64,000 nt of DNA, from the NCBI RefSeq assembly GCF_004210375.1, contig NC_134825.1, positions 620,001 to 684,000 on the forward strand. The letters are read 5' to 3'. Of the stretch, positions 1 to 64,000 are shown in pieces. The notes under the pieces are model-generated. The model did not search any database, was not told the origin of the DNA, and was given only the letters and a program-made list of their open reading frames with translations. Positions within the stretch are counted from its first letter, which is position 1. Every line of letters starts with the position of its first letter. The stretch is from Tachypleus tridentatus. Lineage: Eukaryota; Arthropoda; Merostomata; Xiphosura; Limulidae. The translations under genes and the position numbers were made by a program.

Positions 1-144
1 TTCTATTGTTAAAGATACAAGTAGAGATGTTCAACTCTATCATCATATTATAATGGTTGTGAAAATTCCTTGTGTAGAACCTAAGTTTTACTATATCAGC
101 ATATCACAATACAAAATATCTTTACTTCCTTCAGCTTCGTTGGT

Positions 145-366
145 TTATGAACAAGTTCTTATAACAAAATATTGTTCATAACTTTCATATTTTATACCAA
201 TATTACCTAAGTCAGCGACTTCATATAGATCTAGTGTGACATCATGAAAAGCAGTAGGAATTAATTCAATGAACTTCTGTTTATCACACCCATTATCTGT
301 AACTTCACAAACTTTATCCAGAAGGTCCATTAACCAGTTCATGCTGGAGTGGTGTTTCTGGCAAAC
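145..366 (-). CDS. FBXO47: FBXO47 exon, last in window (3' end uncertain)
   Basis: The acceptor TTCTTGACAG|GTTTGCC at 367/366 continues in phase 0 as VCQKHHSSMNWLMDLLDKVC, matching the family's ALVCEK...MDW...KVCKV pattern. The frame stays open to TAA at 145-147, giving 73 residues. A good alternative donor TTAG|GTAATA at 207/206 would end the exon after ...LYEVADL. The vertebrate protein is longer here, so the second option, with a further exon outside the window, is at least as likely. Confidence 0.75.
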   Translation of the reverse strand, partial: VCQKHHSSMNWLMDLLDKVCEVTDNGCDKQKFIELIPTAFHDVTLDLYEVADLGNIGIKYESYEQYFVIRTCS

Positions 367-3300
367 CTGTCAAGAAATAAACTATTTAACCAATAATCTT
401 ACTCTACTTTCTGTCAATACTTACTGAACCCCTGTGTTTTTCTGACATCATAAGTTATATAAAAACAAAGTTTTCAAAGATTGGTAGATTTTGCTTAATT
501 ATCTGATTTTGATACTGGAAGCAAATTTTTAAAAAAAATGACATATAATTATGGCTTATGATTAATAAACTGTAAAATATAAATACATTTTGTTGAACTA
601 AATTCATATTTCTGATTTTACATAAAATAAGACATTACAAAATAGAGACACGATTTCACCGTAACATGCATCTTTCTGCTACTGTCTCGTGACATTAAAA
701 ACAGAGCTACAATGTCAACACATCATCTTTAACTCTGCTACCTACTCATAACATTGACAGTAACATAGGAAAACTTTCCAACATTCCAATACATGTACAA
801 TTTCGAGACACTGTCTTTTCTCCTACCAGCAACTTATGACACTAACGAAGGTGTGATTTCCCAATAATAGTTTTCCCTATGCTACAATCTCAAACATTGA
901 AACTGTTTCAATGCATTACCTGTTACTATCTCACAACATTGATAAACACAAATTTAAAGTCACAATGTTTCCTTCTCCTACCATCCCATGACGTTAAAAG
1001 TAATGGAACGTTTCTCACTGCTACAATATCATGATGTTAACAGAGGTAAGATTTCAATAAACTTTTCTTACTGCTCCATCTCATAACACTCAAATTATGT
1101 TATACTGTATGTACATTTGCTACAGATCTCATTGTACATTTTGTATTTTAATTTAATGAACTGTAAGAACTAACTTACCAGTGCTAAGTGGGCCACCAAA
1201 TTAGTTAGTTCTGTTATCTTGCCATTCAAAAGCTTGTTTCCCATCATCATAACTGTAACTGGTTCTCCACAGAGCAAGTATAAGGTTGCCACATTTTCAT
1301 ATAACCACTCTTCTGGGATCTCTGTAAAATATTAATTATTTTTATCATGTTTGTTAATGTCGGGAGAAATAAACACTTTCATATGCTAACTTGCAACAAG
1401 TCATATTCTTTTGTTGAAAGTCTTTGATAAAAGAATAGAATTGTATTTTATATTGACTCAACAACACATAATTACACTTTTCACTGAAATCAAGGTAATA
1501 AGTATAAACATAGTTTAGTTGTAACATTGTGACTCACTTGTCCATCTTCTATAAACATAGTTTAGTTGTAACATTGTGACTCACTTGTCCATCTTCTATA
1601 AACATAGTTTAGTTGTAACATTGTGACTCACTTGTCCATCTTCTATAAACATAGTTTAGTTGTAACATTGTGACTCACTTGTCCATCTTCTATAAACATA
1701 GTTTAGTTGTAACATTGTGACTCACTTGTCCATCTTCTATAAACATAGTTTAGTTGTAACATCGTGACTCACTTGTCCATCTTCTATAAACATAGTTTAG
1801 TTGTAACATTGTGACTCACTTGTCCATCTTCTATAAACATAGTTTAGTTGTAACATTGTGACTCACTTGTCCATCTTCTATTTGTGTAAATAACATTGAT
1901 GTGAATTTCAAACAACATAAGTAGAATCAAACACAACAACACATTCATTTACCTGTCAATTCCTCTAAAACTGATATAATGTCGTCATCACTCCAGTCTT
2001 TGCTATATCTCTGTAACAGCTTTATTGCTTGGGCAAGCTCCAACAGATCAACTTTAGCTTCATTCTGATTGGCCGGTAGATAGTCTGAGAGTTCCCACCA
2101 CTGTGGTTCGTCTAATGGTAAATATGATAAATAATAACTTTTAACACTACTAAAGACTTTATATGGAAATGTATGAATATCAGTAAGCATAATTCCTAAT
2201 AAGAAGTTGGATAAATAAGAGCCCTGTATCATGTCTCAACACCACACCTGTAGGCTTTAAAACCTTTGCTTCAGAATATAGTGATTAATTAAAGCCTTTA
2301 CCTTAATAAAAATGACATAAGTAATTAACAGCTTTATTGCAACATCATGTTTAATTTTAAACTACATTCTCACAACAGTACAGCTCTCACACACAACAGT
2401 TCACATAGTCAACATTACTAAATACTTAATATGCATACTTGAAAGGTTCACTACCCCATGTTACAGGGGCAGAAACACAAATCCACAATAAATTTGATAA
2501 ATCAAGGAATACGATGAGCATTAAAAATATTATTAGAATAACACTGCACAACAAAGATTTTGTTCCCTGAACACTGTTGGATGTTCCTTATAGATCTTTG
2601 GCTGCTAATCACAAAAATCACATTCAAATTTGCCCATCACATACCGTTTCATCAAAATCTTCAAGTTTTCACCAGGACATTGCTACAAACGATATCAGAG
2701 CAACTGGAATCCGTCAATGCTTGCTAACAACTGTTGAACACTGCAACATGATGCACCAGACATTGAATACAAATGAACATCAGGAGCAAAACACTTTTAA
2801 TTATGTTGAACTTAATAGCGTATTAGAAACATAAACGCAATTAAATATGTTATTGCCAGTAAACAGTTAACTGTCTATTTCTCAGAGTTCCTACGTGATG
2901 AAGCAAAACCAAAACTATATTTATGCATACCCACCAGGTACGTGTCACAATCAGCAAAAACTTTACAGGAAGCAAAACTTTTCAAAAAAAATTGTTGTGC
3001 AGTGTTACATACAGACAAATGTAAGACATTAAAAGAACATTTAGACAATTGATAGAATATTTTTTACAGTTTCCTACATGAGCTAAAGAAATGTAGAAAT
3101 AAACTAGGCATTTCAAAGTCATTATTAGTAAACTATGCAATAATTTTCTCTCTTTCAAGCGGGTGTGGGGAGTATTCAGTGTGCTTGGCTGAAATCAGCA
3201 AGCACTGCTAATTTTATCTTTTCTCTTTAGGCCAGGCATGTCTGGCTATTAACAGAATGTTCTGCAAGTACTTCTCTTTTCTTCTTTTTAGGTAGAGCAT

Positions 3301-6300
3301 GGTCAACAGTTAGTGTGTATGGATACAGATAGCACTTAGTGTGTATGGTTATGGATAACACTTTGTATGTTTACAGAGATAATGTATGGTTATGGACAGC
3401 ACTTGACATTTATGATTATGGTCAGCATTTAGTGTGTGTGGTTACAGTCAGCACTTAATGTGTATGGTTATGGTCAGCACATAGTACTATGTTTATGGTC
3501 AGAAGGTATGGTTATGGTCAGCACATAGTACTATGTTTATGGTCAGAAGGTATGGTTATAGCCAGCACTTGGTGTGTATGGTTATGGACAGCTAACTTTG
3601 TGTGGTCAGAAGGTAAGGTTACAGACAGCACTTGGTGTGTAAGGTTACAGACAGCACTTGGTGTGTATGGTTATGGACAGCACTTTGTGTGTATGGTTAC
3701 AGACAGCACTTGGTGTGTATGGTTATAGCCAGCACCTTGGTGTGTATGGTTACAGTCAACACTTTGTGTGTAAGGTTACAGTCAGCACTTTGTGTGTATG
3801 GTTATGGACAGCACTTGGTGTGTATGGTTACAGACAGCACTTTGTGTGTATGGTTACAGACAGCAAGCTGTGTTAAAGCTTATCTTTGTGTGTAAGGTTA
3901 CAGACAGCACTTTGTGTGTAAGGTTACAGACAGCACTTTGTGTGTATGGTTATAGCCAGCACTTTGTGTGTATGGTTATAGCCAGCACTTGGTGTGTAAG
4001 GTTACAGACAGCACTTGGTGTGTATGGTTATGGACAGCACTTTGTGTGTATGGTTATGGACAGCACTTTGTGTGTAAGGTTACAGACAGCACTTTGTGTA
4101 TATGGTTATAGCCAGCACTTGGTGTGTAAGGTTACAGACAGCACTTTGTGTGTATGGTTATGGACAGCACTTTGTGTGTATGGTTATGGACAGCACTTTT
4201 GTGTATGGTTACAGACAGCACTTTGTGTGTATGGTTACAGACAGCACTTTGTGTGTATGGTTACAGACAGCACTTTGTGTGTAAGGTTACAGACAGCACT
4301 TAGTGTGTATGGTTATGGATAACACTTTGTATGTTTACAGAGATAATGTATGGTTATGGACAGCACTTGACATTTATGATTATGGTCAGCATTTAGTGTG
4401 TGTGGTTACAGTCAGCACTTAATGTGTATGGTTATGGTCAGCACATAGTACTATGTTTATGGTCAGAAGGTATGGTTATAGCCAGCACTTGGTGTGTATG
4501 GTTATGGACAGCACTTTGTGTGTAAGGTTACAGACAGCACTTGGTGTGTATGGTTATGGACAGCACTTTGTGTGTAAGGTTACAGACAGCACTTGGTGTG
4601 TATGGTTATAGCCAACACTTGGTGTGTATGGTTATGGACAGCACTTTGTGTGTAAGGTTACAGACAGCACTTGGTGTGTATGGTTATAGCCAGCACTTGG
4701 TGTGTAAGGTTACAGACAGCACTTGGTGTGTATGGTTATGGACAGCACTTGGTGTGTATGGTTATGGACAGCACTTTGTGTGTAAGGTTACAGACAGCAC
4801 TTTGTGTGTATGGTTATAGCCAGCACTTGGTGTGTAAGGTTACAGACAGCACTTGGTGTGTATGGTTATGGACAGCACTTTGTGTGTATGGTTATGGACA
4901 GCACTTTGTGTGTATGGTTACAGACAGCACTTTGTGTGTATGGTTACAGTCAGCAAGCTGTGTTAAAGCTTATCTTTGTGTGTATGGTTATGGACAGCAC
5001 TTTGTGTGTATGGTTATGGACAGCACTTTGTGTGTATGGTTACAGACAGCACTTTGTGTGTATGGTTACAGACAGCACCTTGTGTGTATGGTTATGGATG
5101 TTAACTTGGTGTATGGTTATGGACAGCACGCCTGGTGCGTATGGTTACAGACAGCACTTTGTGTGTATGGTTATAGCCAGCAACCTGGTGTATAAGGTTA
5201 GAGACAGCACTTGGTGCGTGTATGGTTACGGACAAGCACCTTGTGTGTATGGTTATGGACAGCAGCACTTTGTGTGTATGGTTACAGACAACACTGTTAG
5301 TGCATGGTTACAGACAGCACTTTGTGTGTATGGTTATGGACAACACTTGGTGTGTATGGTTATGGACGTTAACTCTGGTGTGTATGGTTACAGACAGCAC
5401 TTTGTGTGTATGGTTACAGACAGCACAACTTTGTGTATGGTTAGCCCACTTGGTGTGTAAGGTTACAGACAGCACTTGGCGTGTATGGTTACAGACGTTA
5501 ACTTTGTGCGTAAGGTTATGGACAGCACTTTGTGCATGGTTATGGACAAGTTAAGGGTGTGTATGGTTACAGACAACACTTTGTGTGTATGGTTACAGAC
5601 AGCAAGCTAAAGTTTATCTTTGTGTGTAGGTTACAGACAGCACTTTGTGTGTAAGGTTACAGACGTTACTTGTCAGGCATGGTTATGGACAGCACTTTGT
5701 GTATGGTTACAGACAGAACTTTTGTGTATGGTTACAGACACAGCTGTGTTAAAGCTTTATCTTTATGTGTATGGGTCACTAGACAGCACTTTGTGTGTAA
5801 GGTTACAGACAGCACTTTGTGTGTATGGTTACAGACAGCAAGCTGTGTTAAAGCTTATCTTTGTGTTACAGCAGACAGCACTCATTGTGTGGTTACAGAC
5901 AGCACTTTAGGGCATAAGGTTACAGACAGCAAGCTGTGTTAAAGCTTATCTTTGTGTGTAAGGTTACACTGTGGTATGGTTACAGACAGCACTTTGTGTG
6001 TATGGTTACAGACAGTTACTTTGCACAACAGACAAAAGCACTTTGTGTGTAAGGTTACAGTCAAGCAAGCTGTGTTAAAGCTTTATCTTTTTCTTTGCAT
6101 CAAAGGTAAATGTTTAGCATGTCTCACTCATAAGCAGCATGCTCTGAAAGAGTATATGTTTAGCATGTTCCACTATAAGCATGCATGCCTGAAAGAGTAT
6201 ATGTTTAGCATGTTCTACTATAAGCAGCATGCTCTGAAAGAGTATATGTTTAGCATGTTCTACTATAAGCAGCATGCTCTGAAAGAGTATATGTTTAGCA

Positions 6301-9300
6301 TGTTCTACTATAAGCAGCATGCTCTGAAAGAGTATATGTTTAGCATGTTCTACTATAAGCAGCATGCTCTGAAAGAGTATATGTTTAGCATGTTCTACTA
6401 TAAGCAGCATGCTCTGAAAGAGTATATGTTTAGCATGTTCTACTATAAGCAGCATGCTCTGAAAGAGTATATGTTTAGCATGTTCTACTATATACAGCAT
6501 GCTCTGAAAGAGTATATGTTTAGCATGTTCTACTATAAGCAGCATGCTCTGAAAGATATATTTTCTTTCTTGTAACCAGTGATCAGAATGTATTGTTGTG
6601 GACAGAAAGCTCTGAAATAGTTTTATTTCCACTTTGTGTCAAGATTAGAGTGTTAGGTGGGAAATGGTAATCTGTGCAAGAATTCCTTGTGTCCAGCATA
6701 CCCAATGGTTAGTGTGCTGTGCTGTGGAAAGCAATCACTTTAAGAGGTTTTCTTTCCTACTTCATCCATGACCAGTACTAAGTGTGTGGATTACAGAAAG
6801 CACTCAAGGCCAGTGTTTAGTGTGTGGGTTGTAGAACAGACTCAAGGTCAGTTGTTAGTGTGTTGGCCTGTAAATAGCAAGCTTTCAAAGTTTTGTCTTT
6901 ACTCTTTACTCCAAGCATGGCTAGTGGTTAATGTGTTTATCTGTACAGAGCAAGCTATCAAAGTTTTGTCTTTACTCTTTACTCCAAGCATGGCTAGTGG
7001 TTAGTGTGTTTATCTGTACAGAGCAAGCTATCAAAGTTTTGTCTTTACTCTTTACTCCAAGCATGGCTAGTGGATAGTGTGTTTGATCTGCACAGAGGCA
7101 AGCTATCAAAGTTTTGTCTTTACTCTTTACTCCAAGCATGGCTAGTGGTTAGTGTGTTTATCTGCACAGAGCAAGCTATCAAAGTTTTGTCTTTACTCTT
7201 TACTCCAAGCATGGCTAGTGGTTAGTGTGTTTGTCTGTACAGAGCAAGCTATCAAAGTTTTGTCTTTACTCTTTACTCCAAGCATGGCTAGTGGTTAGTG
7301 TGTTTATCTGCACAGAGGAAGTTTATCAAAGTTTTGTCTTTCTTCATCAAAGCATGGCTAGTGGTTTACTGTGTTTATCCTGCACAGAGGAAGCCATCAA
7401 AGTTTTGTCTTTACTCTTTACTCCAAGCATGGCTAGTGGTTAGTGTGTTTATCTGCACAGAGCAAGCTATCAAAGTTTTGTCTTTACTCTTTACTCCAAG
7501 CATGGCTAGTGGTTAGTGTGTTTATCTGCACAGAGGAAGCTATCAAAGTTTTGTCTTTACTCTTTACTCCAAGCATGGCTAGTGGTTAGTGTGTTTATCT
7601 GCACAGAGCAAGCTATCAAAGTTTTGTCTTTACTCTTTACTCAAGCATGGCTAGTGGTTAATGTGTTTATCTTGCCAGAGCAAGCTATCAAAGTTTTGTC
7701 TTTACTCTTTTCCAAGCATGGCTAGTGGTTAGTGTGTTTATGCACAGAGCAAGCTATCAAAGTTTTGTCTTTACTCTTTACTCCAAGTATGGCTAGTGGT
7801 TACTGTGTTTATCTGCACAGAGCAAGCCATCAAAGTTTTGTCTTTACTCTTTACTCCAAGCATGGCTAGTGGTTACTGTGTTTATCTGTACAGAGCAAGC
7901 TATCAAAGTTTTGTCTTTACTCTTTACTCGAAGCATGGCTAGTGGTTACTGTGTTTATCTGCACAGAGGAAGCTATCAAAGTTTTGTCTTTACTCTTTAC
8001 TCAAGCATGGCTAGTGGTTACTGTGTTTATCTGCACAGAGGAAGCTATCAAAGTTTTGTCTTTACTCTTTACTCCAAGCATGGCTAGTGGTTAGTGTGTT
8101 TATCTGCACAGAGCAAGCTCTCCAATGATCTTTTCTCTCTTGTTTCAGTTTGGCATGGCTGATGGTAAATATGATGGGCTGAAAACAGCAATATACAGGG
8201 TGTTCGGAAAGTCACTGTGCAGTTTTGAAAACAGCGATAACAACATTCATTCAGTCTATTTCAAGCCAGCAACTGATAGCGGTGTTTAGAAACAAAATAA
8301 GATGGATCCAAGCCTGTATTAATGCTAATGAAGGTTACTTTCAACATTGTTTATAATTGTCATTCATATTTACCTCCTGTATTCTTTATTGAAACATGTA
8401 TGTTAATAAAAGTGCACAGTGACTTTCTGAACACCCTGTATGTGAGAGATTCCTCCTAAAGATGAATGTGACCTCTGTTTACCATACTGACCGAACATTA
8501 GAAATATCAGAGTTAGAAAAAATGCTGCTGCTTAGCACACTCCATAGTTTAATTTATGACCACATTTATAAAATTCCAGCCATTCTCATCATTCAACAGT
8601 GTTCTTGAATGGCTGTTGAGATAAAATCTAAAAATTACAGACTCAGCAAGTTGTAATTATAATGACCAGTCACATTCATAGATCTTCATAAATACAATGT
8701 TTCTTGTCAACTTACAATTACAATAATCAGTAATATTCATAGCTCATCATAAATACACTGTTTATCATCTATTTATAATTAGATTGATGCAACTGAGCAT
8801 GAACAGAATTTGTGTACTTGTGTTATAATAAGACAAAATAAATTTTACTGAATTCTATGACCTGATTTTTGTCAAAAATTATGCTCCAGCTTAACTAAAT
8901 TCAACACAATCTTTGACAAAAATCAGGTCAAAACATTTAGTAAAATTTAGTCTGTCTTACTTTAAATCAAGTACACAAACTCTGTTCATGCTCAGTGTTT
9001 TCACAAAAATTGTTCATCTTTCACTTCACTTTATGTCTGGTCTTATTATTTTATGTAACATCATGGATCAGCTTGTAAATTATTTCAAATTATCATTTTT
9101 ACTGGTCCATAGAGCAGACACAATAGTTTACCTGATGAACAAGTAGTCAGAGTACCTCGAATACTTACCAATTCTTGCTGGTCCATCCAGCAGACATAAG
9201 AACTTAGTCTGATGAACAAGTAAAAAGGATACCTCGAATACTTACCAATTCTTGCTGGTCCATACAGTAGACATAAGAACTTAGTCTCATGATCAAGTAA

Positions 9301-10241
9301 AAAGGGTACCTCGAATACTAACCAATTCTTGCTGGTCCATACAGTAGACATAAGAACTTAGTCTCAAGAACAAGTAAAAAGGGTACCTCGAATACTTACC
9401 ATATCTTGCTGGTCCATACAACAAATACAAGAATTTAGTTTGATGAACAAGTGGCAAGGGTACCTCAAATACCTACCATATCTTGCTGATCCATACAGCA
9501 GACACAATAACTTAGTATATGATGAACAAGTGGCAAGGGTACCTCGAACACTTATCGTTTGTTGCTGGTCCATACAGCAGATACAAGAATTTAATCTGAT
9601 GAACAAGTGGAAGGGTACCTCATACACTTACCTACTTTCTTGCTGGTCCATACAGTAGAAACAAGAACTTGGTCTGACGAACAAATGGCAAGGGTATCTC
9701 AAATATTTACCATTTCTTGCTGGACCATACAGCAAACACAATAGTTTAGCCTGATGAACAAGTGGCCAGGGTTTCAGTATTCTTGTCAACCAGAATGCTT
9801 TATCTCTGGGTGTGAGGCTAAAATCTAGGTAGATAGAGCGATAGTACTGCCTTATGAATTGTTCTTCTACCAACATGGAACCTGTAATACAAAGAATAAA
9901 AATAACGTATCCAGTAATGTTGTAGCAGAAAACTGACAGTCATAAGAAGTTTCTCCAAACATTTAAAATATTTTCATTGAAATATTTATATTATTCTAAG
10001 TTCAAAGATTTCCTCACTAAGCTATATAGGTTTGTACAGAAATAATAAAGGCAGCATATTCACCAGGAGATGTTCGCAGAACACTGTGGACGTGTTTCGT
10101 CATCTGCCTGAACGACTGTAGGAAGCTGTAGACTACGTGACATTCACTTTCGTCCCATCCTGCAATAACTGTATGTATGAGGCGACCACAACACCTCAAC
10201 CAGGAGCTCTGGAACTTGGAATTCACAGCAAGTTGTTCGAG
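145..10241 (-). CDS. FBXO47: FBXO47 orthologue, 3' half (five exons, F-box end missing)
   Basis: Five exons on the minus strand (10241-10064, 9881-9711, 2111-1953, 1321-1179, 366-145) join with canonical AG/GT sites and compatible phases (1, 1, 1, 0) into about 290 residues. The product resembles the C-terminal two thirds of vertebrate F-box only protein 47. Shared blocks include AGWDESECH, KAFWLTRILKPWP, QAKLLCLLYGP, LAQAIKLL, DWSDDDIISVLEEL, EEWLYEN and a KITEL...VAHLALVCQK stretch. In that family an N-terminal F-box recruits SKP1-CUL1, and the protein acts in meiosis (worm PROM-1, mouse FBXO47 in telomere attachment and synapsis). The F-box exons would lie upstream, above 10241, and I cannot find them in the 530 bp before the SINE and gap. 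The C-terminus is uncertain: either a stop at 145-147 or a donor at 206/207 continuing past the window edge. The largest intron (2112-9710) is mostly minisatellite. Identification is by remembered family sequence, not alignment. Confidence 0.85.
367..1178 (-). other. FBXO47 intron, no further feature
   Basis: AT-rich intronic sequence between two FBXO47 exons. From about 640 to 1090 several loosely similar segments recur every 60-80 bp (acaatgt/tctcacaac/ctgctac-like words), suggesting a very old, decayed tandem repeat. No ORF, RNA gene or mobile element was recognised. Confidence 0.5.
1179..1321 (-). CDS. FBXO47: FBXO47 exon with EEWLYEN block
   Basis: The acceptor TTTACAG|AG and donor GCACTG|GTAAGT bound 143 bp. 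Joined in phase 1 to the previous exon it gives ...EELT-E-IPEEWLYENVATLY, then LLCGEPVTVMMMGNKLL and ITELTNLVAHLAL, and ends in phase 0. The consensus GTAAGT donor and the family match make this firm. The exon is too short to appear as a long ORF. Confidence 0.85.
1503..1878. repeat. 47-bp minisatellite, 8 copies
   Basis: Eight near-identical 47-bp units lie in the intron between the exons at 1953 and 1321. The unit includes TATAAACATAGTTTAGTTG and TGACTCACTTGTCCATCTTC. Only one substitution is obvious (acatCg near 1762), so the array is young. On the gene's strand every unit carries CAA|GTGAGT, a consensus-like 5' splice site. Confidence 0.97.
1953..2111 (-). CDS. FBXO47: FBXO47 exon with DDDIISVLEEL block
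   Basis: The acceptor CCATTAG|AC at 2112/2111 joins the previous exon in phase 1 to give ...PARN-D-EPQWWELSDYLP. The exon has 52 full codons and ends GAATTGACAG|GTAAAT. It contains LAQAIKLLQRYSKDWSDDDI, matching the helical region of FBXO47. An open frame runs further upstream to an ATG at 2232, but that sequence (ending YYLSYLPL) is judged intronic because the splice at 2111 restores the family match. Confidence 0.83.
2112..3307 (-). other. Start of large FBXO47 intron, no feature recognised
   Basis: Non-repetitive AT-rich sequence. An 85-codon plus-strand ORF at 2577-2834 has no recognisable domain and lies antisense in an intron, so I do not call it a gene. The last 100 bp grade into the 26-bp minisatellite. 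Confidence 0.5.
3308..6096. repeat. 26-bp minisatellite, about 100 copies
   Basis: The unit is about 26 bp with two main variants, GGTTACAGACAGCACTTTGT and GGTTATGGACAGCACTTGGT, followed by GTGTAT or GTGTAA. Occasional longer insertions carry AGCAAGCTGTGTTAAAGCTT (near 3866, 4955, 5835, 5930, 6065). A roughly 200-bp block with the rare words GATAACACTTTGTATG and AGCACATAGTACTATG occurs near 3340-3590 and again near 4305-4515, about 970 bp apart, so higher-order duplication has occurred. The ORFs here are repeat artefacts. Confidence 0.96.
6105..6560. repeat. 45-bp minisatellite, about 10 copies
   Basis: The unit is 45 bp, containing AGCATGCTCTGAAAGAGTAT and ATGTTTAGCATGTTCTACTA. The central copies are almost identical and the edge copies diverged. 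Because 45 is a multiple of three, frames stay open on both strands (a 207-codon plus ORF and a 172-codon minus ORF). Neither is considered a gene. Confidence 0.97.
6561..6877. other. Inter-array intronic spacer
   Basis: Mostly unique sequence. From about 6770 there are diverged phrases (ccagtgtttagtgtgtgggt, gtcagttgttagtgtgttgg) resembling the GGTTAGTGTGTT part of the following 73-bp unit, so this looks like the eroded edge of that array. Confidence 0.5.
6878..8118. repeat. 73-bp minisatellite, about 17 copies
   Basis: The unit of about 73 bp contains CAAGCTATCAAAGTTTTGTC, TTTACTCTTTACTCCAAGCA and TGGCTAGTGGTTAGTGTGTT. Copies differ by small substitutions (GAGCAAGC/GAGGAAGC, TTAGTG/TTACTG) and 1-4-bp indels (near 7331, 7642, 7711). 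It lies in the large FBXO47 intron. Confidence 0.97.
8196..8438. mobile_element. TA-flanked MITE with 27-bp terminal inverted repeats
   Basis: The 243-bp element begins CAGGGTGTTCGGAAAGTCAC and ends with its near-perfect inverse GTGACTTTCTGAACACCCTG (one mismatch in the outer 27 bp). It is flanked on both sides by TA (8194-8195 and 8439-8440). TA duplication and a CAGGGTGT-type terminus point to a non-autonomous derivative of a Tc1/mariner-type element. The interior has no ORF. Confidence 0.9.
8441..8790. other. Intronic spacer with a diverged two-copy repeat
   Basis: Two diverged copies of about 64 bp lie side by side at roughly 8650-8775 (CATTCATAGATCTTCATAAATAC then TATTCATAGCTCATCATAAATAC-like). 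No coding or RNA feature was seen. Confidence 0.45.
8792..8996. repeat. Foldback inverted repeat, about 90-bp arms
   Basis: The left arm starts ACTGAGCATGAACAGAATTT and includes CCTGATTTTTGTCAAA. The right arm is its inverse, ending AACTCTGTTCATGCTCAGT and including TTTGACAAAAATCAGG. The arms are roughly 80-85% identical around a loop of about 20 bp. It may be a foldback or MITE relic. I could not define a clear target-site duplication. Confidence 0.75.
9098..9790. repeat. 77-bp minisatellite derived from an FBXO47 exon-intron junction
   Basis: About nine units of 71-79 bp. Read on the minus strand, each unit contains a copy of the end of the FBXO47 exon at 9711-9881 (CTTGTTCATCAG, then AA-CT-TTGTGTTTGCTGTATGG and CCAGCAAGAA) followed by the first roughly 27 bp of the intron (GTAAGTATTCGAGGTACCC). 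The authentic exon end is the first member of the series, so the array grew from it. Several downstream units carry GTAAGTATT, a better donor than the authentic GTAAATATT. Confidence 0.9.
9711..9881 (-). CDS. FBXO47: FBXO47 exon with KAFWLTRILKPWP block
   Basis: The acceptor is TTACAG|GTTCC and the donor is AAATG|GTAAATATT, phase 1 at both ends (171 bp). The exon encodes SMLVEEQFIRQYY, a linker, KAFWLTRILKPWP and QAKLLCLLYGPARN, the best conserved part of the family. The last roughly 50 bp and the donor are the source of the 77-bp minisatellite that follows in the intron (9098-9710), so the authentic exon end is the first of a series of similar 5' splice sites. Confidence 0.88.
10064..10241 (-). 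CDS. FBXO47: FBXO47 exon (first in window)
   Basis: A strong pyrimidine tract and CAG precede base 10241. The exon reads 59 codons starting LEQLAVNSKF and including VIAGWDESECHVVYSFL, then leaves one base (phase 1) before the donor CCTG|GTGAAT at 10064/10063. The AGWDE-ECH motif is characteristic of the FBXO47 middle region. An ORF continues a few codons past the donor, but the family alignment supports the splice because the next exon supplies the expected PGS junction. Confidence 0.85.
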
Positions 10242-10771
10242 CTGAGAGAGAAGGACAAAAGAAATTGCCGGACTCCGTTGAACTATGAATTAACTTGTTA
10301 CGTCACTTATCTAATACGTAATCACTGAAAGATTTGGTTGACTCTCTATAGACTTCCTTCTACTTGCGAAAACGGCTTTCAACTTGCTTAATCTCTAGCT
10401 AACTATAAGCAGCGAATTTAAACATGCCTATCTATATATATATATAATTTCTCGATGAGGTTGGTTCCTCAATATTACTTAACATTTAATCGAACTGTGT
10501 ATCTTTTAAGTCTCCCTACAGAAGTGCGCTATCACTTGTCTTTAAGAGCACATTAATATAAATGCTTAACATGAAGACATTTATCGCCAACATTGACGAG
10601 TCGTAATGGTAAGCATTCATCTAGCTAAAATGAAATTCACTGATGTCATCTTGCGGCAACGTGTTCTTAAAACTTTGATGTAGAAGCACATTGATCCAAG
10701 ATCTTAATAAAGTTTGTTCAGTCACCAACATCGGATACCACTTGTGGTTTGGAAACAATAAGACCAAGTAT
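10242..10771. other. FBXO47 intron sequence upstream of the first visible exon
   Basis: Non-repetitive except for a short (TA)n at about 10433-10446. I looked for the preceding FBXO47 exon (F-box region) on the minus strand and did not recognise one. Confidence 0.45.
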
Positions 10772-10975
10772 TGTTTGTTTGTTTTGAATTTCGCGCAAAG
10801 CGACTCAAAGACTATCTGCTCTACCCGTCCCTAATTTGCAAGACTAAAGGGAAGACAGCTAGTCATCACACCACCCACTGCCAACTCTTGGGCTACTCTT
10901 TTACCAACGAATAGTGGGATTGACTGTCACATTATAACGTCCCCACGGCTGAAAGGGCGAGCACCTTTGGTGCGA
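10772..10975 (-). mobile_element. tRNA-derived SINE (family 1), 5' head missing
   Basis: The (GTTT)n tail at 10772 is followed by TTTCGCGCAAAGCGACTC, CCGTCCCTAATTTGCAAGAC, GGGCTACTCTTTTACCAACG and GAAAGGGCGAGCACCTTTGG. It matches the full-length copy at 61307-61583 in the same orientation but stops at GGTGCGAC, before the tRNA-like head. Confidence 0.88.
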
Positions 10976-10984
10976 CTAACTAAC

Positions 10985-11006
10985 CGCCTTCCCTCTAGTC
11001 TTACAC
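10985..11006 (+). mobile_element. Inverted SINE fragment cut by assembly gap
   Basis: The last 22 bases before the gap (GCCTTCCCTCTAGTCTTACA plus flanking bases) are the sense strand of the same SINE, opposite in orientation to the copy immediately before it. Either a second SINE inserted head to head, or the contig end is a chimera. Confidence 0.7.
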
Positions 11007-11506
11007 NNNNNNNNNNNNNNNNNNNNNNNNNNNNNNNNNNNNNNNNNNNNNNNNNNNNNNNNNNNNNNNNNNNNNNNNNNNNNNNNNNNNNNNNNNNNNN
11101 NNNNNNNNNNNNNNNNNNNNNNNNNNNNNNNNNNNNNNNNNNNNNNNNNNNNNNNNNNNNNNNNNNNNNNNNNNNNNNNNNNNNNNNNNNNNNNNNNNNN
11201 NNNNNNNNNNNNNNNNNNNNNNNNNNNNNNNNNNNNNNNNNNNNNNNNNNNNNNNNNNNNNNNNNNNNNNNNNNNNNNNNNNNNNNNNNNNNNNNNNNNN
11301 NNNNNNNNNNNNNNNNNNNNNNNNNNNNNNNNNNNNNNNNNNNNNNNNNNNNNNNNNNNNNNNNNNNNNNNNNNNNNNNNNNNNNNNNNNNNNNNNNNNN
11401 NNNNNNNNNNNNNNNNNNNNNNNNNNNNNNNNNNNNNNNNNNNNNNNNNNNNNNNNNNNNNNNNNNNNNNNNNNNNNNNNNNNNNNNNNNNNNNNNNNNN
11501 NNNNNN
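11007..11506. other. Assembly gap (500 N)
   Basis: Exactly 500 unknown bases, the usual placeholder for a gap of unsized length. The satellite array begins at the first base after it, so the array's left end and true length are unknown. Confidence 0.99.
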
Positions 11507-14500
11507 GGAGTAACAGTAGTACACATTAGTTGTGCTGTGTTCCTGTCTTTAACAGGGTAACAGTAGTACACATTAGTTGTGCTGTGTTCCTGTCTTTAAC
11601 AGGAGTAACAGTAGTACACATTAGTTGTGCTGTGTTCCTGTCTTTAACAGTAGTACACATTAGTTGTGCTGTGTTCCTATGTCTTTAACAGGAGTAACAG
11701 TAGTACACATTAGTTGTGCTGTGTTCCTATGTCTTTAACAGGGTAACAGTAGTACACATTAGTTGTGCTGTGTTCCTATGTCTTTAACAGGGTAACAGTA
11801 GTACACATTAGTTGTGCTGTGTTCCTATGTCTTTAACAGGGTAACAGTAGTACACATTAGTTGTGCTGTGTTCCTGTCTTTAACAATAGTACACATTAGT
11901 TGTGCTGTGTTCCTGTCTTTAACAGGAGTAACAGTAGTACACATTAGTTGTGCTGTGTTCCTATGTCTTTAACAGGAGTAACAGTAGTACACATTAGTTG
12001 TGCTGTGTTCCTATCTTTAACAGGAGTAACAGTAGTACACATTAGTTGTGCTGTGTTCCTATGTCTTTAACAGGAGTAACAGTAGTACACATTAGTTGTG
12101 CTGTGTTCCTGTCTTTAACAGGAGTAACAGTAGTACACATTAGTTGTGCTGTGTTCCTATGTCTTTAACAGGAGTAACAGTAGTACACATTAGTTGTGCT
12201 GTGTTCCTATGTCTTTAACAGGAGTAACAGTAGTACACATTAGTTGTGCTGTGTTCCTGTCTTTAACAGGAGTAACAGTAGTACACATTAGTTGTGCTGT
12301 GTTTCTGTCTTTAACAGGAGTAACACTAGTACACATTAGTTGTGCTGTGTTCCTGTCTTTAACAGTAGTACACATTAGTTGTGCTGTGTTCCTATGTCTT
12401 TAGTAACAGGAGTACACATTAGTTGTGCTGTGTTCCTATGTCTTTAACAGGGTAACAGTAGTACACATTAGTTGTGCTGTGTTCCTATGTCTTTAACAGG
12501 AGTAACAGTAGTACACATTAGTTGTGCTGTGTTCCTATGTCTTTAACAGGAGTAACAGTAGTACACATTAGTTGTGCTGTGTTCCTATGTCTTTAACAGG
12601 AGTAACAGTAGTACACATTAGTTGTGCTGTGTTCCTATGTCTTTAACAGGAGTAACAGTAGTACACATTAGTTGTGCTGTGTTCCTATGTCTTTAACAGG
12701 GTAACAGTAGTACACATTAGTTGTGCTGTGTTCCTATGTCTTTAACAGGAGTAACAGTAGTACACATTAGTTGTGCTGTGTTCCTATGTCTTTAACAGGA
12801 GTAACAGTAGTACACATTAGTTGTGCTGTGTTCCTATGTCTTTAACAGGAGTAACAGTAGTACACATTAGTTGTGCTGTGTTCCTATGTCTTTAACAGGA
12901 GTAACAGTAGTACACATTAGTTGTGCTGTGTTCCTATGTCTTTAACAGAGTAACAGTAGTACACATTAGTTGTGCTGTGTTCCTATGTCTTTAACAGGAG
13001 TAACAGTAGTACACATTAGTTGTGCTGTGTTCCTATGTCTTTAACAGGAGTAACAGTAGTACACATTAGTTGTGCTGTGTTCCTATGTCTTTAACAGGGT
13101 AACAGTAGTACACATTAGTTGTGCTGTGTTCCTATCTCTTTAACAGGAGTAACAGTAGTACACATTAGTTGTGCTGTGTAACAGGAGTAACAGTAGTACA
13201 CATTAGTTGTCTTTAACAGGAGTAACAGTAGTACACATTAGTTGTGCTGTGTTCCTATGTCTTTAACAGGAGTAACAGTAGTACACATTAGTTGTGCTGT
13301 GTTCCTATGTCTTTAACAGGAGTAACAGTAGTACACATTAGTTGTGCTGTGTTCCTATGTCTTTAACAGGAGTAACAGTAGTACACATTAGTTGTGCTGT
13401 GTTCCTATGTCTTTAACAGGAGTAACAGTAGTACACATTAGTTGTGCTGTGTTCCTATGTCTTTAACAGGAGTAACAGTAGTACACATTAGTTGTGCTGT
13501 GTTCCTATGTCTTTAACAGGAGTAACAGTAGTACACATTAGTTGTGCTGTGTTCCTATGTCTTTAACAGGGTAACAGTAGTACACATTAGTTGTGCTGTG
13601 TTCCTATGTCTTTAACAGGAGTAACAGTAGTACACATTAGTTGTGCTGTGTTCCTATGTCTTTAACAGGAGTAACAGTAGTACACATTAGTTGTGCTGTG
13701 TTCCTGTCTTTAACAGGAGTAACAGTAGTACACATTAGTTGTGCTGTGTTCCTGTCTTTAACAGGAGTAACAGTAGTACACATTAGTTGTGCTGTGTTCC
13801 TGTCTTTAACAGGAGTAACAGTAGTACACATTAGTTGTGCTGTGTTCCTATGTCTTTAACAGGAGTAACAGTAGTACACATTAGTTGTGCTGTGTTCCTG
13901 TCTTTAACAGGAGTAACAGTAGTACACATTAGTTGTGCTGTGTTCCTATGTCTTTAACAGGAGTAACAGTAGTACACATTAGTTGTGCTGTGTTCCTATG
14001 TCTTTAACAGGGTAACAGTAGTACACATTAGTTGTGCTGTGTTCCTGTCTTTAACAGGAGTAACAGTAGTACACATTAGTTGTGCTGTGTTCCTGTCTTT
14101 AACAGGAGTAACAGTAGTACACATTAGTTGTGCTGTGTTCCTGTCTTTAACAGGAGTAACAGTAGTACACATTAGTTGTGCTGTGTTCCTGTCTTTAACA
14201 GGAGTAACAGTAGTACACATTAGTTGTGCTGTGTTCCTATGTCTTTAACAGGAGTAACAGTAGTACACATTAGTTGTGCTGTGTTCCTATGTCTTTAACA
14301 GGAGTAACAGTAGTACACATTAGTTGTGCTGTGTTCCTATGTCTTTAACAGGAGTAACAGTAGTACACATTAGTTGTGCTGTGTTCCTATGTCTTTAACA
14401 GGAGTAACAGTAGTACACATTAGTTGTGCTGTGTTCCTATGTCTTTAACAGGCTAACAGTAGTACACATTAGTTGTGCTGTGTTCCTATGTCTTTAACAG

Positions 14501-17500
14501 GAGTAACAGTAGTACACATTAGTTGTGCTGTGTTCCTGTCTTTAACAGGAGTAACAGTAGTACACATTAGTTGTGCTGTGTTCCTATGTCTTTAACAGGA
14601 GTAACAGTAGTACACATTAGTTGTGCTGTGTTCCTATGTCTTTAACAGGAGTAACAGTAGTACACATTAGTTGTGCTGTGTTCCTGTCTTTAACAGGAGT
14701 AACAGTAGTACACATTAGTTGTGCTGTGTTCCTATGTCTTTAACAGGAGTAACAGTAGTACACATTAGTTGTGCTGTGTTCCTGTCTTTAACAGGAGTAA
14801 CAGTAGTACACATTAGTTGTGCTGTGTTCCTATGTCTTTAACAGGAGTAACAGTAGTACACATTAGTTGTGCTGTGTTCCTATGTCTTTAACAGGAGTAA
14901 CAGTAGTACACATTAGTTGTGCTGTGTTCCTATGTCTTTAACAGGAGTAACAGTAGTACACATTAGTTGTGCTGTGTTCCTATGTCTTTAACAGGAGTAA
15001 CAGTAGTACACATTAGTTGTGCTGTGTTCCTGTCTTTAACAGGAGTAACAGTAGTACACATTAGTTGTGCTGTGTTCCTGTCTTTAACAGGAGTAACAGT
15101 AGTACACATTAGTTGTGCTGTGTTCCTATGTCTTTAACAGGAGTAACAGTAGTACACATTAGTTGTGCTGTGTTCCTATGTCTTTAACAGGAGTAACAGT
15201 AGTACACATTAGTTGTGCTGTGTTCCTGCTGTCTTTAACAGGAGTAACAGTAGTACACATTAGTTGTGCTGTGTTCCTATGTCTTTAACAGGAGTAACAG
15301 TAGTACACATTAGTTGTGCTGTGTTCCTATGTCTTTAACAGGAGTAACAGTAGTACACATTAGTTGTGCTGTGTTCCTATGTCTTTAACAGGAGTAACAG
15401 TAGTACACATTAGTTGTGCTGTGTTCCTATGTCTTTAACAGGAGTAACAGTAGTACACATTAGTTGTGCTGTGTTCCTGTCTTTAACAGGAGTAACAGTA
15501 GTACACATTAGTTGTGCTGTGTTCCTATGTCTTTAACAGGAGTAACAGTAGTACACATTAGTTGTGCTGTGTTCCTATGTCTTTAACAGGAATAACAGTA
15601 GTACACATTAGTTGTGCTGTGTTTAATGTCTTTAGCAGGAGTAACAGTAGTACACATTAGTTGTGCTGTGTTCCTGTCTTTAACAGGAGTAACAGTAGTA
15701 CACATTAGTTGTGCTGTGTTCCTATGTCTTTAACAGGAGTAACAGTAGTACACATTAGTTGTGCTGTGTTCCTGTCTTTAACAGGAGTAACAGTAGTACA
15801 CATTAGTTGTGATGTGTTCCTATCTCTTTAACAGGAGTAACAGTAGTACACATTAGTTGTGCTGTGTTCCTATGTCTTTAACAGGAGTAACAGTAGTACA
15901 CATTAGTTGTGCTGTGTTCCTATGTCTTTAACAGGAGTAACAGTAGTACACATTAGTTGTGCTGTGTTCCTGTCTTTAACAGGAGTAACAGTAGTACACA
16001 TTAGTTGTGCTGTGTTATGTCTTTAACAGGAGTAACAGTAGTACACATTAGTTGTGCTGTGTTCCTATGTCTTTAACAGGAGTAACAGTAGTACACATTA
16101 GTTGTGCTGTGTTCCTATGTCTTTAACAGTAGTAACAGTAGTACACATTAGTTAAGCTGTGTTCCTATGTTATTAACAGGAGTATCAGTAGTACACATTA
16201 GTTGTGCTGTGTTCCTATGTCTTTAACAGGAGTAACAGTAGTACACATTAGTTGTGCTGTGTTCCTATGTCTTTAACAGGAGTAACAGTAGTACACATTA
16301 GTTGTGCTGTGTTCCTATGTCTTTAACAGGAGTAACAGTAGTACACATTAGTTGTGCTGTGTTCCTATGTCTTTAACAGGAGTAACAGTAGTACACATTA
16401 GTTGTGCTGTGTTCCTATGTCTTTAACAGGAGTAACAGTAGTACACATTAGTTGTGCTGTGTTCCTATGTCTTTAACAGGAGTAACAGTAGTACACATTA
16501 GTTGTGCTGTGTTCCTATGTCTTTAACAGGAGTAACAGTAGTACACATTAGTTGTGCTGTGTTCCTATGTCTTTAACAGGAGTAACAGTAGTACACATTA
16601 GTTGTGCTGTGTTCCTGTCTTTAACAGGAGTAACAGTAGTACACATTAGTTGTGCTGTGTTCCTGTCTTTAACAGGAGTAACAGTAGTACACATTAGTTG
16701 TGCTGTGTTCCTGTCTTTAACAGGAGTAACAGTAGTACACATTAGTTGTGCTGTGTTCCTATGTCTTTAACAGGAGTAACAGTAGTACACATTAGTTGTG
16801 CTGTGTTCCTATGTCTTTAACAGGAGTAACAGTAGTACACATTAGTTGTGCTGTGTTCCTATGTCTTTAACAGGAGTAACAGTAGTACACATTAGTTGTG
16901 CTGTGTTCCTATGTCTTTAACAGGAGTAACAGTAGTACACATTAGTTGTGCTGTGTTCCTATGTCTTTAACAGGAGTAACAGTAGTACACATTAGTTGTG
17001 CTGTGTTCCTATGTCTTTAACAGGAGTAACAGTAGTACACATTAGTTGTGCTGTGTTCCTATGTCTTTAACAGGAGTAACAGTAGTACACATTAGTTGTG
17101 CTGTGTTCCTATGTCTTTAACAGGAGTAACAGTAGTACACATTAGTTGTGCTGTGTTCCTGTCTTTAACAGGAGTAACAGTAGTACACATTAGTTGTGCT
17201 GTGTTCCTGTCTTTAACAGGAGTAACAGTAGTACACATTAGTTGTGCTGTGTTCCTGTCTTTAACAGGAGTAACAGTAGTACACATTAGTTGTGCTGTGT
17301 TCCTGTCTTTAACAGGAGTAACAGTAGTACACATTAGTTGTGCTGTGTTCCTATGTCTTTAACAGGAGTAACAGTAGTACACATTAGTTGTGCTGTGTTC
17401 CTATGTCTTTAACAGGAGTAACAGTAGTACACATTAGTTGTGCTGTGTTCCTATGTCTTTAACAGGAGTAACAGTAGTACACATTAGTTGTGCTGTGTTC

Positions 17501-20500
17501 CTATGTCTTTAACAGGGTAACAGTAGTACACAGTAGTACACATTAGTTGTGCTGTGTTCCTATGTCTTTAACAGGAGTAACAGTAGTACACATTAGTTGT
17601 GCTGTGTTCCTATGTCTTTAACAGGAGTAACAGTAGTACACATTAGTTGTGCTGTGTTCCTATGTCTTTAACAGGAGTAACAGTAGTACACATTAGTTGT
17701 GCTGTGTTCCTATGTCTTTAACAGGAGTAACAGTAGTACACATTAGTTGTGCTGTGTTTTTGTCTTTAACAGGAGTAACAGTAGTACACATTAGTTGTGC
17801 TGTGTTCCTATGTCTTTAACAGTAGTACACATTAGTTGTGCTGTGTTCCTATGACTTTAACAGGAGTAACAGTAGTACACATTAGTTGTGCTGTGTTCCT
17901 ATGTCTTTAACAGGAGTAACAGTAGTACACATTAGTTGTGCTGTGTTCCTATGTCTTTAACAGGAGTAACAGTAGTACACATTAGTTGTGCTGTGTTCCT
18001 ATGTCTTTAACAGGAGTAACAGTAGTACACATTAGTTGTGCTGTGTTCCTATGTCTTTAACAGGAGTAACAGTAGTACACATTAGTTGTGCTGTGTTCCT
18101 GTCTTTAACAGGAGTAACAGTAGTACACATTAGTTGTGCTGTGTTCCTATGTCTTTAACAGGAGTAACAGTAGTACACATTAGTTGTGCTGTGTTCCTAT
18201 GTCTTTAACAGGAGTAACAGTAGTACACATTAGTTGTGCTGTGTTCCTGTCTTTAACAGGAGTAACAGTAGTACACATTAGTTGTGCTGTGTTCCTGTCT
18301 TTAACAGGAGTAACAGTAGTACACATTAGTTGTGCTGTGTTCCTGTCTTTAACAGGAGTAACAGTAGTACACATTAGTTGTGCTGTGTTCCTATGTCTTT
18401 AACAGGAGTAACAGTAGTACACATTAGTTGTGCTGTGTTCCTATGTCTTTAACAGGAGTAACAGTAGTACACATTAGTTGTGCTGTGTTCCTATGTCTTT
18501 AACAGGAGTAACAGTAGTACACATTAGTTGTGCTGTGTTCCTATGTCTTTAACAGGAGTAACAGTAGTACACATTAGTTGTGCTGTGTTCCTATGTCTTT
18601 AACAGGAGTAACAGTAGTTTACATTAGTTGTGCTGTGTTACTATGTCTTTAACTGTTCCTGTCTTTAAGAAGAGTGCAGTAGTACACATTAGTTGTGCTG
18701 TGTTCCTATGTCTTTAACAGGAGTAACAGTAGTACACATTAGTTGTGCTGTGTTCCTGTCTTTAACAGGAGTAACAGTAGTACACATTAGTTGTGCTGTG
18801 TTCCTGTCTTTAACAGGAGTAACAGTAGTACACATTAGTTGTGCTGTGTTCCTATGTCTTTAACAGGAGTAACAGTAGTACACATTAGTTGTGCTGTGTT
18901 CCTGTCTTTAACAGGAGTAACAGTAGTACACATTAGTTGTGCTGTGTTCCTGTCTTTAACAGGAGTAACAGTAGTACACATTAGTTGTGCTGTGTTCCTA
19001 TGTCTTTAACAGGAGTAACAGTAGTACACATTAGTTGTGCTGTGTTCCTATGTCTTTAACAGGAGTAACAGTAGTACACATTAGTTGTGCTGTGTTCCTA
19101 TGTCTTTAACAGGAGTAACAGTAGTACACATTAGTTGTGCTGTGTTCCTGTCTTTAACAGGAGTAACAGTAGTACACATTAGTTGTGCTGTGTTCCTATG
19201 TCTTTAACAGGAGTAACAGTAGTACACATTAGTTGTGCTGTGTTCCTATGTCTTTAACAGGAGTAACAGTAGTACACATTAGTTGTGCTGTGTTCCTATG
19301 TCTTTAACAGGAGTAACAGTAGTACACATTAGTTGTGCTGTGTTCCTATGTCTTTAACAGGAGTAACAGTAGTACACATTAGTTGTGCTGTGTTCCTATG
19401 TCTTTAACAGGAGTAACAGTAGTACACATTAGTTGTGCTGTGTTCCTATCTTTAACAGGAGTAACAGTAGTACACATTAGTTGTGCTGTGTTCCTATGTC
19501 TTTAACAGGAGTAACAGTAGTACACATTAGTTGTGCTGTGTTCCTATGTCTTTAACAGAGTAACAGTAGTACACATTAGTTGTGCTGTGTTCCTGTCTTT
19601 AACAGGAGTAACAGTAGTACACATTAGTTGTGCTGTGTTCCTATGTCTTTAACAGGAGTAACAGTAGTACACATTAGTTGTGCTGTGTTCCTGTCTTTAA
19701 CAGGAGTAACAGTAGTACACATTAGTTGTGCTGTGTTCCTGTCTTTAACAGGAGTAACAGTAGTACACATTAGTTGTGCTGTGTTCCTGTCTTTAACAGG
19801 AGTAACAGTAGTACACATTAGTTGTGCTGTGTTCCTATGTCTTTAACAGTTCCTGTCTTTAAGAAGAGTAACAGTAGTACACATTAGTTGTGCTGTGTTC
19901 CTATGTCTTTAACAGGAGTAACAGTAGTACACATTAGTTGTGCTGTGTTCCTATGTCTTTAACAGGAGTAACAGTAGTACACATTAGTTGTGCTGTGTTC
20001 CTATGTCTTTAACAGGAGTAACAGTAGTACACATTAGTTGTGCTGTGTTCCTATGTCTTTAACAGGAGTAACAGTAGTACACATTAGTTGTGCTGTGTTC
20101 CTATGTCTTTAACAGGAGTAACAGTAGTACACATTAGTTGTGCTGTGTTCCTGTCTTTAACAGGAGTAACAGTAGTACACATTAGTTGTGCTGTGTTCCT
20201 GTCTTTAACAGGAGTAACAGTAGTACACATTAGTTGTGCTGTGTTCCTGTCTTTAACAGGAGTAACAGTAGTACACATTAGTTGTGCTGTGTTCCTATGT
20301 CTTTAACAGGAGTAACAGTAGTACACATTAGTTGTGCTGTGTTCCTATGTCTTTAACAGGAGTAACAGTAGTACACATTAGTTGTGCTGTGTTCCTATGT
20401 CTTTAACAGGAGTAACAGTAGTACACATTAGTTGTGCTGTGTTCCTATGTCTTTAACAGGAGTAACAGTAGTACACATTAGTTGTGCTGTGTTCCTATGT

Positions 20501-23500
20501 CTTTAACAGGAGTAACAGTAGTACACATTAGTTGTGCTGTGTTCCTATGTCTTTAACAGGAGTAACAGTAGTACACATTAGTTGTGCTGTGTTCCTATGT
20601 CTTTAACAGGAGTAACAGTAGTACACATTAGTTGTGCTGTGTTCCTATGTCTTTAACAGGAGTAACAGTAGTACACATTAGTTGTGCTGTGTTCCTGTCT
20701 TTAACAGGAGTAACAGTAGTACACATTAGTTGTGCTGTGTTCCTATGTCTTTAACAGGAGTAACAGTAGTACACATTAGTTGTGCTGTGTTCCTATGTCT
20801 TTAACAGGAGTAACAGTAGTACACATTAGTTGTGCTGTGTTCCTATGTCTTTAACAGGAGTAACAGTAGTACACATTAGTTGTGCTGTGTTCCTGTCTTT
20901 AACAGGAGTAACAGTAGTACACATTAGTTGTGCTGTGTTCCTGTCTTTAACAGGAGTAACAGTAGTACACATTAGTTGTGCTGTGTTCCTATGTCTTTAA
21001 CAGGAGTAACAGTAGTACACATTAGTTGTGCTGTGTTCCTATGTCTTTAACAGGAGTAACAGTAGTACACATTAGTTGTGCTGTGTTCCTATGTCTTTAA
21101 CAGGAGTAACAGTAGTACACATTAGTTGTGCTGTGTTCCTGTCTTTAACAGGAGTAACAGTAGTACACATTAGTTGTGCTGTGTTCCTATGTCTTTAACA
21201 GGGTAACAGTAGTACACATTAGTTGTGCTGTGTTCCTGTCTTTAACAGGAGTAACAGTAGTACACATTAGTTGTGCTGTGTTCCTATGTCTTTAACAGGA
21301 GTAACAGTAGTACACATTAGTTGTGCTGTGTTCCTATGTCTTTAACAGGAGTAACAGTAGTACACATTAGTTGTGCTGTGTTCCTATGTCTTTAACAGGT
21401 ACACATTAGTAACAGTAGTACACATTAGTTGTGCTGTGTTCCTATGTCTTTAACAGGAGTAACAGTAGTACACATTAGTTGTGCTGTGTTCCTATGTCTT
21501 TAACAGGAGTAACAGTAGTACACATTAGTTGTGCTGTGTTCCTATGTCTTTAACAGGAGTAACAGTAGTACACATTAGTTGTGCTGTGTTCCTGTCTTTA
21601 ACAGGAGTAACAGTAGTACACATTAGTTGTGCTGTGTTCCTATGTCTTTAACAGGAGTAACAGTAGTACACATTAGTTGTGCTGTGTTCCTATCTTTAAC
21701 AGGAGTAACAGTAGTACACATTAGTTGTGCTGTGTTCCTGTCTTTAACAGGAGTAACAGTAGTACACATTAGTTGTGCTGTGTTCCTATGTCTTTAACAG
21801 GAGTAACAGTAGTACACATTAGTTGTGCTGTGTTCCTATGTCTTTAACAGGAGTAACAGTAGTACACATTAGTTGTGCTGTGTTCCTGTCTTTAACAGGA
21901 GTAACAGTAGTACACATTAGTTGTGCTGTGTTCCTATGTCTTTAACAGGAGTAACAGTAGTACACATTAGTTGTGCTGTGTTCCTATGTCTTTAACAGGA
22001 GTAACAGTAGTACACATTAGTTGTGCTGTGTTCCTATGTCTTTAACAGGAGTAACAGTAGTACACATTAGTTGTGCTGTGTTCCTATGTCTTTAACAGGA
22101 GTAACAGTAGTACACATTAGTTTGCTGTGTTCCTGTCTTTAACAGTAGTACACATTAGTTGTGCTGTGTTCCTATGTCTTTAACAGGAGTAACAGTAGTA
22201 CACATTAGTTGTGCTGTGTTCCTATGTCTTTAACAGGAGTAACAGTAGTACACATTAGTTGTGCTGTGTTCCTGTCTTTAACAGGAGTAACAGTAGTACA
22301 CATTAGTTGTGCTGTGTTCCTATGTCTTTAACAGGAGTAACAGTAGTACACATTAGTTGTGCTGTGTTCCTATGTCTTTAACAGGAGTAACAGTAGTACA
22401 CATTAGTTGTGCTGTGTTCCTGTCTTTAACAGGAGTAACAGTAGTACACATTAGTTGTGCTGTGTTCCTGTCTTTAACAGGAGTAACAGTAGTACACATT
22501 AGTTGTGCTGTGTTCCTGTCTTTAACAGGAGTAACAGTAGTACACATTAGTTGTGCTGTGTTCCTGTCTTTAACAGGAGTAACAGTAGTACACATTAGTT
22601 GTGCTGTGTTCCTGTCTTTAACAGGAGTAACAGTAGTACACATTAGTTGTGCTGTGTTCCTGTCTTTAACAGGAGTAACAGTAGTACACATTAGTTGTGC
22701 TGTGTTCCTATGTCTTTAACAGGAGTAACAGTAGTACACATTAGTTGTGCTGTGTTCCTATGTCTTTAACAGGAGTAACAGTAGTACACATTAGTTGTGC
22801 TGTGTTCCTATGTCTTTAACAGGAGTAACAGTAGTACACATTAGTTGTGCTGTGTTCCTATGTCTTTAACAGGAGTAACAGTAGTACACATTAGTTGTGC
22901 TGTGTTCCTGTCTTTAACAGGAGTAACAGTAGTACACATTAGTTGTGCTGTGTTCCTATGTCTTTAACAGGAGTAACAGTAGTACACATTAGTTGTGCTG
23001 TGTTCCTGTCTTTAACAGGAGTAACAGTAGTACACATTAGTTGTGCTGTGTTCCTATGTCTTTAACAGGAGTAACAGTAGTACACATTAGTTGTGCTGTG
23101 TTCCTATGTCTTTAACAGGAGTAACAGTAGTACACATTAGTTGTGCTGTGTTCCTATGTCTTTAACAGGAGTAACAGTAGTACACATTAGTTGTGCTGTG
23201 TTCCTATGTCTTTAACAGGAGTAACAGTAGTACACATTAGTTGTGCTGTGTTCCTATGTCTTTAACAGGAGTAACAGTAGTACACATTAGTTGTGCTGTG
23301 TTCCTATGTCTTTAACAGGAGTAACAGTAGTACACATTAGTTGTGCTGTGTTCCTGTCTTTAACAGGAGTAACAGTAGTACACATTAGTTGTGCTGTGTT
23401 CCTGTCTTTAACAGGAGTAACAGTAGTACACATTAGTTGTGCTGTGTTCCTATGTCTTTAACAGGAGTAACAGTAGTACACATTAGTTGTGCTGTGTTCC

Positions 23501-26500
23501 TATGTCTTTAACAGGAGTAACAGTAGTACACATTAGTTGTGCTGTGTTCCTATGTCTTTAACAGGAGTAACAGTAGTACACATTAGTTGTGCTGTGTTCC
23601 TATGTCTTTAACAGGAGTAACAGTAGTACACATTAGTTGTGCTGTGTTCCTGTCTTTAACAGGAGTAACAGTAGTACACATTAGTTGTGCTGTGTTCCTA
23701 TGTCTTTAACAGGAGTAACAGTAGTACACATTAGTTGTGCTGTGTTCCTATGTCTTTAACAGGAGTAACAGTAGTACACATTAGTTGTGCTGTGTTCCTG
23801 TCTTTAACAGGAGTAACAGTAGTACACATTAGTTGTGCTGTGTTCCTATGTCTTTAACAGGAGTAACAGTAGTACACATTAGTTGTGCTGTGTTCCTATG
23901 TCTTTAACAGGAGTAACAGTAGTACACATTAGTTGTGCTGTGTTCCTGTCTTTAACAGGAGTAACAGTAGTACACATTAGTTGTGCTGTGTTCCTATGTC
24001 TTTAACAGGAGTAACAGTAGTACACATTAGTTGTGCTGTGTTCCTGTCTTTAACAGGAGTAACAGTAGTACACATTAGTTGTGCTGTGTTCCTGTCTTTA
24101 ACAGGAGTAACAGTAGTACACATTAGTTGTGCTGTGTGTCTTTAACAGGAGTAACAGTAGTACACATTAGTTGTGCTGTGTTCCTATGTCTTTAACAGAG
24201 TAACAGTAGTACACATTAGTTGTGCTGTGTTCCTATGTCTTTAACAGGAGTAACAGTAGTACACATTAGTTGTGCTGTGTTCCTATGTCTTTAACAGGAG
24301 TAACAGTAGTACACATTAGTTGTGCTGTGTTCCTATGTCTTTAACAGAGTAACAGTAGTACACATTAGTTGTGCTGTGTTCCTATCTTTAACAGGAGTAA
24401 CAGTAGTACACATTAGTTGTGCTGTGTTCCTGTCTTTAACAGGAGTAACAGTAGTACACATTAGTTGTGCTGTGTTCCTATGTCTTTAACAGGAGTAACA
24501 GTAGTACACATTAGTTGTGCTGTGTTCCTATGTCTTTAACAGGAGTAACAGTAGTACACATTAGTTGTGCTGTGTTCCTATGTCTTTAACAGGAGTAACA
24601 GTAGTACACATTAGTTGTGCTGTGTTCCTATGTCTTTAACAGGAGTAACAGTAGTACACATTAGTTGTGCTGTGTTCCTATGTCTTTAACAGGAGTAACA
24701 GTAGTACACATTAGTTGTGCTGTGTTCCTATGTCTTTAACAGGAGTAACAGTAGTACACATTAGTTGTGCTGTGTACCTATCTTTAACAGGAGTAACAGT
24801 AGTACACATTAGTTGTGCTGTGTTCCTATGTCTTTAACAGGAGTAACAGTAGTACACATTAGTTGTGCTGTGTTCCTATGTCTTTAACAGGAGTAACAGT
24901 AGTACACATTAGTTGTGCTGTGTTCCTATGTCTTTAACAGGAGTAACAGTAGTACACATTAGTTGTGCTGTGTTCCTATGTCTTTAACAGGAGTAACAGT
25001 AGTACACATTAGTTGTGCTGTGTTCCTGTCTTTAACAGGAGTAACAGTAGTACACATTAGTTGTGCTGTGTTCCTATGTCTTTAACAGGAGTAACAGTAG
25101 TACACATTAGTTGTGCTGTGTTCCTATGTCTTTAACAGGAGTAACAGTAGTACACATTAGTTGTGCTGTGTTCCTGTCTTTAACAGGAGTAACAGTAGTA
25201 CACATTAGTTGTGCTGTGTTCCTGTCTTTAACAGGAGTAACAGTAGTACACATTAGTTGTGCTGTGTTCCTATGTCTTTAACAGGAGTAACAGTAGTACA
25301 CATTAGTTGTGCTGTGTTCCTATGTCTTTAACAGGAGTAACAGTAGTACACATTAGTTGTGCTGTGTTCCTATGTCTTTAACAGGAGTAACAGTAGTACA
25401 CATTAGTTGTGCTGTGTTCCTATGTCTTTAACAGGAGTAACAGTAGTACACATTAGTTGTGCTGTGTTCCTATGTCTTTAACAGGAGTAACAGTAGTACA
25501 CATTAGTTGTGCTGTGTTCCTATGTCTTTAACAGGAGTAACAGTAGTACACATTAGTTGTGCTGTGTTCCTATGTCTTTAACAGGAGTAACAGTAGTACA
25601 CATTAGTTGTGCTGTGTTCCTGTCTTTAACAGGAGTAACAGTAGTACACATTAGTTGTGCTGTGTTCCTATCTTTAACAGGAGTAACAGTAGTACACATT
25701 AGTTGTGCTGTGTTCCTATGTCTTTAACAGGAGTAACAGTAGTACACATTAGTTGTGCTGTGTTCCTATGTCTTTAACAGGAGTAACAGTAGTACACATT
25801 AGTTGTGCTGTGTTCCTATGTCTTTAACAGGAGTAACAGTAGTACACATTAGTTGTGCTGTGTTCCTATGTCTTTAACAGGAGTAACAGTAGTACACATT
25901 AGTTGTGCTGTGTTCCTATGTCTTTAACAGGAGTAACAGTAGTACACATTAGTTGTGCTGTGTTCCTATGTCTTTAACAGGAGTAACAGTAGTACACATT
26001 AGTTGTGCTGTGTTCCTATGTCTTTAACAGGAGTAACAGTAGTACACATTAGTTGTGCTGTGTTCCTGTCTTTAACAGGAGTAACAGTAGTACACATTAG
26101 TTGTGCTGTGTTCCTATGTCTTTAACAGGAGTAACAGTAACATTAGTAGTACACATTAGTTGTGCTGTGTTCCTATGTCTTTAACAGGAGTAACAGTAGT
26201 ACACATTAGTTGTGCTGTGTTCCTATGTCTTTAACAGGAGTAACAGTAGTACACATTAGTTGTGCTGTGTTCCTATGTCTTTAACAGGAGTAACAGTAGT
26301 ACACATTAGTTGTGCTGTGTTCCTATGTCTTTAACAGGAGTAACAGTAGTACACATTAGTTGTGCTGTGTTCCTATGTCTTTAACAGGAGTAACAGTAGT
26401 ACACATTAGTTGTGCTGTGTTCCTATGTCTTTAACAGTAACAGTAGTAACATTAGTTGTGCTGTGTAGTACACATTACACAGTTGTGCTGTGTTCCTATG

Positions 26501-29500
26501 TCTTTAACAGGAGTAACAGTAGTACACATTAGTTGTGCTGTGTTCCTGTCTTTAACAGGAGTAACAGTAGTACACATTAGTTGTGCTGTGTTCCTATGTC
26601 TTTAACAGGAGTAACAGTAGTACACATTAGTTGTGCTGTGTTCCTGTCTTTAACAGGAGTAACAGTAGTACACATTAGTTGTGCTGTGTTCCTGTCTTTA
26701 ACAGGAGTAACAGTAGTACACATTAGTTGTGCTGTGTTCCTGTCTTTAACAGGAGTAACAGTAGTACACATTAGTTGTGCTGTGTTCCTATGTCTTTAAC
26801 AGGAGTAACAGTAGTACACATTAGTTGTGCTGTGTTCCTATGTCTTTAACAGGAGTAACAGTAGTACACATTAGTTGTGCTGTGTTCCTATGTCTTTAAC
26901 AGGAGTAACAGTAGTACACATTAGTTGTGCTGTGTTCCTGTCTTTAACAGGAGTAACAGTAGTACACATTAGTTGTGCTGTGTTCCTATGTCTTTAACAG
27001 GAGTAACAGTAGTACACATTAGTTGTGCTGTGTTCCTATGTCTTTAACAGGAGTAACAGTAGTACACATTAGTTGTGCTGTGTTCCTATGTCTTTAACAG
27101 GAGTAACAGTAGTACACATTAGTTGTGCTGTGTTCCTATGTCTTTAACAGGAGTAACAGTAGTACACATTAGTTGTGCTGTGTTCCTGTCTTTAACAGGA
27201 GTAACAGTAGTACACATTAGTTGTGCTGTGTTCCTATGTCTTTAACAGGAGTAACAGTAGTACACATTAGTTGTGCTGTGTTCCTGTCTTTAACAGGAGT
27301 AACAGTAGTACACATTAGTTGTGCTGTGTTCCTATGTCTTTAACAGGAGTAACAGTAGTACACATTAGTTGTGCTGTGTTCCTATGTCTTTAACAGGAGT
27401 AACAGTAGTACACATTAGTTGTGCTGTGTTCCTATGTCTTTAACAGGAGTAACAGTAGTACACATTAGTTGTGCTGTGTTCCTATGTCTTTAACAGGAGT
27501 AACAGTAGTACACATTAGTTGTGCTGTGTTTAATGTCTTTAGCAGGAGTAACAGTAGTACACATTAGTTGTGCTGTGTTCCTATGTCTTTAACAGGAGTA
27601 ACAGTAGTACACATTAGTTGTGCTGTGTTCCTGTCTTTAACAGGAGTAACAGTAGTACACATTAGTTGTGCTGTGTTCCTATGTCTTTAACAGGAGTAAC
27701 AGTAGTACACATTAGTTGTGCTGTGTTCCTGTCTTTAACAGGAGTAACAGTAGTACACATTAGTTGTGCTGTGTTCCTGTCTTTAACAGGAGTAACAGTA
27801 GTACACATTAGTTGTGCTGTGTTCCTATGTCTTTAACAGGAGTAACAGTAGTACACATTAGTTGTGCTGTGTTCCTATGTCTTTAACAGGAGTAACAGTA
27901 GTACACATTAGTTGTGCTGTGTTCCTGTCTTTAACAGGAGTAACAGTAGTACACATTAGTTGTGCTGTGTTCCTATGTCTTTAACAGGAGTAACAGTAGT
28001 ACACATTAGTTGTGCTGTGTTCCTATGTCTTTAACAGGAGTAACAGTAGTACACATTAGTTGTGCTGTGTTCCTATGTCTTTAACAGGAGTAACAGTAGT
28101 ACACATTAGTTGTGCTGTGTTCCTATGTCTTTAACAGGAGTAACAGTAGTACACATTAGTTGTGCTGTGTTCCTGTCTTTAACAGGAGTAACAGTAGTAC
28201 ACATTAGTTGTGCTGTGTTCCTATGTCTTTAACAGGAGTAACAGTAGTACACATTAGTTGTGCTGTGTTCCTATGTCTTTAACAGGAGTAACAGTAGTAC
28301 ACATTAGTTGTGCTGTGTTCCTATGTCTTTAACAGGAGTAACAGTAGTACACATTAGTTGTGCTGTGTTCCTATGTCTTTAACAGGAGTAACAGTAGTAC
28401 ACATTAGTTGTGCTGTGTTCCTATGTCTTTAACAGGAGTAACAGTAGTACACATTAGTTGTGCTGTGTTCCTATGTCTTTAACAGGAGTAACAGTAGTAC
28501 ACATTAGTTGTGCTGTGTTCCTATGTCTTTAACAGGAGTAACAGTAGTACACATTAGTTGTGCTGTGTTCCTATGTCTTTAACAGGAGTAACAGTAGTAC
28601 ACATTAGTTGTGCTGTGTTCCTGTCTTTAACAGGAGTAACAGTAGTACACATTAGTTGTGCTGTGTTCCTGTCTTTAACAGGAGTAACAGTAGTACACAT
28701 TAGTTGTGCTGTGTTCCTGTCTTTAACAGGAGTAACAGTAGTACACATTAGTTGTGCTGTGTTCCTGTCTTTAACAGGAGTAACAGTAGTACACATTAGT
28801 TGTGCTGTGTTCCTATGTCTTTAACAGGAGTAACAGTAGTACACATTAGTTGTGCTGTGTTCCTATGTCTTTAACAGGAGTAACAGTAGTACACATTAGT
28901 TGTGCTGTGTTCCTATGTCTTTAACAGGAGTAACAGTAGTACACATTAGTTGTGCTGTGTTCCTATGTCTTTAACAGGAGTAACAGTAGTACACATTAGT
29001 TGTGCTGTGTTCCTATGTCTTTAACAGGAGTAACAGTAGTACACATTAGTTGTGCTGTGTTCCTATGTCTTTAACAGGAGTAACAGTAGTACACATTAGT
29101 TCTGCTGTGTTCCATTAGTTGTGTCTTTAACAGGAGTAACAGTAGTACACATTAGTTGTGCTGTGTTCCTATGTCTTTAACAGGAGTAACAGTAGTACAC
29201 ATTAGTTGTGCTGTGTTCCTATGTCTTTAACAGGAGTAACAGTAGTACACATTAGTTGTGCTGTGTTCCTATGTCTTTAACAGGAGTAACAGTAGTACAC
29301 ATTAGTTGTGCTGTGTTCCTATGTCTTTAACAGGAGTAACAGTAGTACACATTAGTTGTGCTGTGTTCCTATGTCTTTAACAGGAGTAACAGTAGTACAC
29401 ATTAGTTGTGCTGTGTTCCTATGTCTTTAACAGGAGTAACAGTAGTACACATTAGTTGTGCTGTGTTCCTATGTCTTTAACAGGAGTAACAGTAGTACAC

Positions 29501-32500
29501 ATTAGTTGTGCTGTGTTCCTATGTCTTTAACAGGAGTAACAGTAGTACACATTAGTTGTGCTGTGTTCCTATGTCTTTAACAGGAGTAACAGTAGTACAC
29601 ATTAGTTGTGCTGTGTTCCTGTCTTTAACAGGAGTAACAGTAGTACACATTAGTTGTGCTGTGTTCCTCTTTTGAACAGGAGTAACAGTAGTACACATTA
29701 GTTGTGCTGTGTTCCTGTCTTTAACAGGAGTAACAGTAGTACACATTAGTTGTGCTGTGTTCCTGTCTTTAACAGGAGTAACAGTAGTACACATTAGTTG
29801 TGCTGTGTTCCTGTCTTTAACAGGAGTAACAGTAGTACACATTAGTTGTGCTGTGTTCCTATGTCTTTAACAGGAGTAACAGTAGTACACATTAGTTGTG
29901 CTGTGTTCCTGTCTTTAACAGGAGTAACAGTAGTACACATTAGTTGTGCTGTGTTCCTGTCTTTAACAGGAGTAACAGTAGTACACATTAGTTGTGCTGT
30001 GTTCCTATGTCTTTAACAGGAGTAACAGTAGTACACATTAGTTGTGCTGTGTTCCTATGTCTTTAACAGGAGTAACAGTAGTACACATTAGTTGTGCTGT
30101 GTTCCTATGTCTTTAACAGGAGTAACAGTAGTACACATTAGTTGTGCTGTGTTACTATGTCTTTAACTGTTCCTGTCTTTAAGAAGAGTACAGTAGTACA
30201 CATTAGTTGTGCTGTGTTCCTATGTCTTTAACAGGAGTAACAGTAGTACACATTAGTTGTGCTGTGTTCCTATGTCTTTAACAGGAGTAACAGTAGTACA
30301 CATTAGTTGTGCTGTGTTTTATGTCTTTAACAGGAGTAACAGTAGTACACATTAGTTGTGCTGTGTTCCTATGTCTTTAACAGGAGTAACAGTAGTACAC
30401 ATTAGTTGTGCTGTGTTCCTGTCTTTAACAGGAGTAACAGTAGTACACATTAGTTGTGCTGTGTTCCTGTCTTTAACAGGAGTAACAGTAGTACACATTA
30501 GTTGTGCTGTGTTCCTATGTCTTTAACAGGAGTAACAGTAGTACACATTAGTTGTGCTGTGTTCCTATGTCTTTAACAGGAGTAACAGTAGTACACATTA
30601 GTTGTGCTGTGTTCCTATGTCTTTAACAGGAGTAACAGTAGTACACATTAGTTGTGCTGTGTTCCTATGTCTTTAACAGGAGTAACAGTAGTACACATTA
30701 GTTGTGCTGTGTTCCTGTCTTTAACAGGAGTAACAGTAGTACACATTAGTTGTGCTGTGTTCCTATGTCTTTAACAGGAGTAACAGTAGTACACATTAGT
30801 TGTGCTGTGTTCCTATGTCTTTAACAGGAGTAACAGTAGTACACATTAGTTGTGCTGTGTTCCTATGTCTTTAACAGGAGTAACAGTAGTACACATTAGT
30901 TGTGCTGTGTTCCTGTCTTTAACAGGAGTAACAGTAGTACACATTAGTTGTGCTGTGTTCCTATGTCTTTAACAGGAGTAACAGTAGTACACATTAGTTG
31001 TGCTGTGTTCCTATGTCTTTAACAGGAGTAACAGTAGTACACATTAGTTGTGCTGTGTTCCTATGTCTTTAACAGGAGTAACAGTAGTACACATTAGTTG
31101 TGCTGTGTTCCTATGTCTTTAACAGGAGTAACAGTAGTACACATTAGTTGTGCTGTGTTCCTATGTCTTTAACAGGAGTAACAGTAGTACACATTAGTTG
31201 TGCTGTGTTCCTATGTCTTTAACAGGAGTAACAGTAGTACACATTAGTTGTGCTGTGTTCCTGTCTTTAACAGGAGTAACAGTAGTACACATTAGTTGTG
31301 CTGTGTTCCTATGTCTTTAACAGGAGTAACAGTAGTACACATTAGTTGTGCTGTGTTCCTATGTCTTTAACAGGAGTAACAGTAGTACACATTAGTTGTG
31401 CTGTGTTCCTATGTCTTTAACAGGAGTAACAGTAGTACACATTAGTTGTGCTGTGTTCTATGTCTTTAACAGGAGTAACAGTAGTACACATTAGTTGTGC
31501 TGTGTTCCTGTCTTTAACAGGAGTAACAGTAGTACACATTAGTTGTGCTGTGTTCCTATGTCTTTAACAGGAGTAACAGTAGTACACATTAGTTGTGCTG
31601 TGTTCCTGTCTTTAACAGGAGTAACAGTAGTACACATTAGTTGTGCTGTGTTCCTATGTCTTTAACAGGAGTAACAGTAGTACACATTAGTTGTGCTGTG
31701 TTCCTATGTCTTTAACAGGAGTAACAGTAGTACACATTAGTTGTGCTGTGTTCCTATGTCTTTAACAGGAGTAACAGTAGTACACATTAGTTGTGCTGTG
31801 TTCCTATGTCTTTAACAGGAGTAACAGTAGTACACATTAGTTGTGCTGTGTTCCTGTCTTTAACAGGAGTAACAGTAGTACACATTAGTTGTGCTGTGTT
31901 CCTATGTCTTTAACAGGAGTAACAGTAGTACACATTAGTTGTGCTGTGTTCCTGTCTTTAACAGGAGTAACAGTAGTACACATTAGTTGTGCTGTGTTCC
32001 TATGTCTTTAACAGGAGTAACAGTAGTACACATTAGTTGTGCTGTGAGTAACAGTAGTACACATTAGTTGTGCTGTGTTCCTATGTCTTTAACAGGAGTA
32101 ACAGTAGTACACATTAGTTGTGCTGTGTTCCTATGTCTTTAACAGGAGTAACAGTAGTACACATTAGTTGTGCTGTGTTCCTATGTCTTTAACAGGAGTA
32201 ACAGTAGTACACATTAGTTGTGCTGTGTTCCTGTCTTTAACAGGAGTAACAGTAGTACACATTAGTTGTGCTGTGTTCCTGTCTTTAACAGGAGTAACAG
32301 TAGTACACATTAGTTGTGCTGTGTTCCTGTCTTTAACAGGAGTAACAGTAGTACACATTAGTTGTGCTGTGTTCCTGTCTTTAACAGGAGTAACAGTAGT
32401 ACACATTAGTTGTGCTGTGTTCCTGTCTTTAACAGGAGTAACAGTAGTACACATTAGTTGTGCTGTGTTCCTGTCTTTAACAGGAGTAACAGTAGTACAC

Positions 32501-35500
32501 ATTAGTTGTGCTGTGTTCCTATGTCTTTAACAGGAGTAACAGTAGTACACATTAGTTGTGCTGTGTTCCTATGTCTTTAACAGGAGTAACAGTAGTACAC
32601 ATTAGTTGTGCTGTGTTCCTGTCTTTAACAGGAGTAACAGTAGTACACATTAGTTGTGCTGTGTTCCTATGTCTTTAACAGGAGTAACAGTAGTACACAT
32701 TAGTTGTGCTGTGTTCCTATGTCTTTAACAGGAGTAACAGTAGTACACATTAGTTGTGCTGTGTTCCTATGTCTTTAACAGGAGTAACAGTAGTACACAT
32801 TAGTTGTGCTGTGTCCTCCTGTCTTTAACAGTACACATTAGTTGTAGTACACATTAGTTGTGCTGTGTTCCTGTCTTTAACAGTAACAGTAGTACACAGT
32901 TGTGCTGTGTTTTTATGTCTTTAGCAGGTATGACAGTAGTACACATAGGTTGTGTTGTGTTACTATGTCTTTAACAGGAGTAACAGTTGTACACATTAGT
33001 TGTGCTGTGTTCCTGTGTCTTTAACAGGAGTAACAGTAGTACACATTAGTTGTGCTGTGTTCCTATGTCTTTAACAGGAGTAACAGTAGTACACATTAGT
33101 TGTGCTGTGTTCCTGTCTTTAACAGGAGTAACAGTAGTACACATTAGTTGTGCTGTGTTCCTATGTCTTTAACAGGAGTAACAGTAGTACACATTAGTTG
33201 TGCTGTGTTCCTATGTCTTTAACAGGAGTAACAGTAGTACACATTAGTTGTGCTGTGTTCCTATGTCTTTAACAGTAGTACACATTAGTTGTGCTGTGTT
33301 CCTATGTCTTTAACAGGAGTAACAGTAGTACACATTAGTTGTGCTGTGTTCCTATGTCTTTAACAGGAGTAACAGTAGTACACATTAGTTGTGCTGTGTT
33401 CCTATGTCTTTAACAGAGTAACAGTAGTACACATTAGTTGTGCTGTGTTCCTATGTCTTTAACAGGAGTAACAGTAGTACACATTAGTTGTGCTGTGTTC
33501 CTGTCTTTAACAGGAGTAACAGTAGTACACATTAGTTGTGCTGTGTTCCTGTCTTTAACAGGAGTAACAGTAGTACACATTAGTTGTGCTGTGTTCCTAT
33601 CTTTAACAGGAGTAACAGTAGTACACATTAGTTGTGCTGTGTTCCTATCTTTAACAGGAGTAACAGTAGTACACATTAGTTGTGCTGTGTTCCTATGTCT
33701 TTAACAGGAGTAACAGTAGTACACATTAGTTGTGCTGTGTTCCTATGTCTTTAACAGGAGTAACAGTAGTACACATTAGTTGTGCTGTGTTCCTATGTCT
33801 TTAACAGGAGTAACAGTAGTACACATTAGTTGTGCTGTGTTCCTATGTCTTTAACAGGAGTAACAGTAGTACACATTAGTTGTGCTGTGTTCCTATGTCT
33901 TTAACAGGAGTAACAGTAGTACACATTAGTTGTGCTGTGTTCCTATGTCTTTAACAGGAGTAACAGTAGTACACATTAGTTGTGCTGTGTTCCTGTCTTT
34001 AACAGGAGTAACAGTAGTACACATTAGTTGTGCTGTGTTCCTATGTCTTTAACAGGAGTAACAGTAGTACACATTAGTTGTGCTGTGTTCCTATGTCTTT
34101 AACAGGAGTAACAGTAGTACACATTAGTTGTGCTGTGTTCCTATGTCTTTAACAGGAGTAACAGTAGTACACATTAGTTGTGCTGTGTTCCTGTCTTTAA
34201 CAGGGGTAACAGTAGTAAGAGTAACAGTAGTACACATTAGTTGTGCTGTGTTCCTATGTCTTTAACAGGAGTAACAGTAGTACACATTAGTTGTGCTGTG
34301 TTCCTATGTCTTTAACAGGAGTAACAGTAGTACACATTAGTTGTGCTGTGTTCCTATGTCTTTAACAGGAGTAACAGTAGTACACATTAGTTGTGCTGTG
34401 TTCCTATGTCTTTAACAGGAGTAACAGTAGTACACATTAGTTGTGCTGTGTTCCTATGTCTTTAACAGGAGTAACAGTAGTACACATTAGTTGTGCTGTG
34501 TTCCTATGTCTTTAACAGGAGTAACAGTAGTACACATTAGTTGTGCTGTGTTCCTATGTCTTTAACAGGAGTAACAGTAGTACACATTAGTTGTGCTGTG
34601 TTCCTATGTCTTTAACAGGAGTAACAGTAGTACACATTAGTTGTGCTGTGTTCCTGTCTTTAACAGGAGTAACAGTAGTACACATTAGTTGTGCTGTGTT
34701 CCTGTCTTTAACAGGAGTAACAGTAGTACACATTAGTTGTGCTGTGTTCCTGTCTTTAACAGGAGTAACAGTAGTACACATTAGTTGTGCTGTGTTCCTA
34801 TGTCTTTAACAGGAGTAACAGTAGTACACATTAGTTGTGCTGTGTTCCTGTCTTTAACAGGAGTAACAGTAGTACACATTAGTTGTGCTGTGTTCCTATG
34901 TCTTTAACAGGAGTAACAGTAGTACACATTAGTTGTGCTGTGTTTTATGTCTTTAACAGGAGTAACAGTAGTACACATTAGTTGTGCTGTGTTCCTATGT
35001 CTTTAACAGGAGTAACAGTAGTACACATTAGTTGTGCTGTGTTCCTATGTCTTTAACAGGAGTAACAGTAACAGTAGTACACATTAGTTGTGCTGTGTTC
35101 CTATGTCTTTAACAGGAGTAACAGTAGTACACATTAGTTGTGCTGTGTTCCTATGTCTTTAACAGGAGTAACAGTAGTACACATTAGTTGTGCTGTGTTC
35201 CTGTCTTTAACAGGAGTAACAGTAGTACACATTAGTTGTGCTGTGTTCCTATGTCTTTAACAGGAGTAACAGTAGTACACATTAGTTGTGCTGTGTTCCT
35301 ATGTCTTTAACAGGAGTAACAGTAGTACACATTAGTTGTGCTGTGTTCCTATGTCTTTAACAGGAGTAACAGTAGTACACATTAGTTGTGCTGTGTTCCT
35401 ATGTCTTTAACAGGAGTAACAGTAGTACACATTAGTTGTGCTGTGTTCCTATGTCTTTAACAGGAGTAACAGTAGTACACATTAGTTGTGCTGTGTTCCT

Positions 35501-38500
35501 GTCTTTAACAGGAGTAACAGTAGTACACATTAGTTGTGCTGTGTTCCTGTCTTTAACAGGAGTAACAGTAGTACACATTAGTTGTGCTGTGTTCCTATGT
35601 CTTTAACAGGGTAACAGTAGTACACATTAGTTGTGCTGTGTTCCTATGTCTTTAACAGGAGTAACAGTAGTACACATTAGTTGTGCTGTGTTCCTATGTC
35701 TTTAACAGGAGTAACAGTAGTACACATTAGTTGTGCTGTGTTCCTGTCTTTTAACAGTTGTGCTGTGTTCCTATGTCTTTAACAGGAGTAACAGTAGTAC
35801 ACATTAGTTGTGCTGTGTTCCTGTCTTTAACAGGAGTAACAGTAGTACACATTAGTTGTGCTGTGTTCCTATGTCTTTAACAGGAGTAACAGTAGTACAC
35901 ATTAGTTGTGCTGTGTTCCTATGTCTTTAACAGGAGTAACAGTAGTACACATTAGTTGTGCTGTGTTCCTATGTCTTTAACAGGAGTAACAGTAGTACAC
36001 ATTAGTTGTGCTGTGTTCCTATGTCTTTAACAGGAGTAACAGTAGTACACATTAGTTGTGCTGTGTTCTATGTCTTTAACAGGAGTAACAGTAGTACACA
36101 TTAGTTGTGCTGTGTTCCTATGTCTTTAACAGGAGTAACAGTAGTACACATTAGTTGTGCTGTGTTCCTCTCTTTAACAGGAGTAACAGTAGTACACATT
36201 AGTTGTGCTGTGTTCCTATGTCTTTAACAGGAGTAACAGTAGTACACATTAGTTGTGCTGTGTTCCTGTCTTTAACAGGAGTAACAGTAGTACACATTAG
36301 TTGTGCTGTGTTCCTGTCTTTAACAGGAGTAACAGTAGTACACATTAGTTGTGCTGTGTTCCTGTCTTTAACAGGAGTAACAGTAGTACACATTAGTTGT
36401 GCTGTGTTCCTGTCTTTAACAGGAGTAACAGTAGTACACATTAGTTGTGCTGTGTTCCTATGTCTTTAACAGGAGTAACAGTAGTACACATTAGTTGTGC
36501 TGTGTTCCTGTCTTTAACAGGAGTAACAGTAGTACACATTAGTTGTGCTGTGTTTCTGTCTTTAACAGGAGTAACAGTAGTACACATTAGTTGTGCTGTG
36601 TTCCTGTCTTTAACAGGAGTAACAGTAGTACACATTAGTTGTGCTGTGTTCCTGTCTTTAACAGGAGTAACAGTAGTACACATTAGTTGTGCTGTGTTCC
36701 TATGTCTTTAACAGGAGTAACAGTAGTACACATTAGTTGTGCTGTGTTCCTATGTCTTTAACAGGAGTAACAGTAGTACACATTAGTTGTGCTGTGTTCC
36801 TATGTCTTTAACAGGAGTAACAGTAGTACACATTAGTTGTGCTGTGTTCCTATGTCTTTAACAGGAGTAACAGTAGTACACATTAGTTGTGCTGTGTTCC
36901 TATGTCTTTAACAGGAGTAACAGTAGTACACATTAGTTGTGCTGTGTTCCTATGTCTTTAACAGGAGTAACAGTAGTACACATTAGTTGTGCTGTGTTCC
37001 TATGTCTTTAACAGGAGTAACAGTAGTACACATTAGTTGTGCTGTGTTCCTATGTCTTTAACAGGAGTAACAGTAGTACACATTAGTTGTGCTGTGTTCC
37101 TATGTCTTTAACAGGAGTAACAGTAGTACACATTAGTTGTGCTGTGTTCCTATGTCTTTAACAGGAGTAACAGTAGTACACATTAGTTGTGCTGTGTTCC
37201 TATGTCTTTAACAGGAGTAACAGTAGTACACATTAGTTGTGCTGTGTTCCTATGTCTTTAACAGGAGTAACAGTAGTACACATTAGTTGTGCTGTGTTCC
37301 TATGTCTTTAACAGGAGTAACAGTAGTACACATTAGTTGTGCTGTGTTCCTATGTCTTTAACAGGAGTAACAGTAGTACACATTAGTTGTGCTGTGTTCC
37401 TATGTCTTTAACAGGAGTAACAGTAGTACACATTAGTTGTGCTGTGTTCCTGTCTTTAACAGGAGTAACAGTAGTACACATTAGTTGTGCTGTGTTCCTC
37501 TGTCTTTAACAGGAGTAACAGTAGTACACATTAGTTGTGCTGTGTTCCTGTCTTTAACAGGAGTAACAGTAGTACACATTAGTTGTGCTGTGTTCCTATG
37601 TCTTTAACAGGAGTAACAGTAGTACACATTAGTTGTGCTGTGTTCCTATGTCTTTAACAGGAGTAACAGTAGTACACATTAGTTGTGCTGTGTTCCTATG
37701 TCTTTAACAGGAGTAACAGTAGTACACATTAGTTGTGCTGTGTTCCTATGTCTTTAACAGGAGTAACAGTAGTACACATTAGTTGTGCTGTGTTCCTATG
37801 TCTTTAACAAGAGTAACAGTAGTACACATTAGTTGTGCTGTGTTCCTATGTCTTTAACAGGAGTAACAGTAGTACACATTAGTTGTGCTGTGTTCCTATG
37901 TCTTTAACAGGAGTAACAGTAGTACACATTAGTTGTGCTGTGTTCCTATGTCTTTAACAGGAGTAACAGTAGTACACATTAGTTGTGCTGTGTTCCTATG
38001 TCTTTAACAGGAGTAACAGTAGTACACATTAGTTGTGCTGTGTTCCTATGTCTTTAACAGGAGTAACAGTAGTACACATTAGTTGTGCTGTGTTCCTATG
38101 TCTTTAACAGGAGTAACAGTAGTACACATTAGTTGTGCTGTGTTCCTGTCTTTAACAGGAGTAACAGTAGTACACATTAGTTGTGCTGTGTTCCTGTGTT
38201 TAACAGGAGTAACAGTAGTACACATTAGTTGTGCTGTGTTCCTCTCTTTAACAGGAGTAACAGTAGTACACATTAGTTGTGCTGTGTTCCTGTCTTTAAC
38301 AGGAGTAACAGTAGTACACATTAGTTGTGCTGTGTTCCTATGTCTTTAACAGGAGTAACAGTAGTACACATTAGTTGTGCTGTGTTCCTATGTCTTTAAC
38401 AGGAGTAACAGTAGTACACATTAGTTGTGCTGTGTTCCTATGTCTTTAACAGGAGTAACAGTAGTACACATTAGTTGTGCTGTGTTCCTCTCTTTAACAG

Positions 38501-38732
38501 GAGTAACAGTAGTACACATTAGTTGTGCTGTGTTCCTGTCTTTAACAGGAGTAACAGTAGTACACATTAGTTGTGCTGTGTTCCTCTCTTTAACAGGAGT
38601 AACAGTAGTACACATTAGTTGTGCTGTGTTCCTGTCTTTAACAGGAGTAACAGTAGTACACATTAGTTGTGCTGTGTTCCTGTCTTTAACAAGAGTTACA
38701 GTAGTACACATTAGTTGAATCTGTCTTTAACA
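11507..38732. repeat. 27-kb satellite array of 48/50-bp units (about 545 copies)
   Basis: The unit contains GGAGTAACAGTAGTACACAT, TAGTTGTGCTGTGTTCCT and TCTTTAACA. Two length classes are interspersed: 50 bp with ATG between CCT and TCTTT, and 48 bp with only G. Point variants are rare. Shorter or scrambled units occur near 13180, 17520, 18640, 26130, 26450, 29110, 30160 and 32810-32950. Runs of consecutive 48-bp units (16 codons) hold ORFs open on both strands; these are artefacts. The right edge decays over the last unit (38700-38738). The left edge is lost in the gap. Confidence 0.98.
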
Positions 38733-39930
38733 AGAGTATTTGAATTTTACTTGTTCAGTGTTCAGTATTTTATATATGTGTTGTAAAGTTTTAGAAGTTA
38801 AATATTTTTTAGTGTTTTAGTGAAGTCTGAGAGCCCGAATGATTGTAGTCACAAAGTAAAGTTTGATTGAATAGTTTTAATCATTTAGAAAAGTTTCATA
38901 AGGTCTAGTTTTAGTGATTTAGTACATTACGAAGCTGAATATATTTGGTCTCCTACTAAATTTTGAGAAATAAGTAGTTTCTGTAACGTAGGAACTCGTA
39001 AGAAACCTGTTAGTTTTTGTCACCCAGTGATGAACTCTTTTATTCACTTTGAAGTTCGAGGGAGAAAATTATTTAAATACTGTATTAGAACTTGTTTCTT
39101 ACCTCTAACGGGAGAAAGGTTGAATAGTTTTAGTAATGTATTAAAGTTTTAGACAGTGAATAATTTTAATCATGTATTAAAGTTGTAGACGGTGTATAGT
39201 TTTAATCATGTATTAAATTTGGAGACGGTGTATAGTTTTCATCGTGTATTAAAGTTGGAGACGGTTTATAGTTTTAATCATGTATTAAAGTTAAAGACTG
39301 TGTATAGTTTTAGTCATTATTAAATTTGGAGACGGTGTATAGTTTTAATCGTGTATTAAAGTTGAATAATCTGTATAGTTTTAATCTTTTATTAAAGGTT
39401 GAAAGTTGAACAGTTTGTTCGTGTGATTGGAATCTAGTGTTAGTAATGTAGTGAATTTGGATGCCAAATAGATATAGTCGCGCAATAGAAATTTTTGTGC
39501 TGCCTCTGATAGTTAAGAGAGTATCTATAGAAGGGGGAGTGAGTAGATATGCAAACTGCTTTTAATCTATTTGTTTGTAAAACAAACAAAACACAAATCA
39601 TGGGAACAATGGGCTTGTTCTGAAGAGTACTGAAGATGTGTCTAGTAATTGTTCTTCATATCATTATATTAACATTTGTTATCCTGTTTCCTGGATAACA
39701 AGCAGTTTATATATATAAAACAGCAAAGGCGTCAGTTGTATAGATAATTTTTTTCTTTATCGTATTGAGCATTACGATTACAATTGCTGCTATGAAATGA
39801 ACTAATAGCTAGAGACGCTGACCTTCAGTAATCACTGTATGGTTTGGTATGAATAGATGATAAGATAAAACATGTAGTACCAGTAATGTCACCGTAACTA
39901 GCGGTAGTAACCATTGAAAAGTAACTTTTT
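38733..39930. other. Non-satellite spacer between two satellite families
   Basis: AT-rich sequence with no convincing exon on either strand. It includes a 36-bp degenerate minisatellite (39112-39415) and a 9-bp perfect stem, TTGTTATCC then GGATAACAA, at 39676-39701, followed by a TATATATAAAA run. There is not enough here to call a promoter or gene. Confidence 0.5.
39112..39415. repeat. 36-bp degenerate minisatellite, about 8 copies
   Basis: The unit is about 36 bp, GTGTATAGTTTTAATCATGT followed by ATTAAAGTTGGAGACG, with substitutions and small indels between copies. Confidence 0.9.
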
Positions 39931-40035
39931 CCTTTAATCACAAAGCTACACACCTGTGCTTTGACCATCGTGGGTATCGAAACCCAATTTTTAGCCCTAG
40001 ACTTAAGGATTAGTCACCAGTAGTACAATGCTGCT
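39931..40035 (-). mobile_element. Degenerate tRNA-derived SINE (family 2)
   Basis: CACAAAGCTACACACCTGTG, GGGTATCGAAACCCAATTTT and TTAGCCCTAGA match, with decay, the better copy at 43083-43202. The palindromic B-box-like GGGTATCGAAACCC is the clearest landmark. Confidence 0.65.
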
Positions 40036-40174
40036 GAAATTTATTCGAATTGTGGCAATTTTTTGTTTTTATATTTGTGTCATATATCCACAGTTTATAT
40101 CCAAAGTTGATCTATCTGCAGTTCATATGAAAGACCATTGTGTTTCATATATCAACAGTTCATGTGGAATTCTT

Positions 40175-42790
40175 ACTTTATATATCCACACCTAATGTGA
40201 TAGATGTTTGTTTTAGATATCCACACCTAATGTGGTAGATGTTTGTTTTATATATCCACACCTAATGTGGTAGATGTTTGTTTTATATATTCACACCTGA
40301 TGTGGTAGATGTTTGTTTTATATATCCACACCTAATGTGGTAGATGTTTGTTTTATATATCCACACCTAATGTGGTAGATGTTTGTTTTAGATATCCACA
40401 CCTAATGTGGTAGATGTTTGTTTTAGATATCCACACCTAATGTGGTAGATGTTTGTTTTATATATTCACACCTAATGTGGTAGATGTTTGTTTTATATAT
40501 CCACACTTAATGTGGTAGATGTTTGTTTTATATATCCACACCTAATGTGATAGATTATTGTTTTTTTATCCACATCTAATGTGGTAGATGTTTGTTTTAT
40601 ATATTCACACCTAATGTGGTAGATGTTTGTTTTATATATCCACACCTGATGTGGTAGATGTTTGTTTTATATATCCACACCTAATGTGGTAGATGTTTGT
40701 TTTATATGTCCACACCTAATGTGGTAGATGTTTGTTTTATATATTCACACCTAATGTGGTAGATGTTTGTTTTATATATCCACACCTAATGTGGTGGTTG
40801 TTTGTTTTATATATCCACACCTAATGTGGTATATGTTTGTTTTATATATCCACACCTAATGTGGTAGATGTTTGTTTTATATATTCACACCTGATGTGGT
40901 AGATGTTTGTTTTATATATCCACACCTAATGTGGTGGATGTTTGTTTTAGATATCCACACCTAATGTGGTAGATGTTTGTTTTATATATCCACATCTAAT
41001 GTGGTAGATGTTTGTTTTATATATTCACACCTAATGTGGTAGATGTTTGTTTTATATATCCACACCTAATGTGGTAGATGTTTGTTTTATATATCCACAC
41101 CTAATGTGATAGATGTTTGTTTTATATATCCACATCTAATGTGGTAGATGTTTGTTTTATATATTCACACCTAATGTGGTAGATGTTTGTTTTATATATC
41201 CACACCTAATGTGGTAGATGTTTGTTTTATATATCCACACCTGATGTGGTAGATGTTTGTTTTATATATCCACACCTAATGTGGTAGATGTTTGTTTTAT
41301 ATGTCCACACCTAATGTGGTAGATGTTTGTTTTATATATTCACATCTAATGTGGTAGATGTTTGTTTTATATATCCACACCTAATGTGGTGGTTGTTTGT
41401 TTTATATATCCACACCTAATGTGGTAGATGTTTGTTTTATATATCCACACCTAATGTGGTAGATGTTTGTTTTATATATTCACACCTGATGTGGTAGATG
41501 TTTGTTTTATATATCCACACCTAATGTGGTAGATGTTTGTTTTATATATTCACACCTAATGTGGTAGATGTTTGTTTTATATATCCACACCTAATGTGGT
41601 GGATGTTTGTTTTAGATATCCACACCTAATGTGGTAGATGTTTGTTTTATATATTCACACCTAATGTGGTAGATGTTTGTTTTAGATATCCACACCTAAT
41701 GTGGTAGATGTTTGTTTTATATATTCACACCTAATGTGGTAGATGTTTGTTTTATATATCCACACCTAATGTGGTAGATGTTTGTTTTATATATCCACAC
41801 CTAATGTGGTAGATGTTTGTTTTAGATATCCACACCTAATGTGGTAGATGTTTGTTTTAGATATCCACACCTAATGTGGTAGATGTTTGTTTTAGATATC
41901 CACACCTAATGTGGTGGATGTTTGTTTTAGATATCCACACCTAATGTGGTAGATGTTTGTTTTATATATTCACACCTAATGTGGTAGATGTTTGTTTTAT
42001 ATATCCACACCTAATGTGGTGGATGTTTGTTTTAGATATCCACACCTAATGTGGTGGATGTTTGTTTTATATATCCACACCTAATGTGGTAGATGTTTGT
42101 TTTATATATCCACACCTAATGTGGTAGATGTTTGTTTTATATATTCACACCTAATGTGGTAGATGTTTGTTTTATATATTCACACCTAATGTGGTAGATG
42201 TTTGTTTTAGATATCCACACTTAATGTGGTAGATGTTTGTTTTATATATCCACACCTAATGTGATAGATGTTTGTTTTATATATCCACATCTAATGTGGT
42301 AGATGTTTGTTTTATATATTCACACCTAATGTGGTAGATGTTTGTTTTATATATCCACACCTAATGTGGTAGATGTTTGTTTTATATATCCACACCTGAT
42401 GTGGTAGATGTTTGTTTTATATATCCACACCTAATGTGGTAGATGTTTGTTTTATATGTCCACACCTAATGTGGTAGATGTTTGTTTTATATATTCACAC
42501 CTAATGTGGTAGATGTTTGTTTTATATATCCACACCTAATGTGGTGGTTGTTTGTTTTATATATCCACACCTAATGTGGTAGATGTTTGTTTTATATATC
42601 CACACCTAATGTGGTAGATGTTTGTTTTATATATTCACACCTAATGTGGTAGATGTTTGTTTTATATATCCACACCTAATGTGGTAGATGTTTGTTTTAT
42701 ATATTCACACCTAATGTGGTAGATGTTTGTTTTATATATCCACACCTAATGTGGTAGATGTTTGTTTTATATATCCACAACTCATGTGGT
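40175..42790. repeat. 35-bp homogeneous satellite, about 75 copies
   Basis: The 35-bp unit is ATATCCACACCTAATGTGGT followed by AGATGTTTGTTTTAT. Main variants are ATATT for ATATC, AGATATCC for ATATATCC, and GGTGGTTG. Each unit holds the hairpin CCACA-CCTAA-TGTGG. It aligns at roughly 24 of 35 positions with the degenerate repeat that fills 42.8-54.06 kb, so both are one family. Confidence 0.97.
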
Positions 42791-43082
42791 AAACCTTTTT
42801 TTTTATTTCCCTACAGTTTATGTGATAGAATTTGCTTTTATCTATCCATAGCTCAATTTATGTGGGAGTCATGTAATATATATTTATATTGATAACACTT
42901 GTAATAAGCGTTTGTTTCATACATACATAGACTAATTATAGGAGACTGAATATTATATACAAAGTCTTAAAGTGGTAGACGTGCTCTACATTTTCTTAAC
43001 TTGGCATGAAAATGTATGCTCTATATATTCATTTTTCACGTTAGGGATGTCTGTTTTTCATATATCCAATCTAACCCTGAGT

Positions 43083-43202
43083 TGTTTTCAATTACTCACA
43101 AAGGTACACAATGGGCTATCTGTGCTCTGCCTACCACGGGTATAGAAACCCGATTTTTAGCGTTGTAAATCCGCAGACATACCGCTGAGCCACTGGGGGT
43201 GG
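43083..43202 (-). mobile_element. tRNA-derived SINE (family 2) with 12-bp target-site duplication
   Basis: A 120-bp insertion flanked by perfect CTAACCCTGAGT duplications (43071-43082 and 43203-43214). Read on the minus strand it starts near GCCACCCCCAGTGGCTCAGC (A-box-like TGGCTCAGCGG), has a B-box-like GGGTTTCTATACCCG, and ends CACAGATAGCCCATTGTG. It is a pol III-derived SINE inserted into the satellite. Confidence 0.9.
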
Positions 43203-44399
43203 CTAACCCTGAGTGCATGTATATATCTAATCTAATCTAGAGTTTATATAAGAAACGTATGTTTTGTATACCCAGTCTAATATAGAGTTGATGAAGGAGA
43301 TATATATATATATATATCCAGTCTATTCTAGAGTTAATGCAAGAAATATGTGTTTTATACATAGAGTATAATTTGGAGTTTATATAAGAGACGTACGTTT
43401 CATATATCCTGTCTAATGTACAGTTTATGTGACAAACGTGTCTTGCATATATGTTGTATAATCTGGAGTTTATGCAAGAGATTTGTGTTTCATACATCCA
43501 GTCTAGGGTTCATATAAAGGATGTGTGTTTATATAGCTAAAGTTTATGTAAGAGATTTGTGTTTCATACATCCAGTCTAGAGTTCATATAAGTGAGTGTG
43601 TTTATATATCTAGAGTTTATGTAAGATATTTGTGTTTCATACATCCAGTCTAGGGTTCATATAAAGGATGTGTGTTTATATATCTAAAGTTTATGTAAGA
43701 TATTTGTGTTTCATACATCCAGTCTAGGGTTCATATAAAGGTTGTGTGTTTATATATCTAAAGTTTATGTAAAATATTTGTGTTTCATACATCCGATATA
43801 GAGTTCATAAAAGTGAGTGTGTTTATATATCTAAAGTTTATGTAAGATATTTGTGTTTCATACATCCAGTCTGGGGTTCATGTAAAGGATGTGTGTTTAT
43901 ATATCTAGTAGCCTAGAGTTATTGCGAGAGACATGTGATTTATATTTCCAGTCTTCTCTAGTGTTCATGTAAATGTTTTTATATACGGTCCAATCTAAAG
44001 TTCATGTGAATGTTTTTTATACACGGTCCAATCTAAAGTTCATGTGACAGTTTTTATACACAGTCCAATCTAAAGTTCATGTGACAGATTTTGTACAGGT
44101 CCAATCTAAATTTAATATAAAAGACGCTCATTTTATATATGCAGTAATGTAGAATACATTTACGAGACTATGTTTTTTGTACTCAGTAATCTATATTTCA
44201 CGTAAAATACATTTGTTATATATGTACACAGTTCACGTAAGAGATATTTGTTACATATATATCTACAATTCATTCAAGGGATATTTCTTTTAGATAAATA
44301 TATATATATATATATTTCATGTGAGAGATGTTTGATTTTTATAAATCTACATTTTATGTAAGAAAAACTGTCATATATATGTATCTAAATTCATGTAAG

Positions 44400-45640
44400 A
44401 GACATTTGTTATATATATACATACAGCTCATGTAAGAGAGATTTGTTATGTATATGTCTACAGTTCACGTGAAGACATTTGTTATATATATATACAGCTC
44501 ATGTAAGAGACATTTGTTATATAATCATATACAGCTCATGTAAGAGAGATTTGTTATGTATATGTCTACAGTTCAGGTAGAGACATTTGTTATATATATA
44601 CATACAGCTCATGTAAGAGAAATTTGTTATGTATATGTCTACAGTTCACGTGAAGACATTTGTTATATATATATACAGCTCATGTAAGAGACATTTGTTA
44701 TATAATTATATACAGCTCATGTAAGAGAGATTTGTTATGTATATGTCTACAGTTCACGTAGAGACATTTGTTATATATATACATACAGCTCATGTAAGAG
44801 AGATTTGTTATGTATATGTCTACAGTTCACGTGAAGACATTTGTTATATATATATATACAGCTCATGTAAGAGACATTTGTTATATAATTATATACAGCT
44901 CATGTAAGAGAGATTTGTTATGTATATGTCTACAGTTCACGTGAAGACATTTGTTATGTATATGTCTACAGTTCACGTGAAGACATTTGTTATATATATA
45001 TACAGCTCATGTAAGAGAGATTTGTTATGTATATGTCTACAGTTCACGTAGAGACATTTGTTTTATGTATATATCTATAGTTCATGTAACAGACGTTTGT
45101 TTTTTATATGTGTACAGTTCACATAAGAGACATTTGTTATATATATATACAGCTCATGTAAGAGACATTTGTTATATATATATACAGCTCATGTAAGAGA
45201 GATTTGTTATGTATATGTCTACAGTTCACGTGAAGACATTTGTTATGTATATGTCTACAGTTCACGTGAAGACATTTGTTATATATATATACAGCTCATG
45301 TAAGAGACATTTGTTATATAATTATATACAGCTCATGTAAGAGAGATTTGTTATGTATATGTCTACAGTTCACGTAGAGACATTTGTTTTATGTATATAT
45401 CTATAGTTCATGTAACAGACGTTTGTTTTTTATATGTGTACAGTTCACATAAGAGACATTTGTTATATATATACAGCTCATGTAAGAGACATTTGTTATA
45501 TAATTATATACAGCTCATGTAAGAGAGATTTGTTATGTATATGTCTACAGTTCACGTAGAGACATTTGTTTTATGTATATATCTATAGTTCATGTAACAG
45601 ACGTTTGTTTTTTATATGTGTACAGTTCACATAAGAGACA
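44400..45640. repeat. Higher-order repeat block inside the degenerate array
   Basis: A roughly 108-bp composite of three units (GTCTACAGTTCACGTGAAGA..., ACAGCTCATGTAAGAGACAT..., AATTATATACAGCTCATGTA...) recurs several times. A second composite with CTATAGTTCATGTAACAGAC recurs near 45070, 45400 and 45580. Its similarity is higher than in the surrounding array, indicating local re-amplification. Confidence 0.8.
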
Positions 45641-47447
45641 TTTGTTTTATATATCTACTGTTAACGTAAGAGACATTTGTTTTATATATCTACTGTTAAC
45701 GTAAGAGACATTTGTTATATATATATATATATGCCTACAGTTAATGTAAGAGAAATTTGTTACAACTACAGGTCATGTAAGAGACATTTGTTTTATCTAC
45801 AGTTAAGATAGACACATTTGTTATGTATATATCTACAGTTCATGTAAGAAACATTTCTCTTATATATACATCTACAGTTCAAGTAAGATTTATTATATCT
45901 ACAGTTCATATAAGGAACATTAGTTATATATCTACAGATCATGTAAGAGACGTTTATCATATATATATGTATCTGCTGTTCAGGTGAGACACATTTGTTA
46001 TGTATATATTTACAGTTCATGTGGAGCTATTTGTCATAAACATATCTACAGTTCACGTAAGAGACATTTGTTATATATATATCTGCAGTTCATGTAAGAG
46101 GCATTTGTTATAAATGTATATACTGTTCATCTGAGAGACGTGTTATATATATCTACAGCTTACCTAAGAGACATTTGTTATATCTGCGCTTCATGTTGAT
46201 ACTTCTGTTACATATATATCTGCATTTCATGCAATTGACATTTCTCCTATATACATCTACAGTTGATGGAAAAGACGTTTGTTTTATATATCTACAGTTC
46301 ATGTAAAATAATTTGTTTCCTGAATATCTACACTTGATGTAAGATACTTTTGTTATAATTATATTTATGGTTCATGTAAGATACATTTGTTATATGTAAA
46401 TCTACAGTTCATGTAAGAGACATTCGTCATATGTATATCTATAGCTCGTGTAAGAGGCATTTTATATATATATATTACAGTTCATGTAAGATACATTCGT
46501 TATATATATGTAAAGTTTATGTAATAAACATTTGTTATATATGTATCTGCAGTTCATATGAGAGACATTCGTTATATATATCTTCAGCTCATGTAAGAGA
46601 CATTTCTTATATATATGTACATGTTATGTAAGAGACGTTTGTTTTCTATATATATATATACAGTTCAAGTGAAATGCATTTGTTATATATATGTGCACAG
46701 ATCATATAAAACATTTATATCCACAGTTCAAGTATGATACATTTCTTATATTTATCTATCTAGAGTTCATGTAAGAGACGTTTCTCTTATATATCTACAG
46801 TTGAGATTTGTTACATCTGCAGTTCATGTAAGAGACATTTGTCATATATATATATATCTACAGTTCATGTAACAGGCATTTGTTATATCTACAGTTCATG
46901 TAAGAGATGTTTGTTATATCTTACTTAAACTGTATAAATATATATATAACAAATGTATCTCATATGAACTGTATATATATATATATATATATATACCTAC
47001 TGTTCATTTGAGACACTTCTTATATATATATATATATATATACAGCTCATATGAGATACATTTGTTATATACATATTTATACAGTTTAAGTAAGATACAT
47101 TTATATATATATCTACTGTTCGTGTAAGAGACATTTGTTATATATATCTATAATTCATGTTAAAGACATTTGTTGTATATGTATCTAGATTTCATGCAAG
47201 AGACGTTTTTAATATATATCTACAGTTCATGTAAGAAACGTTTTTAATATATATCTACAGTTCATGTAAGAAACGTTGTTATTATGTATCTACAGTTCAT
47301 GTAAGATAAATTTGTTATATGTATATGTAGATCTACAGTTCATTTAAGAGACATTTGTTATATATACATATACACAGTTCATGTAAAAACATTTGTTATA
47401 TATGTAAAAATGGCTGGTGTGGATAAAAAAAGCACTGTGTAGAAAAG

Positions 47448-47479
47448 CCAACAACGTCTTCGGTCATCGTCAGGTTCAC
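47448..47479 (-). ncRNA. Degenerate hammerhead motif (core deleted)
   Basis: On the minus strand GTGAAC-CTGACGA and the start of stem II (TGACCGAAGA) are present, but the sequence then jumps to CGTTGTTGGC, so the 3' stem II strand and GAAA core are lost. It should be inactive. Confidence 0.7.
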
Positions 47480-47723
47480 AAAGAAAAAAAGAGGTAAGTG
47501 GCCATTATTGACCACATGTTTGAAGGGGGTTGAGTAACTGAGTGTAGGAATGTAGAGGACGTGCTTGATGTTTAATTATATTTGTTAATATAGGTATAAA
47601 GATGTTCCTTTATATTGGTTTATTTTGGGCTTGAGTTGTTGTATAAGTAAGGCTTTAATTTTGCGTTTGTTTATGTTTGTTTCTTTATTTAGTATTTGAG
47701 TGTTTTCTATGGTTATGTTGTGT

Positions 47724-48655
47724 TTATTTGCCTTGCAGTGTTCGAAAACGTGTGAAGGTGACTTTTATGTTCTTTGAATCTGGTTTCCATTTTTCTACTT
47801 GCTTCTCCAATATAGAAGTCGTGTAGTTATCACATTGTATTTTATAAATAACGTTGGTGTGGTGTTTGTCAGTGTAGTTTTTACATAGTATAGACCTCAG
47901 TTTTGTGTCTGGTTTTTGAATAAATTTGGTATTAACTGGAATATCATATTTTGTTACTAGAGTTTTTGCCAAATGTTGGTTATTTGTCTGCTGATGTCGG
48001 AAATATATGATATACAGCAGTATATGGTTTCGTGATTTTTTGATTCGTGAGATATATTTACTTTTGTTGGTTGATTTTGTTTTCTGTCTAGGTATGTGCG
48101 TATAATGTTTTCTACGGTTTGTGGAGGAAACTTATTGCTGTTGAGGAAGTATTGTTTTATTTTGTCTAATTGTTTTGTTTCATGTGCTGAGTCCCAAGGA
48201 ATGTATAGTTTAGTATGGGTGATTTTTCGGTGGATTTCTGTTTTAAATTGTGTGTCGGTTCTTGTAATTTTGAGGTTAAGAAATGATATTTGATTGCTTT
48301 CTTCCTCTTCACATGTGAAGTTGATGTTGGGATGTATAGAGTTAATGTGATTGAAAAAATTAAGTTTGCGCTCTGTAGATGTGAATCGTGCAATTGTGTC
48401 ATCTATATATCTGTACCAGTATAGTGGTGGATGTAATGCTGTGTTAACTGCTTGTGTTTCAACTTGTGTCATAAAAATATTGGCTAGAACTGGTGATACT
48501 GGGTTGTCCATACTTAAGCCATTTGTTTGTGTATAGTTGTGGTTGTTGAACATGAAGTTTGTCTTCATCATGGTGAATTCTATGAAGGTTGCTAACTGAT
48601 TGCTAGGAATGTCTATTGATGGGTTAGGGTCTCGGTTATAGAGTTCTAAGGCTAT
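47724..48655 (-). pseudogene. Penelope-like reverse transcriptase / GIY-YIG endonuclease, broken
   Basis: The RT part (about 48655-47957) begins within the palm at KIALELYNRDPNPSID and has GLSMDNPVSPVLANIFM, the catalytic YRYIDDT and FLNLKITRTDTQFKTEIH. The N-terminal RT third is absent. Relative to copy 2 it lacks 72 bp (24 codons, in frame) after AHETKQ. A 2-bp insertion gives a stop after NIWQKL. The GIY-YIG part continues in another frame (VTKYDIPVN, NVIYKIQC) and is frameshifted again before FYIGEASRKMETRFKEH. The gene cannot make an intact enzyme. Confidence 0.92.
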
Positions 48656-48824
48656 CTTATACAACAACTCAAGCCCAAAATAAACCAATACAAAGAAACA
48701 CATTTATACCTATATTAATAAATATATCCAACATCTAAGCACGCCCTCTACATTCCTACACTCAATTACACATCCGCCTTCAAACATGTGGTCAATAGTG
48801 GTCACTTACCTCTTTTTTTTCTTT

Positions 48825-48866
48825 GTGAACCTGACGATGACCGAAGAAGGTCGAAACGTTGTTCGC
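48825..48866 (+). ncRNA. Hammerhead ribozyme motif in Penelope-like terminus
   Basis: Order: stem I strand GTGAAC, core CTGACGA, stem II GACC-GAAGAA-GGTC, core GAAA, minimal self-complementary stem III around AACGTT, then GTTCGC closing stem I (six pairs with one wobble). This is a type I hammerhead with very short stem III, as reported for Penelope-like elements. Activity is inferred from the motif only. Confidence 0.8.
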
Positions 48867-50050
48867 TCTTCTACATAAAAAAAAGATTCAATCCATACCA
48901 GCCGTTTTTACATATATAATTTTATCTACAAGTGGGTTTTCTCGTCATTACGGATTATTTGTTATATATATATTTACAATTCATGTGAGAGTTATTTGTA
49001 ATATATATAAAATTATCTACAGTTGATGTAGGGGACGTTTCGCTTATATACAGTTCATGTAAATGACATTTGTTATATCTACAGTTCATGTAGAGACATT
49101 TGTTTTACATATATATATATACCTACGGTTCATGTTAGAGACATTTGTCATGTATATATCTTCCGTTTCTGAAGGGGACATTTGTTACATATATATGCAT
49201 TTGTTATATCTACAGTTCATGTAAAGACATTTGTCATATATATATATCTATAGTTCATGTAAGAGACGTTTGTCATATGTATATCTTCCGTTTTTGAAAG
49301 GGACATTTGTTAGATATATATAGAGAGTGTTCAAGTCAGTTATATTTGTTGTATATAAATATATTTACAGTTCATGTAAGAGTGATTTATATATATATAT
49401 ATATATATACTGTCACATACATATATCTACAGCTCATGGAATAGACGTTTCTCTTATATATATGTCTACTATTCATGTAAGAGACATTTGTCTTATATAT
49501 ATGTCTACAGTTCATGTAGAAATTTTTATATATATCTACAGTTCATGTGAGAGACATGCCATATATATATATATATATCTACATTTCATGTGAGAGACAT
49601 GCCATATATATATATATATATCTACATTTCATGCAAGAGACATTTGTTATATATCTACAGTTCATATAAGAAACATTTGTGATATATATATCTGCAGTTC
49701 AAGTATTAGACATTTGTCATATATGTGTCTACAGTTCTTATAAGTCATTATTATATATATATCTACAGCTCATGTTCACATAAGACACATTTGTTATATC
49801 TACTGTTCATGTAGGTACATTTGTTATATATCTACAATTTATGTAAGTGTCGTTTGTTATATATATATAACAGTTCTTGTGAGGGACATTTGTGATATAT
49901 ATATATCTACAGTTCATGTAAGAGACGATTCTCTTATATATATGCCTACACTTCAGGTAAGAGTCATTTCTTATACATATATATTACAGTTCATGTAAGA
50001 GACATTTGTGATATATACCTACAGTTGACGTACGACATTTATTATATATA

Positions 50051-51590
50051 CACCGCTGGCCAAAATCTTAGGCCAATGAACATAAAGAAAAAATATGCTT
50101 TTTGCGTTGTTAGACTCAACCACTAATTTGAGTAGAGCCTCGATAGATGAAAATAAGAAATGGGGAAAAAATTAAAAAAGTTTCTAGCATTTAATAGGGA
50201 AAATGTGAATACTGTGAAATTAGTCTAAATACTAGCTGGTCAAAAGCTTGAAACCATACAGAAACGAAGCGTTAATCGGTAAACACGTAACGAAATTTAG
50301 TAATTTGTGTTCAAGCATTAGTGTTGTCAACATCTCCCACTGACATCTCCTGTGTTACATTGGGTAACAACATGGCAAGGGCTAAAAAGTTGACAGAGTC
50401 TGAACGTGGCAGAATTGTCGAGCTGCAAAAGCAAAGTCTCTATCAACGTACCATCACTAGTGAGACTGAGCAGAGTAAAACTGCTGTTGTAAATTCTTAA
50501 AAGACCCTGACGGATACAGAACAAGAATTTCAAGTGGTCGGCCCAAGAAAATTTCACCGGCGTTGAGCAGGAGGATTCGACGATCGTAAAACCAGATTAA
50601 GGCCCTTACGGACGCAGAATGCAGCTCAACAACAATAAGACGGCATCTACGAGAGAAAGGCTTTAAAAACTGTAAACGTCTTCAAAGGTCACGCCTCCTA
50701 CCACACCACGAAACAGCTCGGTTAAACTTTGCTGAGAAGCACCAAACACGGGACGTAGAAGAGTGGAAGAAGGTTTTGTTCCATGATGAGAAAAAATTTA
50801 ACTTGGATGGTCCAGATGGCTTCCAACGTTACTGACACGACAAGGATATCCCACCAGAGATATTTTTTACACGATACAGTGAAGGAGGTTCATCATAATC
50901 TGGGTTGATTTCTCCTTCCATGGAACAATGGAGTATCAGGTTATAAAGGGGCGTCAAACAGCAGCTGGCTACATTGACATGTTGGAAAGAGCATCCTTAT
51001 TGACTGAAGGCCCTCGCTTGTGTGGAAATGATTAGATCTTTTAGCAGGACAACGCTGCAATCCACAATGCCCGCAGAACAAAGGACTGTTTCATGGCGAA
51101 TAACGTGATTCTTTTGGACCATCCAGCGTGTTTGCCCGAACTGAAACCCATTGAAAATGTTTGGGAAGTCTATAGAAATGGACGTCGATTTCAAACAGTG
51201 CATGATATTCGTGAAGCCATCTTCACCACTTGAAATAACATTCCAGCCAGCCTTCTGCAAACGCTTATATCGACCAGACCAAAGCGAATGTTTGATGTTA
51301 TTCGCAATGACAGCCGTGGAACTCACTACTGAAACCTCTTGTTGGGCATTTCCTACCCTGTTTAGGACTTCTTTTTGGTATGGTCTTAAGCTTTTGACCA
51401 GTTAGTATTTAGGGTAATTTCATAGGATTCACATTTTCCCTATTAAATGCTAAAAAAGTTTTTATTTTTATTTTCCCTTTTCTTATTTTCATCTTTCACA
51501 GCTCTATTCAAATAAGTGGTTGAGTCTTACAACGCAAAAAGCATATTTTTTTCTTTATGTTCATTGGCCTTAAGATTTTGGCCTGCAGTG
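50051..51590 (+). mobile_element. Tc1-like transposon with long IR/DR-type terminal inverted repeats
   Basis: A 1540-bp element between TA dinucleotides (50049-50050 and 51591-51592). The termini read CACCGCTGGCCAAAATCTTA and the inverse of CACTGCAGGCCAAAATCTTA. Similarity between ends continues for about 200 bp. An inner copy of the tip motif (AGCTGGTCAAAAGCTT at about 50237 and its partner near 51395) gives an IR/DR layout as in other Tc1 families. It is inserted in the degenerate satellite. Confidence 0.92.
50372..51332 (+). pseudogene. Tc1-family transposase, decayed
   Basis: Starts MARAKKLTESERGRIVELQK (paired-like helix-turn-helix region). Later frames give [32 protein letters not shown] and LPELKPIENVW, and the sequence ends near VIRNDSRGTHY. 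Thirty-four residues separate the D of QQDNA from the E of KPIE, the DD34E spacing of Tc1. Several stops and frameshifts interrupt it (early ones near 50500 and 50568). About 320 codons, close to the family's length. Non-functional. Confidence 0.92.
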
Positions 51591-54130
51591 TATCTTCAGT
51601 TCATGTAAGATACATTTGTTATATTTACAGTTCACGTAAAGATATTTTTATATATATACCTGCAGTTCTTGGAACGGAATTTGCTATATATATGTATATA
51701 ATATAGTTCAAGTAAGACACATTTCTTATATATATATTTACAATTCATGTAAGAGAGATTTATTACATATCTACGTTTTATGTATGAGATGTTTGTTTTA
51801 TATATATCGACAGTTCATGTAAGTGGCATGTGTTATATATATGTTTCTACAGTTGAAGTAAAAGGTTTATTATGTGTATATCTTACGTTAATGTTAGAGG
51901 CATTTGTTATATCAGCAGTTTATGTATCGACATTTGATATATATATGTATATATATATATCTACAGTTCCTATAAGTGACATTTGTTTTGTATATATATC
52001 TGCAGTGTATGTAAGAGACGTTTGTTTTATATATATATATATATAGTTCATATAAGAGACAGTTATATATATATACACTGTTTATGTACGAGAAATTACT
52101 TATATATATGTACATCATCTGTCACTAAGATTTGTTATACATATTTATCTATAGTTCATGTAAGATACGTTTGTTATATTCATATGTTTACAGTTCATGT
52201 AAGAGTAATTTCTTATATATCTACGTTTCATGTATGAGACATTTGTTTTATATATATCTACAGTTCATAAAAGAGACATTTGTTTTATATATATCTACAG
52301 TTCATGTAAGAGACATTTGTTACATATATATCTACAGTTCATAAAAGACATTTATTACATACCTATTTACTGTTCATATAAGAGACATTTCTGTGATATA
52401 TATGCCTACAGTTCATGTGAGAGACGTTTGTCTTATATATATATGTCTGCAGTTCATGTAAGAGACATTTGTTATATCTACAGTAAATATGGAGACTTTT
52501 GTTGTATCTACAGTAAATGTGGAGACTTTTGTTGTATATATCTACAGTTCATATAACAGACATTTGTTATATATGTGTACTGTTCATGTACGAGACTTTT
52601 CTTATATATATATACATCTACAGTTCTTGTAAGATTTGTTATATATATATCTGCTGTTCATGTAACATACGTTTGTTTTATTTATATCTAGGGTTCACGT
52701 AAGAGACGTTTGATTTTATATACCTACAGTTCATGTAAGAGAAGGTTGTTGTATATTTATCTACGATTCGTGTAACAGAAATTTGTTATGTATATTTCCA
52801 GTTTGCGTAAGAGACATTTGTCATATATATGTATCTACAGTTTTTGTAAGAGACATTTCTTATATATATGTCTACCGCTCATGTTGGAGACATTTGTTTT
52901 AGATATATATATATACATGTCATGTAAGAGACATTTGTTTTAGATATATATATATACATGTCATGTAAGAGACATTTGTTTTAGATATATATATATACAC
53001 GTCATGTAAGAGACATGTGTTTTAAATATATAGATCAAGTAAGATGATACATTTGTTGTATATACATCTACAGTTCATGTAGGTGATATTTGTTATATGT
53101 ACATATCTACATCTAATGTAAGAGATATTTGTTATATATACGTATCTACAGTTGATGTAAGAGACATTTATTACATATATAACCACAGTTCACTTAGAGG
53201 CATTTGTTTTGTGTATATATCCACAGTTCAAGTGAGATAGATTTATATATATGTCTACAGTTCGTGTCGAATACATTTGTCATATATATATCTACACTTT
53301 ATGTAGAGACATTTGTTATATATATCTACAGTTCTTTAACAGACTTGTTATATATATATAGAGCTCATGTAAGAGACGTTTGTTTTATATATGCCTACAG
53401 TTCATGTAAGAGACGTTTGATTTGTAAATATATCTGCAGTTTATGTAAGAGACGTTTGTTATATAAGTATCTGCAGTTCATGTAAAAACATTTGTCATAT
53501 ATATGTATGTACAATTCATAAAAGAGACATTTGTTATATATTTATCTAATGTTCATGTAAGATAAGTTGTTTTATATATCCGAAGTTCATGTAGAAGACT
53601 TATATATGGAAAGTTTATACGGTAGATGATTTTTTATACAGGTACAGGTATGAGGAATATTTTTGGTTTATATATTATTAATTCGTGTTTGAGACGTGTG
53701 TTGTATTGTTTATATGTATAACAACTCTTATTCCAGACGCGTGTTTCGTACGTATGTAAAGTAACCATTGGAAACTGTGTGTTATATACTGAGTCTTAAT
53801 GTGGTTGATGTGTGTTTTCTACTTCCTTAAAGTCGTCTGAAAACCTTAGTTCTATGTATTGAAAGTTCACGTAAAAAGAATACGTGTGTTTTATATACCC
53901 GGTGTTGTAGAGTTCATGTAATAGGTTTGTTTTTTATACAAGCATTTCCTTTAAGATACGTGTGTTAACATGTCAAGTCTAACCTAGAGTTCATGTTGTA
54001 AACGTGTGTTTTATATATCCAATCTAATCTAGAGTTCCTTGAGACATGTTACGTTTTGCTTGGATTTAATTATCATCGTAATATTATAATGTACGTGCTT
54101 TGTAAAGAAACATACAGCTTTATATAGAAC

Positions 54131-54136
54131 TTTATT
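54131..54136 (-). promoter_or_regulatory. Poly(A) signal AATAAA of the DM9 gene
   Basis: AATAAA on the minus strand about 128 bp beyond the stop codon. The satellite array's right edge lies only about 70 bp further on, so the gene's 3' end almost abuts the array. Confidence 0.6.
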
Positions 54137-54263
54137 ATCTCTTACTTAATAAACAATTATTTTTCCATTATGAAGGGTTACGATCCTAAGAGATTATCAG
54201 ATTACGATCCACAGATGTAAGAAATTGATCATTCTTCACTGTAAAAACAAATCTTATTTTTCT

Positions 54264-54515
54264 TTAAAAATTGACTGATTTTACGACCAAGATTTCATAA
54301 TCCTGATAAGCATGTTCTTGACCTCCGTATGCGATGTAAAGAACACCGTGGCTGGGATGAACTTTACCAATCGTTATAGCTCCCTCGTGCCATGTACGCC
54401 CTATGTATAATATCTCTCCATCAGCGGTGATTCCCCCTTGAACAGCTCCCGTGGGGATCTCACTCCCAGAAGAGCGAATCCAATCCAATCTGGTTCCGTG
54501 TAGATTAACTAGAAC
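54264..54515 (-). CDS. DM9 gene exon 3 (second DM9 repeat)
   Basis: The acceptor CTCATGTGCAG precedes 54515. The exon continues in phase 0 as VLVNLHGTRLDWIRSSG, then the second DM9 repeat, ending YQDYEILVVKSVNF and TAA-type stop at 54264-54266. This is the terminal coding exon. Confidence 0.92.
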   Translation of the reverse strand, partial: VLVNLHGTRLDWIRSSGSEIPTGAVQGGITADGEILYIGRTWHEGAITIGKVHPSHGVLYIAYGGQEHAYQDYEILVVKSVNF

Positions 54516-57500
54516 CTGCACATGAGAGTAAAAATCTCAGTTTATTCTTAGTTAAGTAGCTTTATTAACTCTTAACGTAACTTACAAGGACAACAGAGCG
54601 TTTCACAATAGTTATGTAACGTTGTTAAGGAAAGTGTATCTTAATTTAACACGTGTTCAGTAGTCTATAAGTAATGTAACACACTTAACACAGACTATTC
54701 ATTGCAAGTAGAAGTTAACTGACAAAACGTAAGTCCTTGTAGCTGCCTCAAGAGACTTCCTGGACTAGATGTCTAGTGACTCAGCCATCAAACTGGTTAA
54801 AGGTATGAATAAAAACTTTTGAGTTAAAAATACAAGGAAAGGTTTTATCACAATTTATTATTGATTCGGAAGATTCATATTCGTAGCTGTGGATTAGGTG
54901 TTTGCCTCAAGTTAACTTGGTTTTTCTTTCAGTGTCTTTGTTGTTGTTATTTTCAGGTTGCTGTGATGGGAGAGCTTGTTCGCCTCAGAACATTGAGCAC
55001 TCTAATCTTTTGCTGGTAACAACATTGGTGTTGTTGGATATCTGTCTTTGGGACAAACTATCTCTTCTAATACAAATCTTCCCTTCAGTGAAATGTATTG
55101 GTGATCAAAATGACAGCACAGTTGATCTGCACAACGACTGCACGATTTAATATTAATACGATAGGAATGTCAGTAATGTCAGTATTTGGAATTAATATTC
55201 TCAGTATGTCGTGATATAAGATACAGACTAGTGTATTCCACTAGTTTACAAACACTCTGGGAAACCGAAACGTTACAAAAACTTATTTCACAAGAATTTC
55301 TCTGTAGTAAAAAAGGCGTTTTGTATCTGGCTAACATAGTTCAGATGCAAAGTGTGTCAAGTAGCTTTGATTTATCTACTTAACTGTCAAAAATAAAATA
55401 GGTGATAAGATAATATGGATAGGAAGACTAACAGATAAGTATGAAAAACCTGTGGTTCTCAGAAAAGCTTATGAAAATAAATATTCACAAAAACTGGGTG
55501 TACATGAAAATGATAGGCGGAAGACATTCGAGAAGTGTTAGTATATAATTGATTTGAATAATTAGATTGTTTAGTCACCAATATATTCAAACCAGTGTTT
55601 CTCTAAAAGGCAGTAGCCGCCCATTCCGCAGTCAGTTGAAGGTGTAACCATGTTAGGTTAGATTAAAACAACCATCATAAAAAGAAACTAATAGATAGTT
55701 TATCCTGCCTTGTATAGTAGTTAATACAGAGTTTGTTCTGTTTACTAGATAAGTCAGTACATTGTTCATTCTGTTTACTAAATAATTTAATACACAGTTG
55801 TCGTGGTTAATACAGAGTTTATTCTGTTTACAAGACAAGTCAGTACATAGTTCATTCCGTTTACTAAATAATTTAATACACAGTTGTCGTGGTTAATACA
55901 GAGTTTATTCTGTTTACAAGACAAGTCAGTACATAGTTTATCCTGCTTAGTAGAGTAGTTAATACAAGACTCCTCTTGGTATTCAGTCTCACTATGTTTT
56001 TAAATTACTTGGTATAAGGTATGACTATGTTTATAAATTAACTGGTATTCAGTATGACTATGTATATATGTTACCTCGTGTTCGATATGACTATGTTTAT
56101 AAGTTACTTGGTATTTGTTATGGCCATGTTTATAAGTTACTTGGTATTTGTTATGGCCATGTTTATAAGTTACTTGGTATTTGATATGACTATGTTTATA
56201 AGTTACTCGGTATTTGTTATGGCCATGTTTATAAGTTACTTGGTATTTGTTATGGCCATGTTTATAAGTTACTTGGTATTTGATATGACTATGTTTATAA
56301 GTTACTTGGTATTCAGTATATTATGTTTATAAGTTACTTGGTATTCAGTATATTATGTTTATAAGTTACTTGGTGTCCAATAAGACTCTGTTTATATATT
56401 ACCTGGTATATGTTATGACTATGTTTATAAATTACTTGGTATTCATTATGACTATGTTTATAAATTACTTGGTATTCATTATGACTATGTTTATAAGTTG
56501 CCTAGTATATGCTATTACTATGTTTATAGATTACCTTGTATTTGGTGTGACTGTGTTTATAAATTTTCTGGTATTCAGTATTACTATATTTATAAATTAC
56601 CTGATATTCAGTATTACTATATTTATAAATTACCTGATATTCAGTATGGCTATGTTTATAAGTTACCTGGTGATCAGTATGACTATGTTTATAAATTACC
56701 TGGTGATCAGTATGAATATGTTTATAAATTACCTGGTGATCAGTATGACTATGTTTATAAATTATGTGGTGATCAGTATGAATATGTTTATAAATTACCT
56801 GATATTCAGTATGGCTATGTTTATAAATTACCTGGTGATCAGTATGACTATGTTTATAAATTACCTGGTGATCAGTATGAATATGTTTATAAATTACCTG
56901 GTGATCAGTATGAATATGTTTATAAATTACCTGGTGATCAGTATGACTATGTTTATAAATTACCTGGTGATCAGTATGACTATGTTTATAAATTACCTGA
57001 TATTCAGTATGGCTATGTTTATAAATTACCTGGTGATCAGTATGATTATGTTTATAAGTTACCTGGTGATCAGTATGACTATGTTTATAAGTTACCTGGT
57101 GATCAGTATGACTATGTTTATAAGTTACCTGATAATCTGTATGACTGTGTTCTTCCCCTCCCCATGGTACATAGACGCATCCATGAGAAGGATGAAGTTT
57201 GCCCGGAACAACATCACCCTCATGGTTTGCCCTTCCAACATAAATTGGTTCACCCGAATCCTCTCCACCTTGCACTGCTCCATATGGCACATGTCCTGCT
57301 TGACCATCCATCCATTCAGCGACAGTCTTATAATGAAGAGCTGTAGAAACACAAACACGTTATCCTGTAGTCCATGTTAGGAATATCTAGTCACTGAGAT
57401 CTGTAAAATTTCAGCTTTACCAAGTAGTCATTATTTGCTTACATTTCTGATATATAATTAACATTTCTGTGGTATCTAGTGATGAGCATCAAAGTTCTTG

Positions 57501-57588
57501 TATTATACAGTATGTTTTGAATTACAGCTAAAAGTTAAATTTCAAAATAATCAGGTAGAATGAAATACTTACCCCCACATTGAGCCAT
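54264..57588 (-). CDS. Two-repeat DM9 domain protein (three exons, complete)
   Basis: Exon 1 (57588-57573) encodes MAQCG plus one base, exon 2 (57340-57129) the first DM9 repeat, and exon 3 (54515-54264) the second repeat and stop. Phases are 1 and 0 with donors GGGG|GTAAGT and CAG|GTAACT and acceptors TCTACAG and TGTGCAG. The product is 159 residues. The repeats align: EWMDGQAGHVPYGAVQGGED...YVGRANHEG...GKLHPSHG...GGEEHSH with DWIRSSGSEIPTGAVQGG...YIGRTWHEG...GKVHPSHG...GGQEHAY. Two tandem DM9 repeats, about 140-160 residues and no signal peptide are typical of cytosolic DM9 proteins; oyster members bind mannose and act as pattern receptors. The carbohydrate-binding role is inferred from family. 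Intron 2 (2613 bp) contains the 33-bp minisatellite. Confidence 0.92.
54516..55716 (-). other. DM9 intron 2, unique portion
   Basis: AT-rich intron without recognised elements. Plus-strand ORFs at 54902-55150 and 55186-55383 lack ATG context or domain similarity and lie antisense within the intron. They are not called as genes. Confidence 0.5.
55717..55965. repeat. 86-bp tandem repeat, 2-3 copies
   Basis: Copies of about 86 bp contain TTCATTCTGTTTACTAAATA, TACACAGTTGTCGTGG and GAGTTTATTCTGTTTACAAG. The two central copies are near-identical. An internal half-repeat (TTCTGTTTAC every about 43 bp) is visible. Confidence 0.85.
56003..57128. repeat. 33-bp minisatellite seeded by the DM9 exon 2 donor
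   Basis: About 34 units of 27-33 bp. On the gene strand the unit is CATAGTCATACTGATCACCA-G|GTAATTTATAAA, i.e. 18-21 bp copied from the end of exon 2 (CACAGTCATACAGATTATCAG) plus 12-15 bp of the intron start. Units nearest the exon (56600-57128) are 33 bp and well conserved; those beyond 56400 are diverged (CAA|GTAAC). About 16 units keep CAG|GTAA. The frame contiguous with exon 2 is open down to 56502. Confidence 0.95.
57129..57340 (-). CDS. DM9 gene exon 2 (first DM9 repeat)
   Basis: The acceptor GTGTTTCTACAG precedes 57340. There are 70 full codons from LHYKTVAEWMDG to EEHSHTDYQ, ending in phase 0 at CAG|GTAACT. The frame remains open into the intron for about 209 more codons because the adjacent minisatellite is an 11-codon duplication of this exon end. 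Confidence 0.9.
57573..57588 (-). CDS. DM9 gene exon 1 (coding part)
   Basis: ATG GCT CAA TGT GGG G then consensus donor GTAAGT. The single carried base joins CT of exon 2 to make alanine (MAQCGA-LHYKTVAEW). The start is chosen because it is the only ATG that brings the phase-1 donor into the DM9 frame. Short MA-starting leaders are usual for the family. Confidence 0.85.
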
Positions 57589-57899
57589 GTCGATATGTAG
57601 CGTGGGCTGAACTCTCTGAAAAGACTTGTGAGAGAGAGGTGGTGATACCAAATGTTTAACAAACGCTCCACTACTCGTCTTATGTAATAATTAATGTGTT
57701 TCTTATCTTTATCTGTAGTTGAGAATGAACAGACTCCAAAGTTCAAGAATGTCGACCTTTTCAAGTTATCTGTAGATCCAGCATACAACCTTATCAGTAT
57801 CTGTACATATTGAGCATGTGAGGGTAATGTATGGAATACTGAGCATGTAAGGGTAAGGTATGGAATACAGTGTTAGGATAAATCTAAATAAGTACCAAC
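57589..57899 (-). other. Region upstream of the DM9 start (5' UTR / promoter side)
   Basis: Contains a CTCTCTCTCAC pyrimidine stretch about 40 bp upstream of the ATG and, further up, a two-copy 31-bp repeat (TGAGCATGTGAGGGTAATGT and TGAGCATGTAAGGGTAAGGT, 57811-57865). I see no confident TATA box or initiator. The 75-bp array starts right behind it. Confidence 0.4.
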
Positions 57900-60312
57900 T
57901 GCAAGTAATTACAAAGTTTTGATATACAGTAATATGAACGTGTGTAAAACAACGTGTAAAGTTGTGTAAAAATGGACAAGTAATTACAAAGTTTTAATAT
58001 ACAGTAATATGAACGTGTGTAAAACAACGTGTAAAGTTGTGTAAAAATGGACAAGTAATTACAAAGTTTTGATATAGAGTAATATGAATGCGCGTAAAAC
58101 AACCTGTAACGTTGTGTAAAAATGGACAAGTAATTAGAAAGTTTTAATGTAGAGTAACATGAACGTGTGTAAAACAACCTGTAAAGTTGTGTAAAAATGG
58201 ACAAGTAATTAGAAAGTTTTAATATAGAGTAACATGAACGTGTGTAAAACAACCTGTAAAGTTGTGTAAAAATGGACAAGTAATTACAAAGTTTTAATAT
58301 AGAGTAACATGAACGTGTGTAAAACAACCTGTAAAGTTGTGTAAAAATGGACAAGTAATTACAAAGTTTTAATATAGAGTAACATGAACATGTGTAAAAC
58401 AACCTGTTAAGTTGTGTAAAAATGGACAGGTAATTACAAAGTTTTAATATACAGTAATATGAACGTGCGTAAAACAACCTGTAAAGTTGTGTAAAAATGG
58501 ACAGGTAATTACAAAGTTTTAATATAGAGTAATATGAACGTCTGTAAAACAACCTGTAAAGTTGTGTAAAAATGGACAGGTAATTACAAAGTTTTAATAT
58601 ACAGTAATATGAACGTGTGTAAAACAACCTGTTAAGTTGTGTAAAAATGGACAAGTAATTACAAAGTTTTGATATAGAGTAACATGAACGTGTGTAAAAC
58701 AACCTGTAAAGTTGTGTAAAAATGGACAATTACAAAGTTTTAATATAGAGTAATATGAACGTGTGTAAAACAACCTTTAAAGTTGTGTAAAAATGGACAA
58801 GTAATTAGAAAGTTTTAATGTAGAGTAACATGAACGTGTGTAAAACAACCTGTAAAGTTGTGTAAAAATGGACAAGTAATTAGAAAGTTTTAATATAGAG
58901 TAACATGAACGTGTGTAAAACAACCTGTAAAGTTGTGTAAAAATGGACAAGTAATTACAAAGTTTTAATATAGAGTAACATGAACGTGTGTAAAACAACC
59001 TGTAAAGTTGTGTAAAAATGGACAAGTAATTACAAAGTTTTAATATAGAGTAACATGAACATGTGTAAAACAACCTGTTAAGTTGTGTAAAAATGGACAG
59101 GTAATTACAAAGTTTTAATATACAGTAATATGAACGTGCGTAAAACAACCTGTAAAGTTGTGTAAAAATGGACAGGTAATTACAAAGTTTTAATATAGAG
59201 TAATATGAACGTCTGTAAAACAACCTGTAAAGTTGTGTAAAAATGGACAGGTAATTACAAAGTTTTAATATACAGTAATATGAACGTGTGTAAAACAACC
59301 TGTTAAGTTGTGTAAAAATGGACAAGTAATTACAAAGTTTTGATATAGAGTAACATGAACGTGTGTAAAACAACCTGTAAAGTTGTGTAAAAATGGACAA
59401 TTACAAAGTTTTAATATAGAGTAATATGAACGTGTGTAAAACAACCTTTAAAGTTGTGTAAAAATGGACAAGTAATTACAAAGTTTTAATATAGAGTAAC
59501 ATGAACGTGTGTAAAACAACCTGTAAAGCTGTGTAAAAATGGACAGGTAATTACAAAGTTTTAATATACAGAAATATGAACGTGCGTAAAACAACCTGTA
59601 AAGTTGTGTAAAAATGGACAGGTAATTACAAAGTTTTAATATAGAGTAACATGAACGTGTGTAAAACAACCTGTAAAGTTGTGTAAAAATGGACAAGTAA
59701 TTACAAAGTTTTAATATAGAGTAACATGAACGTGTGTAAAACAACCTGTAAAGTTGTGTAAAAATGGACAAGTAATTAGAAAGTTTTAATATAGAGTAAC
59801 ATGAACGTGTGTAAAAGAACCTGTAAAGTTGTGTAAAAATGGACAAGTAATTACAAAGTTTTAATATAGAGTAATATGAACGTGTGTAAAACAACGTCTA
59901 AAGTTGTGTAAAAATGGACAAGTAATTACAAAGTTTTGATATAGAGTAATATGAATGTGCGTAAAACAACCTGTAAAGTTGTGTAAAAATGGACAACTAA
60001 TTACAAAGTTTTAATATAGAGTAACATGAACGTGCATAAAACAACCTTTAAAGTTGTGTAAAAATGGACAAGTAATTACAAAGTTTTAATATAGAGTAAT
60101 ATGAACGTGTGTAAAACAACCTGTTAAGTTGTGTAAAAAATGGACAAGGTAATTACAAAGTTTTGATATACAGTAATATGAACGTGTGTAAAACAACCTG
60201 TGAAGTTGTGTAAAAATGGACAAGTAATTATAAAGTTTTGATATACAGTAATATGAACGTGTGTAAAACAACCTGTAAAGTTGTGTAAAAATGGACAAGT
60301 AATTAGAAAGTA
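57900..60312. repeat. 75-bp minisatellite, about 32 copies
   Basis: The unit contains GTAATTACAAAGTTTTAATA, TAGAGTAACATGAACGTGTG and AACCTGTAAAGTTGTGTAAA. As 75 is 25 codons, the minus strand reads an open SIFTQLYRLFYTRSYYSILK-type repeat for up to 281 codons. This looks like a by-product of unit length. The array lies directly upstream of the DM9 gene. Confidence 0.97.
58125..59466. repeat. 671-bp higher-order duplication (two apparently identical copies)
   Basis: 58125-58795 and 58796-59466 share the same order of unit variants (TTAGAAAG/TTTTAATGTAG, ACATGTG, GTGCGT, GTCTGT, and a unit shortened at GGACAATTACAAAG). I saw no difference between them, so this is a very recent duplication or an assembly duplicate. 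Confidence 0.85.
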
Positions 60313-60424
60313 TACACTTATGATAAAATATACAGGTATATAACAATCTGTAAAATTAAAGTAAAAATAATCAAATAAAGTATAAGTACATAATTATGGT
60401 AAAGTGTTATATAAGTAAAGAAAG

Positions 60425-61205
60425 ACAAGTAAAAAAATAAGGAACAGTAAGGGACAGAATAAACAGTTACATGGTAAAGATGGACAGGAAAAAAAAATAA
60501 GGAAAAGTAAGAGACAGAATAAACAGTTACATGGTAAAGATGGTAGGCAAAAAAAATAGAGAAAAGTAAGAGACAGAATAAAGAGTTACATGGTAAAATG
60601 GACAAGAAAAGAATAAGGAAAAGTAAGTGACAGAATAAGCAGTTACATGGTAAAGATGGACAAGAAAAAAATAATGAAAAGTAAGGGACAGAATAAACAG
60701 TTACATGGTAAAGATGGACAGGTAAAATAAATAAGGAAAAGTAAGAGACAGAATAAACAGCTTCATGGTAAAGATGGACAGGTAAAAAAAATAACGAAAG
60801 TAAGATACAGAATAAACAGTTACATGGTAAAGATGGACAAGAAAAAAAATAAGGAAAGTAAGGGACAGAATAAACAGTTACATGGTAAAGATGGACAAGA
60901 AAAAAATAATGAAAAGTAAGGGACAGAATAAACAGTTACATGGTAAAGATGGACAGGTAAAAAAAAATAAGGAAAAGTAAGTGACAGAATAAACAGCTTC
61001 ATGGTAAAGATGGACAGGTAAAAAAAATAATGAAAGTAAGATACAGAATAAACAGTTACATGGTAAAGATGGACAAGAAAAAAAAAAAAAGGAAAGTAAG
61101 GGACAGATTAAACAGTTACATGGTAAAGATGGACAAGTAAAAAAATAAGGAACAGTAAGGGACAGAATAAACAGTTACATGGTAAAGATGGACAAGAAAA
61201 AAAGA
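60425..61205. repeat. 58-bp A-rich minisatellite, about 13 copies
   Basis: The unit contains AAGTAAGGGACAGAATAAAC, AGTTACATGGTAAAGATGGA and a variable A-run, which causes most length differences. Confidence 0.95.
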
Positions 61206-61306
61206 ATAACCATTGCAGTTGTCAAAATAGAGAAGTAAAGGATTTTTCTCACCTTTATAAAAAAGATTAAAAATGTTCTAAACTTATAATAAAATTAACA
61301 ATGAAT

Positions 61307-61583
61307 TGTTTGTTTGTTTAGAATTTCGCGCAAAGCTACACGAGGGCTATCTGCGCTAGCCGTCCCTAATTTAGCAGTGTAAGACTAGAAGGAAGGCAGC
61401 TGGTCATCACCACCCACAACCAACTCTTGGACTACTCTTTTACCAACGAATAGTGGGATTGACCGCCACATTATAACTCCCCTACGACTGAAAGGGCGGG
61501 CATGTTTGGCGCGACCGTGATTCGAACCCGCGACCCTTGGATTACGAGTCGAACGCCTTAACACGCTTGGCCATACCGGGCCC
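61307..61583 (-). mobile_element. Full-length tRNA-derived SINE (family 1)
   Basis: The minus-strand head (61583-61509) is tRNA-like: GGCCCGGTATGGCCAAGCGT (A box TGGCCAAGCG), a loop CTCGTAA (anticodon position CGT) and B box GGGTTCGAATC. The body includes CGTTGGTAAAAGAGTAGTCC, and the tail is (AAAC)n. Possible imperfect target duplication AACAATGAA/AACAATCAA. I remember this family as abundant in horseshoe-crab sequence, which is the main basis for the taxonomic guess. Confidence 0.9.
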
Positions 61584-61630
61584 TTGAACAATCAAAGAAT
61601 AGTCTTAATCCTTATAACAAAATGGACAAT

Positions 61631-61839
61631 GTTTGTTTTTTTTAATTTCGGGCAAAGCTTTTTGAGAGCTATCTGATCTAACCATCCCTAATTTAACAGT
61701 GTAAGACTAGAAGAAAGGCAGCTAGTCATCACCACCCACCGCCAACTCTTGGGCTACTCTTTTACCAACGAAAAGTGGGATTGACCGTAACATTATGACG
61801 CCCCCACTCCTGAAAGGGCGAGCATGTTTGGTGCGACCG
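61631..61839 (-). mobile_element. tRNA-derived SINE (family 1), head-truncated
   Basis: Same orientation and body as the preceding full copy (GGGCTACTCTTTTACCAACG, GAAAGGGCGAGCATGTTTGG), ending at GGTGCGACCG before the tRNA-like head. Truncation at the same place as the copy at 10772-10975 hints at a recurrent 5' truncation point. Confidence 0.9.
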
Positions 61840-62387
61840 AAAAATGGACAATAAAAGAATAGTCTACAAACATTAATAAAATGGACACTGAAAAGATTGT
61901 CTCCACACTTATAATAAAACAGACAGTAAAGAATTTCTTTACTCACTTATAATAAAATGGACAGTGAAAGAATTGTCTTCACACTTACAATTAAACGGAC
62001 AATCTTAGGATAATCTTCACACTTATAAAAATGAAAACAAAATAATTGTATTCATATTCAATAAAACAGACAAGTAAAGGATTGTTTTCACACTTATAAT
62101 AAAATAGGCAGCAAAAGGATTGTATTCAAACTTATAATAAAATGGACAACAAAAGGATTGTATTCAAACTTATAATAAAATGGACAACAAAAGGATTGTA
62201 TTCATTTTTATAACAAAACAGACAAAGGATAGTCTACCCACATTTTATTAATTGGACACTGAAAGAATAGTCCACTCACTTATAATAAAACGAATAATGA
62301 AAGAACAGTGTTTCAGTGATATCGAGAAAAACCACTTGTAGAGAAATATATATATAAAAATATATATGTTTACTGAAGACTTGTCTA

Positions 62388-62700
62388 CATCTAATGTCTC
62401 TGTGGTAATGTATAGTGATGACTCATCTACGTGTAAAACATCTGTGGTAATGTATAGTGATGACTCATCTACGTGTAAAACATCTGTGGTAATGTATAGT
62501 GATGACTCATCTACGTGTAAACATCTGTGGTAATGTATAGTGATGACTCATCTACGTGTAAAACATCTGTGATAATGTATAGTGATGACTCATCTACGTG
62601 TAAAACATCTGTGGTAATGTATAGTGATGACTCATCTACATGTAAAACATCTGTGGTAATGTATAGTGATGACTCATCTATATGTAAAGGAACTGTGTTA
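62388..62700. repeat. 42-bp minisatellite, about 7.5 copies
   Basis: The unit is TCTGTGGTAATGTATAGTGA then TGACTCATCTACGTGTAAAACA. One copy lacks a base near 62520. A 14-codon unit, so ORFs appear on both strands. It directly abuts the second Penelope-like element. Confidence 0.96.
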
Positions 62701-62755
62701 ATATATAAATGTAAAAACGGCTCGTTTGGGTTGAGAAAATATTTTACGTAGAAGA

Positions 62756-62797
62756 GCGAACAACGTTTCGACCTTCTTCGATCATCGTCAGGTTCAC
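62756..62797 (-). ncRNA. Hammerhead ribozyme motif, sense to the retroelement
   Basis: Minus strand: GTGAAC, CTGACGA, stem II GATC-GAAGAA-GGTC (one G-T pair), GAAA, AACGTT, GTTCGC. All core positions are present. It is in the same orientation as the reverse transcriptase, in its 3' terminal region. Confidence 0.82.
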
Positions 62798-63079
62798 AAA
62801 GAAAGAAAGAGGTAACTGACTGGAAGCTGACCAAATGTTTGAAAGGGGTTGTGTAACTGAGTGTCGGAATCTAGAGGGCGGTGTTAGATGTTTGAATTTT
62901 ATTTTATTATATTTAATATAGGTATAAAGGCGTCTCTTTATATTGGTTTATTTTGGGTTTAAGTTGTTGTATAAGTAAGGCTTCTTTAATTTTGCGTTTG
63001 TTTATGTTTGTTTCTTTATTTGGTATTTGAGTGTTTTCTATAGTTATGTTGTGTTTATTTGCCTTGCAGTGTTCGAAAA

Positions 63080-64000
63080 CGTGTGAAGGTGACTTTTATG
63101 TTCTTTGAATCTGGTTTCCATTTTTCTACTTGCTTCTCCAATATAGAAGTCGTGTAGTTGTCACATTGTATTTTACAAATAATGTTGGTGTGGTGTTTGT
63201 CAGTGTAGTTTTTACATAGTATAGACCTCAGTTTTGTGCCGGGTTTTTGAATAAATTTGGTATTAACTGGAATGTCATATTTTGTTACTAATTTTTGCCA
63301 AATGTTGGTTATTTTTCTGCTGATGTCGGGAATATATGGTATGCAGCAGTATATGGTTTCGTGATTTTTTGATTCGTGAGATATATTTACTTTTGTTGGT
63401 TGATTTTGCTTTCTGTCTAGGTGTGTGCGTATAATGTTTTCTACGGTTCGTGGAGGAAACTTATTGATGTTGATGAAGTATTGTTTTATTTTGTCTAATT
63501 CATCGTTAATTTTACCTGGTGAGCATAGTTTTATGGCTGTGTTTATTTGGTTTCTTAGTATGTTGAGTTTTTGTTTTGTTTCGTGTGCTGAGTCCCAAGG
63601 AATGTGTAGTCCAGTATGGGTGATTTTTCGGTGGATTTCTGTTTTAAATTGTGTATCGGTTCTTGTAATTTTAAGGTTAAGAAATGATATTTGATTGCTT
63701 TCTTCCTGTTCACATGTGAAGTTAATGTTGGGATGTATAGCATTAATGCGATTGAAAAAATTAAGTGTCTGTTCTGTATATGTGAAACCTGCAATTGTGT
63801 CGTCTACGTATCTGTACCAATATAGTGGTGGATGTAATGCTGTGTTAATTGCTTATGTTTCAACTTGTGTCATAAAAATATTGGCTAGAACTGGTGATAC
63901 TGAGTTGCCCATGCTTAGGCCATTTGTTTGTGTATAGTTGTGGTTGTTGAACATGAAGTTTGTCTTTATCGTAGTGAATTCTATGAGGGTTGCTAATTGG
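63080..64000 (-). pseudogene. Penelope-like reverse transcriptase / GIY-YIG, near-intact frame
   Basis: Reads QLATLIEFTTIKTNFMFNNH, GLSMGNSVSPVLANIFM, YRYVDDTIAGF, FLNLKITRTDTQFKTEIHRK, then AHETKQKLNILRNQINTAIK and SPGKINDELDKIKQYF (the 24 codons missing in copy 1), and NIWQKLVTKYDIPVN without the copy-1 frameshift. One TAA interrupts it (63853-63855, after MTQVET). The GIY-YIG region has the same 1-base loss before FYIGEASRK as copy 1. Confidence 0.9.

What the first reader, a model, noticed from the sequence alone, without database searches (positions are those of the whole stretch)
56502..57340. In-frame minisatellite built from a 5' splice site, able to lengthen the linker between two DM9 repeats
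Seen: the 33-bp repeat in DM9 intron 2 is a tandem copy of the exon 2 end plus donor. The unit is exactly 11 codons, has no stop, and the intron phase is 0 at every copy. About 15 units within the open frame retain CAG|GTAA. Inference: choosing the nth donor would add n x 11 residues (VIYKHSHTDHQ-like, His-rich) between the two carbohydrate-binding-type repeats and rejoin exon 3 in frame. Array length polymorphism plus splice choice could then produce a ladder of protein isoforms from one defence-type gene. I know of no described system of this kind.
Basis: partly seen in the sequence, partly recalled or inferred. Interest (0 to 1): 0.88.

Follow-up and report, generated by a model that had tools for sequence, protein, structure and literature searches.

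The report
Splice-donor minisatellite in a lectin gene
In a horseshoe crab sugar-binding (lectin) gene, the end of one exon and its splice signal have multiplied into a row of near-identical copies that could let the cell make the protein with zero, one or more extra 11-residue steps; a human interferon-induced gene is already known to do this, so it is a striking new example, not a new kind of thing.

Summary
The window lies in a horseshoe crab genome. On the minus strand, a two-repeat DM9 (natterin-type lectin) gene has a 33-bp array starting at the exon 2 donor. Each unit copies the last ~23 nt of exon 2 plus the donor, spans 11 codons and keeps phase 0. From exon 2 the frame runs through 18 units and stops in the 19th (TAG 56504-56502), with 16 CAG|GTAA donors and one AAG|GTAA. 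The 16 tie as the best U1-pairing sites in exon 2 plus intron 2. A collinear second copy 112 kb away, probably the other allele, has 23 units and 22 donors in the same stretch, so array length varies. Three other DM9 loci share the intron without the array.

The array shows no coding constraint: 12 of 14 distinct variants are nonsynonymous, and an open frame is expected by chance. It looks like a mutation-driven minisatellite in a region that is 66-75% tandem repeat. Use of several donors is plausible but unshown; no transcripts were available. 'No described system of this kind' is wrong: human IFI6 (6-16) has a minisatellite supplying alternative donors. Verdict: real, convergent new member of a known kind.

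The parts
57573..57588 (-). Exon 1 coding part (ATG GCT CAA TGT GGG G), donor GGG|GTAAGT
   Evidence: Sequence; U1 pairing -12.2 kcal/mol
57129..57340 (-). Exon 2, 212 nt, first DM9 repeat, ends ...GGEEHSHTDYQ
   Evidence: Pfam DM9
55977..57151 (-). 33-bp minisatellite as TRF calls it, 35.7 copies; its outer end overlaps the end of exon 2
56505..57128 (-). Open-frame part of the array: 18 full 11-codon units (VIYKHSHTDHQ-like) and most of the 19th; 17 candidate donors counting the exon's own
56502..56504 (-). First in-frame stop (TAG), in the 19th unit; shared with the second copy of the locus
55977..56501 (-). Distal units: four more in frame, then units one base short that shift the frame, stops in every step, most donors weakened to CAA|GTAA (one CAG|GTAA left, 56402)
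54264..54515 (-). Exon 3, second DM9 repeat, acceptor CAG|GTTCTAG, phase 0, ends at TAA

Best explanation
The last ~23 nt of exon 2 plus the first bases of intron 2 of a horseshoe crab DM9 (natterin-type) lectin gene became the unit of a 33-bp minisatellite (shown by the sequence match). It grew by slippage or unequal exchange next to the donor and decays at its far end (inferred). Nearly every unit in the open stretch recreates an equivalent donor in phase 0 (shown), so splicing of exon 2 to exon 3 can start from several points, most likely from the first few (inferred). Each step adds 11 residues inside the strand joining the two DM9 repeats, and because the unit is a copy of that strand the sequence on both sides of the joint is kept. 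The system works like the donor minisatellite of human IFI6. It is most likely a tolerated by-product of minisatellite growth; a selected isoform ladder is not supported.
For: Unit copies exon end, 19/23 vs background best 17. The other three DM9 loci (C10, C3, C7) have the same phase-0 intron after YQ and no array at the donor, so the intron is older and the array derived; a query of three units found 33 places, all in the two C1 copies. Of 154 GT sites in exon 2 plus intron 2, the 17 best (-8.0/-8.1 kcal/mol) are all array boundaries, 16 of them in the open frame and one (56402) beyond the stop. The second copy has 21 CAG|GTAA donors in an unbroken row and 23 units to the same stop unit. The two copies share both ends of the open part and differ inside (unit maps). 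IFI6 precedent.
Against: No transcript or peptide data. All donors of the array lack G at +5 and pair less well than the exon 1 donor (-8 vs -12.2); position alone could fix the choice on the first donor. No spliced retrocopy. U1 pairing is only one part of donor choice.
Confidence: 0.6

Rival explanations
1. A purely intronic, neutral minisatellite: the exon-side donor is used always, the other units are never exons, and the open frame is accidental.
For: The region is 66% and the window 75% tandem repeat, 95 arrays in 233.5 kb, so an array at an exon edge is not surprising. 12 nonsynonymous and 2 synonymous distinct variants, with 76%, 20% and 4% (stop) expected for random changes. The chance of no stop among 14 random changes is about 0.58 (0.962^14, worked out by hand).
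Against: The other donors have the same core motif and U1 pairing as the first, and the first three donors have the same -3..+8 bases; exclusive use of one would need a positional rule. In IFI6 downstream units are used.
Confidence: 0.3
2. Constitutive exon extension: the last good donor is used and the array is mostly coding.
For: Frame open over 18 units in one copy and 22 in the other.
Against: No coding constraint; would add 176-198 residues in one copy and 220-242 in the other within a two-repeat lectin fold; the three other DM9 loci have no insert.
Confidence: 0.04
3. Recursive splicing: each CAG|GTAA boundary acts as a zero-length exon, so that intron 2 is removed in steps.
For: Boundaries read AG|GT, as ratchet points do (recalled).
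Against: No long pyrimidine tract before the unit AGs (sequence); intron 2 is only 2.6 kb; 33 nt is too short for an ordinary intron (recalled).
Confidence: 0.02
4. The array acts as a regulatory decoy: many U1 sites slow or weaken exon 2-3 joining or give read-through transcripts that end at TAG 56504 with a one-repeat lectin plus a His-rich tail.
For: 17 tied U1 sites within about 730 bases; read-through gives 278 codons from exon 2 to the stop.
Against: Nothing beyond sequence; poly(A) signals and expression were not looked at.
Confidence: 0.04

Closest known systems
Human IFI6 (G1P3, 6-16) donor minisatellite (Turri, Cuin and Porter 1995; title seen in a reference list, paper not held)
   Same: [quoted passage not shown] That it starts at the end of exon 2 and adds whole codons is recalled.
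   Different: Unrelated gene, lineage and unit: 33 bp/11 codons here, 12 bp/4 codons there (recalled). Use of downstream units is published for IFI6, unshown here.
Oyster CGL1 / DM9CP lectins (PDB 5id8 and relatives, deposited as Natterin-3)
   Same: Two DM9 repeats, match over residues 13-152 of 159 (E 4.6e-18); CGL1 site-A residues Asp22, Lys43, Glu59 have D, K, E in the aligned places (read by eye).
   Different: His52 is Tyr here; CGL1 has nothing like the array at the joint (only 3 extra residues just after it in the alignment).
Coding minisatellites / VNTRs (e.g. mucin type; recalled)
   Same: Unit length divisible by 3; length varies between copies.
   Different: Here the array lies across a splice donor and would be coding only by splice choice; no coding constraint.

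Membership tests
IFI6-type donor minisatellite (by mechanism, not descent) | Array begins at the end of an exon and its unit contains the donor | tested here: met
IFI6-type donor minisatellite (by mechanism, not descent) | Unit is a whole number of codons, so that each donor keeps the frame | tested here: met
   33 bp, phase 0, 18 full open units and 22 in the second copy
IFI6-type donor minisatellite (by mechanism, not descent) | Downstream units are used as donors in mRNA | not testable with these tools
   No transcripts held; search for a spliced genomic copy gave 27 hits, all with 2 mismatches (reversed-pattern control 17), none taken as a copy
IFI6 gene family | Homologous protein | tested here: not met
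   The only Pfam family of the protein at E 0.001 is DM9
DM9 / natterin-type lectin | Two DM9 repeats over the curated cut-off | tested here: met
   PF11901, 197.2 bits vs 26.2, two stretches
DM9 / natterin-type lectin | Mannose-site residues | tested here: inconclusive
   D, K, E present, His52 replaced by Tyr, by eye from the alignment with CGL1 (residue list from PMC4932603 passages)
DM9 / natterin-type lectin | Binds sugar | not testable with these tools
   -

The most novel reading that the evidence does not exclude
A length-polymorphic splice-donor array gives each animal and each allele its own ladder of lectin isoforms, with steps of 11 residues between the two sugar-binding repeats (17 candidate donors in one copy, 22 in the other), changing the relative placing of the domains that share the sugar sites and so the range of recognised microbes.
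Probability: 0.07. Interest if true: 0.78.

Novelty: new member of a known kind. Interest (0 to 1): 0.42.

Why it matters
It would be another, independent case of a minisatellite that multiplies a working donor in a defence-type gene, with more tied donors than the two downstream units reported used in IFI6. With up to 21 donors of the same core motif in a row at a fixed 33-nt pitch, it is a natural experiment on how the spliceosome chooses among equal donors by position alone, and two copies of different length are at hand in one assembly. For the lectin itself it would show how slippage at a splice site can change a protein without breaking its frame.

Tried and rejected
Looked for a spliced retrocopy that would show the used donor: a pattern of the array or exon end joined to exon 3, with up to 2 mismatches (the short form would differ by 1), gave 27 hits, all with 2 mismatches; control (pattern reversed) 17; none taken as a retrocopy.

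Asked whether arrays here carry donors in general: 5 of 95 non-overlapping arrays have a unit donor of -8 kcal/mol or better on either strand, shuffled units 5.0 on average (1-9), so there is no general link. The five are three different arrays, two of them present twice, this array being one.

A wider baseline of arrays at exon ends in other genes was started and dropped: the PF00083 search gave 9 loci that I did not analyse for arrays; PF00069 and PF00059 searches did not complete; the HSP70 search could not cut out loci. So how often this happens in this genome is unknown.

Structure prediction of the read-through protein was not possible (tool switched off). The first U1 energy script gave zeros through a fault of mine; its unit maps and donor strings are used, its energies are not; repeated correctly. 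Mollusc haemocyanin domain PF14830 found nothing, and no control rang; arthropod cuticle PF00379 did not complete; coagulogen PF02035 then pointed to a horseshoe crab.

Papers: searches. Seen: passages of PMC4526556, PMC2572611 (reference list only) and PMC4932603; all others only as search listings. Turri 1995 and Parker and Porter 2004 are not held.

Full report
WHERE IT IS. The window is G000:C1:620001-684000 of a 2.17-Gb genome in 205 contigs. The genome holds coagulogen (PF02035): 19 matches, among them four on C11 (9.017-9.022 Mb) that cover the family in order like the exons of one gene, and weaker ones on C7 and C11. That family is known to me only from horseshoe crabs (recalled), so I take the animal to be a horseshoe crab; the species is not established.

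THE GENE. On the minus strand: exon 1 coding part 57588-57573, exon 2 57340-57129 (212 nt), exon 3 from 54515 to the TAA at 54266-54264. The exon model is read from sequence and homology, not from cDNA. The spliced product has 159 residues and matches Pfam DM9 with 197.2 bits (cut-off 26.2) in two stretches. Its solved relatives are four distinct sequences deposited as Natterin-3, best 5id8 (E 4.6e-18, residues 13-152); I take these to be the oyster lectin CGL1, whose residue numbering they fit.

THE ARRAY. TRF gives period 33, 35.7 copies, 55977-57151. Starting exactly at the exon 2 donor, 18 units of exactly 33 bp (57128-56535) read in frame as VIYKHSHTDHQ and variants; the 19th unit ends in TAG (56504-56502); four more in-frame units follow, then units one base short and stops in every step. 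Unit starts: 16 of 20 checked are CAG|GTAA, one AAG|GTAA, three are broken. The last 23 nt of exon 2 match the unit consensus at 19 positions; 2366 background windows of the gene, each tested in all 33 rotations, reach 17 at most. So the unit is a copy of the exon end plus donor.

A SECOND COPY. C1:784500-793500 (L009) holds the same gene. Exon 2 differs at 1 of 212 bases (same protein) and exon 3 at 1 of 252 (Arg to His). Its array has 23 units to the same stop unit (19 in the window) with 22 GT donors, 21 of them CAG|GTAA in an unbroken row; down to the last recognisable unit, 43 steps of 33 against 35 (TRF 43.7 and 35.7 copies). Unit maps share the exon-side end (AA) and the far end (H, J, K, L, M) and differ in between. 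The window's copy lies in a contig (631507-718705) bounded on both sides by runs of exactly 500 N. After masking tandem repeats, 26 of 40 matches of 150 bases or more to the next contig are collinear on the same strand at an offset of 111-115 kb with 95.9-100% identity, up to the very end of the contig; the other 14 lie off that diagonal or inverted, mostly from a dispersed repeat (my count). The first 27 kb of the contig are one tandem array and could not be tested this way. The simplest reading is that the contig is the other allele left in the assembly; a recent large duplication is not excluded. Either way the array differs by whole units.

POLARITY. The other DM9 loci (C10, C3, and C7, which again appears twice) have the same phase-0 intron after ...YQ, with donors CAG|GTAAAG, CAG|GTACAC, CAG|GTAAGC, and no array at the donor in the stretches fetched; the C7 introns do hold arrays further in. 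The DM9 search scored 15 candidates and lists 12 matches, a lower bound by its own words. A query of three consensus units finds 33 places in the whole genome, all in the two C1 copies (that search skips very common words). The intron is thus older than the array.

DONOR STRENGTH. I computed pairing of the U1 snRNA 5' end with positions -3 to +8 of all 154 GT sites in exon 2 plus intron 2. The 17 best (-8.0 or -8.1 kcal/mol) are all array boundaries: 16 in the open frame and one beyond the stop (56402); the next is -7.7, inside exon 2. The AAG|GTAA donor scores -6.6. A perfect site scores -14.0, the exon 1 donor -12.2, the same intron in C10, C3 and C7 -8.3, -7.1 and -11.0. The donors are therefore ordinary-to-weak and tied with one another: pairing with U1 gives no reason to prefer the first.

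IS IT CODING? In the first 17 units of the window and the first 21 of the second copy there are 14 distinct variants from the consensus, 12 nonsynonymous and 2 synonymous, each base change judged alone; random changes with transitions weighted 2 would give 76% nonsynonymous, 20% synonymous and 4% stop. I left out the last two units of each open stretch, which are decayed and hold the stop. There is no sign of constraint, and 14 random changes would miss a stop with probability about 0.58. A period divisible by 3 is found in 30 of 95 arrays of this region. So the open frame needs no selection: it is inherited from the exon and kept by youth (inference). Small numbers: a weak constraint could be missed.

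WHAT AN INSERT WOULD DO. By the alignment, the splice junction falls between CGL1 residues Glu66 and Val67 (numbering), 7 residues after Glu59, which binds mannose at site A; both sugar sites lie on boundaries between the two domains (PMC4932603 passages). Each unit repeats the stretch HSHTDHQ but has Lys where Glu59 would be, so it does not copy the sugar contact. A step of 11 residues would lengthen the joint between the domains while keeping the local sequence on both sides. Whether it folds is unknown.

MECHANISM, step by step. Shown: exon-derived unit, tied donors, phase 0, open frame, unit-number difference between two copies, absence of the array at the donor in three other DM9 loci. 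Inferred: growth by slippage or unequal exchange; use of more than one donor, most likely the first few, by analogy with IFI6. Not supported: selection for an isoform ladder.

PRECEDENT. [quoted passage not shown] That paper is not held; the 12-bp unit and 26 copies are recalled. The searches listed no other such case that I recognised from titles and abstract beginnings; the 24 papers listed were not read beyond this, apart from passages of PMC4526556 and PMC2572611.

VERDICT. A real and tidy donor-derived minisatellite, convergent with IFI6; splice ladder plausible, unshown; interest moderate.

Noticed in passing
window 11645-38717: A 27-kb array of a 50-bp unit, about 546 copies (TRF), next to a 500-N gap at window 11007-11506; it fills the start of the contig that carries the gene.
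   Followed up: no
window 1-64000: 75% of the window and 66% of the surrounding 233.5 kb is covered by TRF tandem arrays, 95 non-overlapping ones, counting both copies of the duplicated stretch.
   Followed up: partly
G000:C1:631507-718705 vs 719206-833500: The contig of the window looks like an unpurged allele of the next contig. The C7 DM9 locus also occurs twice, 266 kb apart, perhaps for the same reason.
   Followed up: partly
window 57902-60311: A 75-bp array of about 32 copies lies some 300 bases upstream of the ATG of the lectin gene, perhaps in its promoter region; also present in the second copy.
   Followed up: no
G000:C1:667457-668686, 682709-684172, 699388-700845: A dispersed repeat of about 1.3-1.5 kb in both orientations, roughly 82-95% alike between places.
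   Followed up: no
G000:C8:132812854-133793067: A cluster of very similar HSP70 matches at a spacing of about 8.8 kb, in two blocks 0.9 Mb apart.
   Followed up: no
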